From positions 434,001 to 498,000 of the forward strand of contig JANQOQ010000006.1 in NCBI GenBank assembly GCA_028285755.1: 64,000 nucleotides of DNA, written 5' to 3'. Origin of the DNA: Puniceicoccaceae bacterium. Its GTDB lineage: Bacteria; Verrucomicrobiota; Verrucomicrobiia; Opitutales; JAFGAQ01. Under the pieces are notes generated by a model, which searched no databases, was not told the DNA's origin, and worked only from the letters and a program-made list of their open reading frames with translations. The position numbers and the translations under genes are program-made. Below, piece by piece: positions 1 to 64,000 of the stretch (within the stretch, counting starts at the first letter, position 1; each line of letters opens with the position of its first letter).

Positions 1-1
1 A

Positions 2-979
2 CCCGGCTCGCTGACCCCGCCACGGGCATTCAATATGATGTTCCAGACCTATGTGGGCGCCCTCATCGATGAAAACTCGAAGGCCTACCTGCGCCCGGAG
101 ACCGCTCAGGGTATTTTCACAAATTTCAAGAATGTCGTCGATTCCAGCCGGGTGAAAATCCCATTTGGTATCGCACAGATCGGAAAGGCGTTCCGCAATG
201 AGATCACGCCGCGCAATTTCATATTCCGCTCCCGGGAATTTGAGCAAATGGAGATCGAGTATTTCATTTCGGGCGAAGATGAGGTATGGCCGAAAGTGCA
301 TCGCCAATGGATTGACGACTGCCTTGAATGGCTTGAGGGTATCGGCATACCGCGTGAACAGCTCGGTGAAGATATCCATCCGCAGGAAAAGCTCTCGCAC
401 TACTCCCGGGCAACGACCGATATCACCTACGATTTTCCGTTTGGCACTCAAGAGCTGTGGGGTATCGCCGCACGCGGAGACTTTGATCTGACGCAACACC
501 AGCAACACTCGAACAAACCGCTTGAGTATTTCGACGAGCTAAAGAAAGAACGTTACATTCCACATGTGGTAGAACCTTCGCTGGGCGTGGATCGTGTGAT
601 GCTCGCCGTATTGTGCGCAGCCTACAATGAGGATGAAGTGGATGGTGAAAAGCGAACGGTGCTTCACTTCCATCCGAAAATTGCACCGATCAAGGCTGCC
701 GTTTTCCCATTGGTTAAAAATAAGCCGGAACTGGTTGAGCATACGCAGACGCTCTACCGCAAACTGCAACGCCGTTATCCAGTCGCTTACGACCAGGCGG
801 GCGCGATTGGTCGCCGTTATCGACGTATGGATGAAGTGGGCACGCCTTACTGTATAACTGTGGACTTTGACTCGCTCGAAGATCAGACATACACATTGCG
901 TGACCGCGATACTACAAAGCAAACGCGCATGAATGAGAGTGAAATCCTCGCATTTCTCGATGAGAAGATCAACGGATAA
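2..979 (+). CDS. glyS: Glycyl-tRNA synthetase, dimeric type, C-terminal part (5' partial)
   Basis: This is the C-terminal part of an alpha2-type class II glycyl-tRNA synthetase, which charges tRNA-Gly with glycine in the cytoplasm. The frame is open from base 2, so the start and N-terminal part lie before the window; about 325 codons remain. The first residues ([11 protein letters not shown]) match the block before class II motif 2. PETAQGIF and FRNEITPR follow as motif 2, and [10 protein letters not shown] is the motif 3 arginine region. The last 100 or so residues form the anticodon-binding domain. A glutamate-rich loop ([11 protein letters not shown]) supports glycine specificity. The next gene, sodN, starts 61 bases downstream on the same strand with its own promoter-like sequence. 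Confidence 0.95.
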
Positions 980-1023
980 CCTGCAGAAAATCGCACTCCC
1001 CGAATTTCATTCAACTAAAACTA

Positions 1024-1032
1024 TGCTATACT
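1024..1032 (+). promoter_or_regulatory. Extended -10 promoter element for sodN
   Basis: The bases TGCTATACT form an extended -10 element (TGn plus TATACT). Only 8 bases separate it from the preferred sodN start codon at 1041, so the transcript would begin at or within a few bases of the ATG (leaderless or nearly so). No good -35 hexamer is visible at 16-18 bases upstream, as expected for an extended -10 promoter. This is prediction from sequence only. Confidence 0.5.
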
Positions 1033-1040
1033 GCACGATT

Positions 1041-1511
1041 ATGAAACACGCAAAAATCCTACTTTTATCCATTATCACAGCTATTGTATCGCCTTCTATC
1101 GTAAGTGCGCACTGTCAGGTACCCTGCGGTATCTTTGGGGATGATAGAACTTTCAGCGAACTGTATGAGAATGTTGAAACCATCGAGAAGGCAATGATTA
1201 GCATTGCTGCCTTGCAGGAAAATCCGGATCAAAACATGAATCAGATCGTGCGCTGGGTCGTGACCAAAGAAGATCATGCCCAAAAGATTCAGAATATCGC
1301 AGCTAAGTATTTTCTCGCACAAAGAATCAAAATGGACCTGAAAGAATCAGATGAGGAGAAGTATGTAGCAATGCTTAAAGGCATACACAGCATTACTTTC
1401 TATGCGATGAAGTGCAAGCACGGTATCGACACTACGTTTACCGAAAAGCTGACTGACGCGATCCACGACTTCCAACATCTTTACATGGGTGATGACGACC
1501 ATCAGCACTAA
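1041..1511 (+). CDS. sodN: Nickel superoxide dismutase, Sec-exported
   Basis: This protein is predicted to dismutate superoxide using a nickel centre bound by its mature N-terminus. The start at 1041 gives 156 residues with a clear signal peptide (Met1 to Ala23). Cleavage after Ala23 exposes HCQVPCGIF, the Ni-hook: His1 and Cys2 with Pro5, Cys6 and Gly7 of the family signature. An in-frame ATG at 1023 and longer extensions exist but would spoil the signal peptide. The usual Tyr9 is Phe here (codon TTT). The remaining sequence, about 125 residues, is helical as in the family. No SodX-type processing protease lies beside it, so signal peptidase probably generates the N-terminus and the enzyme works outside the cytoplasm. 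It converges with recJ. Confidence 0.9.
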   Translation: MKHAKILLLSIITAIVSPSIVSAHCQVPCGIFGDDRTFSELYENVETIEKAMISIAALQENPDQNMNQIVRWVVTKEDHAQKIQNIAAKYFLAQRIKMDLKESDEEKYVAMLKGIHSITFYAMKCKHGIDTTFTEKLTDAIHDFQHLYMGDDDHQH

Positions 1512-1519
1512 GCTGTGCT

Positions 1520-3247
1520 CTAGTTGACGTATTTCCAATCCATGAGGGTTGCCTGCGGGTAACCCTTGCCCCTCCACTTGTGCCATCGCAGCTTGAATGA
1601 TATATCGATGGCTCTGCCGGCATCGGGGATGTCCATACCGCAGTTCCAGCTAACGCACATCAGGTCAAAATCCTGATCTTCAAGGGTCAGCCAGAACTTC
1701 ATATTGTTCTGTCCAAAAGGGATTACCTTGCTCTGGATCGTTACATCCTGTATCAGAAACTTGGGCTCAGAGTTACCGGATCCGTAGGGAGCCAGACGAT
1801 CAATTTCATCCAGCAACTCAGGCGTAATATCACTCGGCCTTAAAACGGCATCCACCTCTTGATTTTGAGTGCAGTCGAGACATTCTGCGTGTGCATGCAT
1901 GTATTTGCGCACTTCCGACTCAAAGCACTTTCGGAATGCTTCCACATTATCCAGATTTAAGGTGAGTCCGGCAGCCATGGGATGCCCTCCCCAATTATCC
2001 AGGTGCTGCTCACACTCCTTTAAAATGGCTACAATATCAACCCCGTCGATACTACGTGAAGATCCTTTGGCAAAGCCGTGCTCCTCTCCCAAAACAATGA
2101 CAGGAACATTGTAATGCTTACTCAGGCGGCTGGATACAATGCCTACAACCCCCGTATGCCAGTCCGCATTAAAGAGCACCAAACTGTAAAAATCCTCCCG
2201 CGGATTTCCATCAATGGTCTGCATGGCGTCTTCCACGATCTTACGCTCGATCTCCTGTCGCTCCTGGTTCATACTATCCAGTTCGTAGGCCAGTTTCATG
2301 CTCTTTGCGTAGTTTTCACCCAAGAGCAATTCGATAGAGATCATCGCATCCCCCAGGCGACCACCGGCATTGAGCCGCGGTCCGAGACGAAAGCTGACAT
2401 CGGTAGTATCCAGGCTTTTCCCGTAATTAATGCCGCTAAGCTCCATGAGTGCCTGCAGGCCCGGGCGTTGTGTACGCCCCATTCGGTATAGGCCGTATTG
2501 CACGAGTATACGGTTTTCAAAGGTCAGCGGAACTAAGTCCGTTATCGTGCCGACTGCGACGAGATCCAGATAATATTTAAGCTTTATATGTTCGCTGAGC
2601 GGAAACTGCATCTCTTTGAGTTGTCTGAGCAAACCCTGCACAAATTTAAATACGAGGCCCACAGTACACAGATCGCAGTAGGTTGAACAATTCGCCTCAG
2701 CATGCGGATTTACAAGGATCACCTCGTCGTGCACGTCCGTTTTCAGTTGATGGTGATCGATCACGATCACATCGATACCATTGTCAATCAGGTACGTAAT
2801 GGGTTCCAGCGAATTGGAACCGCAATCAAGCGCAATGAAAAGCTGGGTATTGCCCGCTTCAACCACACGCTGCGCAATATCATCGCTCAGGCCGTAGCCT
2901 TCGTCCATGCGCTTGGGTACACAATAATCAGGATAAACGCCCAATTCATTAAGGATTTTGACGAGTAATACGGTACTGGTCACCCCGTCAGCATCATAAT
3001 CCCCCCAAATGTAAATGGATTCACGTTGCTGAATAGCCCGGATGAGCCGCTTTACGGCACTATCCAGATTTTCGATTTCAAACGGGCTCTTGAGATGCGC
3101 GATCTTAGGACTAAGGAATGCCGCAACCTGCTCATCTGCCTGAAAATCCAGGCGAGATATAATTGTGGCTACTGCCGGAGTGAGTGAAAAACGGTTTTGT
3201 AGATATTGAGCACGCTCAACATCATACCGTTTCACTATCCAGCTCAA
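1520..3247 (-). CDS. recJ: Single-stranded-DNA-specific exonuclease RecJ
   Basis: RecJ degrades single-stranded DNA 5' to 3' in RecFOR recombination, mismatch repair and base excision repair. The 575-residue length is normal. The DHH phosphoesterase core is present: GDYDADG at residues 82-88, a DCG at 141-143 and the DHH motif at 164-166, all metal-ligand sites. The DHHA1 domain follows with GGHPMAAG near residue 420, and then an OB-fold C-terminus. The chosen start is TTG at 3247: a GAAGGG Shine-Dalgarno sequence sits 7 bases upstream, and the protein begins with the family's N-terminal W-x-x-x-x pattern. It is the last gene of a yajC-secDF-recJ run, 23 bases after secDF. Confidence 0.95.
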   Translation of the reverse strand: MSWIVKRYDVERAQYLQNRFSLTPAVATIISRLDFQADEQVAAFLSPKIAHLKSPFEIENLDSAVKRLIRAIQQRESIYIWGDYDADGVTSTVLLVKILNELGVYPDYCVPKRMDEGYGLSDDIAQRVVEAGNTQLFIALDCGSNSLEPITYLIDNGIDVIVIDHHQLKTDVHDEVILVNPHAEANCSTYCDLCTVGLVFKFVQGLLRQLKEMQFPLSEHIKLKYYLDLVAVGTITDLVPLTFENRILVQYGLYRMGRTQRPGLQALMELSGINYGKSLDTTDVSFRLGPRLNAGGRLGDAMISIELLLGENYAKSMKLAYELDSMNQERQEIERKIVEDAMQTIDGNPREDFYSLVLFNADWHTGVVGIVSSRLSKHYNVPVIVLGEEHGFAKGSSRSIDGVDIVAILKECEQHLDNWGGHPMAAGLTLNLDNVEAFRKCFESEVRKYMHAHAECLDCTQNQEVDAVLRPSDITPELLDEIDRLAPYGSGNSEPKFLIQDVTIQSKVIPFGQNNMKFWLTLEDQDFDLMCVSWNCGMDIPDAGRAIDISFKLRWHKWRGKGYPQATLMDWKYVN

Positions 3248-3260
3248 ATCAATACCCTTC
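3245..3260 (-). promoter_or_regulatory. Ribosome binding site and TTG start of recJ
   Basis: Read on the minus strand, GAAGGG (3260-3255) is followed by seven bases and then TTG (3247-3245). This spacing is optimal and fixes the rare TTG as the recJ start. No ATG is available near the conserved N-terminus. Confidence 0.7.
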
Positions 3261-3270
3261 GTTATTTACC

Positions 3271-5850
3271 TTATTCAGCCTCTGCAGTCTTGGAAGATGC
3301 CTGCCAGTCGTATTTAGGCGTCCACTCGCGCTCTTCCACGTGCTTACGGTCGCCCTTATGCCACCAGTAGAATACCGGGCTTGCAATAAAGATGGATGAG
3401 AACGTTCCCGTAAGAATGCCTACCATAAACACAAATGCAAAGTCCACGATGATGCCGGAGCCAAACACCCATAGAGTGATTGCCGAAAGCAAAGTGGTGA
3501 TACTGGTCAAAATAGAACGTGAGAGCACACGGTTGATCGCCATGCGGATGACGTCGCTGAGCGTTGCATCCGGGTTCAGGCCCAGCTCCTCGCGGATACG
3601 GTCAAACACCACAATGGTATCATTGATCGAGTAACCGAGAATCATCAGCACCGCCGCAATCATAGGTGCTGTGAACTGCCCGCCGAAGAGAACGAAAATC
3701 CCGAGTGTCATCAATACGTCGTGAATGGTGGCCACCACCGCACCAATGCCGTAGCCCACCTCAAATCGCAGGGCCACATAGAGCAATATGCCAAGCAATG
3801 CGACTGCGACCGACAAAAACGCCTTTTGCTGGATTTCACCGCTCACGGATGCGCCGATCTGGGTTTCCCCCTGTAGATCAAGCATTGCTTCAGGATGTGC
3901 AGCACTAAGAGCTTCAAAATAGTCGCCTCCTTTATCGAGCTCCGTCTGAATCTTGATAACCGAGCTGTCTGTACCAATGACTGTCTGATAAACAGCATTG
4001 ACCTCACCAAATCCACCTGCATCAGCGACGGCTTGAAATTCCTCAGCAGCAATTTCCTCCTGGTAGCCAACTGTCAACTCATCACCCCCCACGAAATCGA
4101 TACCGAAGATATTATCATTATGAGTAATTAACCAGCCTACACCGATCAACACGATGACCCAGGAGCTCAGGAACGCAGGTTTACGGAACTTCAGGAAGTC
4201 AATATTGGTCTTACCAAAGAGTGAAAATCCAATGATGCGATCCACCTTGCATACCTCTACCAGGAATTCCAGTATCAGACGACTGACTACCAATGCACAG
4301 AACATGGAAGCCCCAATACCGATGGAGAGCGTGACCCCGAATCCCTTAACCGGACCCGTGCCCAGCCAGATCAGGATGATCGCAGTGATCATGGTGGTGA
4401 CATTTGCATCTACAATGGTCGAAAGCGCTTTCTCGTAACCGCCCCGAAGTGCATTTACGGTGGACTTGCCCAAGCGAAGCTCCTCTCGAATACGCTCGAA
4501 GATGAGGATGTTCGCATCCACGGCCATCCCAATGGTCAATACAAGCGCCGCAACACCAGGCAGGGTCATGGTCGCCCCAAAGCTTGCCAGGATACCGATG
4601 AGGATTACCAGATTGGTAACCACGGAAATCACGGCAACCGCACCGCCCAGCCAGTAATAAAGGATCATGAAACCCACTACGAGACTACCGCCAATCATTG
4701 CTGCGTTTATACTGTTCTTTCGGGCCTCCTCAGCGAGTGTGGGGCCGGTCTCTGCCATTTGAGCAACTTCCAGCTCTACCGCGAGCGGGTTATTCAATAC
4801 GTTTGAAAGATCGATGGCCTCACGCTGAGTAAAATTACCGGTGATCACGGCGTTACCTCCGCGAATTTCCTCGCGCACAGTAGGTGCGCTGTATAACAAG
4901 CCATCCAAAATGATTGCAAGCTGCCCGATACTTTGCTGACCGGTCATTGCTGCGATACGATCATTCTCAGCCGCAATTTGCCCGGTAATGTCCGCAAAAA
5001 TATCTGAACCTTCGCTCGTAAATACAAGCTGCACTTCAAAGCCGCCGGTTTCATTGATAGTCGGCACCGCACGATCAATAATCTCGCCCGTCGCTTCGGG
5101 AATTCGCTTAATATAATGGGGGATTTCAACGATTTCGCCCGTACGTTCCTCACGTTCCAAAATGAGCTTGTAGAATCCGGGAGGTGGGAGCTCGGTCGGC
5201 GATTCAAATTGCGGATTGCGATCGCGGTGTACGAGCTTAAATTCAAGCTTTGCGGGTTTTTTGAGGGAATCAATAATCTCAGGATTCTCAACGGTGCTTA
5301 CGTCCGGGAGCTGTACCTCGATACGATTCTCTCCGACCGCGCGAATGACCGGCTCAGCAACGCCAAGGCCATCAATACGATCCGCCATGATGTTGATCGC
5401 CTTGGAAAGTTGTTCCTGTGCGGAATCACTTACCTGCTGTTCTGCAGCCGCTGCATCCATCTCCAGCGTAAAGCTTACGCCTCCTGCCAAGTCGAGGCCT
5501 TGTTTCAGACGTCCTCGTGACTGCTGCAGGAGATAGTTTAACAGGATTTCGTTGCGCTTGTCCTGGTTAGCGATGTCGCTAAGGTTAATATGCGGGAAAT
5601 AGTTAACGTAGTCATACGCATTTTCCTCTCCCAGCTGACGCAGTGCGATGAACATCGAGCTGACATTTTCATCATTCTCAATGAGGTCGCGCGCTTCCTG
5701 CACGATGCCTTCAAATTCTGCCTGAGAGGCGCTTACTTCACTGAGCAGGTATTCCTCATAGTCAATATCGTTAAGGGGCAGAAAACTTGCGATGGACCAC
5801 AAAAGAATCAATGCGGTAACCACCAGCTTCCATACGAGTCTTGTAATCAT
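3271..5850 (-). CDS. secDF: Fused protein translocase subunit SecDF
   Basis: SecD and SecF pull secreted proteins through SecYEG on the outer face of the inner membrane, driven by the proton gradient. Here they are one 859-residue polypeptide. The SecD half has an N-terminal membrane segment (residues 5-26), the GLDLAGGVSFTLEMD block near residue 120, the DRIDGLGVAEPVI motif of the P1 region, and five further membrane segments up to about residue 540. The SecF half starts near 550; FGIDFVGGDELTVGY near residue 585 is its signature, and its C-terminal membrane segments include the conserved D-R-I-R-E element. It lies 24 bases after yajC, in the same operon. Fusion of SecD and SecF is known in several phyla. 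Confidence 0.96.
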   Translation of the reverse strand: MITRLVWKLVVTALILLWSIASFLPLNDIDYEEYLLSEVSASQAEFEGIVQEARDLIENDENVSSMFIALRQLGEENAYDYVNYFPHINLSDIANQDKRNEILLNYLLQQSRGRLKQGLDLAGGVSFTLEMDAAAAEQQVSDSAQEQLSKAINIMADRIDGLGVAEPVIRAVGENRIEVQLPDVSTVENPEIIDSLKKPAKLEFKLVHRDRNPQFESPTELPPPGFYKLILEREERTGEIVEIPHYIKRIPEATGEIIDRAVPTINETGGFEVQLVFTSEGSDIFADITGQIAAENDRIAAMTGQQSIGQLAIILDGLLYSAPTVREEIRGGNAVITGNFTQREAIDLSNVLNNPLAVELEVAQMAETGPTLAEEARKNSINAAMIGGSLVVGFMILYYWLGGAVAVISVVTNLVILIGILASFGATMTLPGVAALVLTIGMAVDANILIFERIREELRLGKSTVNALRGGYEKALSTIVDANVTTMITAIILIWLGTGPVKGFGVTLSIGIGASMFCALVVSRLILEFLVEVCKVDRIIGFSLFGKTNIDFLKFRKPAFLSSWVIVLIGVGWLITHNDNIFGIDFVGGDELTVGYQEEIAAEEFQAVADAGGFGEVNAVYQTVIGTDSSVIKIQTELDKGGDYFEALSAAHPEAMLDLQGETQIGASVSGEIQQKAFLSVAVALLGILLYVALRFEVGYGIGAVVATIHDVLMTLGIFVLFGGQFTAPMIAAVLMILGYSINDTIVVFDRIREELGLNPDATLSDVIRMAINRVLSRSILTSITTLLSAITLWVFGSGIIVDFAFVFMVGILTGTFSSIFIASPVFYWWHKGDRKHVEEREWTPKYDWQASSKTAEAE

Positions 5851-5874
5851 GAAATCTGAGTCGGGTTAAGTGAT

Positions 5875-6210
5875 TTACTTACTCTCTTTACTGTCGCGGA
5901 CGATCTTTTGCTGCACAAAATTCGGGTTCATCTCAACTTTGGTATTTTCACCCAAAGTGACGACGATGCGTCCCTCTTTTACGCTGTTTACCTTTCCGAA
6001 AAATCCGGCAGCTGTCATGACCTCATCTCCCGCTTTGAGCTCTTTTACCATACGATCATGCTCCTTCTGTTTTTTGCGCTGAGGAGCAATCATCAGGAAA
6101 TACATTGCCAGTATCAGGAGGCCAAAGGGAGCGAGCTGAATCAAGATTGAACTACCACCCTCGGGCGCGCCTTGCTGGGCCAGGGAAAATGCGAGATTTA
6201 AGATATCCAT
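5875..6210 (-). CDS. yajC: Sec translocon accessory subunit YajC
   Basis: YajC is a small inner-membrane protein that associates with SecDF. The 111-residue protein has an N-terminal hydrophobic helix (about residues 26-43, PFGLLILAMYFLMIAPQ), followed by the family signature PQRKKQKEHDRMVKELKAGDEVMTAAGF without interruption, and a beta-rich cytoplasmic tail. It heads the yajC-secDF-recJ operon; two possible promoters lie in the 80 bases upstream. Confidence 0.95.
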   Translation of the reverse strand: MDILNLAFSLAQQGAPEGGSSILIQLAPFGLLILAMYFLMIAPQRKKQKEHDRMVKELKAGDEVMTAAGFFGKVNSVKEGRIVVTLGENTKVEMNPNFVQQKIVRDSKESK

Positions 6211-6272
6211 ATTAAGAGTCTAATTATACGTGCAAACCTGAATAAGAACGCGCGAGGTATTTGAAAGTCAAG

Positions 6273-6281
6273 ATTATAGCA
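6273..6281 (-). promoter_or_regulatory. Extended -10 promoter for yajC-secDF-recJ
   Basis: On the minus strand TGCTATAAT is a perfect extended -10 element, 62 bases before the yajC start at 6210. The -35 region (TTATAC, 17 bases upstream) is weak. A second TATAAT on the same strand at 6228-6223 lies only 12 bases before the ATG and could give a very short leader. No Shine-Dalgarno sequence precedes yajC. Confidence 0.5.
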
Positions 6282-6488
6282 GCAGATTCCTTAGAGTATA
6301 AGCGGTTAAGCTAGGATGAATTTGCGAATCCACTGGTATCCTGCATTGACTATTGCCGGATTACGATTTGTTATAGAAGTGAGTTGATTAAAATTCCACA
6401 CAATCTGAACAAACTACTACTGGGGCTTTTTGCGATGTCACTACCTGTATTCAACTCTACGGGCTCATTTGCATAAGAGCCACCTCTG

Positions 6489-7532
6489 ATGACCGCTCTT
6501 ATAATCGCTATTGCATTCACGATTGGTGTCTCGGCACTGTGTTCGCTGCTGGAAGCAATGATCCTCAGCACAACCAACACTGATATCGAAAGTCTGCGTA
6601 AGAAAAAACCACACCTGGCTGATCTACTCGAGTATTTTAAGCTGGATCTGGAAGAAACGACCTCCGCAATCCTTAGTCTCAATACAATTGCAAATACCTT
6701 GGGCGCTACCCTTGTGGGCGGCCTCGCCATCCAGGTGTTCGGCGAAAATCGCCTGCTGTATTTTTCGATCGGGATGACGGTTGGCATACTGATTTTTTCG
6801 GAAGTCATTCCTAAGAATGTGGGGGTGCTTTACCGCGATGGTCTGCAAGTGCGCCTGGTGCGTCCTTTGCAGTTTATCCGTATCGCGATGTGGCCGGTGT
6901 CCTTCCTCTGTAAGATCGCCGTTTATCTTGTAGTCAAGAAACGCCATTCCACAGATGTATCTGACGAGGATATCCGCCTGATGGCAGAGAAAAGCGCCAA
7001 GGACGGCAACCTGACTCAGGGTGAGAAAAACATGATCAGCAATACACTAACGCTCGATGAAATCCAGGTAGAGGAGATCATGACACCGCGCACGGTAGTA
7101 ATGTCACTTGAGCAAAACTTAAGCATACGCGAAGTGTTTGAGGCTCACCCGAATCTGCCTTTCGCGCGTTTGCCGGTGTTTTCAGAGACGATTGATACTA
7201 TTGTGGGAATTGCACGACGCAGGGACCTGCTTGCCGCTAAGGCCAAAGATGAGGATGACCGCAAGCTGGCTGAATTTATATCAGAGCCGCTCTTTGTCCT
7301 TGGGAACCGCAGTGCTTCGGATGCGTTGCAGGTTTTTCTGAAAAAGCACCAGCAGCTTGCGATCGTGATCGATGAGTTTGGAAATGTCACGGGAGTCGTA
7401 TCCATGGAAGATATTATTGAGCATATTTTAGGGACCGAGATATTTGAGCATGATGACGTGGCGATCGATATGCGCGAGCTCGCCAAGAAAAAGAACGCCC
7501 AGCAGAAAGCGGCTACACAGGTGAACTCCTGA
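6489..7532 (+). CDS. CNNM-domain transporter-like protein with CBS pair
   Basis: This belongs to the CNNM/DUF21 membrane family (CorC/CorB, TlyC 'hemolysin' relatives), linked to magnesium or other cation efflux. The 347 residues comprise a three-helix CNNM domain (1-145) with the family motifs SLLEAMILS, IANTLGAT and SEVIPKNVG, then a CBS pair (about 190-320; MTPRTVV starts CBS1, and DEFGNVTGVVSMEDI ends CBS2). The C-terminal CorC_HlyC domain found in longer relatives is absent; a short polar tail follows instead. An in-frame stop at 6474 limits the start to 6489. A possible promoter (TTGACT at 6346, GTTATA at 6370) lies upstream. The substrate cannot be told from sequence. Confidence 0.88.
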   Translation: MTALIIAIAFTIGVSALCSLLEAMILSTTNTDIESLRKKKPHLADLLEYFKLDLEETTSAILSLNTIANTLGATLVGGLAIQVFGENRLLYFSIGMTVGILIFSEVIPKNVGVLYRDGLQVRLVRPLQFIRIAMWPVSFLCKIAVYLVVKKRHSTDVSDEDIRLMAEKSAKDGNLTQGEKNMISNTLTLDEIQVEEIMTPRTVVMSLEQNLSIREVFEAHPNLPFARLPVFSETIDTIVGIARRRDLLAAKAKDEDDRKLAEFISEPLFVLGNRSASDALQVFLKKHQQLAIVIDEFGNVTGVVSMEDIIEHILGTEIFEHDDVAIDMRELAKKKNAQQKAATQVNS

Positions 7533-7589
7533 AGCGAATTCCAGAACTGTAGCTTGATCGTCGCTCAAAAAGCATCTACAGATTAATTT

Positions 7590-8429
7590 ATGTTTGGGTT
7601 TTTCGCTTCTGACGGTCATTGGGTGCATGATTTATCCCCCTTTTTATTTCAATTTCCTGAGAGCTGGGGAGCATTGGCGGGCTTTGGCATCCGCTACTAC
7701 GGGCTTTCTTACTTGCTGGGATTTCTTTGTGGATACCTATTGCTGTTCCTTTACTACAAGCGTGATAAATCGCCGTATTCACCTGAGCAGATTTCAACCC
7801 TGATCACTTATCTGGTAGTCGGTGTATTGGTGGGTGGGCGTATTGGTTATATGCTGCTTTATGCCTGGGGGGATTTTGTGCGTAATCCATTGACCGCTTT
7901 GCAAGTGTGGGATGGCGGGATGGCCAGCCATGGAGGGTTCATCGGTGTAGGAATTGCTATTTTTGTCTTTGTAAAACAGCAAAAGACGCAACTGCTCGAT
8001 ACCTGCGATATCATAGCAACGATCACGGCTCCGGGGTTATTTTTTGGGCGGATGGCCAATTTTATCAACGGTGAGCTGTGGGGTAAAGTAAGCGACGTAA
8101 GCTGGGCGATTATCTTTCCGACCGGTGGCCCCCTGCCTCGTCATCCGTCGCAACTCTACGAAGCGTTTACAGAAGGCTTACTTGCGTTTATCATCATTCA
8201 ATTGCGTTTCTGGGGCAAACTGGGTAAACGACCCCCCGCAGGCCAAATCGCAGGAGAATTTTTGATTATGTATTCCGTGTTTCGCATATTCTGCGAAATC
8301 TTTCGCGAGCCGGACGCACCATTGATCCTGAGGATCAGCCGGGGGCAGTTTTACTCGATCGGAACGATTGCGCTGGGCTTCGTATTTATCTACTTTGCGC
8401 GTAAGCTAAATGGGAAAAAAGCCGCTTAA
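7590..8429 (+). CDS. lgt: Prolipoprotein diacylglyceryl transferase
   Basis: Lgt transfers diacylglycerol from phosphatidylglycerol to the lipobox cysteine of prelipoproteins in the inner membrane. The 279-residue protein has about seven membrane segments. The Lgt signature is clear (GRMANFINGELWGK, near residues 154-168), with the essential arginine after the first glycine. DGGMASHGGFIG near residue 109 and HPSQLYEAF near 185 are other conserved active-site blocks. It starts 57 bases after the CNNM gene and its stop overlaps the stop of the convergent PAS-AraC gene by 4 bases. Confidence 0.96.
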   Translation: MFGFFASDGHWVHDLSPFLFQFPESWGALAGFGIRYYGLSYLLGFLCGYLLLFLYYKRDKSPYSPEQISTLITYLVVGVLVGGRIGYMLLYAWGDFVRNPLTALQVWDGGMASHGGFIGVGIAIFVFVKQQKTQLLDTCDIIATITAPGLFFGRMANFINGELWGKVSDVSWAIIFPTGGPLPRHPSQLYEAFTEGLLAFIIIQLRFWGKLGKRPPAGQIAGEFLIMYSVFRIFCEIFREPDAPLILRISRGQFYSIGTIALGFVFIYFARKLNGKKAA

Positions 8430-9184
8430 GCGTTTTGTAAACGGTAAGCCCGCGGGGTGATATCGAGTACACGCTTAAACTCGCTGGTCATGTGGCTTTG
8501 ATCACTGAACCCACATTCAAAGGTAATCTCTGAGATCGTTTTTGAGGTATGGGAAAGGGCATGGCAGGCGGCATTGATGCGCACCTGCTTGAGGTAACGG
8601 AGCGGCGTTGTTTTAAAGGCTTTCATGAAGTGCCGTTCCAATGAGCGCTCGGATAGATTTGCAATCTCCGCAAGCTGTTTGATGGTGATCTTGCTGCCAT
8701 AATTGTCGCCGATGTATTCCAGGATTTTACCCAGGCTCGGGCTAAAATCCAGAGGCATGTAGCGTGGGCTTAGCTTAACGGTGACGCCTGCTACTCCAAT
8801 TACTTCGTCGTTTGTATCAAAGATCGGGAATTTGCTGGCCTCATGCCAGAAAAGGCTGAGGTCATCCCTGGAAACTACCTCAATTTCATGCTGTAAGGGT
8901 TCCCGTGTTTCCATAACCCGACGATCATCATCCTGATACTTTTTGGCAAGGTGCGGAGCAAAAAAATCTTCGTCGGTTTTACCCAGAATTTCTTCGAGGC
9001 TATCACAGCGTAGGATGGCGAGAAAGCTTTTATCAGCCATCATGAATCGACCCTCAATGTCTTTGGCAAAGAAGCTTGCATCCCGCAGACAGCCAAAAAT
9101 CTGCTCTGCAAAATGTAATGAGCCGATGCGCTGTAGCCACGCCGTGCGCTCTTGTTCGAAGGATTCTCTAGCAGAGGCTGTCAT
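8426..9184 (-). CDS. PAS-domain AraC-family transcriptional regulator
   Basis: This is a 252-residue regulator with an N-terminal PAS/PAC-like sensor (about residues 25-135, with the ASFFAKDIEGRFMMAD and HEIEV blocks) and a C-terminal AraC double helix-turn-helix (about 150-250). The second helix region carries the family pattern ISEITFECGFSDQSHMTSEFKR and the end P-R-A-Y-R. It is the third gene of a minus-strand run (TIM-barrel gene, oxidoreductase, regulator) with 24 bases between it and the oxidoreductase. It is therefore probably a pathway-specific activator of that cluster. The ligand sensed by PAS is unknown. Confidence 0.88.
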   Translation of the reverse strand: MTASARESFEQERTAWLQRIGSLHFAEQIFGCLRDASFFAKDIEGRFMMADKSFLAILRCDSLEEILGKTDEDFFAPHLAKKYQDDDRRVMETREPLQHEIEVVSRDDLSLFWHEASKFPIFDTNDEVIGVAGVTVKLSPRYMPLDFSPSLGKILEYIGDNYGSKITIKQLAEIANLSERSLERHFMKAFKTTPLRYLKQVRINAACHALSHTSKTISEITFECGFSDQSHMTSEFKRVLDITPRAYRLQNA

Positions 9185-9208
9185 TTATGGATTTTATACG
9201 TTAAGGGT

Positions 9209-10369
9209 TTAAACCTGAGGAAAGTCTGTCCACTTTTCGCCGCTATTTGCGGACTTTACAGAAGTCTCAATGAATGCCATGCCTAATACTCCGTCGTCCA
9301 CATTGGGATAATCGTAATCATCATTGGATGTAAATTTGCCCTCAATATAATCCCGAATTGCGCGAAAAGCTTCCAGATAAATATTTGCAAAGCCCTCTAT
9401 GAATGCCTCCGGATGCCCGGGGGGCAAACGAGTGGCCCGATTCGCAGCTTCGCTGGCCTTATCATAACCACGCCTTACAATTTGCTTAGACTGATCCGGG
9501 TATTTAATCATCAGCTCATTCGGGTGTTCCTGATGCCATTCAAGTCCAGCCTTGGCACCATATACACGTATATTGCAGTTATTCGCTTCACCCGCAGATA
9601 TTTGCGATGCATACATGATCCCTTTAGCACCTCCCTGGAAATGGACAAGCAAATTCCCATCATCTTCCAGCTCACGATCTCCAATGAAGTAACCAAAATC
9701 TGCACACATCTTATCGATTTTCAGGCCTGTAATGTAACGAGTCAGGTTTTCGGCATGGGTGCCGATGTCAGCCATGCAATTTGAAACACCTGACTGACGG
9801 GGGTCGGTCCTCCAGGCCGCTTGCTTCTGCTCTTTCAGCTCAATGGGGCTTAGTAACCAATCCGAAGGATACTCGGCTACCACCTTGAGCACTTCGCCAA
9901 TCTGACCACTTATCACCAGGTGTCGCGCCTCCTTAACCATGGGATAACCCGTGTAGTTATGCGTGAGCATAAATACTTTGCCGGATTTCCGAACAACCTC
10001 CCGCAATTCCAGTGCCTCCTCGAGGCTGATGCTCATAGGCTTGTCGCATACGACATGGAACCCCGCTTCCAGAAACACTCTCGATACCGGAGCATGTAGA
10101 ATATTCGGAGTCACAACGGAGACAAAATCAATGCGCTCGCCTTCTGGCAATTGCGCCTCTTTCTCGGCCATTTCCTGATAACTGTCATAAACCCGTTCCG
10201 GGTTGAGGTACAGATCCTCACCAGAGACCTTTGATTTTTCAGCTGTCGAGGAAAATGCACCTGAAACCATCTCCGCTTCACCATCCATAGTCGCAGCCAT
10301 CCGGTGTACAGCACCGATAAATGCGTCACGGCCGCCTCCGACCATACCCATTTTTAATTTTCTGCCCAA
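9209..10369 (-). CDS. Gfo/Idh/MocA-family oxidoreductase, cytoplasmic
   Basis: This is a 386-residue NAD(P)-dependent sugar or inositol dehydrogenase of the Gfo/Idh/MocA family. The Rossmann motif is VGGGRDAF (about residues 10-17). The catalytic lysine lies in CDKP (108-111), with Asp replacing the usual Glu. The second catalytic pair is in NCMADIGTHAENL near residue 200. There is no signal peptide, so unlike the other two family members in the window it acts in the cytoplasm. It follows the TIM-barrel gene by 12 bases. The pair looks like an oxidation plus isomerisation or lyase step on a sugar; the substrate is not identifiable. Confidence 0.9.
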   Translation of the reverse strand: MGRKLKMGMVGGGRDAFIGAVHRMAATMDGEAEMVSGAFSSTAEKSKVSGEDLYLNPERVYDSYQEMAEKEAQLPEGERIDFVSVVTPNILHAPVSRVFLEAGFHVVCDKPMSISLEEALELREVVRKSGKVFMLTHNYTGYPMVKEARHLVISGQIGEVLKVVAEYPSDWLLSPIELKEQKQAAWRTDPRQSGVSNCMADIGTHAENLTRYITGLKIDKMCADFGYFIGDRELEDDGNLLVHFQGGAKGIMYASQISAGEANNCNIRVYGAKAGLEWHQEHPNELMIKYPDQSKQIVRRGYDKASEAANRATRLPPGHPEAFIEGFANIYLEAFRAIRDYIEGKFTSNDDYDYPNVDDGVLGMAFIETSVKSANSGEKWTDFPQV

Positions 10370-10381
10370 TGCAATGACTGT

Positions 10382-11422
10382 CTACTGATTTTCCTTATCA
10401 AACGCAGCGTCAAAAGAAGCAGCCTCGTTTCGCGGAAAGTCTACATCGCGCACGTATTGGCAGGATTCAGTCGCCCCGTGGATACGATCCATACGGGCAT
10501 CCTCCCACTCAACCGAGAGAGGACCGTTATAGCCAATATCATTGAGTGCTACGATGATTTCCTCGAAGTCGATATCTCCTCGTCCGACAGAGCGAAAGTC
10601 CCAGTAGCGGCGGGCATCTGCAAAGTCAGTATGACCTCCAAATACGCCTACAGTACCGTCACCATGACCCCACCAAACGTCCTTCATATGCACGTGGTAA
10701 ATGCGATCCGGGAAGGTCCTTAAAAATTTGACATAATCGACACCCTGATAACCGAGGTGAGAGGGATCATAGTTAAAACCAAAGCGTTTGTGGCCTCCTA
10801 CTGCTTCGAGCGCACGCTGAGCGGTAACGATGTCAAAGGCGATTTCAGTCGGGTGCACTTCGAGCGCGAAGTTCACATCAACCGCATCGTAAGCATCGAG
10901 GATAGGGGTGTATCGATTGGCAAAATCCTGAAAACCACAGTTCCAGTAATCCTGATTCGTAGGTGGAAATGCGTAAATGGAGTGCCAGATGCTGGAACCT
11001 GTAAAACCGTTAACCACGGGCGCAAATCCACTGGGGCCATCCGGGTTCGCATCCATGAACTTGCGACATGCCTGACCGGTGCGAATCATTTCCTGCGCGG
11101 CGCGCTGGCGAACTCCTTCAGGATCCCCATCTCCCCATACTTCAGGGGATAGAATGGCCTTATGCCTATCATCAATGATATCGCAAACAGCCTGACCCAC
11201 CAAGTGATTGGATACGGAATAGCAGGTGAGATCGAGGCCTTTAATCAGGCTCCACAGCTCGTTTACATGTTGGTCATCGTTTAGGATTTTATCGACCTCA
11301 AAGTGGTCGCCCCAGCAAGCGAGTTCCACGCCGTCATAGCCCATTGCCTTAATTTCAGGCAACAGATCTTTAATAGACAAATCAGCCCATTGGCCGGTGA
11401 AGAGTGTTACAGGTCTACTCAT
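10382..11422 (-). CDS. Sugar phosphate isomerase/epimerase-family TIM-barrel protein
   Basis: This 346-residue protein has the AP-endonuclease-2/xylose-isomerase-like TIM barrel. Likely metal ligands can be read off: Glu in [11 protein letters not shown] (about 206), Asp in [10 protein letters not shown] (about 240), His in YHVHMKD (about 268) and Glu in LSVEWED (about 326). Relatives epimerise or isomerise keto-sugars, and some cleave 3-keto-glycosides. It lacks a signal peptide and pairs with the cytoplasmic Gfo/Idh/MocA enzyme just downstream. It is not mannonate dehydratase UxuA: the UxuA signature sequences are missing. The upstream region holds two 10-base palindromes that may be regulatory. 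Confidence 0.88.
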
Positions 11423-11464
11423 AGATTATAAGTTGATTTTTCGGGATAAGGTAAAATTTGAATG

Positions 11465-11480
11465 ATTACGTAATGCATTA
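11465..11480. promoter_or_regulatory. Overlapping palindromes upstream of the TIM-barrel/oxidoreductase operon
   Basis: ATTACGTAAT (11465-11474) and TAATGCATTA (11471-11480) are perfect 10-base palindromes that overlap by four bases, about 45-60 bases upstream of the start at 11422. They may form an operator for the AraC-type or another regulator. In AT-rich DNA such palindromes can arise by chance, so support is modest. Confidence 0.3.
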
Positions 11481-11517
11481 ATGATTATATACACGATGTT
11501 CAACACCTTCTATGAGT

Positions 11518-11542
11518 AAAATCTCAAAAACTTGGAGATTTT
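11518..11542 (-). terminator. Hairpin after apbE, possible terminator
   Basis: AAAATCTC (11518-11525) and GAGATTTT (11535-11542) form a perfect 8-base stem with a 9-base loop, 12 bases after the apbE stop on the minus strand. The 3' arm supplies the T-rich end. It would separate the 11555-16557 run from the 8426-11422 operon. The stem is AT-rich, so termination may be weak. Confidence 0.45.
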
Positions 11543-11554
11543 CGCCATAGACAG

Positions 11555-12484
11555 TTAAGCAAGCAACGAACCTGCCATGTAGACAGGAGGTTTTTTCTCG
11601 CCGTCATATTGGAGGGCCGAGGTTTCTGCTTCCTGAGAGAAAAATACCTCAAGCTCCTCTCGGCTCATCAGGAGTAAACCGGTGCTCAATCCATCCGAAA
11701 TCGCCGCATCCGAGTGGAAACTGTATAGCTTGCGACTGACTGAATTATACTCCTGCGTGCGGGGGTTAAAAATGTGCATTTCCTGAAATTGCCCCCCGGA
11801 GCAGCTCATGGCCATGTTTGTAGGAATATAGTGTGTTTGAGATTCCGGCCCGAGGTTTAGCTTGAGTTCCCATTGATCAGTATCGTCCGGCTTATCCAGA
11901 AAATAGATTGTGGAGCCTCCGGCAACGAGGCATGCCTGCCGGATATCCCACTCACGCAGGGATTCACGCATCGCATTGAGTGCAAAACCCTTGCCGATTC
12001 CCCCAAGGTCCAGGATGGCACCCTCAGCCAATTTAGTAATCTGGCTGCTGTCCTGATAGAGTGAGATGACCGGTTTTTGCGGGTCAAACGCGGGTGCTCC
12101 ATCGAGATTGAGCCAGTTGAGCGCCTTCATTTGTCCTTTTGCCTGCAATGACTCCGCTCCTACGAATGGGTGATAATAACCACCGGTCATGGCTGAAACT
12201 TGCAGTGCTTTAAGCAGACAATCATAGCAATAATCATTAACGTGAAAGGTCTGACCCTCTGCTGCCATATTCACACGCGTAACATCCGATGATTCCCGAT
12301 AGAGGCTTAGCGAATCCTCAATGCGATCCAGCATACGAAAGAGATCATAGGCTATGAGCCGCAGCTGCTTGGAGTCATCCCCCCAAAGGTAAGTACTGAA
12401 TTGCGTATTCATCGCCTCGTGGCTTACCAGCGTGTAGCCATCGGGCATATTAATGGAGATACCGATGTCTGATAGCGGTATCAT
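11555..12484 (-). CDS. apbE: FAD:protein FMN transferase (ApbE family), no signal peptide
   Basis: ApbE enzymes attach FMN covalently to Thr/Ser of target proteins, using FAD and Mg2+. The 309-residue protein carries the ILDLGGIGKGFAL core (about residues 157-169). The later NPRT block replaces DPRTG, and the C-terminal SDGLSTGLLLMS stands where TADALSTALFV is usual (the Asp is kept). Most relatives are periplasmic lipoproteins; here the N-terminus has neither signal peptide nor lipobox. The start ATG overlaps the TGA of the upstream glycosyltransferase gene (ATGA), so the two are translationally coupled. No Rnf, Nqr or FMN-binding-domain target is in the window. Confidence 0.85.
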   Translation of the reverse strand: MIPLSDIGISINMPDGYTLVSHEAMNTQFSTYLWGDDSKQLRLIAYDLFRMLDRIEDSLSLYRESSDVTRVNMAAEGQTFHVNDYCYDCLLKALQVSAMTGGYYHPFVGAESLQAKGQMKALNWLNLDGAPAFDPQKPVISLYQDSSQITKLAEGAILDLGGIGKGFALNAMRESLREWDIRQACLVAGGSTIYFLDKPDDTDQWELKLNLGPESQTHYIPTNMAMSCSGGQFQEMHIFNPRTQEYNSVSRKLYSFHSDAAISDGLSTGLLLMSREELEVFFSQEAETSALQYDGEKKPPVYMAGSLLA

Positions 12485-13953
12485 TCGGCAGTAACTTTGC
12501 GGCTATAGACGAGCATCGGGACACCGGGTCGGAGCCCGTGAAACTCAAAATCGAAGCGCTCAATCTCGTTTAACCAAGGCGGGATATCCAGACGTGCATC
12601 CACGATGTAAACGTCCAGATCTTCGGGTATGTTGGTGTCTGTAAAATACCCCATCTTATCATACTCACGAAAATACCAGGGGATGGGCCATCCGAAGTCA
12701 GCAGAAACGATCGCCACAGTTGGGTTTCGCTGCTCGATCATCTCCCGAAGGCTCGCCTCCAGTTTAAGAAACGGCTTTACGGTATGCACATAAAGGTAGG
12801 GATTGCGCGCGTCCGCCGCGTAACGGCCGGTCGAAAGCTTAAGACGGTCAACCAGCTCAAGCGCTAAAATGAGAACCAGAGCATATGCCACAATTTTTGA
12901 AGCCATTCTTTTCTTCAAAAGTTCACTCATAAATGCGCCGATTAACAGAGCCGAAGTGCTGTAGCTGAAGAGCATCAACCAAGGGGTTTTATAAGCAATA
13001 ACGCTGTAGACAAAAAACTGGATCAGCCCTGCGGTACCCAAATACCAGACGATATCAGGCTTACCCTCTTTAAAGAAAGCCTTGCGCGTCAGATAAACCC
13101 AGCTGGCTGAGGTGAGAAAGAGAATGCTCAGCTCGCTCCACCAGACGCCCTCCGAACGATGCAGCCAGAACATGCCGAAGTAATAGCCAAACGGTTTCTC
13201 ATGGCCTGCCCCGCCCGCTCTCTCAAAGTAATGCAGGTAAGTTATAATACCATCCCAGAGACCCTGCATATGGGTGAAGAAGGAAGAGAAGAGAACGACA
13301 TACAACACCAGGAAGGGTGCAAACACGTAGATGAGCGTCCGGGGATTGAATACGCTGCGTAGCGTCTCGAGCACAATTTGCTGCCTCCATATTATTGGAA
13401 TCATCGCCGCAATCAGGCTGAAGTAGATAATAACGGAAGTCTCTTTGGAGGTCTGCATGAGCCCTGCAGAAAGACCGATAAAGAGTGCATATTTAATCTC
13501 CCTCGTTTCAATCCACTTATAAAAGCTGACTCCCAACATCCAGCCAAAGAGCACAAACAAAGCCTCTTGCACATAATAGGTCTGGTAAATGACCATTAGA
13601 GGCGCAATCGCCCAGATTCCGATCGTTACCAGTAACGTTGTGCAAGACAGACTACTCCGCAGAGAAATCAACAATGCCCCCAGCAAAAGGGATGAGAATA
13701 ATGGAATGAGGCGAAAGTGGATCTCCGCGAGCTCCGCGGTGGGTATGCCGGTAAGCTTGTAGATGCCTGCGGTAAGGAAATAAAGAAGTGGCCCGTGCTT
13801 ATCGGTGGGCGTATATTTATAGACACCCGTATCCATGAGCTGCACCGTCTGGAAAGCCTGGACAGCCTCATCCGTATGAAACGGGCGCTCTTCTATAACA
13901 AAAAGCCGGAGCGCAATGGCTCCGGCCAATAAAATGTATGCGAAATATCGCAC
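12481..13953 (-). CDS. Agl23-like membrane glycosyltransferase (TIGR03663-type, GT-C fold)
   Basis: This is a 490-residue polytopic membrane protein with about 11 predicted helices. The first loop contains ERPFHTDEAVQAF, the acidic D-E motif of GT-C/ArnT-PMT-like transferases, and KHGPLLYFLTAG follows, typical of the TIGR03663 family associated with archaeal Agl23. The family is thought to act on lipid-linked sugars, though its reaction is not firmly known. Translation probably starts at GTG (13953); no in-frame ATG lies nearby and no Shine-Dalgarno sequence is evident. It lies 16 bases after the discoidin gene and overlaps apbE by 4 bases. Confidence 0.75.
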   Translation of the reverse strand: MRYFAYILLAGAIALRLFVIEERPFHTDEAVQAFQTVQLMDTGVYKYTPTDKHGPLLYFLTAGIYKLTGIPTAELAEIHFRLIPLFSSLLLGALLISLRSSLSCTTLLVTIGIWAIAPLMVIYQTYYVQEALFVLFGWMLGVSFYKWIETREIKYALFIGLSAGLMQTSKETSVIIYFSLIAAMIPIIWRQQIVLETLRSVFNPRTLIYVFAPFLVLYVVLFSSFFTHMQGLWDGIITYLHYFERAGGAGHEKPFGYYFGMFWLHRSEGVWWSELSILFLTSASWVYLTRKAFFKEGKPDIVWYLGTAGLIQFFVYSVIAYKTPWLMLFSYSTSALLIGAFMSELLKKRMASKIVAYALVLILALELVDRLKLSTGRYAADARNPYLYVHTVKPFLKLEASLREMIEQRNPTVAIVSADFGWPIPWYFREYDKMGYFTDTNIPEDLDVYIVDARLDIPPWLNEIERFDFEFHGLRPGVPMLVYSRKVTAE

Positions 13954-13969
13954 CGTGAAGGGAGAACGA

Positions 13970-14620
13970 TTAGATACCGTATACTTCCACTTCCGTGTAG
14001 TGGTTCATTTCGTTACTGGTATTCCCGTTGGAATAGAGACGCACATAACGTGCCTTCAGCTTATTCACAGGGATTACCTTCCCCTCATTCGTTTCGATGT
14101 AAGCACTGTTGTCACCCTTGCCGAAACCCGCAGAGTTATCGTGGTCACTGTTGAAAACGATCTTGTAGTCTTCGAAGGACTCATCGTTGGAAACCTTTAC
14201 CACTACATCCTTGTAAGCACGCTTTTGGGAGTGGAAGTGCCATACCGCGATTGCGTAGATTTCAGCCTCCTTCTCAAGGTCGATCTGCACCCATTGGATG
14301 TCTTCGAAAAGCTCCACAAAGTAACCTTCACCTGCATCCTTGTCACCGTCGGTCACGTATTCGAGATCACCGATAATCGGGAAGTCATCACTGGAAGTTA
14401 CGGATTTACCCGCAGCCAGGTTTTTAGTACCTGCAGGAGCCATAATGGTCGGTGCAGGAGTTCCCGGAGGTTCCAAGTGTGGCAGTACTGCCGGCACGGG
14501 AGTACCGGTAATCATGGGTGGAGGAAACTCAATGCTGAGTTCCACCAAGTCCTCTGCTGTGGCAAAGTTTGCCAGCAGAGCACTGATCGTTGCAAAGGTG
14601 ATAAGTTGTTTATTGTTCAT
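13970..14620 (-). CDS. Exported discoidin (F5/8 type C-like) domain protein
   Basis: The start at 14620 gives 216 residues with a typical signal peptide (Met1 to about Ala22, TISALLANFATA). A proline-rich linker (about 30-62, repeated P-x-P and PGTPAPT) precedes one galactose-binding-like jelly-roll domain (about 67-216), recognised from NLAAGKSVTSSD, WVQIDLEKEAEIYAI, KVSNDESFEDY, ARYVRLYSNG and the C-terminal EVEVYG. Such domains bind carbohydrate or cell-surface ligands and are common in Verrucomicrobia and Planctomycetes. It has no catalytic domain. It lies 13 bases after the Tat oxidoreductase and probably shares its transcript and location outside the cytoplasm. Confidence 0.85.
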   Translation of the reverse strand: MNNKQLITFATISALLANFATAEDLVELSIEFPPPMITGTPVPAVLPHLEPPGTPAPTIMAPAGTKNLAAGKSVTSSDDFPIIGDLEYVTDGDKDAGEGYFVELFEDIQWVQIDLEKEAEIYAIAVWHFHSQKRAYKDVVVKVSNDESFEDYKIVFNSDHDNSAGFGKGDNSAYIETNEGKVIPVNKLKARYVRLYSNGNTSNEMNHYTEVEVYGI

Positions 14621-14633
14621 TATAATATAAAGA

Positions 14634-15983
14634 TTATACCGCGAAATCAGCATCGGTGAATTCGATGGTGCGTTTTTGCTCAACAGCATCATTCACCTTG
14701 AAGATGGCCGCTTCACTTTCGAACGCATGCAGTGCATCGCAATTCAGCTTCGCTTCACCGCGCATTGCAGAGAAGAAATTCTCAAGGTGCGGCATGTGAG
14801 GGGGCTTGTTCAGAACGATCGGAAGATCATAACCCACCAAAGGTGCGGTTTCACGGGAGTCCACCGTAGTCGATTCCTTGGAAGCGTTGTAGGCCTCACT
14901 GCGCTTAACGTAATTCATATTCACCCACTGATCCCAATCCGGGGATGCATCCTCACGATAAATCTTACTCAAGCTCGGGTTTTCAGACATTTTAATGGAG
15001 CCCTGGTCACCCATGAATTGCTCATAGTATCCACCCCCTGCGCTCGTAGTGGTCAACACCTGATAGAATGCACGTGCGGCTCCTTCGGGCTGTGGATATT
15101 CATAAATAACCATGACATTGTCATACCATTCGCGTTTCGCGAAGTAGTCTGCACCCCCACTGGCCATTACAGATGTGGGGCGAGCCTGGAAATACCAGTT
15201 GAAGATATCAATCTGGTGAGCACCCAGGTCAGAAATGGGCCCTCCACTGAGCTCCTTGAACCAACGCCAGTTACGGAACTGATACATGTCCGCGTATCCA
15301 TACTTATTAAGCGTCTCCTTCGGAATAGAGAGCTTCGGATTATACGGGATATCCGCAGATCCTGCGACGGAACGATTCCACTGACCGTTCGCATTGGTCA
15401 AACGGCCTGCAATTTTAGCTTCATTGATCAACTTTTCAAACGCGTGAATGTAACGGGGGTTACTGCGACGCTGGTGGCCGATCTGCAAGAGCTTACCGGT
15501 TTCCTGTGCTGTTTTCACCATGGAGCGCGCTTCGTCCACCGTGCGTGCCATCATCTTCTCGCAGTAAACGTCGAGACCAGCCTTTAAGCACATATTGGTA
15601 TGAGGAGCGTGCCAAAGGTCAGGGGTAGCGACGATTGCCGCGTCCAGATCCTTTTCTTTCTCGAGCATGTCCTCAACATCCTCATACACATTTACCTTTT
15701 GGCGGGTTTTACGACCCAACCAGTTGTAACCATACTTACGCGCAGGTTCCCAAATGTCACAAACCGCCTTAAAATTGAGGCCCTCAATCTCCGCAAGGGA
15801 CTCCATCAACACGCGGCCCTGAGCACCAATACCGATGATGGCTACGTTAATTGCGTTATTCTTGGGGTTCGCCTGTGCAAAGACTTTTCCAGGGGCAGTT
15901 GAGAGTAGAATACCTCCACTCATTACCATGCTGGACTTTACAAAATCTCTGCGGCTTACATTCACGTTTTCCAGATCTTTCAT
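14634..15983 (-). CDS. Tat-exported Gfo/Idh/MocA-family oxidoreductase
   Basis: This 449-residue enzyme begins with a twin-arginine signal: SRRDFVK at residues 10-16, then a hydrophobic stretch and an AxA-like site near 36. The mature protein starts the Rossmann fold with IIGIGAQG (49-56). The catalytic block is CEKMMA (141-146), with Met in place of the usual Pro, and SDLGAHQIDIFNW near 260 carries the second acid/His pair. Tat export implies folding with bound NAD(P) before secretion. Known exported relatives oxidise sugars or glycosides. It sits 55 bases after a DoxX-like gene and just before the discoidin gene. Confidence 0.9.
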   Translation of the reverse strand: MKDLENVNVSRRDFVKSSMVMSGGILLSTAPGKVFAQANPKNNAINVAIIGIGAQGRVLMESLAEIEGLNFKAVCDIWEPARKYGYNWLGRKTRQKVNVYEDVEDMLEKEKDLDAAIVATPDLWHAPHTNMCLKAGLDVYCEKMMARTVDEARSMVKTAQETGKLLQIGHQRRSNPRYIHAFEKLINEAKIAGRLTNANGQWNRSVAGSADIPYNPKLSIPKETLNKYGYADMYQFRNWRWFKELSGGPISDLGAHQIDIFNWYFQARPTSVMASGGADYFAKREWYDNVMVIYEYPQPEGAARAFYQVLTTTSAGGGYYEQFMGDQGSIKMSENPSLSKIYREDASPDWDQWVNMNYVKRSEAYNASKESTTVDSRETAPLVGYDLPIVLNKPPHMPHLENFFSAMRGEAKLNCDALHAFESEAAIFKVNDAVEQKRTIEFTDADFAV

Positions 15984-16038
15984 ACTTCCTATCTATTCGA
16001 CTCCTTAAATAAAGATGTTATTCAAAAAAAAACCGTAT

Positions 16039-16557
16039 TTAATTTTGGGTAATCGTATATTTATTTCGATTGGCGAGAACAAGCGCCATAACTACTAATA
16101 TAATATGAGTTGCCAACCATGCAATCCCTCCGCTCTGATTTATGAGAATCAGGCCAAAGGTAAGGCTGGTGTAGAGCAGACCCATCGCAAAAAGTGTCCA
16201 CCGTGTGAAGATACCCAACAGCAGGAACAGACCGGTGATCAACAATAAGGGCCCGAGCAGCCAATCGTAAGGATAGAGAAGGAAATTCGGTAAAAGTGGC
16301 TCCTTTTCAAATTGAGTCCATAATGGAGCAGGGACTCCTGCATAATACTCAAAACCATACGTTTTCACTTCGACCTGCATCATGTCACGCATCAGATCGG
16401 GTTCTCCAAACTCATCCAGCGCAGGTACTTCGATTGTTTTCGTGCCAGCAAACTTTTCAAGGCCGGTAATAAATGCACGCATGGCGAGCCAAATGCGTAA
16501 TGTTAAAAAACCCAGGGTTGAGCCCAGATTATCGCAACAGGAATCATTGTCTTTCAT
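16039..16557 (-). CDS. DoxX-like inner-membrane protein
   Basis: This 172-residue protein has four hydrophobic segments (near residues 13-32, 97-116, 121-138 and 145-163), arranged as in the DoxX/quinol-oxidase-subunit family. An insertion of about 50 polar residues lies between the first and second helices. Some DoxX members pass electrons to quinones. As the first gene of the run with a secreted dehydrogenase, it could link re-oxidation of the exported enzyme to the respiratory chain, but this is inference. Its exact family is uncertain because the segments are short. Confidence 0.6.
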   Translation of the reverse strand: MKDNDSCCDNLGSTLGFLTLRIWLAMRAFITGLEKFAGTKTIEVPALDEFGEPDLMRDMMQVEVKTYGFEYYAGVPAPLWTQFEKEPLLPNFLLYPYDWLLGPLLLITGLFLLLGIFTRWTLFAMGLLYTSLTFGLILINQSGGIAWLATHIILVVMALVLANRNKYTITQN

Positions 16558-16818
16558 ATTATTGTAGAGTATTTAAAGAGAATGTTGATTGAGTACTCCA
16601 AAAATAGGCTGCAGTCATTGGGAATAAGACTCAGCAGGGTATTCAGAGAAAATTATTAGTGATATTTATATGTGAATTATGCCACCTATATAAAGCAAAT
16701 TCTTTCTCTGACGGGCCATACTTTTGCATATTTCCGCCAGAGTGTAGAATTATAAAGTGTATAATGTTTGAGTTGATTTATTGTTAATAGACACAATTTT
16801 CAAGCGCTGAGATGCGAT
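16558..16818. other. Intergenic region of 261 bases
   Basis: This AT-rich stretch must hold the promoter of the DoxX-oxidoreductase run and the 3' end of the 16819-19162 run. A GAGTACTC palindrome occurs near 16593. I see no ORF, no convincing hairpin terminator and no recognisable RNA. Confidence 0.5.
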
Positions 16819-18192
16819 TTAGAAATCGCGGTAAGTCTTGGTCAGCAGAGAATTCGCGTAGTCATTGTTTTTAAACTCACCCTTCTTCGCATCGTAGTAT
16901 AGCTTCTTCTTTGCGCGGATTGCTACATTGCCCAGCAATACGGTTTCGGTAAACGGTGAAGAATACTCAAAACGAGATCCGCAGAGGGGTCCACCCTTAC
17001 AGGCAGTAATAAACTCCTGGAAGTGGTTGCTGTCCGGCACGCGGGGAATAGTCCGCGGCGGAAGGTTTTTGCGAATCTCACGATATTTCTCCGTTGGATA
17101 GATGCGAATGCTCTCCGCATAGTCATCCGTGTACATGGTCATGCCATCACCCACCAGGAATGTGCCGCTGCGGCTAAACTGGAAATCTGCCGGAACCCCC
17201 ACAGGCAGAGGGGGCTTCAAATCACCGTCATACCAATGCACCGTTACGGGAGGCATTTTGCCCCGAGCCGGAAATTCGTAAGTCACATGGGATGAAATCG
17301 GGGCACTCTCGTCATTGAATGAGGTAGCACTAGCCTGAATCGTCTCCGGATACCCCAGATCGAGTGCGTAGTAGGCGGAGTCCATCACGTGGCAGGCCAT
17401 ATCGCCCAGTGCACCACAGCCATACTCCCACCAGCCACGCCACTCAAATGGCAGATACGCCGGGTCGTAGGGAGTTTCCTTAGCGACTCCGAGCCAGAGA
17501 TTCCAATCGAGCTCTTTGGGAACCACCGGGATGAGAGAGCTGTGATCGACGGTGCGAACGCCTTGTTCCCAGATGGGTCGGTCTGTCCAGTGGTAGACTT
17601 CCTTTACATCCCCGATGATCCCTGCCTGAATCCACTCTTTACACATGCGCGTGCCGTCATTGGCATGGCCCTGGTTACCCATCTGCGTAACTACGCCGTG
17701 CTTCTGGGCCAGTCGCAGCAATTCGCGTGCTTCCCATACAGTGTGGGTCAGAGGCTTTTCGACCAACACGTGTTTTCCTGCTTCAATACATGCCTTGGCT
17801 ATGGGATAATGCATATGGTCGGGTGTGACGATAGAGACCGCATCGATTTCATCGCCCATTTCCTTGAGCATTACCCGATAGTCCTTAAAAAGCGGAACAT
17901 CCGGATATTTTTCCAGCACGGCATTGGCGGTTTGATACCAGGTGTAGGGCAAATTACTTTCCTTACGGGTGTCTACATCACAAAAGGCCGCAAGCTTTTC
18001 ATGTGCGTAGCCTTCTACGTGAGCCCGACCCCGGTTACCCAGGCCAACGACTGCAATACGCAGCTTTTTACCGTTTGATTCATGTTGAGCGGCTTTAGCG
18101 TGAGGAGCCGCGATTGAGGCCACTGCAGCAGCTGCAGTGGTGCGTTTCAAGAAGTCACGACGTGACAGTCCGTTTTCTAATTCAGAGCTCAT
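16819..18192 (-). CDS. Tat-exported Gfo/Idh/MocA-family oxidoreductase
   Basis: This 457-residue protein starts with a twin-arginine signal (SRRDFLKR at 10-17, then an alanine-rich hydrophobic stretch ending near AKAA 32-35). The dinucleotide-binding motif is VVGLGNRGRAH (48-58), the catalytic block is VEKPLTH near 145, and GDMACHVMD near 275 holds the second catalytic residues. A proline-rich substrate loop (DLKPPLPVGVP) follows. It is 22 bases downstream of an exported TIM-barrel protein, and the two are probably co-transcribed. Such pairs match the glycoside 3-dehydrogenase plus 3-keto-glycoside lyase scheme known from Bacteroides, but the substrate here is unknown. Confidence 0.9.
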   Translation of the reverse strand: MSSELENGLSRRDFLKRTTAAAAVASIAAPHAKAAQHESNGKKLRIAVVGLGNRGRAHVEGYAHEKLAAFCDVDTRKESNLPYTWYQTANAVLEKYPDVPLFKDYRVMLKEMGDEIDAVSIVTPDHMHYPIAKACIEAGKHVLVEKPLTHTVWEARELLRLAQKHGVVTQMGNQGHANDGTRMCKEWIQAGIIGDVKEVYHWTDRPIWEQGVRTVDHSSLIPVVPKELDWNLWLGVAKETPYDPAYLPFEWRGWWEYGCGALGDMACHVMDSAYYALDLGYPETIQASATSFNDESAPISSHVTYEFPARGKMPPVTVHWYDGDLKPPLPVGVPADFQFSRSGTFLVGDGMTMYTDDYAESIRIYPTEKYREIRKNLPPRTIPRVPDSNHFQEFITACKGGPLCGSRFEYSSPFTETVLLGNVAIRAKKKLYYDAKKGEFKNNDYANSLLTKTYRDF

Positions 18193-18214
18193 ACTTTTTA
18201 AATGGGGTTAAGGG

Positions 18215-19162
18215 TTAAGCGACAGATTCGCGGATGCGTAGCAAAAGGTCCCGGGTTAAACGTATACCTTCCATTTCAGAAATTTTTCGGCCTTCATACT
18301 CAATACCTACGTAACCGTTGTAGCCGGCATCGAGCACGATTTTCATCATTTGTTCAAAATCGGTGTGAATTTCATTACCATCTGAATCGAAGTCGTGTGA
18401 CTTAGCACTAACCGCTATTGCAAAAGGCATGAGTTCAGCCACACCCTGGTAACGGTCATACTCATTGATACAGATACGATTGCCATTTTCATCCGTACCC
18501 CGCTCGATGCAAAAGTTTCCAAAATCCGGCAATGTGCCGCAATTATCCATGCCTACCTTTGCCATCACCCCGGCTAGCCAGGCTCCATCGGAAGAAAGCC
18601 CACCGTGGTTTTCCACCAATACATTGAGACCTATTTTTTGGGCATACCCGGAAAGTTTTGCGAGACCATCTGCAGCATTCTTCATTTGCTCTTCACGGGT
18701 ACCCTGCCCTCCCGCATTCACGCGAATGGAGTGACAACCCAGGTAAGCCGCTGCATCTACCCATTTGTAGTGATTTTCGACTGCCTGCGTGCGCGCTGCG
18801 GTATCCGGATTTCCAAGTTGTCCTTCACGATCCACCATGATCAGCAGGCTTTTCACACCGTTGTCATCCGCACGCATCTTGAGCTCTTTCAAATAGGCTT
18901 CATCCTGAGCCTTATCCGCAAAAAATTGATTCACATATTCAATCCCGCCGATATCAAATTCCTCACGGGTAATTTTGGCAAAATCCAGGGGGTCGAGACC
19001 TTCGTTAAAGAAAGCCCGGTGTAGCGACCATTGGGCCAGGGAGAGTTTAAATGGTTCTTTGCTCATAGCAGACGGGTTTGAGCAACCCTGACCGAGTATG
19101 CTTATTGCACTCACACCCGCACCGGCAGCGAGCGATTTTTGAATAAAGTCACGACGTCTCAT
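18215..19162 (-). CDS. Tat-exported sugar phosphate isomerase/epimerase-like TIM-barrel protein
   Basis: The ATG at 19162 starts a twin-arginine signal (MRRRDFIQK), so the longer frame to 19303 is rejected; it also runs into the lacI-type gene. The result is 315 residues. The hydrophobic stretch ends in LGQGCSNP, with Cys27 in a lipobox-like place, so it may be a Tat lipoprotein, although the residues before the Cys are not canonical. The TIM barrel has the metal-ligand blocks LVENHGG (Glu), TLPDFGNF (Asp), AKSHDF (His) and VGIEYEG (Glu). It is the first gene of a two-gene run with the Tat oxidoreductase and may isomerise, epimerise or cleave the keto-sugar made by it. Confidence 0.87.
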   Translation of the reverse strand: MRRRDFIQKSLAAGAGVSAISILGQGCSNPSAMSKEPFKLSLAQWSLHRAFFNEGLDPLDFAKITREEFDIGGIEYVNQFFADKAQDEAYLKELKMRADDNGVKSLLIMVDREGQLGNPDTAARTQAVENHYKWVDAAAYLGCHSIRVNAGGQGTREEQMKNAADGLAKLSGYAQKIGLNVLVENHGGLSSDGAWLAGVMAKVGMDNCGTLPDFGNFCIERGTDENGNRICINEYDRYQGVAELMPFAIAVSAKSHDFDSDGNEIHTDFEQMMKIVLDAGYNGYVGIEYEGRKISEMEGIRLTRDLLLRIRESVA

Positions 19163-19272
19163 ACTATTTATAGGGTTAGAAATACCAAAAATATTATGAA
19201 ATATCCGACAGTTCAAGTTTGTATCATTTAAAAATTGCGCCGAAGTCTTTGAAAATACCGACAACCTAATTA

Positions 19273-20241
19273 CTAGCAGGACTCTCGACGGATTAGCGGA
19301 CAATCAAAGGACTCAAGCCCATCCTGGAAATCCTGAGACTGCACCCGATACAGGATTCTCTCTATGATCACGTCCATCGGTTGGGAAAAAGTAGTCAATG
19401 AAGGGCTGTATTGCTTGGCAAACCCGATATTATCAAATCCAGTCACACGAATATCTTCCGGAACGCGCAGACCCTCCGTTAATGCGCCTTTGATGACTCC
19501 GAGAGCAATTTGATCATTGCCACATACAACCGCATCAGGGGTATTCTTCAAATCAATGCTGCTGATATAGTCCAAGCCCACGGAAAAAGTATCCATCGAA
19601 TCAAAACCTATCAACTTAAAATCGAACCCCTCCCCTTGAAATACTGATTGCGCTACGTCAGCCCGGATACTGGATACAGACAAACCTGCCCGGACATAAT
19701 CAACCCGCTGGCAATTCAATGTTTTGAGCAAATCTGCGAGCTGCTGAAAGGCATCCTCTTCATTGGGGTAAAAACCTATAGTCGTTTCCTCTTTATGCCC
19801 ATGGCCTATTCTGAAAACCGGTACATCCTCAAAAGCGTCAAAAACCCCCTGCTGCGTATCACTGCCCAACACTATAATCGCATCCAAAACATGTTGCTGT
19901 AGCGATGACAAATCGCGCTCACTGATCTCACGATTTGAAAAACCCACCAGGATTGTGGAATACCCTTCACTGTGGAGACTATTCTGCAAATGCCCGACAA
20001 AATCACAGAAAAACGGGTCATTAAAGTCATATACAACGACTCCAATCGTTTTCGGTGATTTTCCTTTAAGAGCACGGGCTGCAAGATTGGGCACATAACC
20101 CATCTTACGGGCAGTGGACTGAACCAGGTCAATGGTTTCCTGGGGCACACCGATAGTTTCCGCTGTTCCTGATAATACTCTTGAAACCAGAGATATGGAA
20201 ACCCCCAGTTCTGCTGCGATCTCTTTTTGAGTAATGCGCAT
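19273..20241 (-). CDS. LacI-family transcriptional regulator
   Basis: This 322-residue regulator has the LacI helix-turn-helix at its N-terminus (residues 1-50; ITQKEIAAELGVSISLVSRVLSG, then the hinge NLAARALKG) and a periplasmic-binding-protein-like effector domain from about 65 (TIGVVVYDFNDPFF) to the end. It is divergent from the uronate operon that begins at 20404, with 162 bases between starts and a 20-base dyad in that gap. It is therefore the probable local repressor, released by a uronate or a pathway intermediate. It could also act on the exported pair downstream at 16819-19162. Confidence 0.92.
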   Translation of the reverse strand: MRITQKEIAAELGVSISLVSRVLSGTAETIGVPQETIDLVQSTARKMGYVPNLAARALKGKSPKTIGVVVYDFNDPFFCDFVGHLQNSLHSEGYSTILVGFSNREISERDLSSLQQHVLDAIIVLGSDTQQGVFDAFEDVPVFRIGHGHKEETTIGFYPNEEDAFQQLADLLKTLNCQRVDYVRAGLSVSSIRADVAQSVFQGEGFDFKLIGFDSMDTFSVGLDYISSIDLKNTPDAVVCGNDQIALGVIKGALTEGLRVPEDIRVTGFDNIGFAKQYSPSLTTFSQPMDVIIERILYRVQSQDFQDGLESFDCPLIRRESC

Positions 20242-20343
20242 TAACGTTCAAACAATAAAAATAAGCATCACTGATTGACAGATAGGCAGGAAATTGCAAC
20301 TTGTAATCCTAATTTGGGAATTGTGATGAGCTATTAAAAAAAG

Positions 20344-20363
20344 TTACTCACACGATTGAGTAA
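20344..20363. promoter_or_regulatory. Dyad operator candidate between lacI-type gene and uronate operon
   Basis: TTACTCA (20344-20350), a 6-base spacer and TGAGTAA (20357-20363) form a perfect inverted repeat, 41 bases upstream of the first uronate-operon gene. A weak -35/-10 pair (TTGCTT 20368, TATCAA 20391, spacer 17) follows directly, so a bound repressor would block polymerase. A good -35 (TTGACA, 20275-20280) also lies further upstream without a matching -10. Confidence 0.5.
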
Positions 20364-20403
20364 AGGCTTGCTTTTCGAAATTTATTCTATTATCAACACC
20401 CCT

Positions 20404-21372
20404 ATGAAACAAGTTTTAATCACAACCACCTCTTTTCAAGATACCCCGGGATCTCATCAGGAGCTACTCAAATCCAACGGCTGGGAAGTCGTTTCTGCCA
20501 GGGGTCCACTCCCCGAAGCAGACATGCTGGAGCTCGTAGGCGATGTAGATGGAATTATCTGCGGGGACGATGTTTACAGTCGCACAGTGCTGGAGAAAGC
20601 ACTGCCCCGGCTCCAATATCTCAGTAAATACGGAATCGGTGTAGATAAGATAGATGTCGATGCCGCAACCGAGTTGGGGATTCCTGTATTTTTTACACCC
20701 GGGGTAAACCACACAACCGTTGCCGAACATGTTTTCCTGCTGATGCTCTCGCTCGTCAAAAAAGCGGCGTTTCATGTACAGACTGTACGAAACGGCCAAT
20801 GGAAGCGGCAAACCGGTAACGAGATCATGGGTAAGACGATCGGGATTATAGGACTGGGTCGTATCGGTAAGGAAGTCGCCATTCGCGCTAAAGCGTTTGG
20901 GCTCGATGTCATTGCATATGATGTTTATTGGGATGAGGCCTTTGCCAATGAACAGGGCATCCAGCGAGCGAACAGCTTTGACGAAATATTTGCCGCTTCA
21001 GAATTCATTAGCCTGCACACCAATCTAAACAAGGATACCGAGAACCTCATTAATTCTGCGAATATTGCAAAGATGAAAGACGGTGTTTACATCATCAACT
21101 GCGCACGTGGTGAGATCGTACACACTGCGGATATGGTGGATGCACTCAATTCAGGTAAAGTTGCCGGCTATGGCGCAGATGTGCTCGACCAGGAGCCTCC
21201 CCCACCCGACCATCCACTATTAAGTATAGAGACTTGTATTGTAACCCCGCATATCGGCTCGCGCACTTACGAAAGTGTCGTAAGGCAGGCTACCAAGGCG
21301 ATTACCAATCTGCAGCTCGCGTTTGAGGGCAAGGAACCGCTCGCACAGGTCAATAAAGTGCCCGTTAAGTAA
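20404..21372 (+). CDS. D-isomer-specific 2-hydroxyacid dehydrogenase
   Basis: The start at 20404 gives 322 residues. The NAD-binding motif is GIIGLGRIGKEV (about residues 144-155). The catalytic triad can be assigned: Arg in NCARGEI (about 236), Glu in DQEPP (about 264) and His in PHIGSRTYE (about 284). It resembles phosphoglycerate dehydrogenase but has no ACT regulatory domain. Its place as first gene of the uronate operon argues for a role in sugar-acid reduction or oxidation. Its step is not defined by the textbook isomerase pathway. An upstream in-frame ATG at 20356 would place the start beside the operator dyad and is less likely. Confidence 0.85.
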   Translation: MKQVLITTTSFQDTPGSHQELLKSNGWEVVSARGPLPEADMLELVGDVDGIICGDDVYSRTVLEKALPRLQYLSKYGIGVDKIDVDAATELGIPVFFTPGVNHTTVAEHVFLLMLSLVKKAAFHVQTVRNGQWKRQTGNEIMGKTIGIIGLGRIGKEVAIRAKAFGLDVIAYDVYWDEAFANEQGIQRANSFDEIFAASEFISLHTNLNKDTENLINSANIAKMKDGVYIINCARGEIVHTADMVDALNSGKVAGYGADVLDQEPPPPDHPLLSIETCIVTPHIGSRTYESVVRQATKAITNLQLAFEGKEPLAQVNKVPVK

Positions 21373-21377
21373 GAGTC

Positions 21378-22472
21378 ATGAGCGAAACATTTTACATTGT
21401 TCCTGAGGAGCAGCACAACTCGCTGGTCAAAGCAGCATATCAGCATCGGGGTTATAATGTATCCGAGGCGGATTATGCAGCGAAATTCAGTGCATACGCG
21501 AGCCGCCATGGCATTCGCACTCATAATGCACTGAAGGCCTTACACCTGGATCATCTTTTTGGTAGTGCTGCCGGTGGCTGTATGCCCGGCGCCGGTATCG
21601 AGAAGATTTCGAGTCGCTTTGCAGCCAGTGAAGTTTGGAATGCCAACAAAAAGCTCGGGCAGGCAACCGGCTATGAGGCCATCTATAAGTGCATGCAGCT
21701 GGCAGACCAATATGGCATCGGCATGGTGAGCGTGGACAACGCATTTCATTACCTATGGGGTGGAGGGTATGTGCTGGAAGCCGCAAGCAAAGGCTACATC
21801 GCATACACCAACTGTACCGCCGCGCTCACAGAGGTAGTGCCCTTTATGGGGAAATATCCGACTTTGGGAACCAATCCCCACAGTTGGGCATTTCCTACGC
21901 AAGAGGCGATTGGCTTTGATATCGTGATCGACTGGGCAACCAGTGTCGTCGCAATGGGTCGGGTGCAACAATTTCTCCGGGAAGGCCTGGAGCTCCCACC
22001 CAATGCTGCCGTCGATATAGATGGCAACCCGACGACAGATCCCGCCAAAGTCAATGCGCTGCTGCCTTTTGGGGCGCATAAGGGTTATGGATTGAGTCTG
22101 ATCAATGAAATCGTGGGTGCTTTTATCGGAGGCTCCCTGCCTACCATCCGCAGCCGGGGGGCTAAAGGCAGCGGCGATAAACATACACCATGCTTCTATT
22201 TTTATGTGATCCATCCGGAAGCGATGAGCGGCGGAGCCTTTGCAAAGGGACGTAACCAATCCGAAAATGTAAAAACAGTCATTGAAGACATCCTTGGGCA
22301 CGGCAACGAAAACTGTCTGTTGCCGGGACAAATGGAAGCCGAATTTAAAAAACGTTGCGAATCGAATGGAGGTCTCTTATTCAGCGAAAAAGAGATTGAA
22401 GCTTTTAATGAAATCGCCACTGAAAGTGGCCAATCTGAATGGCAATTATCCTCATTCGCGAAAGCAAACTAA
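21378..22472 (+). CDS. Malate/L-lactate (Ldh2/YlbC-type) family dehydrogenase
   Basis: This 364-residue protein belongs to the NAD(P)-dependent Ldh2 family, which includes malate, sulfolactate and ureidoglycolate dehydrogenases and the 2,3-diketogulonate reductase YiaK. The active-site His is in ASRHGIRTH (about residues 36-44). GSGDKHTPCFYFYVI near 265 and the LLPFGAHKGYG block near 235 are family elements. It follows the 2-hydroxyacid dehydrogenase by 5 bases. YiaK is encoded with a TRAP transporter in E. coli, and a TRAP transporter ends this operon as well, so a keto-sugar-acid substrate is plausible. The exact reaction is unknown. Confidence 0.85.
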   Translation: MSETFYIVPEEQHNSLVKAAYQHRGYNVSEADYAAKFSAYASRHGIRTHNALKALHLDHLFGSAAGGCMPGAGIEKISSRFAASEVWNANKKLGQATGYEAIYKCMQLADQYGIGMVSVDNAFHYLWGGGYVLEAASKGYIAYTNCTAALTEVVPFMGKYPTLGTNPHSWAFPTQEAIGFDIVIDWATSVVAMGRVQQFLREGLELPPNAAVDIDGNPTTDPAKVNALLPFGAHKGYGLSLINEIVGAFIGGSLPTIRSRGAKGSGDKHTPCFYFYVIHPEAMSGGAFAKGRNQSENVKTVIEDILGHGNENCLLPGQMEAEFKKRCESNGGLLFSEKEIEAFNEIATESGQSEWQLSSFAKAN

Positions 22473-22483
22473 CCAAATAAAAT

Positions 22484-23581
22484 ATGAGCTTAACTATAAG
22501 ACCTAAAGAAGAATGCCAATACGATGAAGTCTCACTCGGTGAGATTATGCTGCGGCTTGATCCCGGTGAAGGCAGAGTGCGCACTGCCCGTACCTTCTCA
22601 GCCTGGGAAGGTGGCGGAGAATACAATGTCGCCCGCGGCCTGCGCAGGTGCTTCGGCCTGGATACGGCTGTAGTATCTGCATTTGCAGACAATGAAGTCG
22701 GCCACCTGATCGAAGACTTTATTATGCAGGGCGGTGTGGATACCCGCTACCTCCAGTGGAAAAAATACGACGGGATCGGCCGTGAAGTGCGCAATGGCCT
22801 CAACTTTACCGAGCGGGGATTTGGCATACGTGGCGCTGTGGGTGTGCCGGATCGTGCCAATACAGCTGCGAGCCAGATCAAACCCGGCGATATTGACTGG
22901 GATGGCATTTTTGGAAAAGCCGGTGCACGCTGGTTCCACACAGGGGGTATCTATGCAGCCTTGAGTGAAAGTGCAGCGGAGACGACGATTGAGGCGGTTA
23001 AGGCAGCCAATAAGCATGGCACTATCGTCAGCTACGACCTCAACTATCGCCCATCGCTCTGGAATGCCATTGGCGGGCAGGCCAAAGCTCAGGAGGTGAA
23101 CCGCGAGATCGCCAAGTATGTGGATGTGATGATCGGCAACGAAGAGGACTTTACCGCGTGTCTCGGCTTTGAAGTGGAAGGCGTGGATGAAAACATATCC
23201 AACATCAAGGTAGACGCCTTTAAGAATATGATCGAGAAGGTCGTGGGCGAGTTCCCAAATTTCAAGGTGACTGCCACTACCCTGCGCCAGGTGAAAACAG
23301 CCACTGTCAATGATTGGGGGGCCATCGTCTGGCAGGGCGGCAACTTTTATGAGTCGCGGCATTATCCCGCTCTTGAGATCATGGATCGTGTAGGCGGTGG
23401 CGATAGTTTTGCGAGTGGGCTGATCTACGGTTTCCTAACGACCGGTGACCCTGACCAGGCCGTCAATTACGGAGCTGCCCACGGAGCACTGGCAATGACC
23501 ACTCCCGGAGATACCTCAATGGTTACTGTAAAAGAAGTAGAAAAAATAATGGGTGGTGGAGGCGCTCGCGTCGTCCGTTAA
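22484..23581 (+). CDS. kdgK: 2-dehydro-3-deoxygluconokinase (PfkB-family sugar kinase)
   Basis: KdgK phosphorylates 2-keto-3-deoxygluconate (KDG) to KDPG. The 365-residue sequence has the PfkB N-terminal block [12 protein letters not shown], the [10 protein letters not shown] sugar-binding region (about residues 44-53), and [13 protein letters not shown] (about 302-314), whose Asp is the catalytic base with the anion hole. [11 protein letters not shown] is typical of KDG kinases. Placement directly before the SDR reductase (1-base gap) and close to the KDPG aldolase supports the specificity. A PfkB kinase with other sugar specificity remains possible but is less likely here. Confidence 0.9.
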
Positions 23582-23582
23582 T

Positions 23583-24359
23583 ATGAGTGCGTATCTCGAA
23601 AATCTCTTTTCGCTCGAGGGCAAGCATGCCGTCGTAATCGGTGGTACAGGTGAGCTATGCGGAGCTATGGCCGAAGGGCTTGCGGGTGCCGGCGCAAATA
23701 CGTTGCTTGTGGGGCGCAGCCTCGAAAAGGCTGAGGCCCGCATTGCGAAAATCACTGACGCCGGCGGGCAAGCCAGTTTTGTGGCTGCCGATATATCAAC
23801 TCAGGCAAATATCGACCAACTCATGGCTGATGTGCTCGCTCAGGTTCCTCAGGTGGATATCCTCATCAATGGAGCCGGTGTGAATTCCCCTACTCCCTTT
23901 CTGGAGGTCTCGGAGGAGGAGCTGGATCGCATCATGTCGGTGAATTTCCGTTCGCTATATCTCTGTTGCCAGGTTTTTGGCAAACACATGCTCGAAAAGG
24001 GGGCGGGCAGCATAATCAATCTGGGGTCAGCGAGTGGGATCATGCCGCTTTCTCGGGTATTTACCTATTCAGCTTCAAAGGCGGCAGTGCACAATCTGAG
24101 TAAAAATCTCGCCCGTGAGTGGGCCGCTCAGGGGGTACGCGTGAACACACTGGTGCCGGGTTTCTTTCCTGCGGAGCAAAACCGCAAAGTGCTGACTCCT
24201 GACCGTGTGGAGCAAATCATGGGGCACACCCCAATGAAGCGATTTGGTGAAGCCGGCGAGCTGATTGGGGCAACTCTTCTACTCGCAGGAGCTGCAGGCT
24301 CGTTTATCACCGGCCATGAGATGATCGTGGACGGCGGCTTTAATTCTATGACTATTTAG
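23583..24359 (+). CDS. uxuB: SDR-family D-mannonate oxidoreductase (fructuronate reductase-like)
   Basis: The ATG at 23583 lies one base after the kdgK stop and gives 258 residues. The SDR cofactor motif is GGTGELCG (about 20-27), NGAGV follows near 98, and the catalytic Ser-Tyr-Lys are in LGSASG, YSASK (about 145-165). The stretch [10 protein letters not shown] near 195 is typical of the Bacillus YjmF/UxuB-type SDR, which reduces D-fructuronate to D-mannonate with NADH. This fits the neighbours (UxaC, tagaturonate epimerase, KDG kinase, KDPG aldolase). A KduD-type 2-deoxygluconate dehydrogenase is the main alternative. Confidence 0.8.
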
Positions 24360-24366
24360 AACGACT

Positions 24367-24993
24367 ATGTCTCTTTTTGACTCTGACAGTAATCCTAAAA
24401 TCATGCCCGTTGTCGTAATCGAAAACGCTAACGACGCACCCGGCCTCGCAGAAGCCTTTCTGAAAGGCGGGCTGAACTGGATCGAAATCACTCTGCGCAC
24501 AGAGGCAGCCTATGAGGCGATCCCCCGTATTATCAAAGAATTTCCGGATATGATGGTGGGTGCTGGAACGGTAGTCAGCGTCGAACAAGCCAAACGCGTG
24601 GCTGATTACGGCAGCACTTTTGCGCTATCCCCCGGGCTGGATGTAGAGGTAATCGAATACCTGAAGGGACGAGACGTGCCCTTTATTCCCGGAATTGCAA
24701 CGGCATCCGAGATGATGCTGGCACTGAAACACGGTTGCAGGCACCTTAAGTTTTTTCCCGCAGAGGCCGCCGGTGGGGTGAAATACCTCAAGTCGGTGCT
24801 CGCTCCTTTGAAGTCATTTGGTGTGCAAATCTGCCCAACCGGAGGGCTCAATCTCAACAATATGGTCGATTACCTCGCGATTCCCCAGGTATTTACGATC
24901 GGCGGTTCCTGGCTGGCAACCGCAGATCAAATCAAAAATCACGATTGGAAAACTATAACCCAGCAAGTCAAAGACGCCCTGGCAAAAACCTAA
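24367..24993 (+). CDS. eda: KDPG/KHG aldolase
   Basis: Eda splits 2-keto-3-deoxy-6-phosphogluconate into pyruvate and glyceraldehyde-3-phosphate. The 208-residue protein has the catalytic Glu in WIEITLRT (about residues 38-45) and the Schiff-base Lys in HLKFFPAEAAGG (about 136-147). GAGTV and PTGG are phosphate-binding loops. It starts 7 bases after the SDR gene and provides the last step of the uronate pathway in this operon. Confidence 0.95.
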   Translation: MSLFDSDSNPKIMPVVVIENANDAPGLAEAFLKGGLNWIEITLRTEAAYEAIPRIIKEFPDMMVGAGTVVSVEQAKRVADYGSTFALSPGLDVEVIEYLKGRDVPFIPGIATASEMMLALKHGCRHLKFFPAEAAGGVKYLKSVLAPLKSFGVQICPTGGLNLNNMVDYLAIPQVFTIGGSWLATADQIKNHDWKTITQQVKDALAKT

Positions 24994-25004
24994 CCCCCCT
25001 GCTT

Positions 25005-26405
25005 ATGACCCCCTTTATTAACGACCATTTTCTACTTCAAAATCACTCCGCTCAGCGCCTGTATCATGAATATGCAGCGAATGAGCCAATCTTCGATTAT
25101 CACTGCCACCTGGTGCCCCAGGATTTGGCCAATAATCGCCAGTATAAAAACCTATTCGAGATCTGGCTGGAGGGCGATCACTACAAGTGGCGTGCCATGC
25201 GCCTGCACGGCACCGAGGAGCGCTACTGCACCGGAGATGCCGAACCCTTTGAGAAATTTAAGGCATTTGCGGCAACGGTTCCACACACGTTACGTAACCC
25301 GCTCTATCACTGGACGCATCTGGAACTTGCACGCTACTTTGATATCCAGGAATTGCTGAATGCAGAATCTGCACCGCACATCTGGGAAAACGCAAACGCC
25401 CAGCTTGCAAATGAAAGCCATTCCACCTGGGGTATCCTTGATAAATTTCAGGTCAAGTTTATCGGCACGACGGATGATCCAACTGACTCGCTCGAACATC
25501 ATCAAGCCCTGAGCAGCTCTGCCTGTCCTGCAAAGGTTGCACCGTCCTTCCGCCCGGATAAAGCCTTTTTCGCTGAGAATATAGACACTTGGAATGCGTA
25601 TATGGATAACCTTTCGGAGGTGAGTGGCACACAGATCCAATCCCTGGATGACTTAAAGGCGGCGCTCAAAAGCCGGATCGATTTCTTTGACAGTGTCGGC
25701 TGCAAGGCATCCGACCATGGCCTGCTGAGATGCCCAAATCGCATCGCCGACGATTCAGAAGCGAACGCAAGTTTTACAAAAGCACGTAATGGCGATGCAT
25801 TGAGCAATGACGAGCTTGAAGGCTACGTGGGGAATCTGCTCGCCTCCCTGGGAGAACAATACTCCGAAAAGGGATGGGTGATGCAGCTACACCTGGGTGC
25901 ATTACGTAATGTGAATACAGCCCTTTATGAACAGCTCGGCACGGATATAGGATGCGACTCGATCACCGATGAGCTGCAAATCCCGTCCCTCGCCAAACTC
26001 CTGGGAGAGCTCTCATCTCGAAACGGCCTGCCAAAGACAATCCTCTACAATTTGAATCCCACTGAGAATTACACCTTTGCCACGATGTGCGGAAACTTCT
26101 TTGAAGCCGGCTTAAAGGGTAAGGTGCATTTTGGAACCGGTTGGTGGTTTTGCGACCAATGGGAAGGTATGAACTGGCAGATCAATGCACTCTCCAATCT
26201 GGGATTATTGAGCCATTTCCTGGGAATGCTGACGGATTCGCGCAGCTTGATGAGCTATCCCCGCCACGAGTACTTTCGCCGATTACTCTGCCAGCTACTC
26301 GGAAGTGATATGGAACAAGGGGTGATCCCGAACGACTTTAATCTGGTCGGTGGCATGGTGAAAAACATCTGCTATTCGAACGCCAGCAACTATTTCAACC
26401 ACTAA
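25005..26405 (+). CDS. uxaC: Uronate isomerase
   Basis: UxaC converts D-glucuronate to D-fructuronate and D-galacturonate to D-tagaturonate. The start at 25005, 11 bases after eda, gives 466 residues, the usual length. An upstream in-frame ATG at 24945 lies inside eda and is rejected. The amidohydrolase-fold metal motif is FDYHCHL (about residues 27-33). RAMRLHG (Arg/His), GWVMQLHLGALRN near 288 and the WWFCDQ block near 380 are UxaC hallmarks. It is followed by the tagaturonate epimerase gene after 11 bases. Confidence 0.95.
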   Translation: MTPFINDHFLLQNHSAQRLYHEYAANEPIFDYHCHLVPQDLANNRQYKNLFEIWLEGDHYKWRAMRLHGTEERYCTGDAEPFEKFKAFAATVPHTLRNPLYHWTHLELARYFDIQELLNAESAPHIWENANAQLANESHSTWGILDKFQVKFIGTTDDPTDSLEHHQALSSSACPAKVAPSFRPDKAFFAENIDTWNAYMDNLSEVSGTQIQSLDDLKAALKSRIDFFDSVGCKASDHGLLRCPNRIADDSEANASFTKARNGDALSNDELEGYVGNLLASLGEQYSEKGWVMQLHLGALRNVNTALYEQLGTDIGCDSITDELQIPSLAKLLGELSSRNGLPKTILYNLNPTENYTFATMCGNFFEAGLKGKVHFGTGWWFCDQWEGMNWQINALSNLGLLSHFLGMLTDSRSLMSYPRHEYFRRLLCQLLGSDMEQGVIPNDFNLVGGMVKNICYSNASNYFNH

Positions 26406-26416
26406 GCATATAACGT

Positions 26417-27652
26417 ATGAATCATACTCCCACCCCTCTTGGACTTAAGCGATCTTTCGGTTTTGGTGACCGGCTCGGGCTTGCCGGCAAAGGGCATATC
26501 CTATCCAGCCTTGGCAAGGGTTTTGCCTGTATTCTGGCCCAGCAATCCATCCGCGAGCTTACTCGTACCGAGCGAACACCCGATGAAGTGATGATCGCCG
26601 CGAAGGGTGCAATCACTGCAACGGATTTTCAGGATCCCTGGGGGGCGGATGCAGACCATCTGAAGACTCCCGAGGATGTGAATCTCATGCATGCCAACGG
26701 CTTCACCTTTTTCACGATCGATCCCTCTGAATTTGTCAACAATGATGCGGATGGTTTGAATGAGACTGCCTTAAATGCAACGCTGGAAACCTACTTCAGC
26801 AGACTTTCCCTAACCCTCGCTGATTATGAAGGGCTTTACCTCAAGCAGTCCTTTGAGCTGGGTAACTCGGCCACTCTCACCTTTGATAAGGAAAGTTTGC
26901 ACCGGGCGATTGTAAAGTATGCCGCAGCGATCGATCATTGCGAATTTATGGCAGCCCACATTGAAAAAGTATGTCAAGCCAACCGATTTGAGATCGAAGT
27001 CTCCGTGGATGAGACCGATAGCCCCACCTCCGCATTGGAACACCTTTTTTGGGCACTGGAACTTAAACGAAGGAATATCAACATTGTCAGCCTGGCTCCC
27101 CGATTTATCGGACATTTTGAAAAAGGTATCGACTACAAGGGTGATATTGCTGCCTTTGAGGCCAGTTATGCGATACATGTGGCGATCGCGAACCAATATG
27201 GCCCTTACAAGATCAGTGTTCACTCAGGTTCTGATAAGTTCAGCGTTTATCCAATCATTGGCCGACTTAGCGGGGAATTACTTCACGTTAAAACAGCCGG
27301 CACGAGCTACCTCGAAGCGTTGAGGTGTGTTGCACGAACCAATGGCTCATTATTTGAAGACATTTGTGATTTTTCTGTTAAGCGGTACCCCACGGACAAA
27401 GCCACCTACCATGTATCTGTAACAGATGCTTTTTTGGCGAACGGGCTGGGTAGCGGTTCCCTCGAAGAGCGATTTCTAAATCACCCCGAAGGTCGCCAGA
27501 TATTGCACGTTGCCTTTGGATCAGTACTTACTGATAAGAAGCAGGCATTTAAAACAAAGATCCTCGATAACTTAAATGAATACGAAGATTTGCATAGCGA
27601 GCTACTGACCTTACACTTAGGCAAGCACCTCGATCAGCTCAACGCTGGTTAA
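26417..27652 (+). CDS. uxaE: Tagaturonate epimerase family protein
   Basis: UxaE, first described in Thermotoga, epimerises D-tagaturonate to D-fructuronate and so replaces the UxaB/UxaA branch for galacturonate. The 411-residue length fits. The N-terminal SFGFGDRLGLA block and the SVDETDSPT, LAPRFIGHFEKGIDYKGD and KISVHSGSDKFSVYP stretches are the recognisable family blocks, with His, Glu and Asp available for metal binding. No uxaA or uxaB homologue is present, which agrees with this route. It follows uxaC by 11 bases and precedes the TRAP transporter. Confidence 0.88.
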   Translation: MNHTPTPLGLKRSFGFGDRLGLAGKGHILSSLGKGFACILAQQSIRELTRTERTPDEVMIAAKGAITATDFQDPWGADADHLKTPEDVNLMHANGFTFFTIDPSEFVNNDADGLNETALNATLETYFSRLSLTLADYEGLYLKQSFELGNSATLTFDKESLHRAIVKYAAAIDHCEFMAAHIEKVCQANRFEIEVSVDETDSPTSALEHLFWALELKRRNINIVSLAPRFIGHFEKGIDYKGDIAAFEASYAIHVAIANQYGPYKISVHSGSDKFSVYPIIGRLSGELLHVKTAGTSYLEALRCVARTNGSLFEDICDFSVKRYPTDKATYHVSVTDAFLANGLGSGSLEERFLNHPEGRQILHVAFGSVLTDKKQAFKTKILDNLNEYEDLHSELLTLHLGKHLDQLNAG

Positions 27653-27678
27653 ATCACAATTATTTTCTGTTCCCTATT

Positions 27679-28707
27679 ATGAATAAATCACTCTCATACT
27701 ATATCGCTGGCTTTCTGAGTGGCTGTCTGATTGCCTGTCTAGCGTTTGCATATATAGCGCGTAACCAGCAAGCCAATGGTGGCAGCAATGTGCGCGAACT
27801 GAAATTTGCTCACGTATTGCCCACCAATCACCCCGTGCACCTCGGCATAGTAAAGATGGCTGAACGACTGGAAGAATTATCCGGCGGTAGCATCGAAGTC
27901 GCAATATTCCCGGCAGGCCAGCTAGGTGATGAAACCAAGATGATCGAACAGGTGCAAATCGGCACCCTGGATATGACGAAAACCAGTACGGCTCCCATGG
28001 GGAACTTCGTGGATGTAATGAAGGTTTTCAGCCTACCCTACTTGTTCCGCGATACAGACCACTACTGGAATGTGCTCAAAGGTGAAATCGGACAGGATAT
28101 GCTCGACCGCCTGAGTATGCGCGATGATGGCCAACCCAGCGGATTTAAGGGCCTCGGTTATTTCGACTCTGGCAGCCGTAATTTTTATGCGACGCGGCCG
28201 ATTAACAGCCCGGCCGATATTGAAGGGCTGAAGCTGCGGGTGATGCGCGACCCGGTCGCCATGGACATGGTGCAGGCGCTTGGAGGTTCCCCCACCCCCA
28301 TTCCATTCGGAGAGCTTTACACTGCCCTGAAACAAGGGGTAGTCGACGGAGCGGAGAATAATCCGCCCAGTATGATTTCATCCCGCCACAGTGAAGTCAC
28401 GAAGTATCTTACAATGGATCACCATACGCGTATTCCCGACCTGATTGTGATGAGCTCCCAAACCTGGGACAGCCTGAATGAGCAGCAACAGATTTGGGTA
28501 AAGCAGGCCATGGATGATGCCCGGGATTACCAGATCGAAGTGTGGGCTGAGGCCACTCAGGAGGCCATGGACCAGCTTATCGCCGAAGGGGTAACAATCA
28601 TCGAAGTCGATGGTGGACCATTCCGGGAAGCCGTTGCCCCTGTGATTGAAAAATATGCGCAGGGCGAAATCCTGGAAGTCTATGATGCAATCCAAGCTGC
28701 GGAGTAA
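27679..28707 (+). CDS. dctP: TRAP transporter solute-binding protein (DctP family)
   Basis: This is the periplasmic receptor of a TRAP transporter, 342 residues. The N-terminus (about 6-28) is hydrophobic; LSGC at residues 13-16 resembles a lipobox, so it may be a lipoprotein or stay anchored by this helix. The DctP blocks LKFAHVLPTNHPVH, FPAGQLGDETKMIEQVQIGTLDM (in two parts), GLKLRVM near 185 with the carboxylate-binding Arg, and GVVDGAENNP near 228 are present. As the genes around it degrade uronates, the ligand is probably galacturonate, glucuronate or a related sugar acid. Confidence 0.93.
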   Translation: MNKSLSYYIAGFLSGCLIACLAFAYIARNQQANGGSNVRELKFAHVLPTNHPVHLGIVKMAERLEELSGGSIEVAIFPAGQLGDETKMIEQVQIGTLDMTKTSTAPMGNFVDVMKVFSLPYLFRDTDHYWNVLKGEIGQDMLDRLSMRDDGQPSGFKGLGYFDSGSRNFYATRPINSPADIEGLKLRVMRDPVAMDMVQALGGSPTPIPFGELYTALKQGVVDGAENNPPSMISSRHSEVTKYLTMDHHTRIPDLIVMSSQTWDSLNEQQQIWVKQAMDDARDYQIEVWAEATQEAMDQLIAEGVTIIEVDGGPFREAVAPVIEKYAQGEILEVYDAIQAAE

Positions 28708-28709
28708 GG

Positions 28710-29180
28710 ATGAATACGCTTACCAAGTATCTTTATACCGCACTCTACTGGCTCTCGATCACACTGTTTGCCGTACTTGTGCTGGATGTCCTGTTGGGTG
28801 TATTTTCCCGTTATGTCTTTGGCAACCAAGTGCGATGGACTGAGGAGCTCGCAACCTTTCTGATGGTCTGGCTGGTTTTCTGCGGAGCATCCATAGCTTA
28901 CCACGATAAAGCACACCTAGGCATTAATTTGCTAGTGAATAATTTAGAGCCTGGTGCTTCAAAAATCACGCAGATCGTTGCCGTCTCGCTGGTAACCCTC
29001 TTTGTCGTTGGGATCATGGTAATCGGAGGTATCGACCTCACGGTCGACCGCTGGGAGGCCGGGCAAATGATGTCTACCCTTGGAATCAAAAAAGCCTGGC
29101 TGTATCTCACCGTACCCTTGAATGGCCTGTTTATTACTGTCTTCTCGATTGAGAGGTTGATCGAAACCCTTAAAAGCTAG
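28710..29180 (+). CDS. dctQ: TRAP transporter small permease (DctQ family)
   Basis: This 156-residue protein has four membrane segments (about residues 12-34, 46-63, 86-107 and 126-146), as usual for DctQ. The conserved RYVFGNQVRWTEELATF block follows the first segment. It starts 2 bases after dctP and precedes dctM by 12 bases, so the three form one transport unit driven by the sodium gradient. Confidence 0.93.
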   Translation: MNTLTKYLYTALYWLSITLFAVLVLDVLLGVFSRYVFGNQVRWTEELATFLMVWLVFCGASIAYHDKAHLGINLLVNNLEPGASKITQIVAVSLVTLFVVGIMVIGGIDLTVDRWEAGQMMSTLGIKKAWLYLTVPLNGLFITVFSIERLIETLKS

Positions 29181-29192
29181 CCCCCCTTATTC

Positions 29193-30479
29193 ATGGAACT
29201 CGCAATTATTATCCTTTTAGTGCTTTTCATCATCCTGCTCAGCATCAATGTGCCCATTGCGCTGACTCTACCCATCATAACCGTTGTCGCAGCCTATGCG
29301 CTCGGCTATGAGCAGGTATTGCTTACTGTTGCCAGTGACATGGCAACCGGACCCGAGAGCTTTACGCTGCTGGCGATCCCCTTCTTCATCCTTGCCGGTG
29401 ATTTATTAGGCGCAGGCGGACAGGCCAAGCGCCTGATCGAATTTGCATCTGCACTGGTCGGCCGGTTTCCCGGAGGGCTTTCCTGGGTGAATACGCTGAC
29501 CTGTATGTTCTTTGGTGCGATCTCCGGATCCGCAACTGCGGCGGTATCTTCTATCGGCGGAACGATGATCCCCGAGATGAACAAAAAGGGCTACGATAAG
29601 AACTACAATATCGCCATCACCGCCTGCTCCGCAACCACCGGGCTACTCATTCCCCCCAGCAATGTGATGATCATATACGCGGTTACGATGGGGAATGTAT
29701 CGATCGCGAAACTGTTTCTTGCCGGGATTATCCCCGGTGCCCTGGTGGGCATCATGATTATGGTGGTCGCCTACATCATCAGTAAGCAAAAAGGCTACAA
29801 GGGGGAGGCGCATGCAACCACCGGCTTATTCAAAACCGGTCTCGATGCGATGCCAAGTCTACTGCTAATCGCAGTGGTGCTCGGCGGTATCCTAGGAGGA
29901 ATCTTTACCCCGACTGAAGCGTCTGCTATCGCCGTATTATGGGCTTTCTTGCTCGCGGTGGTGGTGTATCGCGAAGTAAAAATCAAGAATCTTCCGGACA
30001 TACTTATCCGCTCAGCACGAACCACCGGAGTCGTATTGCTTCTGGTTGCAGCGAGCCGTGCCATGAGTCAGTTTCTAACCTCAGAGCAGATTCCGCAGGA
30101 ATTCAGTGCTTTGCTCATGGGGATGAGTGAGAATCCAATCCTCATTTTGCTTACAATTAACCTGATGCTGCTGATTGTGGGAGTCTTTATGGATATGACA
30201 CCTGCGGTATTGATCTTCACACCCATCCTCGCACCTGTAAGTCTTTCGCTGGGGATCGACCCTGTGCATTTCGGTATTATCATGATCACGAATCTTTGTA
30301 TCGGGCTGTGCACACCACCGGTGGGGACGGTGCTCTTTGTCGGTTGTAGTGTGGGCAAAGGGGATGTCGCTAAGGTATCGGTATCGATGTTGCCCTTTTA
30401 TGCGGCTATGATTACTGCGCTGATGCTGATTACCTACTATCCTCAGATCAGCCTTTGGTTGCCCAGTCTGCTGGACTAG
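29193..30479 (+). CDS. dctM: TRAP transporter large permease (DctM family)
   Basis: DctM forms the substrate channel of the TRAP transporter. The 428-residue length and roughly twelve hydrophobic segments fit the family. Conserved blocks include ESFTLLAIPFFILAGDLL (about 50-70), FGAISGSATAAVSSIGG near 110, GLLIPPSNVMIIYA near 150 and GLCTPPVGTVLFVG near 372, which contain the paired helical hairpins thought to bind sodium and substrate. It is the last gene of the uronate operon; a hairpin terminator begins 13 bases after its stop. Confidence 0.95.
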   Translation: MELAIIILLVLFIILLSINVPIALTLPIITVVAAYALGYEQVLLTVASDMATGPESFTLLAIPFFILAGDLLGAGGQAKRLIEFASALVGRFPGGLSWVNTLTCMFFGAISGSATAAVSSIGGTMIPEMNKKGYDKNYNIAITACSATTGLLIPPSNVMIIYAVTMGNVSIAKLFLAGIIPGALVGIMIMVVAYIISKQKGYKGEAHATTGLFKTGLDAMPSLLLIAVVLGGILGGIFTPTEASAIAVLWAFLLAVVVYREVKIKNLPDILIRSARTTGVVLLLVAASRAMSQFLTSEQIPQEFSALLMGMSENPILILLTINLMLLIVGVFMDMTPAVLIFTPILAPVSLSLGIDPVHFGIIMITNLCIGLCTPPVGTVLFVGCSVGKGDVAKVSVSMLPFYAAMITALMLITYYPQISLWLPSLLD

Positions 30480-30492
30480 TCGAAATCATTTT

Positions 30493-30523
30493 GCCGCATC
30501 TCACTGATGCGGCTATTTTATTT
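30493..30523 (+). terminator. Rho-independent terminator after the uronate/TRAP operon
   Basis: GCCGCATC (30493-30500), a 5-base loop and GATGCGGC (30506-30513) form a perfect 8-base stem, followed by a T-rich tract (TATTTTATTT). It lies just after dctM and closes the uronate operon. Confidence 0.85.
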
Positions 30524-30675
30524 CAATATTATCACATAAAGGGATACCTCCTTAAGCTGCTGATTATAAAATAGTTACATTATTTACTAATACTGTTTGG
30601 CGGGGTGTGGTAAAATATTCGTTGAAATCCTATTTGCGAAAGCTTCGTTTGGCAGACAACGAAGATAACCCACTG

Positions 30676-30681
30676 TATACT
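30676..30681 (+). promoter_or_regulatory. -10 element TATACT before the FMN/GltB-domain gene
   Basis: TATACT lies 8 bases before the ATG at 30690, the same spacing as the TATACT before sodN. The transcript would be leaderless or nearly so. A TTGGCA -35-like sequence (30649-30654) is 21 bases away, longer than ideal. A 7-base-arm inverted repeat (CTTCGTT 30643-30649, AACGAAG 30658-30664) lies between -35 and -10 regions and may be an operator. Confidence 0.4.
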
Positions 30682-30689
30682 TACCTATT

Positions 30690-32213
30690 ATGAGCGCATC
30701 CATCACTGTCGATCTGCACAAACTATCCAAGTTTGTGAATTTCCTGATACCCTCCCTCGCCATCATATTTTTCGTGGCTGGCCTTGAGTTCTCTTTCTAC
30801 TTTCATTTTGGCACTATCGCCTTCCTGTTTCTGACCATTCTGAATCTGTTTTACATGCGTATTCAGAACAAGCACGCGGTGCTGCGGAATTTCGGAATCA
30901 TGGGCCAGGCGCGCTACATTATGGAGTCGATCGGGCCGGAACTGCGCCAATACTTTTTTGCCAACGACACCGAAGAGCGGCCCTTCAACCGCGTCGAGCG
31001 CGCAGAGGTCTACCGGAAGGCGAAAAACATCGATTCTGCATCCTCATTCGGTTCTGTTCTGGATTTTGATACCAGCGAGCTGAAGATTCGTCACTCGATG
31101 TATCCCATCCACAAGACCGATCAAACCGGTTATGAACTGACTTTCGGTGAAGAGCGCGGAATCGAACATGCCTACACCATGAACAAACCATTCATCATCA
31201 GCGCGATGAGCTATGGAGCACTCGGTGAGCGTGCAGTCCGCTCATTCGCCAGGGGCGCCAAGAAGTCAGGCATTCTCATGAACACTGGTGAAGGCGGCTT
31301 TCCCAAGTATCATCTGATGGAGGGGTGCGACTTGATTTTCCAAATGGGCACCGCAAAGTTTGGTGTGCGTAATGAAGATGGCAGCCTCAATGACGATAAG
31401 TTAAAAGAGGTATGCGCGAATGACTCGATCAAAATGATTGAGATCAAGCTCTCCCAGGGTGCAAAGCCCGGTAAAGGAGGATTGCTGCCGAAAGAGAAGA
31501 TCACCGATGAGATTGCCGAGCTTCGCGGAGTACCCAAGGGCAAGGACGTCGTATCCCCACCCTGCCATGTGGAATGCGATGGCCCGGAAAAGACAGTGCA
31601 GTTTATCGCCCACGTTCAGGAGGTATCCCAATTGCCAACCGGTATTAAGCTTTGCCTGGGCAGGCCCACGGACTTTGAGCAACTCGTTGAGGAGATGATT
31701 AAACAAAATACCTTTCCTGACTTTATTACGGTTGATGGTTCCGAGGGGGGCACCGGCGCAGCGCCCAAGGCGTTTATCGATAGTGTTGGTATGCCCTTGT
31801 TTCCTGCCCTTAAGATTGTTAATGACACGCTGGAAAAGCATGGCGTGCGGAATCGCCTGAAGATCCTCGCATCCGGCAAGCTGGTTTCGCCCGCAAAGCA
31901 GATGATCGCCTTTTGCCTGGGCGCTGATGGTGTAAACAGTGCACGCGGCTTCATGCTGGCAATTGGCTGTATCCAGGCACTCCAGTGTGGCAACAACACT
32001 TGCCCGGCAGGGATCACCACCCACGATAATGAGCTGCAGGCTGGGCTGGACGTTGAGCTGAAGGCCAACCGCGTATGCAACTATATTCATAATCTTGAGC
32101 ACGATATCGAAGAGCTGCTCTCCGCTGTGGGAGTGCCCAGTGTGCGTGAGCTCAGCTATGATCATTTATACATTCCCACAAACTCACACCTGCATGCAAT
32201 CACTGCTGCCTAA
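30690..32213 (+). CDS. FMN-binding glutamate synthase-domain protein, membrane-anchored
   Basis: This 507-residue protein matches the FMN-binding glutamate synthase-like family (the GltB synthase domain alone). Two hydrophobic stretches (about residues 15-36 and 36-55) anchor it at the N-terminus. The synthase barrel has SAMSYGALGERAVRSFARG near 170 (FMN site), GKGGLLPKEKIT near 262, and DGSEGGTGAAPKAF near 350. CIQALQCGNNTC near 428-439 has the C-x5-C-x4-C spacing of the [3Fe-4S] ligands of glutamate synthase. No glutaminase or pyridine-nucleotide domain is attached, so the physiological reaction is unclear. A DoxX protein is encoded 21 bases downstream. Confidence 0.88.
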   Translation: MSASITVDLHKLSKFVNFLIPSLAIIFFVAGLEFSFYFHFGTIAFLFLTILNLFYMRIQNKHAVLRNFGIMGQARYIMESIGPELRQYFFANDTEERPFNRVERAEVYRKAKNIDSASSFGSVLDFDTSELKIRHSMYPIHKTDQTGYELTFGEERGIEHAYTMNKPFIISAMSYGALGERAVRSFARGAKKSGILMNTGEGGFPKYHLMEGCDLIFQMGTAKFGVRNEDGSLNDDKLKEVCANDSIKMIEIKLSQGAKPGKGGLLPKEKITDEIAELRGVPKGKDVVSPPCHVECDGPEKTVQFIAHVQEVSQLPTGIKLCLGRPTDFEQLVEEMIKQNTFPDFITVDGSEGGTGAAPKAFIDSVGMPLFPALKIVNDTLEKHGVRNRLKILASGKLVSPAKQMIAFCLGADGVNSARGFMLAIGCIQALQCGNNTCPAGITTHDNELQAGLDVELKANRVCNYIHNLEHDIEELLSAVGVPSVRELSYDHLYIPTNSHLHAITAA

Positions 32214-32234
32214 ACCTTAACACACTCTATTGTT

Positions 32235-32645
32235 ATGAAATCTAAAACATCGTCGATCATATCCTGGATTTGCCAAATCGCTGCGATCGCCATCATGGGG
32301 CAAACCTTGTTCTTTAAATTCTCCGGTGCGGAGGAATCCGTAATGCTCTTTACCCAACTGGGCATGGAACCTCAGGGACGCATCATCATCGGTATATGCG
32401 AGCTCGTCGCCTGCCTACTTCTCATTTACGGGCCGAGTGCGCATTGGGGTGCTTTACTCGGTGCCGGTGTGATGGGGGGTGCGATCATCGGTCACTTTAC
32501 AACTTTGGGCTGGGAAGGTGCCAATGGTGAGCTCGGGATGCTTGCTGTCATCACATTCGTAGCTTGCCTGGTAGTACTTTTCCTTCGCAGAAATGCGCTG
32601 CCGTTTATCAATGTGGTCACCCAGGATTCAGATAAGACCGGCTGA
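32235..32645 (+). CDS. DoxX-family membrane protein
   Basis: This 136-residue protein has four membrane helices (about residues 8-25, 50-66, 72-90 and 102-120). The FKFSGAEESVMLFTQLGMEPQGR stretch (given here in family terms: short loop after helix 1 with F-x-K-x-x-G) fits the DoxX/DoxX-like group. It is co-directional with the glutamate-synthase-domain gene 21 bases upstream. DoxX members can act in quinone-linked redox steps, so it may be the membrane partner of that flavoprotein; this is inference. Confidence 0.7.
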   Translation: MKSKTSSIISWICQIAAIAIMGQTLFFKFSGAEESVMLFTQLGMEPQGRIIIGICELVACLLLIYGPSAHWGALLGAGVMGGAIIGHFTTLGWEGANGELGMLAVITFVACLVVLFLRRNALPFINVVTQDSDKTG

Positions 32646-32664
32646 ACCAGTTCGAAGACTGAAT

Positions 32665-33240
32665 TTATTCCATGTGAGTGGAGATTTCGCTGGCCAGATT
32701 GAGTGCCAGCTGATCCAGCACTCGAGCAAAACTCGTAATTAATCCGGAGTAGTCCGAGGTGGTTACGGGCTTTGCTATTTCAAAATATGATTCATGGAGG
32801 AGCATATCTCCTTTGCGCTGGATAAGTGACCAGCGCCCGGATGCATACACTTCATTAAAGCCTCTTGCCTGAAAAGCATCGAACTCCAGATTGATCGAGT
32901 AGTTCCAGCGGGCGAGTTGGGATTGATCCGCTTCCATGCGAAAGCTCTCGGTAGCTCCGCTCATGCTGCGGTTTAAGTAGCGGCGTATACCCTCATCAAG
33001 CGGTTCCCCCCAGCGATTATGAGCAGTGATTACGATTTTGTTGCCTCCCTGCTCGATCACAAGCCCACGCTGTTCCAGAAAATCGGCGAGACGTATATTA
33101 CCGATTTTCACGTTCGGCATTTCCTCACCCATTGGCTGAGTACTCACCCGGGGGTTGGGCAAGATGTAGGTAAAATCTTCTGGCCGATTCCCGCAGCCGA
33201 CTATCATCATCAAAATTGCTAGGGCAGTAAGATATTTCAT
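32665..33240 (-). CDS. pqiC: PqiC-like lipoprotein (ABC-type transport auxiliary lipoprotein)
   Basis: This 191-residue protein starts with a lipoprotein signal whose lipobox IVGC places the lipidated Cys at residue 16. The PqiC-family features follow: a YIL-P-NPRVS entry, VKIGNIRLADFLEQRGLV and HNRWGEPLDEGIRRYL. PqiC is an outer-membrane lipoprotein that works with the MCE protein PqiB in lipid transport across the envelope. Its ATG overlaps the TGA of pqiB by 4 bases, so the two are translationally coupled, and it ends the operon. Confidence 0.88.
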   Translation of the reverse strand: MKYLTALAILMMIVGCGNRPEDFTYILPNPRVSTQPMGEEMPNVKIGNIRLADFLEQRGLVIEQGGNKIVITAHNRWGEPLDEGIRRYLNRSMSGATESFRMEADQSQLARWNYSINLEFDAFQARGFNEVYASGRWSLIQRKGDMLLHESYFEIAKPVTTSDYSGLITSFARVLDQLALNLASEISTHME

Positions 33241-34883
33241 GGCGAATCTTCGGGTTCAGGATCCCGATTTTGGGAACCGGAGAAAATCAGTGAATTGGGC
33301 TTTGTATTTAAGGTATTGCTGTAACGTTCCAGATTGGCAGCCGCCTTGCGAATCTCATCCATAGTTTCCGTAAGCGTCTTATAGATCGGCGACTCCTCAT
33401 TGAAGCCCCGTAAAAGAGCCTGAAGTTCTTCAGCGGTTGTATTGAGGGTTACCGGAAGCTGACGGGTCTCTTCATCCTGCAGTATAGCATCCACACCCGC
33501 AAGCGTTACCTTAGCGGCATCGGCAGCAGTAGAAATATCCACCAGCGTGGTTTCCATGTCCTCTAGGGCTTTTTCAAGCTGAAGGTCATTAAGCTTATCG
33601 AGCAGCTGAGTGAGTTTACGTTCGATCTGGTCAAAACCGCTGCTAACGGTCGGCAGTGTATCGTAATCACCAAGTTTACCGATTGATCGATTATGCTCAT
33701 GGCCTTCTTCGTCATCGTAATCAAAAGCAATATACATTGCACCCGTCAGCAAATTGCCTGTAGCCAAGGTTGCATGCACACCCAGTTCCACCCATTCAGG
33801 CATGAGTTGACGTATCATTTCCACTCCCTCAGGGGTATCCCCCCATTGCATTCTACCCGGATCAATGCGTATTAAAACCGGAACTGGAGTGCGCTCCGCG
33901 ATATTCATACGGTCTTCTGGCAGATAATCAAAAGAGATATCAACAACAGTGCCGGCCTGCATACCCCGATATTCCACAGGTGCACCCCTCTTTAAGCCGC
34001 GGACAGATGTATCAAATAATAATATATATTCAGCTGCATAATTATAGGGCTGATCGAGGACTGCGGCATAATTATCGTAGAGGTAGTATTCTTCATTGGG
34101 TTCACAGGGAACTCCGGGACCCACACCCTCCGGGATGTCAAAGGATACGCCCCCGGTAATGATACTCTCGACCGAGCCGGTATTCAACGAAAGTCCATCC
34201 GCACTCAAATTTACCTCGATCCCGCTATCATTCCAAAAGCGCGTTGAAGTGCATACAATGTCCGCATATTCCTCTTCGATATAGACGCCGTATTCGAAGT
34301 TGCGAGTCTCTGAATTAAAATTCGCGCGCTCGACTATACCCACTTCGAAGCCCTTATAGAGCACGGGATTCCCAACGTTCAGGCTTTTGGCATCATCACT
34401 CACAAGGCGTATGCGTTTACCATTACCCACTGCCGGGAATACGGGCGGTTCTTCAAGGCCGATGAATTTGCTTTGAGCCAGCGAAGAAATGCCCGGTAGC
34501 AATTCAATGTAAGAGCCTGAAAGCACGGTGCCGATCCCACTTACCCGACCGCCACCCACGCGGGGTTTCACAATCCAGAGCTGGCTGTCCGTCCGTAAAA
34601 GCGGTTCGAACTCCTTTTCGACTCGGATCTGCACTTCCGCAAAGGTAAAGTTATCATTAAGGCTGACATCCTCGACAATGCCGATCTCCACACTGCGGCA
34701 CTTTAACTTGGTTTTGCCTGCTTCTACTCCCTCCGCACTTTGAAAGACGACTGTGATCAGCGGACCTTGGTTTAACTCAGCCTGCAAGACCATCCAGATA
34801 GCCAGAAAAAGAGCCAATACCGGCAACAACCAAACCAGTGAAAATTGACGCTTTTTTACAACCGCTGCAGTTTCAGCACTCAT
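33237..34883 (-). CDS. pqiB: PqiB-like MCE-domain protein
   Basis: PqiB proteins form stacked MCE rings and a needle that spans the periplasm for lipid movement between membranes. The 548-residue protein has one N-terminal membrane helix (about 16-33) and three MCE domains (about 42-140, 158-260 and 288-405), each with the family pattern of a hydrophobic strand pair followed by G-x-x-V-G-x-V-x-x-x-x (for example SVEIGIVEDVSL and GFEVGIVERANF). A heptad-rich C-terminal region (about 415-520) would form the needle. It is preceded by two PqiA-type genes and followed by pqiC. Confidence 0.93.
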   Translation of the reverse strand: MSAETAAVVKKRQFSLVWLLPVLALFLAIWMVLQAELNQGPLITVVFQSAEGVEAGKTKLKCRSVEIGIVEDVSLNDNFTFAEVQIRVEKEFEPLLRTDSQLWIVKPRVGGGRVSGIGTVLSGSYIELLPGISSLAQSKFIGLEEPPVFPAVGNGKRIRLVSDDAKSLNVGNPVLYKGFEVGIVERANFNSETRNFEYGVYIEEEYADIVCTSTRFWNDSGIEVNLSADGLSLNTGSVESIITGGVSFDIPEGVGPGVPCEPNEEYYLYDNYAAVLDQPYNYAAEYILLFDTSVRGLKRGAPVEYRGMQAGTVVDISFDYLPEDRMNIAERTPVPVLIRIDPGRMQWGDTPEGVEMIRQLMPEWVELGVHATLATGNLLTGAMYIAFDYDDEEGHEHNRSIGKLGDYDTLPTVSSGFDQIERKLTQLLDKLNDLQLEKALEDMETTLVDISTAADAAKVTLAGVDAILQDEETRQLPVTLNTTAEELQALLRGFNEESPIYKTLTETMDEIRKAAANLERYSNTLNTKPNSLIFSGSQNRDPEPEDSP

Positions 34884-34885
34884 AT

Positions 34886-35536
34886 TTAATCATCGTCACA
34901 ATACTGAGCATCCCATAACATGCGAGTATCAAATGTAGTCGCAGCAAACATGGTGCTGATCACAACCCCTGCAAACGCGATGATACCGGGCCCTGACTGG
35001 ATGGTCATTAAGCTACCCACCTGCACCAGAGTCACCAGAGTAACCACCACAAAGACATCGATCATTGACCATTTGCCGAGTATCTCGGTGATCTGAAAAA
35101 GGCGAGTTTTGGCAACAAGCGATTTCCGGTCCTGACGAATAACACTCGCACAAAGATAACTGAGCACTAGTATCTTGGCCAATGGTACTACCACACTGGC
35201 AATAAAGATAACGGATGCGATGAGGTAATCCCCATAGTTCCACAGGCTGATGACTCCCCCGATAATCGTACTTTCCGAGGGCCTGCCGAATTGGTAGGTC
35301 ACCGTTACCGGCAAAATATTGGCAGGGATAAATAGAATAATCGAGGTGATCAGTAATGCCACAGTATTTTGAACGCAACGCATCTTTCGTACACGTACGG
35401 GTGCACCACAGCGTGGGCACTTATGAAGCTCGATCGAAAAGACTTCTGCGCAACTTCTGCAGGTGGTCAGACCCTGCTGCACCGCTGAGGGCTTAGGCGG
35501 GCTGTCGGGCTGTGCTGTTGCTGTTTTCATTGCCAA
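34886..35536 (-). CDS. pqiA: PqiA-like integral membrane protein, second half
   Basis: This 216-residue protein contains one PqiA domain: a zinc-ribbon-like CRSCAEVF...CPRCG pair (Cys near 26, 29, 43 and 46) followed by four membrane segments (about 58-76, 102-124, 146-166 and 176-194). LALITS-like and NILPV elements match PqiA. E. coli PqiA has two such domains in one chain, whereas here each domain is a separate gene. Its start overlaps the end of the upstream pqiA-like gene by 44 bases in another frame; ATG codons at 35536 and 35530 are both possible. It is followed by pqiB after 2 bases. Confidence 0.9.
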   Translation of the reverse strand: MAMKTATAQPDSPPKPSAVQQGLTTCRSCAEVFSIELHKCPRCGAPVRVRKMRCVQNTVALLITSIILFIPANILPVTVTYQFGRPSESTIIGGVISLWNYGDYLIASVIFIASVVVPLAKILVLSYLCASVIRQDRKSLVAKTRLFQITEILGKWSMIDVFVVVTLVTLVQVGSLMTIQSGPGIIAFAGVVISTMFAATTFDTRMLWDAQYCDDD

Positions 35537-36149
35537 ATTCCTCCCATGCTTCCCAAAGCAGCTCCTTGTCCAGATTGCCCAATGTAAGCGTAAATGTAAT
35601 CACAAACAGGCAATAGATGTAGAAAGAGGGTCCATATAAGATGATTGCGAGTGAGGAGATCTTAACGAGACTGACCAAAATACCCACGACAAAGACCTCT
35701 ACCATCGCCCAGGCCCCCCCGTAGTAGACCACCTTAAAAAGCCATGGGAAATTTTTCATGCATTTCTTGCCGCAGAAGCTTCGAAATAATGCCATTGCAC
35801 ACAGCAGAATGATAGCGGGTATCACCACAATAAACAAAAAGGTGATAATGGCCAGCAACGGGCGATCCTGCTCAAAGATATTGATCAGGCTGCCCCACAA
35901 TGAGACAATCTGCTCACGGCCTCCGGCATTAAAGCCCAGGAAAGGAAAGGGAGTCGATAAGAGTAACAGTATGAACGATGTCAGTGCGAGGTAGAAGGAG
36001 GTCTCAAAGCTAAAGCGGCTGCCCGAGCGCAGCAGTGTCTTACATCTCGGGCAGTAGGCCTTCTCGCCGCGAGCCAGCGGAGGTATCTCCACCAGATAAT
36101 CACAGTGGTGGCAGATATGCTCGTGGCTTTTCGGTGAATCTTCGGACAT
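35493..36149 (-). CDS. pqiA: PqiA-like integral membrane protein, first half
   Basis: This 218-residue protein is the partner of the other single-domain PqiA. It has the zinc-ribbon CHHCDYLV...CPRCKTLL (Cys near 13, 16, 34 and 37) and four membrane helices (about 50-70, 98-122, 145-165 and 172-192). The order of the two halves matches the domain order of fused PqiA. The gene starts 18 bases after the unknown membrane protein gene, which suggests one operon of five genes. PqiA is thought to help the MCE protein PqiB load or move lipids at the inner membrane. Confidence 0.9.
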   Translation of the reverse strand: MSEDSPKSHEHICHHCDYLVEIPPLARGEKAYCPRCKTLLRSGSRFSFETSFYLALTSFILLLLSTPFPFLGFNAGGREQIVSLWGSLINIFEQDRPLLAIITFLFIVVIPAIILLCAMALFRSFCGKKCMKNFPWLFKVVYYGGAWAMVEVFVVGILVSLVKISSLAIILYGPSFYIYCLFVITFTLTLGNLDKELLWEAWEEFGNENSNSTARQPA

Positions 36150-36167
36150 GTAGCATAAGCCTATGGC

Positions 36168-37091
36168 TTATGCCTGTGCGGTTTCACCATTGGGCTTGTT
36201 ATCAGATGACGGTGGCTTGGGTTGCAAGTTATAGTAGGGAATCTGATGGGCAAAGAGCACAAAGACAAGCTTGTTTAACAGCCAGAACATCAGGAGCGGA
36301 ATGAACAACACCTGGATCACGAATATACCCAGATACAGAGCCATAATACCGAGCAGGTTATTAAAGATATCCAGACCATGCTTCAGCACAGTCTGCATCG
36401 CTTCGCTCAACTGCTGGGATTTCGTACCCATCATTTGCACGGGGCCGCGAAAAATATCACCAATGCCATCAATTTCGGGCATCTCAAATTCAGTGAGGCC
36501 CTGGAATTCATCCACGTAGGGTAATAAAGCCTGCTCATACTCAGCGATGCGCGGGAAGAACAACTTTTCGTTCAGGTAGTCTGACATTACGGCTGATACG
36601 GGCAGAAAGAAACGAACTACAAATAGGAAAAGTGCGATTTTGATGAACAGGTTTCGATACTGCAGGCTCAAGCGGTGCTTGAATACACTGAAAAGCCCAA
36701 TGAGTATTAAAAAGATACCGATGAGCTGGAAGACAAAAGCCTGGGCGATCTCATAACTGATCTTCTGCACCAGCAAGGATACAATCGCGGTAACCAATAC
36801 CGACGACAGCCGCTCGGTCATATCGTCCAACGGGTCAGCAACCTGACCAATGGCCACTGCTACCCCGACTCCACCCGGCTCGAGTTGGAGCGTGGAGTCT
36901 TTGACAACCGATACTCCCGCGTTAATGAGGCGCGTGGTACCGTAGGCAAGGGTTGCCTTGGTTACGGAATCTTCAAAATAAGCATCCGCTACATCATCCA
37001 GTTTGACGATACGTTGAGGAGGGAAGAAGATGAGGGCTAGGCCCGCTAAGCCACAGATCGCGGCGATTATATAAGTGTTCCATTTTTTCAT
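36168..37091 (-). CDS. Unknown membrane protein, first gene of the Pqi operon
   Basis: I do not recognise this 307-residue protein. It has an N-terminal membrane helix (about 7-24), then a roughly 70-residue periplasmic-looking stretch, a helical hairpin region (about 90-165, three hydrophobic segments), a second soluble part (about 172-245; acidic, with an amphipathic helix around MGTKSQQLSEAMQTVLKHG) and C-terminal helices (about 250-290), with a polar proline-rich tail. It lies 18 bases before the first pqiA gene, co-directional. It may therefore be a further component of the lipid transport machine, but nothing in the sequence assigns a function. Confidence 0.7.
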   Translation of the reverse strand: MKKWNTYIIAAICGLAGLALIFFPPQRIVKLDDVADAYFEDSVTKATLAYGTTRLINAGVSVVKDSTLQLEPGGVGVAVAIGQVADPLDDMTERLSSVLVTAIVSLLVQKISYEIAQAFVFQLIGIFLILIGLFSVFKHRLSLQYRNLFIKIALFLFVVRFFLPVSAVMSDYLNEKLFFPRIAEYEQALLPYVDEFQGLTEFEMPEIDGIGDIFRGPVQMMGTKSQQLSEAMQTVLKHGLDIFNNLLGIMALYLGIFVIQVLFIPLLMFWLLNKLVFVLFAHQIPYYNLQPKPPSSDNKPNGETAQA

Positions 37092-37180
37092 AGTTCCCAG
37101 ATTTTAGGAATAGACGAAATAGGCGTATGAATTGTTACCAGAAATTAATCTTAAACTTCAACGCCAAACCCGTGGAACAC

Positions 37181-39061
37181 CTATTTTTCAGCCGCCAGAC
37201 GTTCTTCCAGGAAATTTTCTGCAAGGCGATTGTGGTACCCTCTCACTTCGTAAACGGTTTTGCTCTTCAGCCATTCCAGAGGGATGTCGTCTTTAGCATC
37301 GATCGTTATCAAAGCATTCAGGACTGTGGTAAGCGCGCCATCGGTTGTCTCTGTATTCAGAGCTGCCAGTAAGTGATTTTTTGCCACTTCGTGAGCGCCG
37401 ATCTCGTCGAGTACTATGCAGGCTTCAGTCTGAACAGCGATGAAAGGGTCATCCAGCTTGGTGATCATCTGCAAGCGAACCTGCGGATCTTTCAGATCAT
37501 GGATATTCGCAGCGATAACACTCCAGTAGCGAATGAGCGGATGATCATCGCCAAGCCCCTGGTGAATCTGAGAATAATCGGTAAAATCAACATCCGTAAC
37601 CGCAAAGGCAAAGTCGATCACCCGTGCGTAATCAAAATCCTGCTGCCTCACAACATCGTAGAGCAGCATACCATCAAATTCGTGATACATCGCCTCGGGA
37701 ACAAAGCCTACATCATAGGTCTTTTTCATATAATGCAGCGTTTCCTTGCGCAGTTTTTTAAGCTTATCCTGATAGTCAGAATCACCGGCCAGGTTATGGA
37801 TCTCCCATTTGTCCGAATCCGTATGATAGAGATGCTCACCTGCAAAGGTTGGCAAGTAATAATTCAGCCAGGGTTCCTTGAGTTCTCCGGCAAGTGCCAG
37901 CTCACGAAAGCGCTGCCAGCTGCGAATTCCATAGGGGTAATAGATAGGAAGGGTTGCCCGGCGATGCGGGAAAAAATTCTTAATATAACGATACTCTCCA
38001 TCCGTAACTCCCCGGCGGAATTTATAGCTTTCATCAAATCGATCCGCAAAGAGGTAAACATACTCTTTTTGACGTTCCAAATCCTTGGAGCCGATGATGG
38101 GCTCTCCCTGCATATGATCCGGTATATCTATACCTGCTATTGCCATTAATGTCGGTGCCAGATCCACAAATGCAACCGGTTCGGAAATACGGCTACCCAT
38201 CTTATAGGGAGAAAGGTGTCTCCATTTTTCAGGCACATAGGCAAGCATCGGTATGTGAGTGCCGCTATCGTAAATCCAACGCTTGGTTCGCGGCATGGTG
38301 CCGCCATGGTCTGAGTAATAGAAGATGATTGTATCCTCAGCGAGACCCGCCTCTTCAAGCTCCTTTAAGACCTGCCCAACCTGGGAATCCATATAGGTCA
38401 TGTTATCGTGGTAGATGGCAATATCCTCACGATAGATGGGCTCATCCGTTAGATAAGTAGGCACCTCAACGTCCGCAGGATCAACTCGTGGAGTTTGTGG
38501 TATGTTCCCGCTTTCCCGATTCCTCGCGATCACGTGAGGAAAAAGGTTGCTTTCATGGGTGCTCGTAAAATTGAAAATAGCGAAGAAGGGCTGGCCTTCC
38601 TCACGGTTTTTATAGTGAGCCTCACGACTGCTCTCATCCCAAATGGCCTGATCATTGGGAACCCCTTTCATGATCATATTGAAGTCTGTCTTGTGATTAT
38701 TGGTACAATAATAACCTGCTTCTCTCAGGTAGTATACATAGGGCTTAATATGCTCAGGGATGGGATAGCGGCTGCGCATATGATTGGTGCCCTGTGTAAT
38801 CGCATAAGTACCCGTAAGGATAGTACTGCGCGCAACGGCACATACCGGAGCATTGGAATAGGCGTGTTCAAATAATAGGCCCCGCTCTGCAAGACGATCG
38901 AGGTTTGGCGTTTTCGCCAGATCATTACCATAGGCTCCCACGTAGTGATAGCTATTGTCTTCACTGGTAATCCAGAGGATGTTAGGGCGGTCTCCTGCAT
39001 GGATTCGCAGCTGCAAGAGACCTAGTAAAAGGCAAAAAATAAGTCGATACATCTTAGCCAT
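37181..39061 (-). CDS. Exported sulfatase (SGSH-like) with atypical CxxAR motif
   Basis: This 626-residue sulfatase has a signal peptide (about 1-22). The alkaline-phosphatase-fold core begins with NILWITSEDNSYHYVGAYGN (metal site Asp/Asn). The formylglycine site is C74 in CAVARSTILTG: Cys and Arg (R78) are kept but the third residue is Val rather than Pro/Ala. GTNHMRSR and the LREAGYYCTNNHKTDFN block resemble heparan N-sulfatase-type enzymes of marine bacteria. YYSDHGGTMPRTKRW carries further metal and substrate residues. The last 130 residues are an added HEAT-like helical region. It is third in a run with beta-galactosidase and a second sulfatase. Confidence 0.88.
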   Translation of the reverse strand: MAKMYRLIFCLLLGLLQLRIHAGDRPNILWITSEDNSYHYVGAYGNDLAKTPNLDRLAERGLLFEHAYSNAPVCAVARSTILTGTYAITQGTNHMRSRYPIPEHIKPYVYYLREAGYYCTNNHKTDFNMIMKGVPNDQAIWDESSREAHYKNREEGQPFFAIFNFTSTHESNLFPHVIARNRESGNIPQTPRVDPADVEVPTYLTDEPIYREDIAIYHDNMTYMDSQVGQVLKELEEAGLAEDTIIFYYSDHGGTMPRTKRWIYDSGTHIPMLAYVPEKWRHLSPYKMGSRISEPVAFVDLAPTLMAIAGIDIPDHMQGEPIIGSKDLERQKEYVYLFADRFDESYKFRRGVTDGEYRYIKNFFPHRRATLPIYYPYGIRSWQRFRELALAGELKEPWLNYYLPTFAGEHLYHTDSDKWEIHNLAGDSDYQDKLKKLRKETLHYMKKTYDVGFVPEAMYHEFDGMLLYDVVRQQDFDYARVIDFAFAVTDVDFTDYSQIHQGLGDDHPLIRYWSVIAANIHDLKDPQVRLQMITKLDDPFIAVQTEACIVLDEIGAHEVAKNHLLAALNTETTDGALTTVLNALITIDAKDDIPLEWLKSKTVYEVRGYHNRLAENFLEERLAAEK

Positions 39062-39103
39062 GCTTATTTTGGAAATTGAGATAGGTTCCAGAAAAAATTA
39101 AGT

Positions 39104-42301
<3,198 letters not shown>

Positions 42302-43870
42302 TTAGAAACCCATCTGAGCATCATCAGAGGTGAGGTTGTCTGATATTTTACCCGGAGCTTCTTTGCGCAGAATTTCGATCATTTCATCAACAATGTGTGG
42401 GTAATCCTCAGCCAGATTACGAGTTTCACCCGGATCTTCGGAGAGGTGGAACAGAAAACCTCTGCCAGTTACCTGGGTGACATGATGCTTTCCTATACCA
42501 CCGCGAACACGCACTGTACCTGGGGGTATGTATTTCCAGTTCCCTTTGCGTAAAGCGACTTGTGCCAAGGCTTCCTGGACCAGGTATTCGCGACCATGGG
42601 GTGATTTCCCGAGGAGTGCATCACTCACATCCTCACTATCAAAGCCTTCGATCTCGGGTAAATCCTCATCGATGATGGTCGCGATGCTCGCAAACAAATC
42701 AACCTGGCTGACAATCGCATCGGAGATGCCAGGTTTTACCTTAGCAGGCCAATTCACGATGAACGGCATACGGGTACCCCCTTCCCACCGGCTGTATTTA
42801 CCACCGCGCCAGGGACCTGCGGCATTGTGATCCCCATTATACTCGATCGCTGCATCCCAGTAACCGTCAAAGAGAACGGGTCCGTTGTCGCTACTAAGGA
42901 TAATCAAAGTGTTATCACGGATTTCAAGGCGCTCGAGGGTCTCCACGAGTTTACCTACCCCCCAGTCAAACTGAGAGATCGCATCTCCACGCAGGCCCAG
43001 GCTGGAAGAACCCACAAAACGGGGATGCGGCACGCGGGGCACGTGATTCTCATGGGTTGCGTAGAACATGAAGAAAGGCTCATCTTTGTTATCCTCAATG
43101 TATTCGATCGCCTTTTTCAGGTAATCATCACCCATTTCTTCATCTTTAAAACGGGCTGCATGGCCGCCGGTCATAAAACCAATACGGCTGATTCCATTTA
43201 CGATCGTGCCTGAGTGCTGTAGGTCAGCCTGCTGCTTAAGCATCTCCGGATGGGAGACACCGGTAGGCTCATCCCCAATGGGCACGCGATAACTCACTTC
43301 CACGGGGTCGTTGGGGTCCAAGTCTACAATGCGCCCATTTTCAATGTAAACCGAAGGCACGCGGTCACCCGTCGCAGCCATGTGGAAAGAATATTCAAAA
43401 CCCAGTTCCTTCGGACCGGGTGCAATCAGCCCATTCCAATCGAGCGGCTCATCCGCACTGCCAAGGCCCAGGTGCCACTTGCCGATCAGTGCAGTATTAT
43501 AGCCCGCATCTTTCAGAAAGCTAGCGATCGTCGGACGCTCTGTATCAATAATCAAAGGAGCATTACCAGGTAAAATACGTGCGTTTTGGTTACGAAAGGC
43601 GTATTGACCGGTAAGCAACGAATAGCGGGAAGGCGTACAGGTCGCTGCAGATGCGTAACCTCCGAGGAAGCGGATACCCCCTTCCGCGAGTGCATCGGTC
43701 GCCGGGGTATCCACACCCGTGCCGCCGTAGCAGCCAAAATCACCGTATCCGATATCATCCGCGTAGATAATAATGATGTTCGGACGGTCGTCTGCTTGTG
43801 TAGTAAACGCTGCAAAAAGGGTTACCAGCGCTGTGATGAATGCATGTTTGAGTATTGATTTCAGATACAT
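42302..43870 (-). CDS. Exported arylsulfatase-type sulfatase
   Basis: This 522-residue enzyme has a signal peptide (about 1-26) and the sulfatase fold. NIIIIYADDIGYGDFGCYGG provides metal ligands (two Asp). The formylglycine motif is C78 in CTPSRYSLLTG, fully canonical, so the cysteine-type maturation enzyme (FGE or anSME) must be encoded elsewhere. GKWHLG near 150 and the LSSDNGP block near 315 complete the active site. It is first in the run with beta-galactosidase and a second sulfatase. The substrate is probably a sulfated galactan. Confidence 0.93.
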   Translation of the reverse strand: MYLKSILKHAFITALVTLFAAFTTQADDRPNIIIIYADDIGYGDFGCYGGTGVDTPATDALAEGGIRFLGGYASAATCTPSRYSLLTGQYAFRNQNARILPGNAPLIIDTERPTIASFLKDAGYNTALIGKWHLGLGSADEPLDWNGLIAPGPKELGFEYSFHMAATGDRVPSVYIENGRIVDLDPNDPVEVSYRVPIGDEPTGVSHPEMLKQQADLQHSGTIVNGISRIGFMTGGHAARFKDEEMGDDYLKKAIEYIEDNKDEPFFMFYATHENHVPRVPHPRFVGSSSLGLRGDAISQFDWGVGKLVETLERLEIRDNTLIILSSDNGPVLFDGYWDAAIEYNGDHNAAGPWRGGKYSRWEGGTRMPFIVNWPAKVKPGISDAIVSQVDLFASIATIIDEDLPEIEGFDSEDVSDALLGKSPHGREYLVQEALAQVALRKGNWKYIPPGTVRVRGGIGKHHVTQVTGRGFLFHLSEDPGETRNLAEDYPHIVDEMIEILRKEAPGKISDNLTSDDAQMGF

Positions 43871-43940
43871 GATGAGGGTTCTTATTTGATTAAATAAATG
43901 CTCTAAGGGGCAAAAAGTAGTGTTCTTATCGTTGATAATG

Positions 43941-43969
43941 GCATTTTTGAAAATTTCAAAAGTAAATGC
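43941..43969. promoter_or_regulatory. Dyad upstream of the sulfatase/beta-galactosidase operon
   Basis: TTTTGAAA (43945-43952), one central A and TTTCAAAA (43954-43961) form a perfect 17-base dyad. The outer hexamers GCATTT (43941) and AAATGC (43964) also pair, with an offset. It sits about 75-100 bases upstream of the first sulfatase start on the minus strand, in the position of an operator or activator site. Confidence 0.4.
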
Positions 43970-44045
43970 GTTTTATCAAACTATAATCAATAGACGTTGC
44001 CAACCCTGCATTTCGTGTAAAAAATATTAATAGCACTCAAATAAT

Positions 44046-44121
44046 GCCACCTTAGCTCAGTTGGTAGAGCAGCTCACTCGTAATGGGCAGGTCGTCGGTT
44101 CGAATCCGATAGGTGGCTCCA
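44046..44121 (+). tRNA. tRNA-Thr (anticodon CGT), CCA encoded
   Basis: The 76-base cloverleaf folds fully. The acceptor stem GCCACCT pairs with AGGTGGC (44111-44117). The D stem is GCTC/GAGC with GG in the loop. The anticodon stem GCTCA/TGGGC (one G-T pair) holds the loop CTCGTAA, giving anticodon CGT for threonine codon ACG. The T arm is GTCGG/CCGAT with loop TTCGAAT. The discriminator is T and the 3' CCA is encoded. Confidence 0.95.
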
Positions 44122-44140
44122 GGGGTATACCTTGCCGACG

Positions 44141-44698
44141 TCAATAATCCGTCAGGAAATCACTCTCGATGTTGATTGCTTCGCGTTTGATCAGGAAATA
44201 TTCGAAGCGGGCCTGCTGGTCGCGCTTGGCGTTAGGGTCACTTTCCAGACGGCTGCGTTCGAGCGCTTCGAAGAGTTCCTTGCGCTGGGCCACATATTCA
44301 TCGCGCGCAAACATCTGCACCATTTCCTCCGCAGTGTAGCCAATGGAAAACCAATCGGGGTTGAAAAACTTATCAACTGCGGGTCGAGCCCTGAGTGCTC
44401 TGCCCCACCCGTCATCTCCGGCGAATTGCTCGGGATTGTCCCGCCATTCATCCATAAACTCTTCAAGGGTACTTTTAAAGGGCCGGACCACCAGGGTATC
44501 CAACTCGATGACCCCGATTTCCTCGCGGGCAGAGCTACGAGAGCTTAAGCGCCTCAAGCTCTCGGCTCGCCTCAGCTTGGATAGTTCTTTCACCTTTTCC
44601 CGATAAGCCTCATCGGTTAAGGGGGAAACGTCAGTATCTTCAGCGCAAATTGAGATACTCCCTAACAGCAGAAGGCTTATGAGTATTCGGCTTAACAT
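44141..44698 (-). CDS. Exported protein of unknown function
   Basis: I do not recognise this 185-residue protein. A signal peptide is clear (about residues 1-18, ILISLLLLGSISICA). The mature part is highly charged, with a helical basic segment (about 28-60, rich in Arg, Ser and Glu), a stretch with several aromatic residues (about 95-120, WGRALRARPAVDKFFNPDWF) and a second charged helix (about 130-175). No enzymatic motif is seen. It lies 20 bases from the convergent tRNA-Thr gene and 60 bases after the XRE regulator gene. Confidence 0.65.
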   Translation of the reverse strand: MLSRILISLLLLGSISICAEDTDVSPLTDEAYREKVKELSKLRRAESLRRLSSRSSAREEIGVIELDTLVVRPFKSTLEEFMDEWRDNPEQFAGDDGWGRALRARPAVDKFFNPDWFSIGYTAEEMVQMFARDEYVAQRKELFEALERSRLESDPNAKRDQQARFEYFLIKREAINIESDFLTDY

Positions 44699-44758
44699 GC
44701 TTATAGTCCTTAAATATTGAGACGGTAACCCAAGCCGAGATGTTCAATTCGTACCTGA

Positions 44759-44965
44759 TTATTTCTCAGTAAACTCAAGGATATCTGCTGGTTGGCAATC
44801 CAGCTCACGGCAGAGTGCCTCAAGGGTTGAAAAACGTACTGCCTTGGCTTTTCCGGTCTTCAATATCGATAAATTTGCCAGAGTAATATCGATGCGCGAT
44901 GCCAGCTCCGAGAGCGACATATTGCGCTCAGCCATCACGCGATCCAGATTTACTTTTATGGGCAT
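44759..44965 (-). CDS. XRE-family small helix-turn-helix regulator (YozG-like)
   Basis: This 68-residue protein is one Cro/CI-type helix-turn-helix domain: the recognition part reads LSELASRIDITLANLSILKTG, followed by FSTLEALCRELDCQPADIL. Tiny XRE proteins of this type are regularly encoded next to DUF2975 membrane proteins. The DUF2975 gene is 8 bases upstream, in the same operon. It probably represses the operon through the pair of dyads at 45700-45762. Confidence 0.88.
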   Translation of the reverse strand: MPIKVNLDRVMAERNMSLSELASRIDITLANLSILKTGKAKAVRFSTLEALCRELDCQPADILEFTEK

Positions 44966-44973
44966 AATCGGGT

Positions 44974-45699
44974 CTAGATTGTAAGTTCGTTTTCTTCCTT
45001 CAGCTGCAATCCCCGCCGAAATACTTCTCCCAGGGATAGCACAATGAGGCCAGCCAAAACGCCTTGTATATCCAAGTGCAAACCAATATCGTTGATTTCA
45101 AAGCCAATGCTCATCTGGTTCTCAGGATCAAAGCGTTCAAACGCGATACCTTCCACTTCGATATGATCCTCCACGTAGTCATTAACCTGATACTGTATAA
45201 TATCCACACAAAGGTTAAAACCTATCGTAAACACAATCATTGCAATACCCAGTTTATGAATATTGCGCACATTCGCCTGGGTGAAGACGATGCCCTTCCC
45301 TAGATTCTTGAAGAGGCGGCGTAACATCTCACACTGAAAAACAATCATGAAGCCAAAAAACAGCACCGTAAAGACGGCTGCCGGGCGTACATATTTGAGG
45401 AAATCCGTAAAGATTACGGTGTCATCCGTAATTATTTGACCCTGCACTTTTGAAATAAACAACCCTTCGTGCTCGTTATCTTCATAGTTAAAAGAGTAGC
45501 TTTCCTGAGGAATTTCAATCCCGACCAAACCGATAGCCATCGAGCCTTCGTTCTTGCCCGCATTCTGGTCAGCACTTCCAAATAGAGTTGGTAAGATTGA
45601 TAAGATAAACAGGAAAAGCAAAGTTCCCGCTACAGCAAGAACCTCGAAGAGAGTAAACAAGCCTTGAAGAAATTTGGGTAAACGTAGTTTTGATTTCAT
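44974..45699 (-). CDS. DUF2975-family membrane protein
   Basis: This 241-residue protein has four membrane segments (about residues 13-36, 108-128, 150-170 and 210-230), and an extracytoplasmic loop of about 60 residues follows the first. The arrangement, including RLFKNLGKGIVFTQANVRNIHKLGI after helix 2, matches DUF2975, a family of unknown function that is nearly always paired with a small XRE regulator. Homologues have been considered membrane sensors or stress proteins, but no activity is known. The start codon lies directly at the end of a 21-base inverted repeat, and no Shine-Dalgarno sequence is visible. Confidence 0.85.
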   Translation of the reverse strand: MKSKLRLPKFLQGLFTLFEVLAVAGTLLFLFILSILPTLFGSADQNAGKNEGSMAIGLVGIEIPQESYSFNYEDNEHEGLFISKVQGQIITDDTVIFTDFLKYVRPAAVFTVLFFGFMIVFQCEMLRRLFKNLGKGIVFTQANVRNIHKLGIAMIVFTIGFNLCVDIIQYQVNDYVEDHIEVEGIAFERFDPENQMSIGFEINDIGLHLDIQGVLAGLIVLSLGEVFRRGLQLKEENELTI

Positions 45700-45762
45700 A
45701 TTTATCGAAAAACAATAAATATGAGACTACGTCAATGGAAAATTTATTGTTTTTCGATAAAT
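45700..45762. repeat. Paired 21-bp inverted repeat, operator candidate for the XRE/DUF2975 operon
   Basis: A 21-base arm (45700-45720) is repeated in perfect inverted orientation at 45742-45762, with a 21-base spacer. Each arm is itself an imperfect dyad, TTAT(C/T)G-N5-C(A/G)ATAA. The centres are 42 bases apart, four helical turns, so two protein dimers would bind the same face of DNA. The repeat abuts the DUF2975 start codon. Auto-repression by the 68-residue XRE protein is the simplest reading. Confidence 0.7.
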
Positions 45763-45792
45763 TTAATTAACCGAGTTAAAACTGCGAGTGTT

Positions 45793-47073
45793 TTAGATCA
45801 CAGTGCCATCCGGCACCACACCATCCTTAGGCACGATTAACACCCCATCCCGAATGGTGATACCATCGATCTTTGTATTATCGTCTTTGCCCTTCGGACT
45901 AAGCTTCACATTTTTTCCAATGCGCGCATTCTTATCTACAATCGCGTGCTCGATATCGCAGTTCTCACCAATTCCGCAGGGGGGGATGCCCTTGGAAGTA
46001 GCCTCCTCCAAATCCTCAGGCTCTTCGTAAAAATCATTCCCCATCATGACGACATTCGATAGGCGCGTATTCTTACCCACCAGACTGCGAACTCCGATCA
46101 CAGAGCGCTCAATATCAACATCGTGCAGTACACAACCATCTGCAACAATCGCCTGGCCAATTTTAGAGTTGGTAATCACTGATGCAGGCAAAAATCGCGC
46201 CCGGGTGTAAACGCGTTCAGTCGGGTGCAGGAAATCAAATGGCGGATTCGGATCGGTCAGACGCAGGTTCGCTTCAAAGAAGGCCTTCACCGTCCCAATA
46301 TCTTCCCAGTAGTCATCAAAAACATAGCCGTTCAGCTTTGCTTTACCCAATAATCCGGGGATGACCTCCTTACCGAAATCAGTGCACTCAGAGTCTAAAG
46401 CATCGATCAATACACTCGCATTAAAGAGGTAAATACCCATGGACACTAAACAGAGGCGCTCACTTTCCGGGCGATTCATACTGCGAAGCAGCTCACTGCT
46501 CAGCATGTATTGATCGATCACACTTTGCTCCTTGGGCTTTTCCACAAAAGACTTTACGGAAAAATCGTCATTCACCTGCATGAGCCCGAAAGCGGATGCA
46601 TGCTCCTCACTGATCGGCGTCGCAGCTACCGTTGCATCCGATCCCAAAGCCTTGTGGTGATCGATCAACGTACGAAAATCCATCCGATACAGTTGGTCCC
46701 CGGAGAGGATCAGCACGAGATCCTGACGTCGTACATTAAAGTGCATCAGATTTTGACGGACCGCATCCGCAGTTCCCTGATACCAGTTATCCCCTCGTTC
46801 GGTCTGCTCTGCAGATAAAATATCCACAAGCCCCCCACTGAAAGGATCAAAGCTATAGGCGGCCTGAATGTGGCGATGCAGTGAGGCCGTGTTAAATTGT
46901 GTTAACACATAGATCTCATTAAGGCCTGAATTCAGACAATTACTGATAGGAATATCGACTAGGCGGTACTTTCCGGCAAGCGGTACGGCAGGCTTACAAC
47001 GGGGCTGAGTGAGAGGATACAGGCGGCTTCCGCGACCCCCTCCTAGAATGATACAAATTATACGAGGTCTCAT
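45793..47073 (-). CDS. glgC: Glucose-1-phosphate adenylyltransferase
   Basis: GlgC makes ADP-glucose from glucose-1-phosphate and ATP, the committed step of glycogen synthesis. The 426-residue protein has the nucleotidyltransferase motif GGGRGSRLYPLTQPRCKPA (about 11-29), with the allosteric/catalytic Arg and Lys residues, LSGDQLYRMDF near 120, and FVEKP near 180 for glucose-1-phosphate. The C-terminal left-handed beta-helix (about 300-426) has the hexapeptide pattern. It is divergent from glmS with 66 bases between the two starts. Confidence 0.95.
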   Translation of the reverse strand: MRPRIICIILGGGRGSRLYPLTQPRCKPAVPLAGKYRLVDIPISNCLNSGLNEIYVLTQFNTASLHRHIQAAYSFDPFSGGLVDILSAEQTERGDNWYQGTADAVRQNLMHFNVRRQDLVLILSGDQLYRMDFRTLIDHHKALGSDATVAATPISEEHASAFGLMQVNDDFSVKSFVEKPKEQSVIDQYMLSSELLRSMNRPESERLCLVSMGIYLFNASVLIDALDSECTDFGKEVIPGLLGKAKLNGYVFDDYWEDIGTVKAFFEANLRLTDPNPPFDFLHPTERVYTRARFLPASVITNSKIGQAIVADGCVLHDVDIERSVIGVRSLVGKNTRLSNVVMMGNDFYEEPEDLEEATSKGIPPCGIGENCDIEHAIVDKNARIGKNVKLSPKGKDDNTKIDGITIRDGVLIVPKDGVVPDGTVI

Positions 47074-47139
47074 TAGTTATTTACTTACAGTTTTTCTTAT
47101 TTTAATAAAAGACAAAACGCCGAATTGTTTAAAAAAATT

Positions 47140-48990
47140 ATGTGTGGAATTGTAGGATACGTGGGTAAATCTCAAGCGCGGGATTTTTTGTTAGAGGGGC
47201 TCAAACGCTTGGAATACAGGGGTTATGACTCTGCGGGAGTCGCCTTTTTCAACCGAGAAGCCTTTAAAATAGCGCGTAAAACCGGGCGGGTTGCCAATCT
47301 CGCAGCCAGTGTGCATGCGAACGACCTGGATGGCAGTATGGGTATCAGCCATACACGCTGGGCAACCCATGGGGACGTTACTGAGGATAATGCCCACCCC
47401 CAGACCAGCAGTGACGGGCTATTTACGCTCGTTCACAACGGTGTCATCGAAAACTTTTCTCAAATCAAGAACTTCCTGGAAGAACAGGGATACACCTTCA
47501 GTAGTCAGACAGATACCGAGAGTCTCGCAAACCTGATCGCCTATCACTATGCAAAGGAGCCGGAGCAAAATGGGAAAAACCGCTTCTTCGTAAGTGTGCG
47601 CAAAGCCCTGCTCCACGTACACGGCACTTATGGGATTGTAGTAATGTGCCGGGATTATCCGGGTGAGCTTGTGGGTGCACGTAACGGCTCGCCCCTGATT
47701 GTAGGTATCGGCGATGGTGAATTCTATGTGGCCAGCGATGCTTCAGCATTTGCCGGTAAAAGCCAGAACGTGGTATACCTCAATGATGGCGAGGTCATCC
47801 ACTTCGATTCCAAAAACTTCAACATTAAAACGATTGCAGACGAGGCGGTAGAAGCAGTCGTGCAAAAGATCGAAAATCGCCTCGAGGATTACGATTTGGG
47901 AGATTTCCGCCATTACATGGAGAAGGAGATTTTTGAACAACCTAACGCTTTGCAAAACGCCATGCGCGGGCGATTCTCGGATGATAACAGCACAGCAAAA
48001 TTTGGAGGTCTGAATATCGAGCCTCACGAACTCCGCCAAATCGACCGTATCCTCTTTTGCGCCTGCGGTACCGCCTGGCATGCGTGCCTTGTGGCTGAGT
48101 ATATGATCGAGAAATATGCGCGTATTCCTGTAGAAGTGGAGTACGCATCCGAGTTTCGCTATCGCAATGCCCCGCTCGATAAAAACACCTTGGTCGTGGT
48201 AATCAGCCAATCCGGAGAGACGATTGATACCCTAGCTGCGCTCAAGGAGGCAAAACGCAAGGGTTACCGTGTATTTGCGATTACCAATGCAGTCGGTTCA
48301 ACCATCGCACGCGAGGTCCATGGCGGCGTCTATCAGCACGCGGGGCCGGAGATTGGCGTAGCTTCTACCAAGGCATTCACCTCGCAGGCACTAATCGCGG
48401 CAATGCTTGCACTGTATCTCGGCAGAATCCGGGACATGAGCTACTCGGAAGGGGCTAAGTTTGTGACCGCGCTCAAAACACTGCCGGAACTCGTCAATAA
48501 CGTGCTTAACCAGAGTGATCAAATTTTAGCTATCGCTAAGAAATATGCCCAATACGAAGATTTCTTATTCCTCGGTAGGCAGAATATGTTCCCCATCGCA
48601 CTGGAGGGCGCTCTCAAACTCAAGGAAATCTCCTACATTCATGCAGAGGGTTACCCGGCGGCTGAGATGAAGCATGGGCCTATCGCACTGATCAGCGAAA
48701 AATGCCCTTCCCTGTTCCTCGCGACCGGCGGTGAAATCTTTTCCAAAACGCTCGCCAACATTCAGGAGGTAAAGGCCCGCAAGGGTAAGGTAATCGTCAT
48801 AGCAACGGACAGCTGCGAATTTCCGGAAGATTTGGTAGACGATCTTATCCGGGTCCCGGATTGCCACGATGCACTGCAACCCATACTGGCATGCATACCC
48901 GTCCAATTACTCAGCTATTATATCGCCGTTGAGCGCGGATGTGACGTGGATAAGCCACGAAACCTTGCAAAGTCCGTAACGGTCGAATAA
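47140..48990 (+). CDS. glmS: Glutamine-fructose-6-phosphate aminotransferase (isomerising)
   Basis: GlmS makes glucosamine-6-phosphate from fructose-6-phosphate and glutamine, feeding peptidoglycan and aminosugars. The start at 47140 is required because the nucleophilic Cys must follow Met (MCGIVGYVG); the upstream TTG at 47125 would bury it. The 616 residues comprise a class II glutaminase domain (1-240, with SHTRWATHG) and two SIS domains (about 290-420 and 460-595, with VISQSGETIDT and YAEG-like HAEGYPAAEMKHGP). The C-terminus DKPRNLAKSVTVE is invariant. There is no room for a glmS ribozyme upstream. It is followed by gnd after 22 bases. Confidence 0.96.
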   Translation: MCGIVGYVGKSQARDFLLEGLKRLEYRGYDSAGVAFFNREAFKIARKTGRVANLAASVHANDLDGSMGISHTRWATHGDVTEDNAHPQTSSDGLFTLVHNGVIENFSQIKNFLEEQGYTFSSQTDTESLANLIAYHYAKEPEQNGKNRFFVSVRKALLHVHGTYGIVVMCRDYPGELVGARNGSPLIVGIGDGEFYVASDASAFAGKSQNVVYLNDGEVIHFDSKNFNIKTIADEAVEAVVQKIENRLEDYDLGDFRHYMEKEIFEQPNALQNAMRGRFSDDNSTAKFGGLNIEPHELRQIDRILFCACGTAWHACLVAEYMIEKYARIPVEVEYASEFRYRNAPLDKNTLVVVISQSGETIDTLAALKEAKRKGYRVFAITNAVGSTIAREVHGGVYQHAGPEIGVASTKAFTSQALIAAMLALYLGRIRDMSYSEGAKFVTALKTLPELVNNVLNQSDQILAIAKKYAQYEDFLFLGRQNMFPIALEGALKLKEISYIHAEGYPAAEMKHGPIALISEKCPSLFLATGGEIFSKTLANIQEVKARKGKVIVIATDSCEFPEDLVDDLIRVPDCHDALQPILACIPVQLLSYYIAVERGCDVDKPRNLAKSVTVE

Positions 48991-49012
48991 TTTTTAGCTA
49001 AATCCTTTAAAT

Positions 49013-50515
49013 ATGTCAGATCAACTCTCAGATATAGGACTCATCGGCCTTGCGGTGATGGGTCAAAACTTAGCGCTCAACATAGCCGATCATGGCTTTG
49101 CGATTACCGTATATAATCGTACTACGCAAAAGACCCATGATTTCCTGGCAAAGAACCCAAACACACCGGGTCAATTGACTGGACAGGAAACCCTGGAAGG
49201 GTTTGTCCAAAGCTTGAGTCGCCCCCGGAAAATCGTCATTATGGTACAGGCCGGAGCCGCCACGGATAAGGTGATTGCAGGTCTCACTCCCCTGTTGGAA
49301 GAGGGAGACATTATTATTGACGGGGGTAATGCCAAGTGGACCGATACCATCCGCCGCGAGAAAGAACTCAGCGATCAGGGCTTCCGCTTTGTAGGCTCCG
49401 GAGTCAGTGGAGGTGAAGAAGGTGCTCGCTTTGGCCCTTCTCTCATGCCCGGAGGTGCCGAGAGCTCCTGGCACGAGATTGAGCCTATCTGGCAGGCAAT
49501 CGCCGCAAAGGTTGACCCCGAGACCGGAAAGCCGCTTGAGGGCGCCGAACCCGGAAAACCGATTCAGGGAGGTGTGCCCTGCTCTACCTACATTGGTAGC
49601 GATGGAGCCGGTCACTACGTGAAAATGGTGCACAATGGTATCGAATACGGCGACATGCAGATGATTTGCGAAGGCTACGCATTGATGTCACATCTCCTAG
49701 GCATGTCTGCTGAGGAAATTGGCAAAGTATTTGAGCATTGGAATACCGGTAAACTCGATAGCTTCCTGGTGGAAATCACAGCTGATATCCTGCAGCAAAA
49801 GGATCCGCGTTCCGATAAGGCCTTTGTAGATGTGGTTCTCGACACAGCCGGCCAAAAGGGCACCGGTAAGTGGACTTCTGTCAATGCGCTCGATATGGGA
49901 GTGCCCGCACCCACTGTAGCCGAAGCGGTATTTGCACGTTTTGTCAGCGCCGTTAAAGAAGAGCGGGTAGCCGCATCCTCACAGCTGAGTTTCGAAGCCC
50001 CTGCTTTTGAAGGCGATAAGGCAGAACTGATCCAGGCCATTCATGATGCGCTCTACTGTTCTAAAATCTGTTCCTATGCACAGGGCTTCCAATTAATGCG
50101 TGAAGCCCAAAACGAATATGACTGGAAACTGAACTTCGGTGAGATTGCCCAAATCTGGCGGGGGGGCTGCATTATTCGCGCCGTGTTCTTGCAAAAAATC
50201 ACTGAAGCCTACGATAAGGATGCAGAGCTCACTAACCTGCTTCTCGATCCTTATTTTAAAACCGAAGTGGAAACCGCTCAAAGCAATTGGCGCAAAGTCG
50301 TTTCACTTGCGGCCTTGCATGGAGTACCGGTTCCCACTTTCGGCTCAGCGCTCGCGTATTTCGACAGCTACCGCAGTGCGGTATTGCCACAGAATTTGTT
50401 GCAGGCGCAGCGTGATTTCTTTGGAGCTCATACGTATGAGCGGATCGATGAACCGCGTGGAAAATTCTTCCATGTCGATTGGCCGCATCCGGACCGCCCT
50501 GAATTAAATGTTTAA
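49013..50515 (+). CDS. gnd: 6-phosphogluconate dehydrogenase, decarboxylating
   Basis: Gnd oxidatively decarboxylates 6-phosphogluconate to ribulose-5-phosphate with NADP in the pentose phosphate pathway. The 500-residue length is that of the long form. The Rossmann motif is [14 protein letters not shown] (about 9-22), NRTT follows for NADP binding, and [19 protein letters not shown] (about 130-148) is the substrate signature. [15 protein letters not shown] near 203 contains the catalytic Lys and Glu. A strong terminator starts 8 bases after the stop. Confidence 0.96.
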
Positions 50516-50522
50516 CATTTCA

Positions 50523-50556
50523 AAAAAAGCCCTGTCAATAAGACAGGGCTTTTTAA
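50523..50556 (+). terminator. Rho-independent terminator after gnd
   Basis: AGCCCTGTC (50528-50536), a 5-base loop and GACAGGGCT (50542-50550) form a perfect 9-base stem, extended by flanking A and T runs (AAAAAA before, TTTTAA after). It is a strong canonical terminator and closes the glmS-gnd transcript. Confidence 0.92.
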
Positions 50557-50615
50557 TAATTTCATGTAAAAACTGAGTATTTAAGCGGCTGTATTCCAAA
50601 CACTTAGACTAGTTC

Positions 50616-50643
50616 TTGACTATTTATTCACAATGACAATAAT
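50616..50643 (+). promoter_or_regulatory. Promoter for the diadenylate cyclase gene
   Basis: TTGACT (50616-50621) and AATAAT (50638-50643, 5 of 6 consensus bases) are separated by 16 bases. The predicted transcript starts near 50650, giving about 49 bases of leader before the ATG at 50699. Confidence 0.5.
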
Positions 50644-50698
50644 GACATATGTGTTATCTATCCTACAACTGCCTGTAAACCTGTAATCGATTCATCGC

Positions 50699-52060
50699 AT
50701 GCGCTTCGATAAACTCATTACTCAAAACCGAATCGTAGATCTTAAGAGTAAGGAGCTAAAAGGTGCTTTTAAGGAATTATTGGAGCTGTTTTCTTTTGAG
50801 GAAGATGATAAAACCGCCAAAAGACGCATCCTCAGCGAACTTCTCGATAAGGAAAAAACCCGCACCAGCTATCTGGGTGAAGGGGTAGCCATGCCCTATA
50901 TACGCACCCCCTGGAATAAACGCTACGGCGTTGCCATTGGGCGTTGTCCGGATGGGCTCACACACGATATTCCCAGTGAATACGGCAAAGTGCAGTTTAT
51001 CGTATTGCTGATTATCAACGATAAAGCACGCAATTATGTGCGGGTGCTGTCGGATTTCGCACAGATTTTCCAGGACGAAAGCATCATCGAATCACTCCAG
51101 GCAACCGAAACGGTTGAAGAATTTCGCCTGGAACTCAAAAATGCAATCAGCGGGATCGCAAAGCTCCCGCAAATCGAGTATTCGCGCATCAATCGCAATC
51201 TGCTTAAGGAAGCAGAGCGTATTTGCTCGATTTCTCACTGCTCGGCATTGATGATTTTCGGGGATACTTTCAGCAACCGGATTTTCGAGCTGGGCGTGGA
51301 TCTCAGAGGTCTTCGAACCATACTGGTATCCCAGGGGAAAAAGGAAACCACCGGAGATCGGCCTCATATTGACGAGGTAATACCATTGCGCACACACTCC
51401 CACTCTCGTTTATCGCAGATGCGCAGTGCCTTCATCATCGGTCTGGGCCGCGGTATATTTAGCCCGCACGATATTGTATGCTGTGTTGGGGGAGTTCCAC
51501 GCAGCAACCTGCTGGATACGATCATGGTGATCGATGTATATCGCGAATTTAATACTTTAATCCCCGGCAGGACGAATGTGATCCCCCCGGGAGTTCAGAT
51601 CGAAGTGCTAGAGCGCATACTCTCAATCGCCACTGAGCTTTCAATCGAGGGGCGTGAGGGCAAACCCGTGGGTTGCCTCTTCGTCATCGGAGATTCCGAG
51701 AAGGTCACCGAACATTCTCAACCCCTGCTGCTCAATCCCTTTTATGGCTACGGCGAAGACGAGCGCAACGTCCTCAACCCATTCATGGATGAGACACTCA
51801 AGGAGCTCTCCAGTATTGACGGCGCCTTCATTATACGCGGCAATGGCGTTCTGGAATCTGCAGGCAGCCTCTTGCGCCCCCTGCAATATCCGCAAAGTCT
51901 GCCGAGTGGCCTCGGCTCCCGCCACGCAGCGGCAGCAGGGATCACCCTGAGCTTTAAGTGTGTCGCCATCGTGGTTTCCTCTAGCACCGGGAATGTGAGC
52001 CTGTTCAGCGGGGGTGATATGATCACCCTCACGGAAAATAAGGCTGGCGGCCAATTTTAA
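50699..52060 (+). CDS. Three-domain diadenylate cyclase with EIIA-like N-terminus (EIIA-PK_C-DAC)
   Basis: This 453-residue protein is predicted to make cyclic di-AMP from two ATP. Residues 1-150 resemble a PTS EIIA type-2 domain, but the phospho-accepting His of the GxAxPH motif is Tyr67 (GVAMPYIRT). Residues about 158-283 look like the pyruvate kinase C-terminal-like fold found in DacZ/CdaZ enzymes. Residues about 300-445 are the DAC (DisA_N) domain: DGAFII at 374-379 and GSRHAAAAG at 406-414 are the two active-site motifs, with Ala replacing the last Arg of RHR. The usual VVSEETG appears as VVSSSTG. It is not an integral membrane protein. It has its own promoter and lies before rpmG. The EIIA-like part may act as a metabolite or protein sensor. 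Confidence 0.85.
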   Translation: MRFDKLITQNRIVDLKSKELKGAFKELLELFSFEEDDKTAKRRILSELLDKEKTRTSYLGEGVAMPYIRTPWNKRYGVAIGRCPDGLTHDIPSEYGKVQFIVLLIINDKARNYVRVLSDFAQIFQDESIIESLQATETVEEFRLELKNAISGIAKLPQIEYSRINRNLLKEAERICSISHCSALMIFGDTFSNRIFELGVDLRGLRTILVSQGKKETTGDRPHIDEVIPLRTHSHSRLSQMRSAFIIGLGRGIFSPHDIVCCVGGVPRSNLLDTIMVIDVYREFNTLIPGRTNVIPPGVQIEVLERILSIATELSIEGREGKPVGCLFVIGDSEKVTEHSQPLLLNPFYGYGEDERNVLNPFMDETLKELSSIDGAFIIRGNGVLESAGSLLRPLQYPQSLPSGLGSRHAAAAGITLSFKCVAIVVSSSTGNVSLFSGGDMITLTENKAGGQF

Positions 52061-52068
52061 GGTTGAAT

Positions 52069-52100
52069 AATCTGAAATAGCCTATTTGTTCAGATTCTTT
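52069..52100 (+). terminator. Hairpin between the cyclase gene and rpmG, possible terminator/attenuator
   Basis: AATCTGAA (52069-52076) and TTCAGATT (52089-52096) pair perfectly, with further A-T pairs inside, followed by CTTT. It begins 8 bases after the cyclase stop and ends 15 bases before the rpmG start. The T-tract is short, so it may only reduce read-through. Confidence 0.45.
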
Positions 52101-52114
52101 AATCCATTTGAAAC

Positions 52115-52282
52115 ATGCCTAGAGAACATATCATTTTAGAGTGCACCGAAGCGCGTAAGGAAGGTAAACCCCCTTCTCGTTACATGAGTACGCGCAACAA
52201 GAAGACACAGACTGAGCGTGTTGAAAAAATGAAGTACAATCGCTTTCTGCGCCGTCACACGCTGCACAAAGAAATTAAGTAA
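52115..52282 (+). CDS. rpmG: 50S ribosomal protein L33
   Basis: This short gene encodes 55 residues: it begins [13 protein letters not shown], continues with [19 protein letters not shown] and ends [12 protein letters not shown]. This is the L33 pattern (I-x-L-x-C/A-x-E, then the Y-x-T-x-K-N-K-x-x-x-x-R-L-E-x-x-K-Y-x-P/R core). Only one Cys is present, so it is a form without the four-Cys zinc site. It encodes a component of the large ribosomal subunit near the E site. It lies between the diadenylate cyclase and an isochorismatase-like gene. Confidence 0.93.
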
Positions 52283-52304
52283 TAGTCTATAGAGATTATA
52301 GCAG

Positions 52305-52841
52305 ATGCAGGGACTTGGTTGCCTCATCGTAGATATGCAGGATGGCTTTCTTAAGGCCATACCCAATTCAGATACCATAACAAAGCGCTGCCAATTTGTA
52401 GTCGAAGCGACAAGAATACTCGATATTCCCCTCTTCTTTAGTGAACAAGTTCCCGCTAAGCTCGGCCATACCCATGCGCCGTTATTAGAGTCTGCAAAGG
52501 ATCCATTCATATTCGAAAAAAACACGTTTTCAGCCTGGCAGCCCATTTTAGTGGATGAACTGAAGGCACGCGAAATTTCCCATTTACTGGTAGGTGGCAT
52601 TGAGACAACCATCTGCGTCTATCAGACCCTGCTGGCTGCACAGGCGGACGAATGCCAGACCACCCTGCTATCGGACTGTATTGGCTGTCGACGTGCTGAA
52701 GACGGCAATCAGGTAATCGATACCCTTGCAAGGCACAATATTCTATCACTACCCTCAGAGAGTGTATTCTACTCGATCCTTCAGTCAGTCGAGCACCCAA
52801 ATTTTCGGGAGTTCACACAGTTGGTAAAGCAGTATGCTTAA
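52305..52841 (+). CDS. Isochorismatase-family cysteine hydrolase
   Basis: This 178-residue protein has the Asp-Lys-Cys catalytic triad of the isochorismatase-like fold: Asp10 in LIVDMQDGF, Lys72 in FEKNTFSAW and Cys104 in [12 protein letters not shown]. The cis-peptide element GGIETT precedes the Cys. Such enzymes hydrolyse amides (nicotinamidase, ureidoacrylate amidohydrolase) and the substrate cannot be set from sequence. The YcaC-like length and the short gap (22 bases) to rpmG suggest shared transcription with it. Its stop overlaps the convergent gmd stop by 4 bases. Confidence 0.9.
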
Positions 52842-53890
52842 AAGCCGCGCTTCTTGGATTTCTCGAAATCGGCGCGCGCCATGATTCTCACCAGATCCTC
52901 AAACTTGGTCTGCGGCTCCCAACCCAGCTTTTCCTTAGCCTTGGAGTAATCTCCGATGAGCAAATCCACCTCAGTAGGGCGAAAGTAATTCGGGCTCACA
53001 CGCACCCGGGTTTTACCGGTAGCGGTATCCACCCCTACTTCATCCACACCTTCTCCACTGAATTCGATATTTATATCCAGCTCTTTAAAGGCATAGTAGA
53101 CAAATTCGCGGACCGTTCGGGTTTCGTTGGTGGCGAGCACAAAATCTTCAGGGGTACCCTGCTGAAGCATGCGCCACATACCTTCCGTGTATTCCGGGGC
53201 GTATCCCCAATCCCGCTTTGCATCCAGATTACCCAGTACCAGTTCTTCCTGCATCCCTAGCGCAATGCGCCCTGCCGCACGGGTGATTTTGCGGGTCACA
53301 AAGGTTTCTCCCCGGCGCGGGGATTCGTGGTTAAACAGGATACCGTTCACTGCAAAGAGATCATAGGCCTCCCGATAATTCACAATGATCCAAAAACCGT
53401 AGAGCTTGGCTACGCCATAAGGGGAACGTGGGTAAAAAGGTGTGTTTTCATCCTGAGGGATTGCCTGCACTTTCCCATAGAGCTCACTGGTAGAGGCTTG
53501 ATAAAAACGTGTTTTTTCCTTAAGACCCACTTCCTTAATCGCATCCAAAAAACGGAGGGTCCCTATCCCATCCACTTCAGCCGTGTATTCGGGGACTTCA
53601 AATGATACTTTTACGTGGCTCTGAGCCGCGAGATTATAAATCTCATCCGGAGCAACCTTCTCCAGTAAACGGTTGAGATTGCTGGAATCCGTCAAGTCTC
53701 CGTAATGCAAAAACAGCTTACTATTGTGGATGGATGCATCGTTAAACAGGTGGTCAATACGCCCGGTATTAAAAGAGCTGGAACGACGAATCATACCATG
53801 TACTTCGTAGCCCTTCTCCAGAAGTTGTTCACATAGATACGACCCATCCTGGCCGGTAATACCTGTGATAATTGCTTTTTTAATCGCCAT
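52838..53890 (-). CDS. gmd: GDP-mannose 4,6-dehydratase
   Basis: Gmd converts GDP-mannose to GDP-4-keto-6-deoxymannose, precursor of GDP-fucose, rhamnose or perosamine. The 350-residue length fits. The NAD(P) motif is [12 protein letters not shown] (about 8-19), [14 protein letters not shown] is the extended nucleotide block, and the catalytic Thr-Glu (TSELYGK near 130) and Tyr-Lys ([11 protein letters not shown] near 155) are present. It lies 4 bases after the UDP-sugar dehydrogenase gene. GDP-mannose itself would come from manC, nearby. No GDP-fucose synthase is in the window. Confidence 0.96.
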
Positions 53891-53894
53891 AAAT

Positions 53895-55259
53895 TTATGC
53901 TCGGAAGTAGTTTGCAGGTTTATGCTGGATATGGTTGCGCGTGTCCACCATTACAGATTCATACTGACTAAAATCATAGTCTGCATACTCTTTATGGGCA
54001 GTCGCAACTAAAATCATATCGTAATTGTCTTCAAGGGCTTGTGATTTTCTACCGGTAAACTGCGGGTATTTGCGTGTCGGTTCAATCTCAGGGATATGCG
54101 GGTCGTTATATTCAACCGTTGCACCCAACTTTTCGAGCTTGTCCATCAGCAGATAACTGACGGATTCCCGGTCATCATCCACATTGGCTTTATAAGCGAT
54201 TCCCAGCAGCAAAATGCGACTGCCCGAGAGGGATTTTTTCACCGTGTTCAGCGCTTCCATAATTTTGCTGATCACGTAGTCAGGCATGGATGTATTGACC
54301 TCCCCCGCCAGCTCAATAAAGCGCGTATGCTTCTCATATTCACGGGCTTTCCAGGTCAGATAAAACGGATCGATGGGTATGCAGTGCCCTCCCAAACCAG
54401 GACCCGGGTAAAACGGCATATAGCCGAAAGGCTTGGTCGAAGCCGCAGCAATCACCTCCCATACGTCAATACCCATTGCGTCAAAAACCATCTTCAACTC
54501 GTTGACCAATGCGATATTGACCGACCTGAAAATATTCTCCGTAAGCTTAGTGGCCTCAGCAACACTGCACGAACTCACCGGGTGCACCTTATCGATCACC
54601 TGTTCATAAACAGCAACCGCTGCATCGAGGCAGCTTTGCGTATACCCGCCCACGACCTTTGGGATAGACTTTACCGTAAAATTCTTGCGCCCGGGATCCT
54701 CGCGTTCCGGGGAAAACGCCAAATGAAAATCTTTACCTGCAATCAGGCCGGAACCTTTTTCCAGTATCGGCTTCAACTCTTCCTCCGTCGTTCCCGGATA
54801 AGTTGTACTTTCCAGCACAATGAGCTTTGGAGGGTTCGTTTCGGTCTTTTGCGCATTCACCCTCTTGAGCCATTCCCAAGCCCTGGCATCGGTCGATTCA
54901 GTGATATCCTGAAATCTGCCAGCTAAGCGGGGAGCGATGGACTCCGCCGTTTTTTGGATATAGCTAATATCCGGCTCACGGTGTTGGGTTAGTGGCGTAG
55001 GCACACAAATAATAACAACATCCACACCCGCCAGTAGTTCAAAATCGGTAGTCGCTTCGAGCTTTCCCTCCTCTATAAGCTGGTTTTGCCTTTCAGTATC
55101 AATATGCCGAATGTAGGGTATACCCTGTCGCAACTTATCAACCTTCGCAGCATCAATCTCAAACCCAAGCACATTAAAGCCAGAATTCGCAAACTGAATG
55201 GATAGAGGCAAACCCACATACCCTAAACCGATTACACCCACCGTTTTATTAATACTCAT
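53895..55259 (-). CDS. Nucleotide sugar dehydrogenase (WecC/WbpA-type)
   Basis: This 454-residue enzyme oxidises the C6 of a UDP-hexosamine or UDP-hexose to the uronate in two NAD-dependent steps. The Rossmann motif is [17 protein letters not shown] (about 7-23). [11 protein letters not shown] near 150 and [16 protein letters not shown] near 285 are family signatures, and the Cys in the latter is catalytic. The pattern ([20 protein letters not shown]) is closer to UDP-N-acetylglucosamine/mannosamine dehydrogenases than to UDP-glucose dehydrogenases. It follows the GbsR-type regulator gene by 19 bases and belongs to surface polysaccharide synthesis. Confidence 0.9.
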
Positions 55260-55278
55260 ACTATCCGTTTTTTTTTGA

Positions 55279-55797
55279 TTAGGACTTGCTCGTAGTTTCT
55301 AGGAATTTTTGCAAGACCGGTATCAATACTTTCGCCTGTCTCTGCCAGTTTTTTAGACTTTTTACACGATCTTTAATGGTATTATCCACTTCAGCGGAAT
55401 GCTCTTTTATTAACGTATCCAGATGTTTGATGCGCTCTTCACCCGATTGTAGCTGAGGCTCTACCTGATCGCGAATAAATCCCCTTACCAAATACTTCAA
55501 ACTTAGTTCAGGGGTGAAATACTCCTTGCGATCTCCCGGCACAAAGATTTGCCGGATGGCCCCCGTTTTTTTAAGAAAATTAAGCCCCTGGCTAACAGTG
55601 CCCTTGCTCATTCCCAGATGCTGCATGATTTGCTCAAGGTGGGTAGGCTCTTCCTTGCAAAACATGTAACCATAGATCGTGCCCACCGACTTTCTGAAAC
55701 CCACCATACCCGCAAAATTGTTGAAAAGCATTATAATCTCCATCTCCCAGGGTTTCATTTGGAGATTGGACTGTATATCCGCATCATCTGTCATCAT
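55279..55797 (-). CDS. GbsR/MarR-family transcriptional regulator
   Basis: This 172-residue protein resembles GbsR/OpuAR-type MarR regulators: VGFRKSVGTIYGYMFCKEEP is the family entry, and HLEQIMQHLGMSKGTVSQGLNFLKKTGAI is the winged helix-turn-helix (about residues 55-85). A coiled, charged C-terminal helix (about 108-165) probably serves dimerisation. It is first in the run with the nucleotide sugar dehydrogenase and gmd, so it may control surface polysaccharide genes. A dyad 12 bases upstream of its start suggests autoregulation. Confidence 0.85.
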   Translation of the reverse strand: MMTDDADIQSNLQMKPWEMEIIMLFNNFAGMVGFRKSVGTIYGYMFCKEEPTHLEQIMQHLGMSKGTVSQGLNFLKKTGAIRQIFVPGDRKEYFTPELSLKYLVRGFIRDQVEPQLQSGEERIKHLDTLIKEHSAEVDNTIKDRVKSLKNWQRQAKVLIPVLQKFLETTSKS

Positions 55798-55808
55798 AAA
55801 CTACCTTA

Positions 55809-55823
55809 TGAACGAGCGGTTCA
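55809..55823. promoter_or_regulatory. Dyad upstream of the GbsR/MarR-type gene
   Basis: TGAAC (55809-55813), GAGCG and GTTCA (55819-55823) form a short perfect dyad 12-26 bases upstream of the regulator start at 55797. The size and place fit a MarR-type autoregulatory operator, but arms of 5 bases are weak evidence. Confidence 0.35.
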
Positions 55824-55845
55824 AAAAGGTCAATAAAAAATGAAC

Positions 55846-56457
55846 TTAAACGCCCTCGGACAGGTAACTCTGGGGTTTTTCTAAAAACTTGAGAAATGCC
55901 TGAGCTTCCAGTGCCTGCACTTTAGCTTTTAACGACTCAGCGTCATCCTGAGCACTTACATCACATTTTAATTGAAGAATAACCGGGCCATCATCTACAG
56001 CTTCAGTCACTAAATGCAGGCTGCAGCCACTTTCCGGTTCTCCCTGGTCAATAACAGCCTGGTGCACCTGCAAATCCATCAAACCCTTGTGCCTGGGCAA
56101 TAATGACGGGTGTATATTGACAATACGGTTTCGCCATTGCGCTACGAATTGTGCACTCACTATACGCATATATCCAACGAGTAATATCAGATTTACCTCG
56201 TGTTTATGGAGTTCCCCGGCTACCGCTTGATCGTACGCCTCGCGCGTTGCACCCTTCACGGGTATATGAGATGCGGCGACCCCATATGCCCTGGCTTTAT
56301 CCAGGATACCGGAGTGTTCCCGGTTGCTAACCACTATTCTGAAATCAATATCGGGGAGTTTACTTTGCTTATAAGCCTTCAGCAGGGGTAATAAACTGGT
56401 TCCCCGGGTCGACCCGAGCACCCCGACTTTCCACTTTTTCTGAGCAGTCTCAACCAT
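55846..56457 (-). CDS. purN: Phosphoribosylglycinamide formyltransferase
   Basis: PurN formylates glycinamide ribonucleotide with 10-formyl-THF in purine synthesis. The ATG at 56457 gives 203 residues with the glycine-rich start VGVLGSTRGTSL. The catalytic elements are NIHPSLLPRHKG (His) near 120-131 and EAVDDGPVILQ (Asp) near 155. The longer frame to 56508 would overlap ruvX more and adds no conserved sequence. The start overlaps the ruvX stop by 8 bases, so it is coupled to that gene. Confidence 0.92.
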   Translation of the reverse strand: MVETAQKKWKVGVLGSTRGTSLLPLLKAYKQSKLPDIDFRIVVSNREHSGILDKARAYGVAASHIPVKGATREAYDQAVAGELHKHEVNLILLVGYMRIVSAQFVAQWRNRIVNIHPSLLPRHKGLMDLQVHQAVIDQGEPESGCSLHLVTEAVDDGPVILQLKCDVSAQDDAESLKAKVQALEAQAFLKFLEKPQSYLSEGV

Positions 56458-56905
56458 TGTGATTCTCTTCGTTTTCAGATTGAATGATAGCTGAGTCAGG
56501 CCGGTCAAGGTAGTCTTGCAGAATCAGGGCGGCTGCCCGAGAATCCAGTTTGCCGGATCGCCGTTCCTGCTTCTGTTTCTTTAGCGACCAGCTTTCAGAG
56601 GCACTGGCACTGGTAAGCCGTTCATCCACACGGAACACCGGTATACGATTTTCTAACTTACCGGCCAGTTCATCTATAAATGCATCTACTTCCCGCGCCT
56701 TAAAACCTACCGTGCCATCCATATTTAGAGGGTAGCCCACAACGGTTTCTGCAATACGGCGCTGCCTGATTAACTCCAGTAAGAACTCCCACCTTTGATC
56801 AATACTACTTTGAGTAATTGCCTCCAAAGGGGTTGCCACACCCAGCTCATCACTGTAGGCAAGCCCCCAACGCTTCTCACCATAGTCAATACCCAAACGA
56901 TTCAC
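56450..56905 (-). CDS. ruvX: Putative pre-16S rRNA nuclease YqgF/RuvX
   Basis: This 151-residue protein has the RNase H-like fold of YqgF, which processes the 16S rRNA 5' end and is often called a Holliday junction resolvase homologue. The N-terminal GIDYGEKRWGLAYSDE (about 4-19) contains the first catalytic Asp, VGYPLNMDGTVG near 58 is conserved, and VDERLTSASA near 98 carries the second acidic residue. DSRAAALILQDYLD is the C-terminal signature. Its ATG overlaps the manC stop by one base (TAATG). Confidence 0.92.
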   Translation of the reverse strand: MNRLGIDYGEKRWGLAYSDELGVATPLEAITQSSIDQRWEFLLELIRQRRIAETVVGYPLNMDGTVGFKAREVDAFIDELAGKLENRIPVFRVDERLTSASASESWSLKKQKQERRSGKLDSRAAALILQDYLDRPDSAIIQSENEENHNG

Positions 56906-57990
56906 TAAAGGAAGCTTTCAAACCGGGCATCGGCGCCCAGCTGCTTTACGAGTTTCTTGATTTCCTGAGCCTTGGATTTTGGGCATATGAGCGTTGCATC
57001 GGCTGTATGTACGACGATCAACTCATCCACGCCATATATAGCGGTTACACGTTCCCCATCGTTGTAAATGATGTTATTGCTGCAATTACTCACTAACCCG
57101 AGACCCGACAATAAGTTACCTGCTTCATCCTTGTCCGAGTGCCTTTCGATGGCAGGCCATTCGCCAACGTCATCCCAGTCAAAATTGGATTCGATGGTTT
57201 CGACATTGTCTGCCTTTTCCATAACCGAGTAGTCGATCGAGATTTTTTCCAACGTTGGATAAATATCCGCCAGAGCATTCTCCAGGCTCGTCCCACTATG
57301 GGTCAATGACTCAATTTCGTTCAAAGATGCAAAAAGCCCCGGATTAAACTGCTCAATGGATTTATAAATCGAATGAACAGACCAGATGAACATACCTGCA
57401 TTCCAATAATATTCTCCACTATCCAAATACTGTTGCGCAGTTTCTGTATCAGGCTTCTCAACAAATTTTTGCACTTTGTAAGCAGGAGTCTGAGAACTGC
57501 TGCCTTTCATCTCACCCTTGTGGATATAACCATAGCCCGTAGCAGGATGAGTGGGTGCAATGCCGATGGTGATCAATACCTCTCCGGCTTCTGCCAATTC
57601 AAAACCGGAATCCATCACTTTCTGAAAACCCTCTACATCGTGAATCACATGATCCGCTGGCAACATGGCAAAGATCGCCTCGGGATCGCGCTTTTTTACC
57701 AGTAGGGCTGCCAGACCCACTGCTGGAGCTGTGTCACGGCCCACGGGCTCGGAGACGATGTTCTCCGCAGGTAAATCAGGGCATATTTCGCGGATGGCTG
57801 CTTCCTGTTCCTTATTGGTAACAATGATCACATGCTCAGCGGGCACTAAACCTTCCAGGCGGTCCACGGTTTGCCTTAACATGGGTTTATCACCTACAAT
57901 CGGAAGTAAGTGTTTGGGGCGGCTAAGTCGACTTACCGGCCAAAAGCGTTCACCCTTGCCGCCGGCCATGATAACAACGTAACGATTCAT
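56905..57990 (-). CDS. manC: Mannose-1-phosphate guanylyltransferase
   Basis: ManC makes GDP-mannose from mannose-1-phosphate and GTP. The 361-residue form has only the nucleotidyltransferase part, without the fused isomerase cupin. The motif GGKGERFWPVSRLSRPKHLL (about 11-30) binds GTP, FVEKPD near 167 and GMFIWS near 195 bind sugar phosphate, and NFDWDDVGEW near 270 provides acidic metal ligands. It leads a manC-ruvX-purN run and supplies gmd, encoded about 3 kb downstream on the same strand. Confidence 0.93.
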   Translation of the reverse strand: MNRYVVIMAGGKGERFWPVSRLSRPKHLLPIVGDKPMLRQTVDRLEGLVPAEHVIIVTNKEQEAAIREICPDLPAENIVSEPVGRDTAPAVGLAALLVKKRDPEAIFAMLPADHVIHDVEGFQKVMDSGFELAEAGEVLITIGIAPTHPATGYGYIHKGEMKGSSSQTPAYKVQKFVEKPDTETAQQYLDSGEYYWNAGMFIWSVHSIYKSIEQFNPGLFASLNEIESLTHSGTSLENALADIYPTLEKISIDYSVMEKADNVETIESNFDWDDVGEWPAIERHSDKDEAGNLLSGLGLVSNCSNNIIYNDGERVTAIYGVDELIVVHTADATLICPKSKAQEIKKLVKQLGADARFESFL

Positions 57991-58152
57991 AGTTTAAGAC
58001 CTACCAACGCAAACAGGGGCGTCAACAGGTTAATCGGAAGAAGTCGAATATTGAGGAAATTTTTGCTTTCGGAAATTCTGAGTTGATCTACACTAAGTTG
58101 TAAATTGCACTAAAGGCACACAGCCTTTCCGCGTTAATCATTGAGATAATCT

Positions 58153-58641
58153 ATGGAACACCAGCAACTCATCATCCGCTCAAACCGATATCTCACTGCG
58201 ACTCTACTGGAACGCAAACTGATCAGTGCCGAGGACGCAGAGCAGGCAAACGCCAAATTACTCTCCCTGATCCAGGCGGACAATATAAAACAAACCTCGG
58301 TGTTGAATATCCTTATCTATGAGCTCAAAGCGCTCGAGGAAAGCGTCCTGATCAATAATATGGTGGATGTCGATAAGGCGGGATTAATTCATCTCTCAAA
58401 TATTGATTTAAAGTTGTCTGCATCCTTGAATCCTGACTTTTCACTCAATTGGGCAACCTGGTCGCTGCCCTTTGATCGTTTGGGAAACTCCATCTGTATT
58501 GCCACAAGCTACCTATTGAGCTCCCCGGTTATCGAATTTTGGCAAACGCAGTTTGAAAAGGACATCGTCTGGTATGCCACCGGCATACAATCGCTGACGG
58601 ATGCCCTCGAACGGCTCGAAGGTAAAACGAGCGAAAGCTAA
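58153..58641 (+). CDS. Free-standing GspE/PilB N-terminal (MshEN)-like protein
   Basis: This 162-residue protein resembles the N-terminal domain of type II secretion and type IV pilus ATPases (GspE/PilB, MshEN fold) without any ATPase part. Residues 13-70 hold the helical repeat (LLERKLISAEDAEQAN, then a second copy), and residues 98-155 match the compact block in which a WSLPFDRLGNSICIATSYLL stretch is followed by the terminal dI-x-x-ai-x-r helix (SLTDALERLEG). In some relatives this domain binds c-di-GMP. Two response regulators follow downstream. The assignment rests on pattern similarity, so it is tentative. Confidence 0.6.
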   Translation: MEHQQLIIRSNRYLTATLLERKLISAEDAEQANAKLLSLIQADNIKQTSVLNILIYELKALEESVLINNMVDVDKAGLIHLSNIDLKLSASLNPDFSLNWATWSLPFDRLGNSICIATSYLLSSPVIEFWQTQFEKDIVWYATGIQSLTDALERLEGKTSES

Positions 58642-58714
58642 TTTTCGAAAAATTTGCTAAAAACTACGCATGATTACTTGTTCATTAATTTAAATACGAT
58701 TTAGGCCGACATAA

Positions 58715-58743
58715 TAGGCAGCAATCGAATTTAATATTATAAT
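58715..58743 (+). promoter_or_regulatory. Promoter for the CheY-like response regulator
   Basis: TAGGCA (58715-58720, 4 of 6 consensus bases) and the perfect -10 TATAAT (58738-58743) are 17 bases apart. The -10 ends 9 bases before the ATG at 58753, so the message would have almost no leader. Confidence 0.55.
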
Positions 58744-58752
58744 AGAATAACC

Positions 58753-59121
58753 ATGCCAGGAAGAATACTAGTAGTAGACGACGATGATGACTTTCGCCAG
58801 TTACTTGCGGATGTTTTTGCTCAGGCAGGCTATGAGGTAGTAAGTAAAAATAACGCCCATCATGCCTTGGAAACTTTTGAAGAATCCGACTTCGACGCAG
58901 TGGTCACCGATCACAATATGCCTGAGATGACCGGGGAAGAACTTGTGCAGAGTATTCGGTCCAGCTCGCCGCAAATCCCGATCATCCTCGTATCCGGCTA
59001 CTTGAATCAGGATTTAATCCAAAACCTTAAAAACATTAATACCGAAATTTTTCATAAGCCCTTAAATGTGATTTCACTATTGCGTAAAACCAGCGAGAAA
59101 TTAAACCTTGCTGCCAAATAA
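58753..59121 (+). CDS. Single-domain response regulator (CheY-like)
   Basis: This 122-residue protein is a receiver domain only. The acidic pocket is DDDDD at residues 9-13, the phospho-acceptor is Asp53 (VVTDHNMPEMTG), the switch Ser is 81 (LVSGY) and the conserved Lys is 102 (FHKPLNV). The next gene encodes a closely similar receiver at its N-terminus, so the two arose by tandem duplication. No sensor kinase lies in the window. It probably passes signals by protein contact. Confidence 0.93.
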   Translation: MPGRILVVDDDDDFRQLLADVFAQAGYEVVSKNNAHHALETFEESDFDAVVTDHNMPEMTGEELVQSIRSSSPQIPIILVSGYLNQDLIQNLKNINTEIFHKPLNVISLLRKTSEKLNLAAK

Positions 59122-59142
59122 AACGCATAATCACAGATTTGA

Positions 59143-60510
59143 ATGGGTAAACGTATTTTAATAGTCGACGACGACGACGATTTCAGAACGCTGCTGGCGG
59201 ATTTATACACACAGGCAGATTATGATGTCACTTCCATGGCGAATCCGTTGGAAGCACTTAGCCTGCTCACCCGAGAGGACTTTGATCTGTGCGTTACCGA
59301 CCAGAGTATGCCTGAACTCAAAGGCATCGACTTCATCGATAAAGTTCGCGAAATTAAGCCCCGAATTCCACTGATTATGGTTTCGGCCTACCTCAATGAG
59401 GAGGTATCTGAGCGCTTGAGTGCACTACGTATCGAAGTATTTCACAAACCCCTGAATGTGATGTCTCTGCTGCGCAAGACTGCCGATATGATCAATACGG
59501 AAGTGGTTGATATCGAGAACGACGACATCAAACGCAGTTCGAGCCAGGTGGAGTCCCACAACTCCGGCCCGATTGCCCAGTCCAACCGGGATTTCAAAGC
59601 ATTTCCACTCCTGTCAAAGGTATCCAAACAGTTTCATCAGGAGCTGCTTACTGTTAAAAACAACCTCAACAACCTAGTGTTGGTTGGATCACCGGGCACT
59701 CATTTCCACACCATCTGTGAAGATGTAGAATCATTCCAGAATCCGGACGACTACCACTTTGTTTTCCTGGCAAACAAGGAAATTACCCCCTTCGAAATCT
59801 CAAAACGAATATCCGGTGAATCAACTTCCAAGACAGTCATCGTTACACTTTACGAAGCCTTTAACCTTGAGGCCATCCATAAAGACATCCTGGTAAAACT
59901 CTATAAAAAGAGCGGCCCATTCTCTGGAGTACTCAATAACGTAAAATTCATCTTCTGCCTGCATGAAGACCTCGATACGCAGTATTCCAAGGGCCTACTG
60001 GATGAGGATTTTTATCTAATACTCGGACAGAAGGAAATTTTTGTACCCGACCTTAAGGACTGCCCGGAAGATATCCCGGAAATGGCAGAGACTATCGCCA
60101 GCAGTTTTTTGGCAGCTCACTCTGAATATGGCAACAGTGCCTCATTCACTGCAGATGCAACGGAGTATTTAAAAGAAGAAAGCTGGGAAAACCAATACCA
60201 GAGTCTTTATAATACCATAATCAATGCTGTTATTTTATCCAATGGGGAACCCATCACTGCATCCCTGCTGCAAACAGCAAAGACTAAAAACCCACCGGCT
60301 AAAATCGCCGCTCAATCGGGTGCGGATCAGTCTGCAATTATTAATAAACCCGCCGCGAAACCCAAGTTAAGCCCCCCAGAAACAGGTGAGAAGGCCGATG
60401 CGGCTCCAGTGCCCTCAAAAACAGCTACCCATTCCCCGCGGGTCGTCACATTTAAAAATTTGATCGATGAGACCGAACTGGCCGAGCAAATCCTTGTGAA
60501 GCAAGCCTAG
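59143..60510 (+). CDS. Response regulator with degenerate NtrC-like AAA+ domain
   Basis: This 455-residue protein starts with a complete receiver (acidic pocket 9-13, Asp53, Ser81, Lys102). Residues about 150-380 align in order with the sigma-54 AAA+ domain of NtrC-type activators, but the key motifs are gone: the Walker A site reads VGSPGTHFH (181-189, no GxGKE), the Walker B region is TVIVTLYEAF (231-240), and the GAFTGA loop is absent. The block DEDFYLILGQ, VPDLKDCPEDIPEMA (287-315) and ESWENQYQSLYNTI (346-359) match the NtrC sensor II regions. There is no DNA-binding Fis domain; a proline-rich low-complexity tail (about 384-435) ends the protein. It is 21 bases after the CheY-like gene. 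Confidence 0.88.
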   Translation: MGKRILIVDDDDDFRTLLADLYTQADYDVTSMANPLEALSLLTREDFDLCVTDQSMPELKGIDFIDKVREIKPRIPLIMVSAYLNEEVSERLSALRIEVFHKPLNVMSLLRKTADMINTEVVDIENDDIKRSSSQVESHNSGPIAQSNRDFKAFPLLSKVSKQFHQELLTVKNNLNNLVLVGSPGTHFHTICEDVESFQNPDDYHFVFLANKEITPFEISKRISGESTSKTVIVTLYEAFNLEAIHKDILVKLYKKSGPFSGVLNNVKFIFCLHEDLDTQYSKGLLDEDFYLILGQKEIFVPDLKDCPEDIPEMAETIASSFLAAHSEYGNSASFTADATEYLKEESWENQYQSLYNTIINAVILSNGEPITASLLQTAKTKNPPAKIAAQSGADQSAIINKPAAKPKLSPPETGEKADAAPVPSKTATHSPRVVTFKNLIDETELAEQILVKQA

Positions 60511-60514
60511 TTGA

Positions 60515-61702
60515 TTATCCCTCACTATTCTGCGCAGTCGGTATCTCTATACCATAACTACGCGGATCAATGAGCTCACGCTTACGGTTAATATAATATG
60601 CCAGGGTATCCTCGTCATCCGGGTTCACCACATCGATCCGTGCAGGCCTGCCCGTTGTAGGTTGATCCGGATTAAAGCTGCTGACTAAAAATTGATTACC
60701 CACGGGGCGGATAATTTCGCGTACCCCATTATTCCAAAAAATGACCGCCGCATCCACATCCGGCCTCCATTTACCTTTAACACCCCCATAACGACTCGTC
60801 CACGCATTACTGAATCGACGCAACTTGATGGTGTCTTCGGAATACGGAGTTGTGCCGATATTCCACTGACCATGAAAGAATGCACGGATCTGGCTGGGAT
60901 TTCTCAAGACCGCAAATGATACCCGCTCGATGAAATCCTGATCGAAGTTCTTTTTCCATTCGGTGGGTAAATCGTCCACACTGATGGGTAGCAACCTGCT
61001 GGTAAACCCTTTGGCCGTTTCGAGCAGTTCGCCCGAGCGTATGGTCGTTTGCTCGACACGACGCCCGTTCAAGCCAATCTCTGTGTAAGAACCGTCATTC
61101 CAGAAAATATTCATGCGCGAACCATCTTTGCGCCAAAATCCAATCACATTCTGGTGCTCTTCGCTCGCATCGTACTCTGAGAATGCGACCGTTGCTGCAG
61201 CCGTCCGGTTATCCTGCAAGTAAAAATAAAACTTTTCACCGGAAATCAGTTCACCCTCCCAGGCACCAAAAAAACCTTCACGATCTTCATCATCATCATC
61301 ACTCGCATTCGGATCTACAGTCATGCGTCCGATGCTGCGGTCGTTGAGCTTGATCGCCTGCATGACTGCAGTGTTGCTGGATACTTCAAAATCAGTCGGA
61401 AATGTATAGCGCGCATCCGCAAGCTCTTCATTAATAGTCCCGAAGCTGATGACCATACCATCCTCGAACTTAAGCTCGATACCAGTGGCGATTTCCTCCC
61501 AGGTGCCCTTGATAATTGGAGTCTCCCTGCCCTTTCCTAAGAAGTATGAACAGGTATTATCCGATTTAATACGAAAGAATATATCCCCGATCTCATTATG
61601 CACGCTCAACCACATACCAACATTATTGGCCTGCACGGGCACGATACTGATCAGGAAGGCAAATGCCGAAAACAGAAAACAAGTGAGTCGTTTCAAAATC
61701 AT
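60515..61702 (-). CDS. Exported protein with three internal repeats, unknown function
   Basis: I do not recognise a named family. The 395-residue protein has a signal peptide (about 1-25, FLISIVPVQA). Three repeats of about 60-65 residues share a pattern of G-x-W, a stretch of beta strands with polar turns, G-x-W and then F/W-x-D/N-G at the end: about 28-90 (GMWLSVHNE to FEDG), 143-210 (GAWEGELIS to WNDG) and 287-348 (GQWNIGTT to WNNG). The acidic DDDDED run near 136-142 links repeats 1 and 2. The fold may be lipocalin- or beta-barrel-like. It is convergent with the response regulator gene, 4 bases apart. Confidence 0.7.
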   Translation of the reverse strand: MILKRLTCFLFSAFAFLISIVPVQANNVGMWLSVHNEIGDIFFRIKSDNTCSYFLGKGRETPIIKGTWEEIATGIELKFEDGMVISFGTINEELADARYTFPTDFEVSSNTAVMQAIKLNDRSIGRMTVDPNASDDDDEDREGFFGAWEGELISGEKFYFYLQDNRTAAATVAFSEYDASEEHQNVIGFWRKDGSRMNIFWNDGSYTEIGLNGRRVEQTTIRSGELLETAKGFTSRLLPISVDDLPTEWKKNFDQDFIERVSFAVLRNPSQIRAFFHGQWNIGTTPYSEDTIKLRRFSNAWTSRYGGVKGKWRPDVDAAVIFWNNGVREIIRPVGNQFLVSSFNPDQPTTGRPARIDVVNPDDEDTLAYYINRKRELIDPRSYGIEIPTAQNSEG

Positions 61703-61765
61703 CAGTCTCTATATATTAGTAGGTCTCTAAAGCAGAAATGTTCAGTGTGTTTATAATATTGGCAG

Positions 61766-62548
61766 CTACTGGACGATAGCCGAAAAATCCAACAAACTAT
61801 AACTTATGTGGCCTCTGCGCAGACAATTCAAGTCTGTTTTGTCATCTGTTTTTTGAATTGGGCCACTACGAAAGGTAAATTGATAGTATTCCTTATCATC
61901 CGAAACAGGTTGAAACAGATTGCCAATATTCGCACGTGCAGGCTGGGTGGTCTCTACCAGAGTGTCCCCGGTGACTCCAATAGGGAAATTCAGATTGTGC
62001 ACAACCGGCTGGAACTCAAAAAGCGATTGTCCCTGGATAATCTGGCTCACCAGCTCAACACTCCGGTCCGCCGAAGCTTCCAGCGACTTTCGCAGCTCTC
62101 CCTCCAAAGGCCTATCCATACGGGAAACCTGCTCAAATTGATCCTGTGGGATCACTTGGCTCAGCGCAAATGCATGATGGCCTGCCAGGCTCGCCTCCAG
62201 GGCGCCCCCCACGGTGCCGGAGCTCAGCACCAGCGGCAAGGTCGCATTAAAACCAATATTGATGCCCGAGAGCACAAACGCAGGCCTTTCTTCCATCAGA
62301 TTTCCCAGCGCTAGGTTTACACAATCCGCAGGGGTCCCATCGATGGAAAAACAACGATAGCGGTAGTCATGCACCTCAGTCACCTTCATGGGCTGGTGGC
62401 GGGTGATCGCCTTGGCGATCCAGCTTTTTTGCGTCGCCGGAGCCGCGACGGTCACCTCATAATCACGGGCAAAGCGCTCCGCAAGTATGACCAGAAACTC
62501 CGAACGATAGCCATCATCGTTCGTAATGAGGATTTTCGGTAAACTCAT
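61766..62548 (-). CDS. surE: 5'/3'-nucleotidase SurE
   Basis: SurE is a divalent-metal phosphatase acting on nucleoside monophosphates in the cytoplasm. The 260-residue protein has the metal-binding ITNDDG motif (about residues 7-12; Asp pair), GTPADCVNLAL near 76, SGINIGFNATLPLVLSSGTVGGA (Asn and Ser, split here by function) near 95-115, and the ALEASLAGHHAFALS block. These match the family well. It lies 3 bases after trhO in the same direction. Confidence 0.94.
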   Translation of the reverse strand: MSLPKILITNDDGYRSEFLVILAERFARDYEVTVAAPATQKSWIAKAITRHQPMKVTEVHDYRYRCFSIDGTPADCVNLALGNLMEERPAFVLSGINIGFNATLPLVLSSGTVGGALEASLAGHHAFALSQVIPQDQFEQVSRMDRPLEGELRKSLEASADRSVELVSQIIQGQSLFEFQPVVHNLNFPIGVTGDTLVETTQPARANIGNLFQPVSDDKEYYQFTFRSGPIQKTDDKTDLNCLRRGHISYSLLDFSAIVQ

Positions 62549-62551
62549 AAA

Positions 62552-63529
62552 TTAATCTGCAGTGCTCTCCAACCGGGCCAGCTTGGCCTTCAGGTGGCGC
62601 TCCTGCGTCTGGCCAAGGTGCTTTTCATTGCGATCATTGGCAAGCTGCATCTGCAGATTTCTTTGCTCCAGCCGGGCTTTTTTCTCAGGCGTCAACCGCT
62701 CATAACAATGGGGACAAGACACCCCCTCCTCATAATACGGAGACCCCAGATCATCCCGCGAGAGCGGCATCCGGCAGGCATGGCACATATCATAGCTGCC
62801 CTTCTCCAGATCATGATCCACCGTCACCCGATCATCGAATACAAAGCAATCCCCCTCCCAGAGACTCTCCTCCTCAGGGATGCGATTGAGATACTCCAGG
62901 ATACCCCCGTTCAGATGATACACCTTTTCAAAGCCCTGCTGCAGCATGTAGGCGGTCGCCTTCTCGCAACGGATGCCCCCGGTGCAAAACATCGCCACCT
63001 TCTTCTGCTTCTTGGGGTCCATATTCTGGGCAACATACTCGGGAAAATCACGGAAAGACTTCGTTTCCGGATCAATCGCGCCCTTAAAGGTACCTACTGC
63101 AAATTCATAGTCATTGCGTGTATCCACGAGCGTGACTTCCGGGTCAGAGATCAGTGCATTCCAGTCTTCCGGCTCAATATACTCACCCACTTCCTGCGTA
63201 GGGTCAACGCCCGGCTGCCCGAGGGTGACGATCTCCTTCTTCAGCTTCACCTTCATCCGATGAAAAGGCATAAAACGCGCAAACGCCCGCTTGTAGTTTA
63301 GGTTCTCAAAACCGGGTAATGTCTTCAAATATTCAAAAAACGCTTCAACCTTTGGCTCCTCCCCCGCGATTGTCCCGTTTAAACCCTCATGCGCGACCAG
63401 CACAGTGCCCTTCAATTCTTGGCTGTGTGCCGCCTTTTCAATCTCCAGCTTCAACACCTCCGGCTCCTCCACCACCGCAAACTTATAAAATGCTGATACC
63501 AAATACCTCTGTGATTCCTCCTCACTCAT
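62552..63529 (-). CDS. trhO: tRNA uridine(34) hydroxylase TrhO (rhodanese family, YceA)
   Basis: TrhO hydroxylates U34 in the tRNA wobble position. The ATG at 63529 gives 325 residues; a TTG at 63547 overlapping the dgkA stop is an alternative start. The N-terminal acylphosphatase-like part contains GLNGTIAGEE (about 53-62). The rhodanese domain has the active Cys in FCTGGIRCEKA (about 178-188), typical of the family. A C-terminal CHAC...CPHC region has a zinc-like pattern, then a basic helical tail. It follows dgkA and precedes surE. Confidence 0.92.
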   Translation of the reverse strand: MSEEESQRYLVSAFYKFAVVEEPEVLKLEIEKAAHSQELKGTVLVAHEGLNGTIAGEEPKVEAFFEYLKTLPGFENLNYKRAFARFMPFHRMKVKLKKEIVTLGQPGVDPTQEVGEYIEPEDWNALISDPEVTLVDTRNDYEFAVGTFKGAIDPETKSFRDFPEYVAQNMDPKKQKKVAMFCTGGIRCEKATAYMLQQGFEKVYHLNGGILEYLNRIPEEESLWEGDCFVFDDRVTVDHDLEKGSYDMCHACRMPLSRDDLGSPYYEEGVSCPHCYERLTPEKKARLEQRNLQMQLANDRNEKHLGQTQERHLKAKLARLESTAD

Positions 63530-63543
63530 AAACAAATTGAGTA

Positions 63544-63900
63544 TCAAAACAGGATTCTTGAATATTTAAACACCAAAATCAGCCCCACCCCCAGGCTCGC
63601 CAGGGAGGCGATTAGCACTGCACCTGCGGTGATATCCTTGATCCGGCCGATTTCAGGTTTACGCTCGGGCTCTACATAATCCGCGAGCTCCTCAAGCGCT
63701 GTATTGATTGCCTCCAGCGACATTACCAGCCCAATGCAGATGATAACGGCAAGCCACTCGCTTCGCTCAAAACCGACTATCAATCCAAATACCGTAATGC
63801 ACACAGCCGCGAGACACTGGATGCGCGCATTCCACCCACTATTTAGGAAATAAAAGATCCCCCTAAAAGCGTATAGGAATGAACTGAACCGGTCTTTCAT
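63544..63900 (-). CDS. dgkA: Diacylglycerol/undecaprenol kinase family protein
   Basis: This 118-residue integral membrane kinase has three membrane helices (about 31-47, 50-68 and 93-113). The catalytic motif EAINTALEELAD lies at about 63-74, with the following basic loop PERKPEIGRIKDITAGAVL. It phosphorylates diacylglycerol or undecaprenol, recycling a lipid carrier. It is upstream of trhO and surE with an overlapping or very close start. No signal beyond its start at 63900 is visible in the last 100 bases of the window. Confidence 0.9.
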   Translation of the reverse strand: MKDRFSSFLYAFRGIFYFLNSGWNARIQCLAAVCITVFGLIVGFERSEWLAVIICIGLVMSLEAINTALEELADYVEPERKPEIGRIKDITAGAVLIASLASLGVGLILVFKYSRILF

Positions 63901-64000
63901 AACTGCCTCGGCAAAATGTGCCTACAAATGTAAAAAAGAAACATATAATCATTGGTAATCAATGATTTAGGTTATTGGTATCGGGTGTGCTTATCGTGCA

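Follow-up and report, generated by a model that had tools for sequence, protein, structure and literature searches.

A separately made GSPII domain beside two receiver proteins looks like a control unit for type IV pilus extension

Introduction

Three plus-strand genes stand isolated amid minus-strand genes in the window, by which we mean the whole stretch of 64,000 nucleotides that has been analysed, and they raise the question of what a small protein of the MshEN type may have to do with two response regulators encoded directly after it, given that no kinase gene is linked to either of the regulators. The original prediction, made from the letters of the DNA, had treated the three genes (here A, B and C) as a signalling module belonging to no described system, and a literature search over the titles and abstract beginnings of open-access papers has likewise returned no description of the A-B-C gene set. 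What was absent from that prediction is the connection with PilB, the ATPase of type IV pili, and it is this connection that explains the gene set. A-B-C would belong among the regulators of PilB, which is already a known kind of control, and looks like an undescribed control unit for type IV pilus extension, not like a c-di-GMP sensor. What the N-terminal GSPII domain does in pilus motors is called poorly understood in the available text of PMC11656802, and a GSPII domain that is made as a separate protein can be deleted, mutated and complemented with the ATPase left untouched.

Layout of the locus

The features of the locus are the following.

57991-58152, no strand: intergenic stretch upstream of A, from the ORF positions.
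58153-58641, plus strand: gene A, 162 aa, stand-alone protein of GSPII/MshEN fold, from AlphaFold2, Foldseek, VIA-align and profile matches.
Gene A, about residues 2-74: ND0-like part of four helices, from AlphaFold2 secondary structure.
Gene A, about residues 75-161: ND1-like alpha/beta part, from AlphaFold2 secondary structure.
58753-59121, plus strand: gene B, 122 aa, single-domain receiver, from the Response_reg match (E 3.6e-22) and the pocket DDDD/D53/S81/K102.
58909-58911, plus strand: codon of the putative phospho-acceptor Asp53 of B.
59143-60510, plus strand: gene C, 455 aa, receiver followed by a pseudo-AAA+ NtrC-like domain, from Pfam, AlphaFold2 and Foldseek.
59143-59496, plus strand: receiver domain of C, residues 1-118, with the Asp53 codon at 59299-59301, from Pfam and alignments.
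59605-60303, plus strand: pseudo-AAA+ domain of C, about residues 155-387, lacking Walker A and the GAFTGA loop, from AlphaFold2, Foldseek and the motif check.
60304-60450, plus strand: linker of C, about residues 388-436, of low confidence and probably disordered (pLDDT below 50 at 389-410 and 412-436).
60451-60507, plus strand: C-terminal peptide of C, residues 437-455, FxxLxxExxxAxxIL, from an alignment of the window with loci L039, L042 and L043.

Across the intergenic stretch, the divergent neighbour of A is a minus-strand gene resembling sugar-phosphate nucleotidyltransferases. Neither promoters (4 sites against 4.7 expected by shuffling) nor terminators (3 against 3.1) have given a signal above the shuffled sequences. 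On the other side, the minus strand encodes at 60515-61702 a 395-aa protein with a start that by eye is signal-peptide-like and with no Pfam match, whose relatives (cluster c21) occupy the same position in L042 and L043.

Protein A is a stand-alone GSPII/MshEN domain

The original prediction of a stand-alone MshEN-like first gene has held up on the fold, while the profile search by which it was to be checked has fallen short on the Pfam score. MshEN (PF05157) is the sole Pfam match of A, yet at 13.1 bits (E 0.096) it stays below the cut-off of 23.1 bits, and within the A family the domain is matched at E<=1 in 14 of 38 members, with a best value of 7.8e-5. The AlphaFold2 model, for which these 38 family members served as input alignment, has a mean pLDDT of 93.3, and the best 20 Foldseek matches to it in the PDB are all N-terminal domains of PilB/PilF, MshE or XpsE. 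The closest of them is the GSPII-A domain of Thermus thermophilus PilF (9g1w; Foldseek E 3.5e-6, as also for MshE, 5htl), with an rmsd of 3.7 over 147 residues and a VIA-align Z of 13.8, followed by XpsE-N with 12.6 and MshE with 12.0; the middling rows outside the MshEN family have been left unused. Profiles of the A family match PilF (1.3e-5), Myxococcus xanthus PilB (1.5e-4) and MshE (0.0029), and with hhalign the family can be aligned to the PilB N-terminal domains from the same loci (148 columns, E 1.4e-5). Because structure matches, profile matches and the alignment with PilB N-terminal domains agree, A is a stand-alone GSPII/MshEN domain. It is unlike PilF GSPII-A in that the latter is fused to two more GSPII domains and the ATPase, whereas A stands by itself and in some genomes has receivers as partners. 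Among the A-family proteins tried, none exceeds the cut-off of any NCBIfam family, and the NCBIfam c-di-GMP motif model reaches 18.5 bits with the A protein of L041, below its cut-off of 38.

That A might be a frameshifted or truncated PilB has been rejected, as it is a single open frame and no A row contains internal stops, as the window's genome carries a separate and intact PilB, and as the A tree groups by neighbour label with 8 label changes against 22.8 after shuffling, a grouping that is favoured by near-copies and in which several deep forks are weak. A, single-copy in this genome, has no Pfam match to the T2SSE ATPase domain that is present in the genome's PilB. The latter is a 577-aa protein with both domains, its own MshEN domain included (a reported 'TAG' is no break), and is encoded on another contig (C13), away from A-B-C.

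The gene neighbourhood ties A to pilB across the order

Among the 87 genomes of the relatives set, 36 carry A. Its surroundings have been followed in these genomes and also in named contigs, of which the 80 best among 147 confirmed ones were taken; 79 of these 80 have titles naming Verrucomicrobiota/Opitutales-type taxa and one is titled only 'bacterium'. Genomes and contigs together hold 119 A genes, five rows being identical between the two sets. In 92 of the 119, pilB lies no more than 250 bp downstream of A (median gap 5 bp), and in a further 9 it follows further downstream on the same strand. For the other 18, no pilB is found in the stretch examined, some of these stretches ending at a contig end. 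In a sample of the phylum, the A profile matches 73 of 387 genomes at E<=1e-6: the 42 from the window's order score at least 177 bits, save two broken or partial matches, and the 31 from outside the order reach 53 bits at best, mostly in ORFs of PilB size.

The prediction that the three genes are conserved as neighbours has proved right for the window's family, where A, B and C are adjacent in all five genomes. Beyond this family it needs restating, since the three-gene form has been seen only here and the more widespread unit reads A-pilB or A-C-D-pilB, where D denotes another pseudo-NtrC protein. As the set occurs in all five family members, two of which (L039 and L040) have flanking genes unlike those of the window, chance alone does not explain the A-B-C neighbourhood. 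C, counted at E<=1e-26, is present in 22 of the 36 A genomes and in 4 of the 51 others, with a Fisher value of 1.2e-7 that is overstated because the genomes are related. It is found without A in those four (G020, G024, G042 and G070), for which reason it may have another job, and G069 and G082 carry A and C at unlinked places.

Some loci deviate in detail. In L057 the order is A-C-D-A-pilB, so that two A copies flank C and D and pilB follows closely (L057:7289-11353); on the tree the pilB-side copy and the C-side copy fall apart, both on long branches. In L041 a 223-aa protein with no Pfam match (L041:9199-9870) lies between C and D, and its relatives (cluster c17) are in the same position in L045 and L046.

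Once split from pilB, the family's A, B and C might have been taken over by a different process, for example by another secretion ATPase or by polysaccharide export. This we think improbable. The family's unit is indeed unlinked from pilB and in the window adjoins sugar-nucleotide genes, and the genome has, besides PilB, one more ATPase of this superfamily, which is GspE-like and matches MshEN weakly (21.5 bits). Yet there is no fixed association of A-B-C with the genes around it in the window, because the set persists in L039 and L040 beside other flanking genes; moreover, the window's genome has retained PilB, and the linkage of A with C is shared with relatives that have pilB in the same run. 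Control of pilus extension through PilB stays the preferred reading.

B and C keep their phosphorylation pockets, and C has lost its activator motifs

Both regulators carry a receiver domain (for C, Response_reg E 3.3e-20). The original prediction had noted that the two share an acidic pocket, Asp53, Ser81 and an FHKPLNV block, and the alignment bears this out, with Lys102 in common as well and 49% identity over the receiver. All 30 aligned receivers (16 C, 6 D, 5 B and 3 ordinary NtrC) have an intact phosphorylation pocket. B, for which Pfam has found no DNA-binding domain, is by its sequence a single-domain response regulator of the CheY type, consisting of one receiver with an intact pocket. 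In the receiver tree B forms a clade with support values of 96/97 and joins the C receivers of its own family with 88/94; B downstream of A has been found only in this family (5 of 5 genomes), and the closest paralogue of C in the window's genome is B by a wide margin. Most simply, and with moderate support, B would be a duplicate of the C receiver that arose within the window's lineage, in agreement with the duplication that had been predicted.

C resembles NtrC/NtrX-type sigma-54 activators in its receiver and AAA+ fold. Its AlphaFold2 model (pLDDT 79.3) has NtrX and NtrC as best Foldseek matches, and Pfam traces of AAA_lid_14 (1.4e-5) and Sigma54_activ_2 (0.0049) are both below their cut-offs. 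It differs from these activators in having neither Walker A nor the GAFTGA loop, which holds for all 16 C and all 6 D proteins, whereas both elements are kept in the three ordinary NtrC controls; patterns for Walker B and the Arg finger have no match even in the control and have not been used. The description of C as a degenerate NtrC-like regulator has thereby been confirmed, and C as a working sigma-54 activator is rejected. In the window's family, a low-confidence linker and the conserved C-terminal peptide replace the tail that C has elsewhere, and the tail of C in L040 resembles that of L039 in the alignment.

The descent of C from NtrC-type activators, which is clear, suggests another explanation, namely that C and B regulate the transcription of pilus genes or of others, that their proximity to A reflects co-regulation only, and that A works separately at PilB. 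FleQ and VpsR are also among the structural matches of C, and both are DNA-binding regulators of this fold that are not known to act as typical sigma-54 activators; in other families the C-terminal parts of C look, by eye, like a worn Fis domain. Set against this are the loss of Walker A and of the sigma-54 contact loop throughout the C proteins, the lack of any Fis or HTH match by Pfam in the window's C, and the bare receiver of B. On balance transcriptional control seems unlikely to us, and a direct action of B and C on A is preferred.

A is probably not a c-di-GMP receptor

The original prediction had offered two roles for A, as a c-di-GMP-binding protein or as an ATPase adapter, of which the second has survived. 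The relaxed c-di-GMP motif, taken from Wang et al. (PMC5013675), occurs in none of 39 A proteins and none of 24 PilB proteins of the same loci; in controls on five stretches it found MshE twice, PilF GSPII-B once and the third domain of PilF once, and missed GSPII-A and one PilB (5zfr). At the position of the motif-I Gln, the A family has Leu, Phe or Met in 38 of 38 proteins, and at that of the motif-II Arg, an Arg in 1 of 38. MshE of Vibrio cholerae (5htl; PMC5013675), whose MshEN domain has the same fold as A, possesses two intact motifs, whereas A has none. PilF GSPII-A, the structure closest to A, is stated not to bind c-di-GMP in the available text of PMC12002112, where it is part of a pilus ATPase. 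With respect to genome content, the window's genome (97% complete) has no match to GGDEF at E<=0.001, so that no diguanylate cyclase has been found, and none to PilZ at the same threshold, at which controls match in 5 of 14 cases; GGDEF is absent from all five members of the window's family and from 22 of the 36 A genomes.

A as a c-di-GMP receptor with its output read by B and C is therefore rejected on motif, genome content and the absence of GGDEF from the family, and we regard it as very improbable in spite of the MshEN fold, the c-di-GMP-bound MshE and PilF GSPII-B among the structure matches of A, the retention of part of motif I (Leu14 in 35 of 38 and Gly15 in 31 of 38 A proteins, the window having Thr15), the indication in the available text of Wang et al. 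that a perfect motif is possibly not needed (PMC5013675), and the excess of GGDEF in A genomes (14 of 36 against 4 of 51 other genomes of the order), which points the opposite way.

A proposed role as an adaptor at PilB

The preferred reading, to which we give about an even chance, is that A is an unfused GSPII domain without ligand that docks as an adaptor on the PilB machine, with B and C as its phospho-switchable controllers. In this view the cell makes as a protein of its own, A, what in the extension ATPase of type IV pili is the N-terminal GSPII/MshEN domain, and this protein has lost the c-di-GMP pocket. Its docking partner would most likely be PilB or else the base in the inner membrane with which PilB's own N-terminal domain is in contact, and once docked A would set whether or where PilB works. 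C, composed of a receiver and a pseudo-AAA+ domain, is expected to be unable to hydrolyse ATP or to open sigma-54 promoters, and together with B, the putative duplicate of its receiver, it would be a phospho-switched partner of A. Phosphorylation of B and C by an unlinked kinase would alter their binding to A, and pilus extension would be licensed or blocked as a result.

This reading draws on the fold of A, its profile match with PilB N-terminal domains and the pilB gene downstream of it; on the TPR and MshEN proteins upstream of pilB in class-level relatives (below), the enrichment of C in A genomes and the A-C-D-pilB runs; and on the intact phospho-pockets, the loss of Walker A and GAFTGA in C and D, a precedent from Xanthomonas citri and a receiver-histidine kinase gene near pilB. 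In the precedent, the N-terminal domain of X. citri PilB (7lko; VIA-align Z with A 10.8) has no c-di-GMP motif and forms a complex with PilZ, whose C-terminal peptide is part of the contact, so that a fold like that of A serves as a motif-less docking surface for a protein, according to the available text of PMC8389850. The X. citri domain is fused to PilB and has PilZ as partner, whereas A is unfused and stands in a genome with no PilZ domain found. As for the kinase, contig C13 encodes on its minus strand (L168:9308-10423), 77 nt upstream of pilB, a 371-aa receiver-HisKA-HATPase protein, which is a candidate for the kinase of B and C. It occupies the spot upstream of pilB at which A stands in many relatives. 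No orthologue of D has been found in the window's genome, the best matches to D being C and B.

Several observations speak against the preferred reading: the family's A-B-C is not beside pilB, which in the window's genome is on another contig, and 18 of the 119 A genes have no pilB in the stretch examined; C occurs without A in four of the 87 genomes; A and C are unlinked in two genomes; A has no direct BLASTP similarity to the PilB of its own genome; and no kinase is linked. A more specific version is put forward tentatively, as possible and clearly less probable than the general one. In it, pilus extension would be under a two-component control independent of c-di-GMP, a GSPII domain supplied in trans would join or contact the N-terminal ring of PilB, phosphorylation of the receiver-pseudo-AAA+ protein would gate this docking, the family's C-terminal peptide of C would plug a pocket in the ND1 part of A as the PilZ tail does in X. 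citri PilB, and the conserved surface RSNRxLG...DLExAN of A may bind another ligand or protein. If the proposed control is true, phospho-receivers directly control pilus extension in bacteria in which no GGDEF gene has been found, and a role is named for pseudo-AAA+ response regulators.

Related forms in the class and a likeness to Myxococcus

In five class-level genomes, a protein of about 280-340 aa lies immediately upstream of pilB, which is the case in all five that carry one; for G234 the adjacency comes from a separate view of the locus, as the downstream check has no ORF at the expected place. TPR repeats are followed in this protein by an MshEN domain above the Pfam cut-off in the three of three that have been scanned. 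In the other five class-level genomes of the search, the matches are confined to ORFs of PilB size (560-586 aa). Elsewhere in the phylum, at 25 other TPR+MshEN loci, pilB is mostly not found in the stretch examined, and in some it lies 97-796 bp after an ORF that is possibly the wrong one; these loci carry no weight in our reading.

Myxococcus xanthus offers a known system with MglA, SgmX, FrzS and SopA in which, following the available text of PMC11580455, a receiver-type protein acts on the placement of the pilus motor and not on DNA. The FrzS receiver is devoid of the critical phosphorylation residues (PMC11580455), which are retained in B and C. A has no Pfam match to TPR, and MglA-like GTPases have been found in none of the 87 genomes of the order at E<=1e-15, in a search that had no positive control. 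The likeness lies in the TPRs of the class-level relatives of A and in one locus, L174:1971-7808, where a TPR+MshEN protein, PilB, a 661-aa protein, a Ras/Arf-like GTPase and a Roadblock protein are encoded in one run. This run is like a pilus-polarity operon and resembles, though it does not prove, the MglA/SgmX/FrzS logic of PilB recruitment in Myxococcus.
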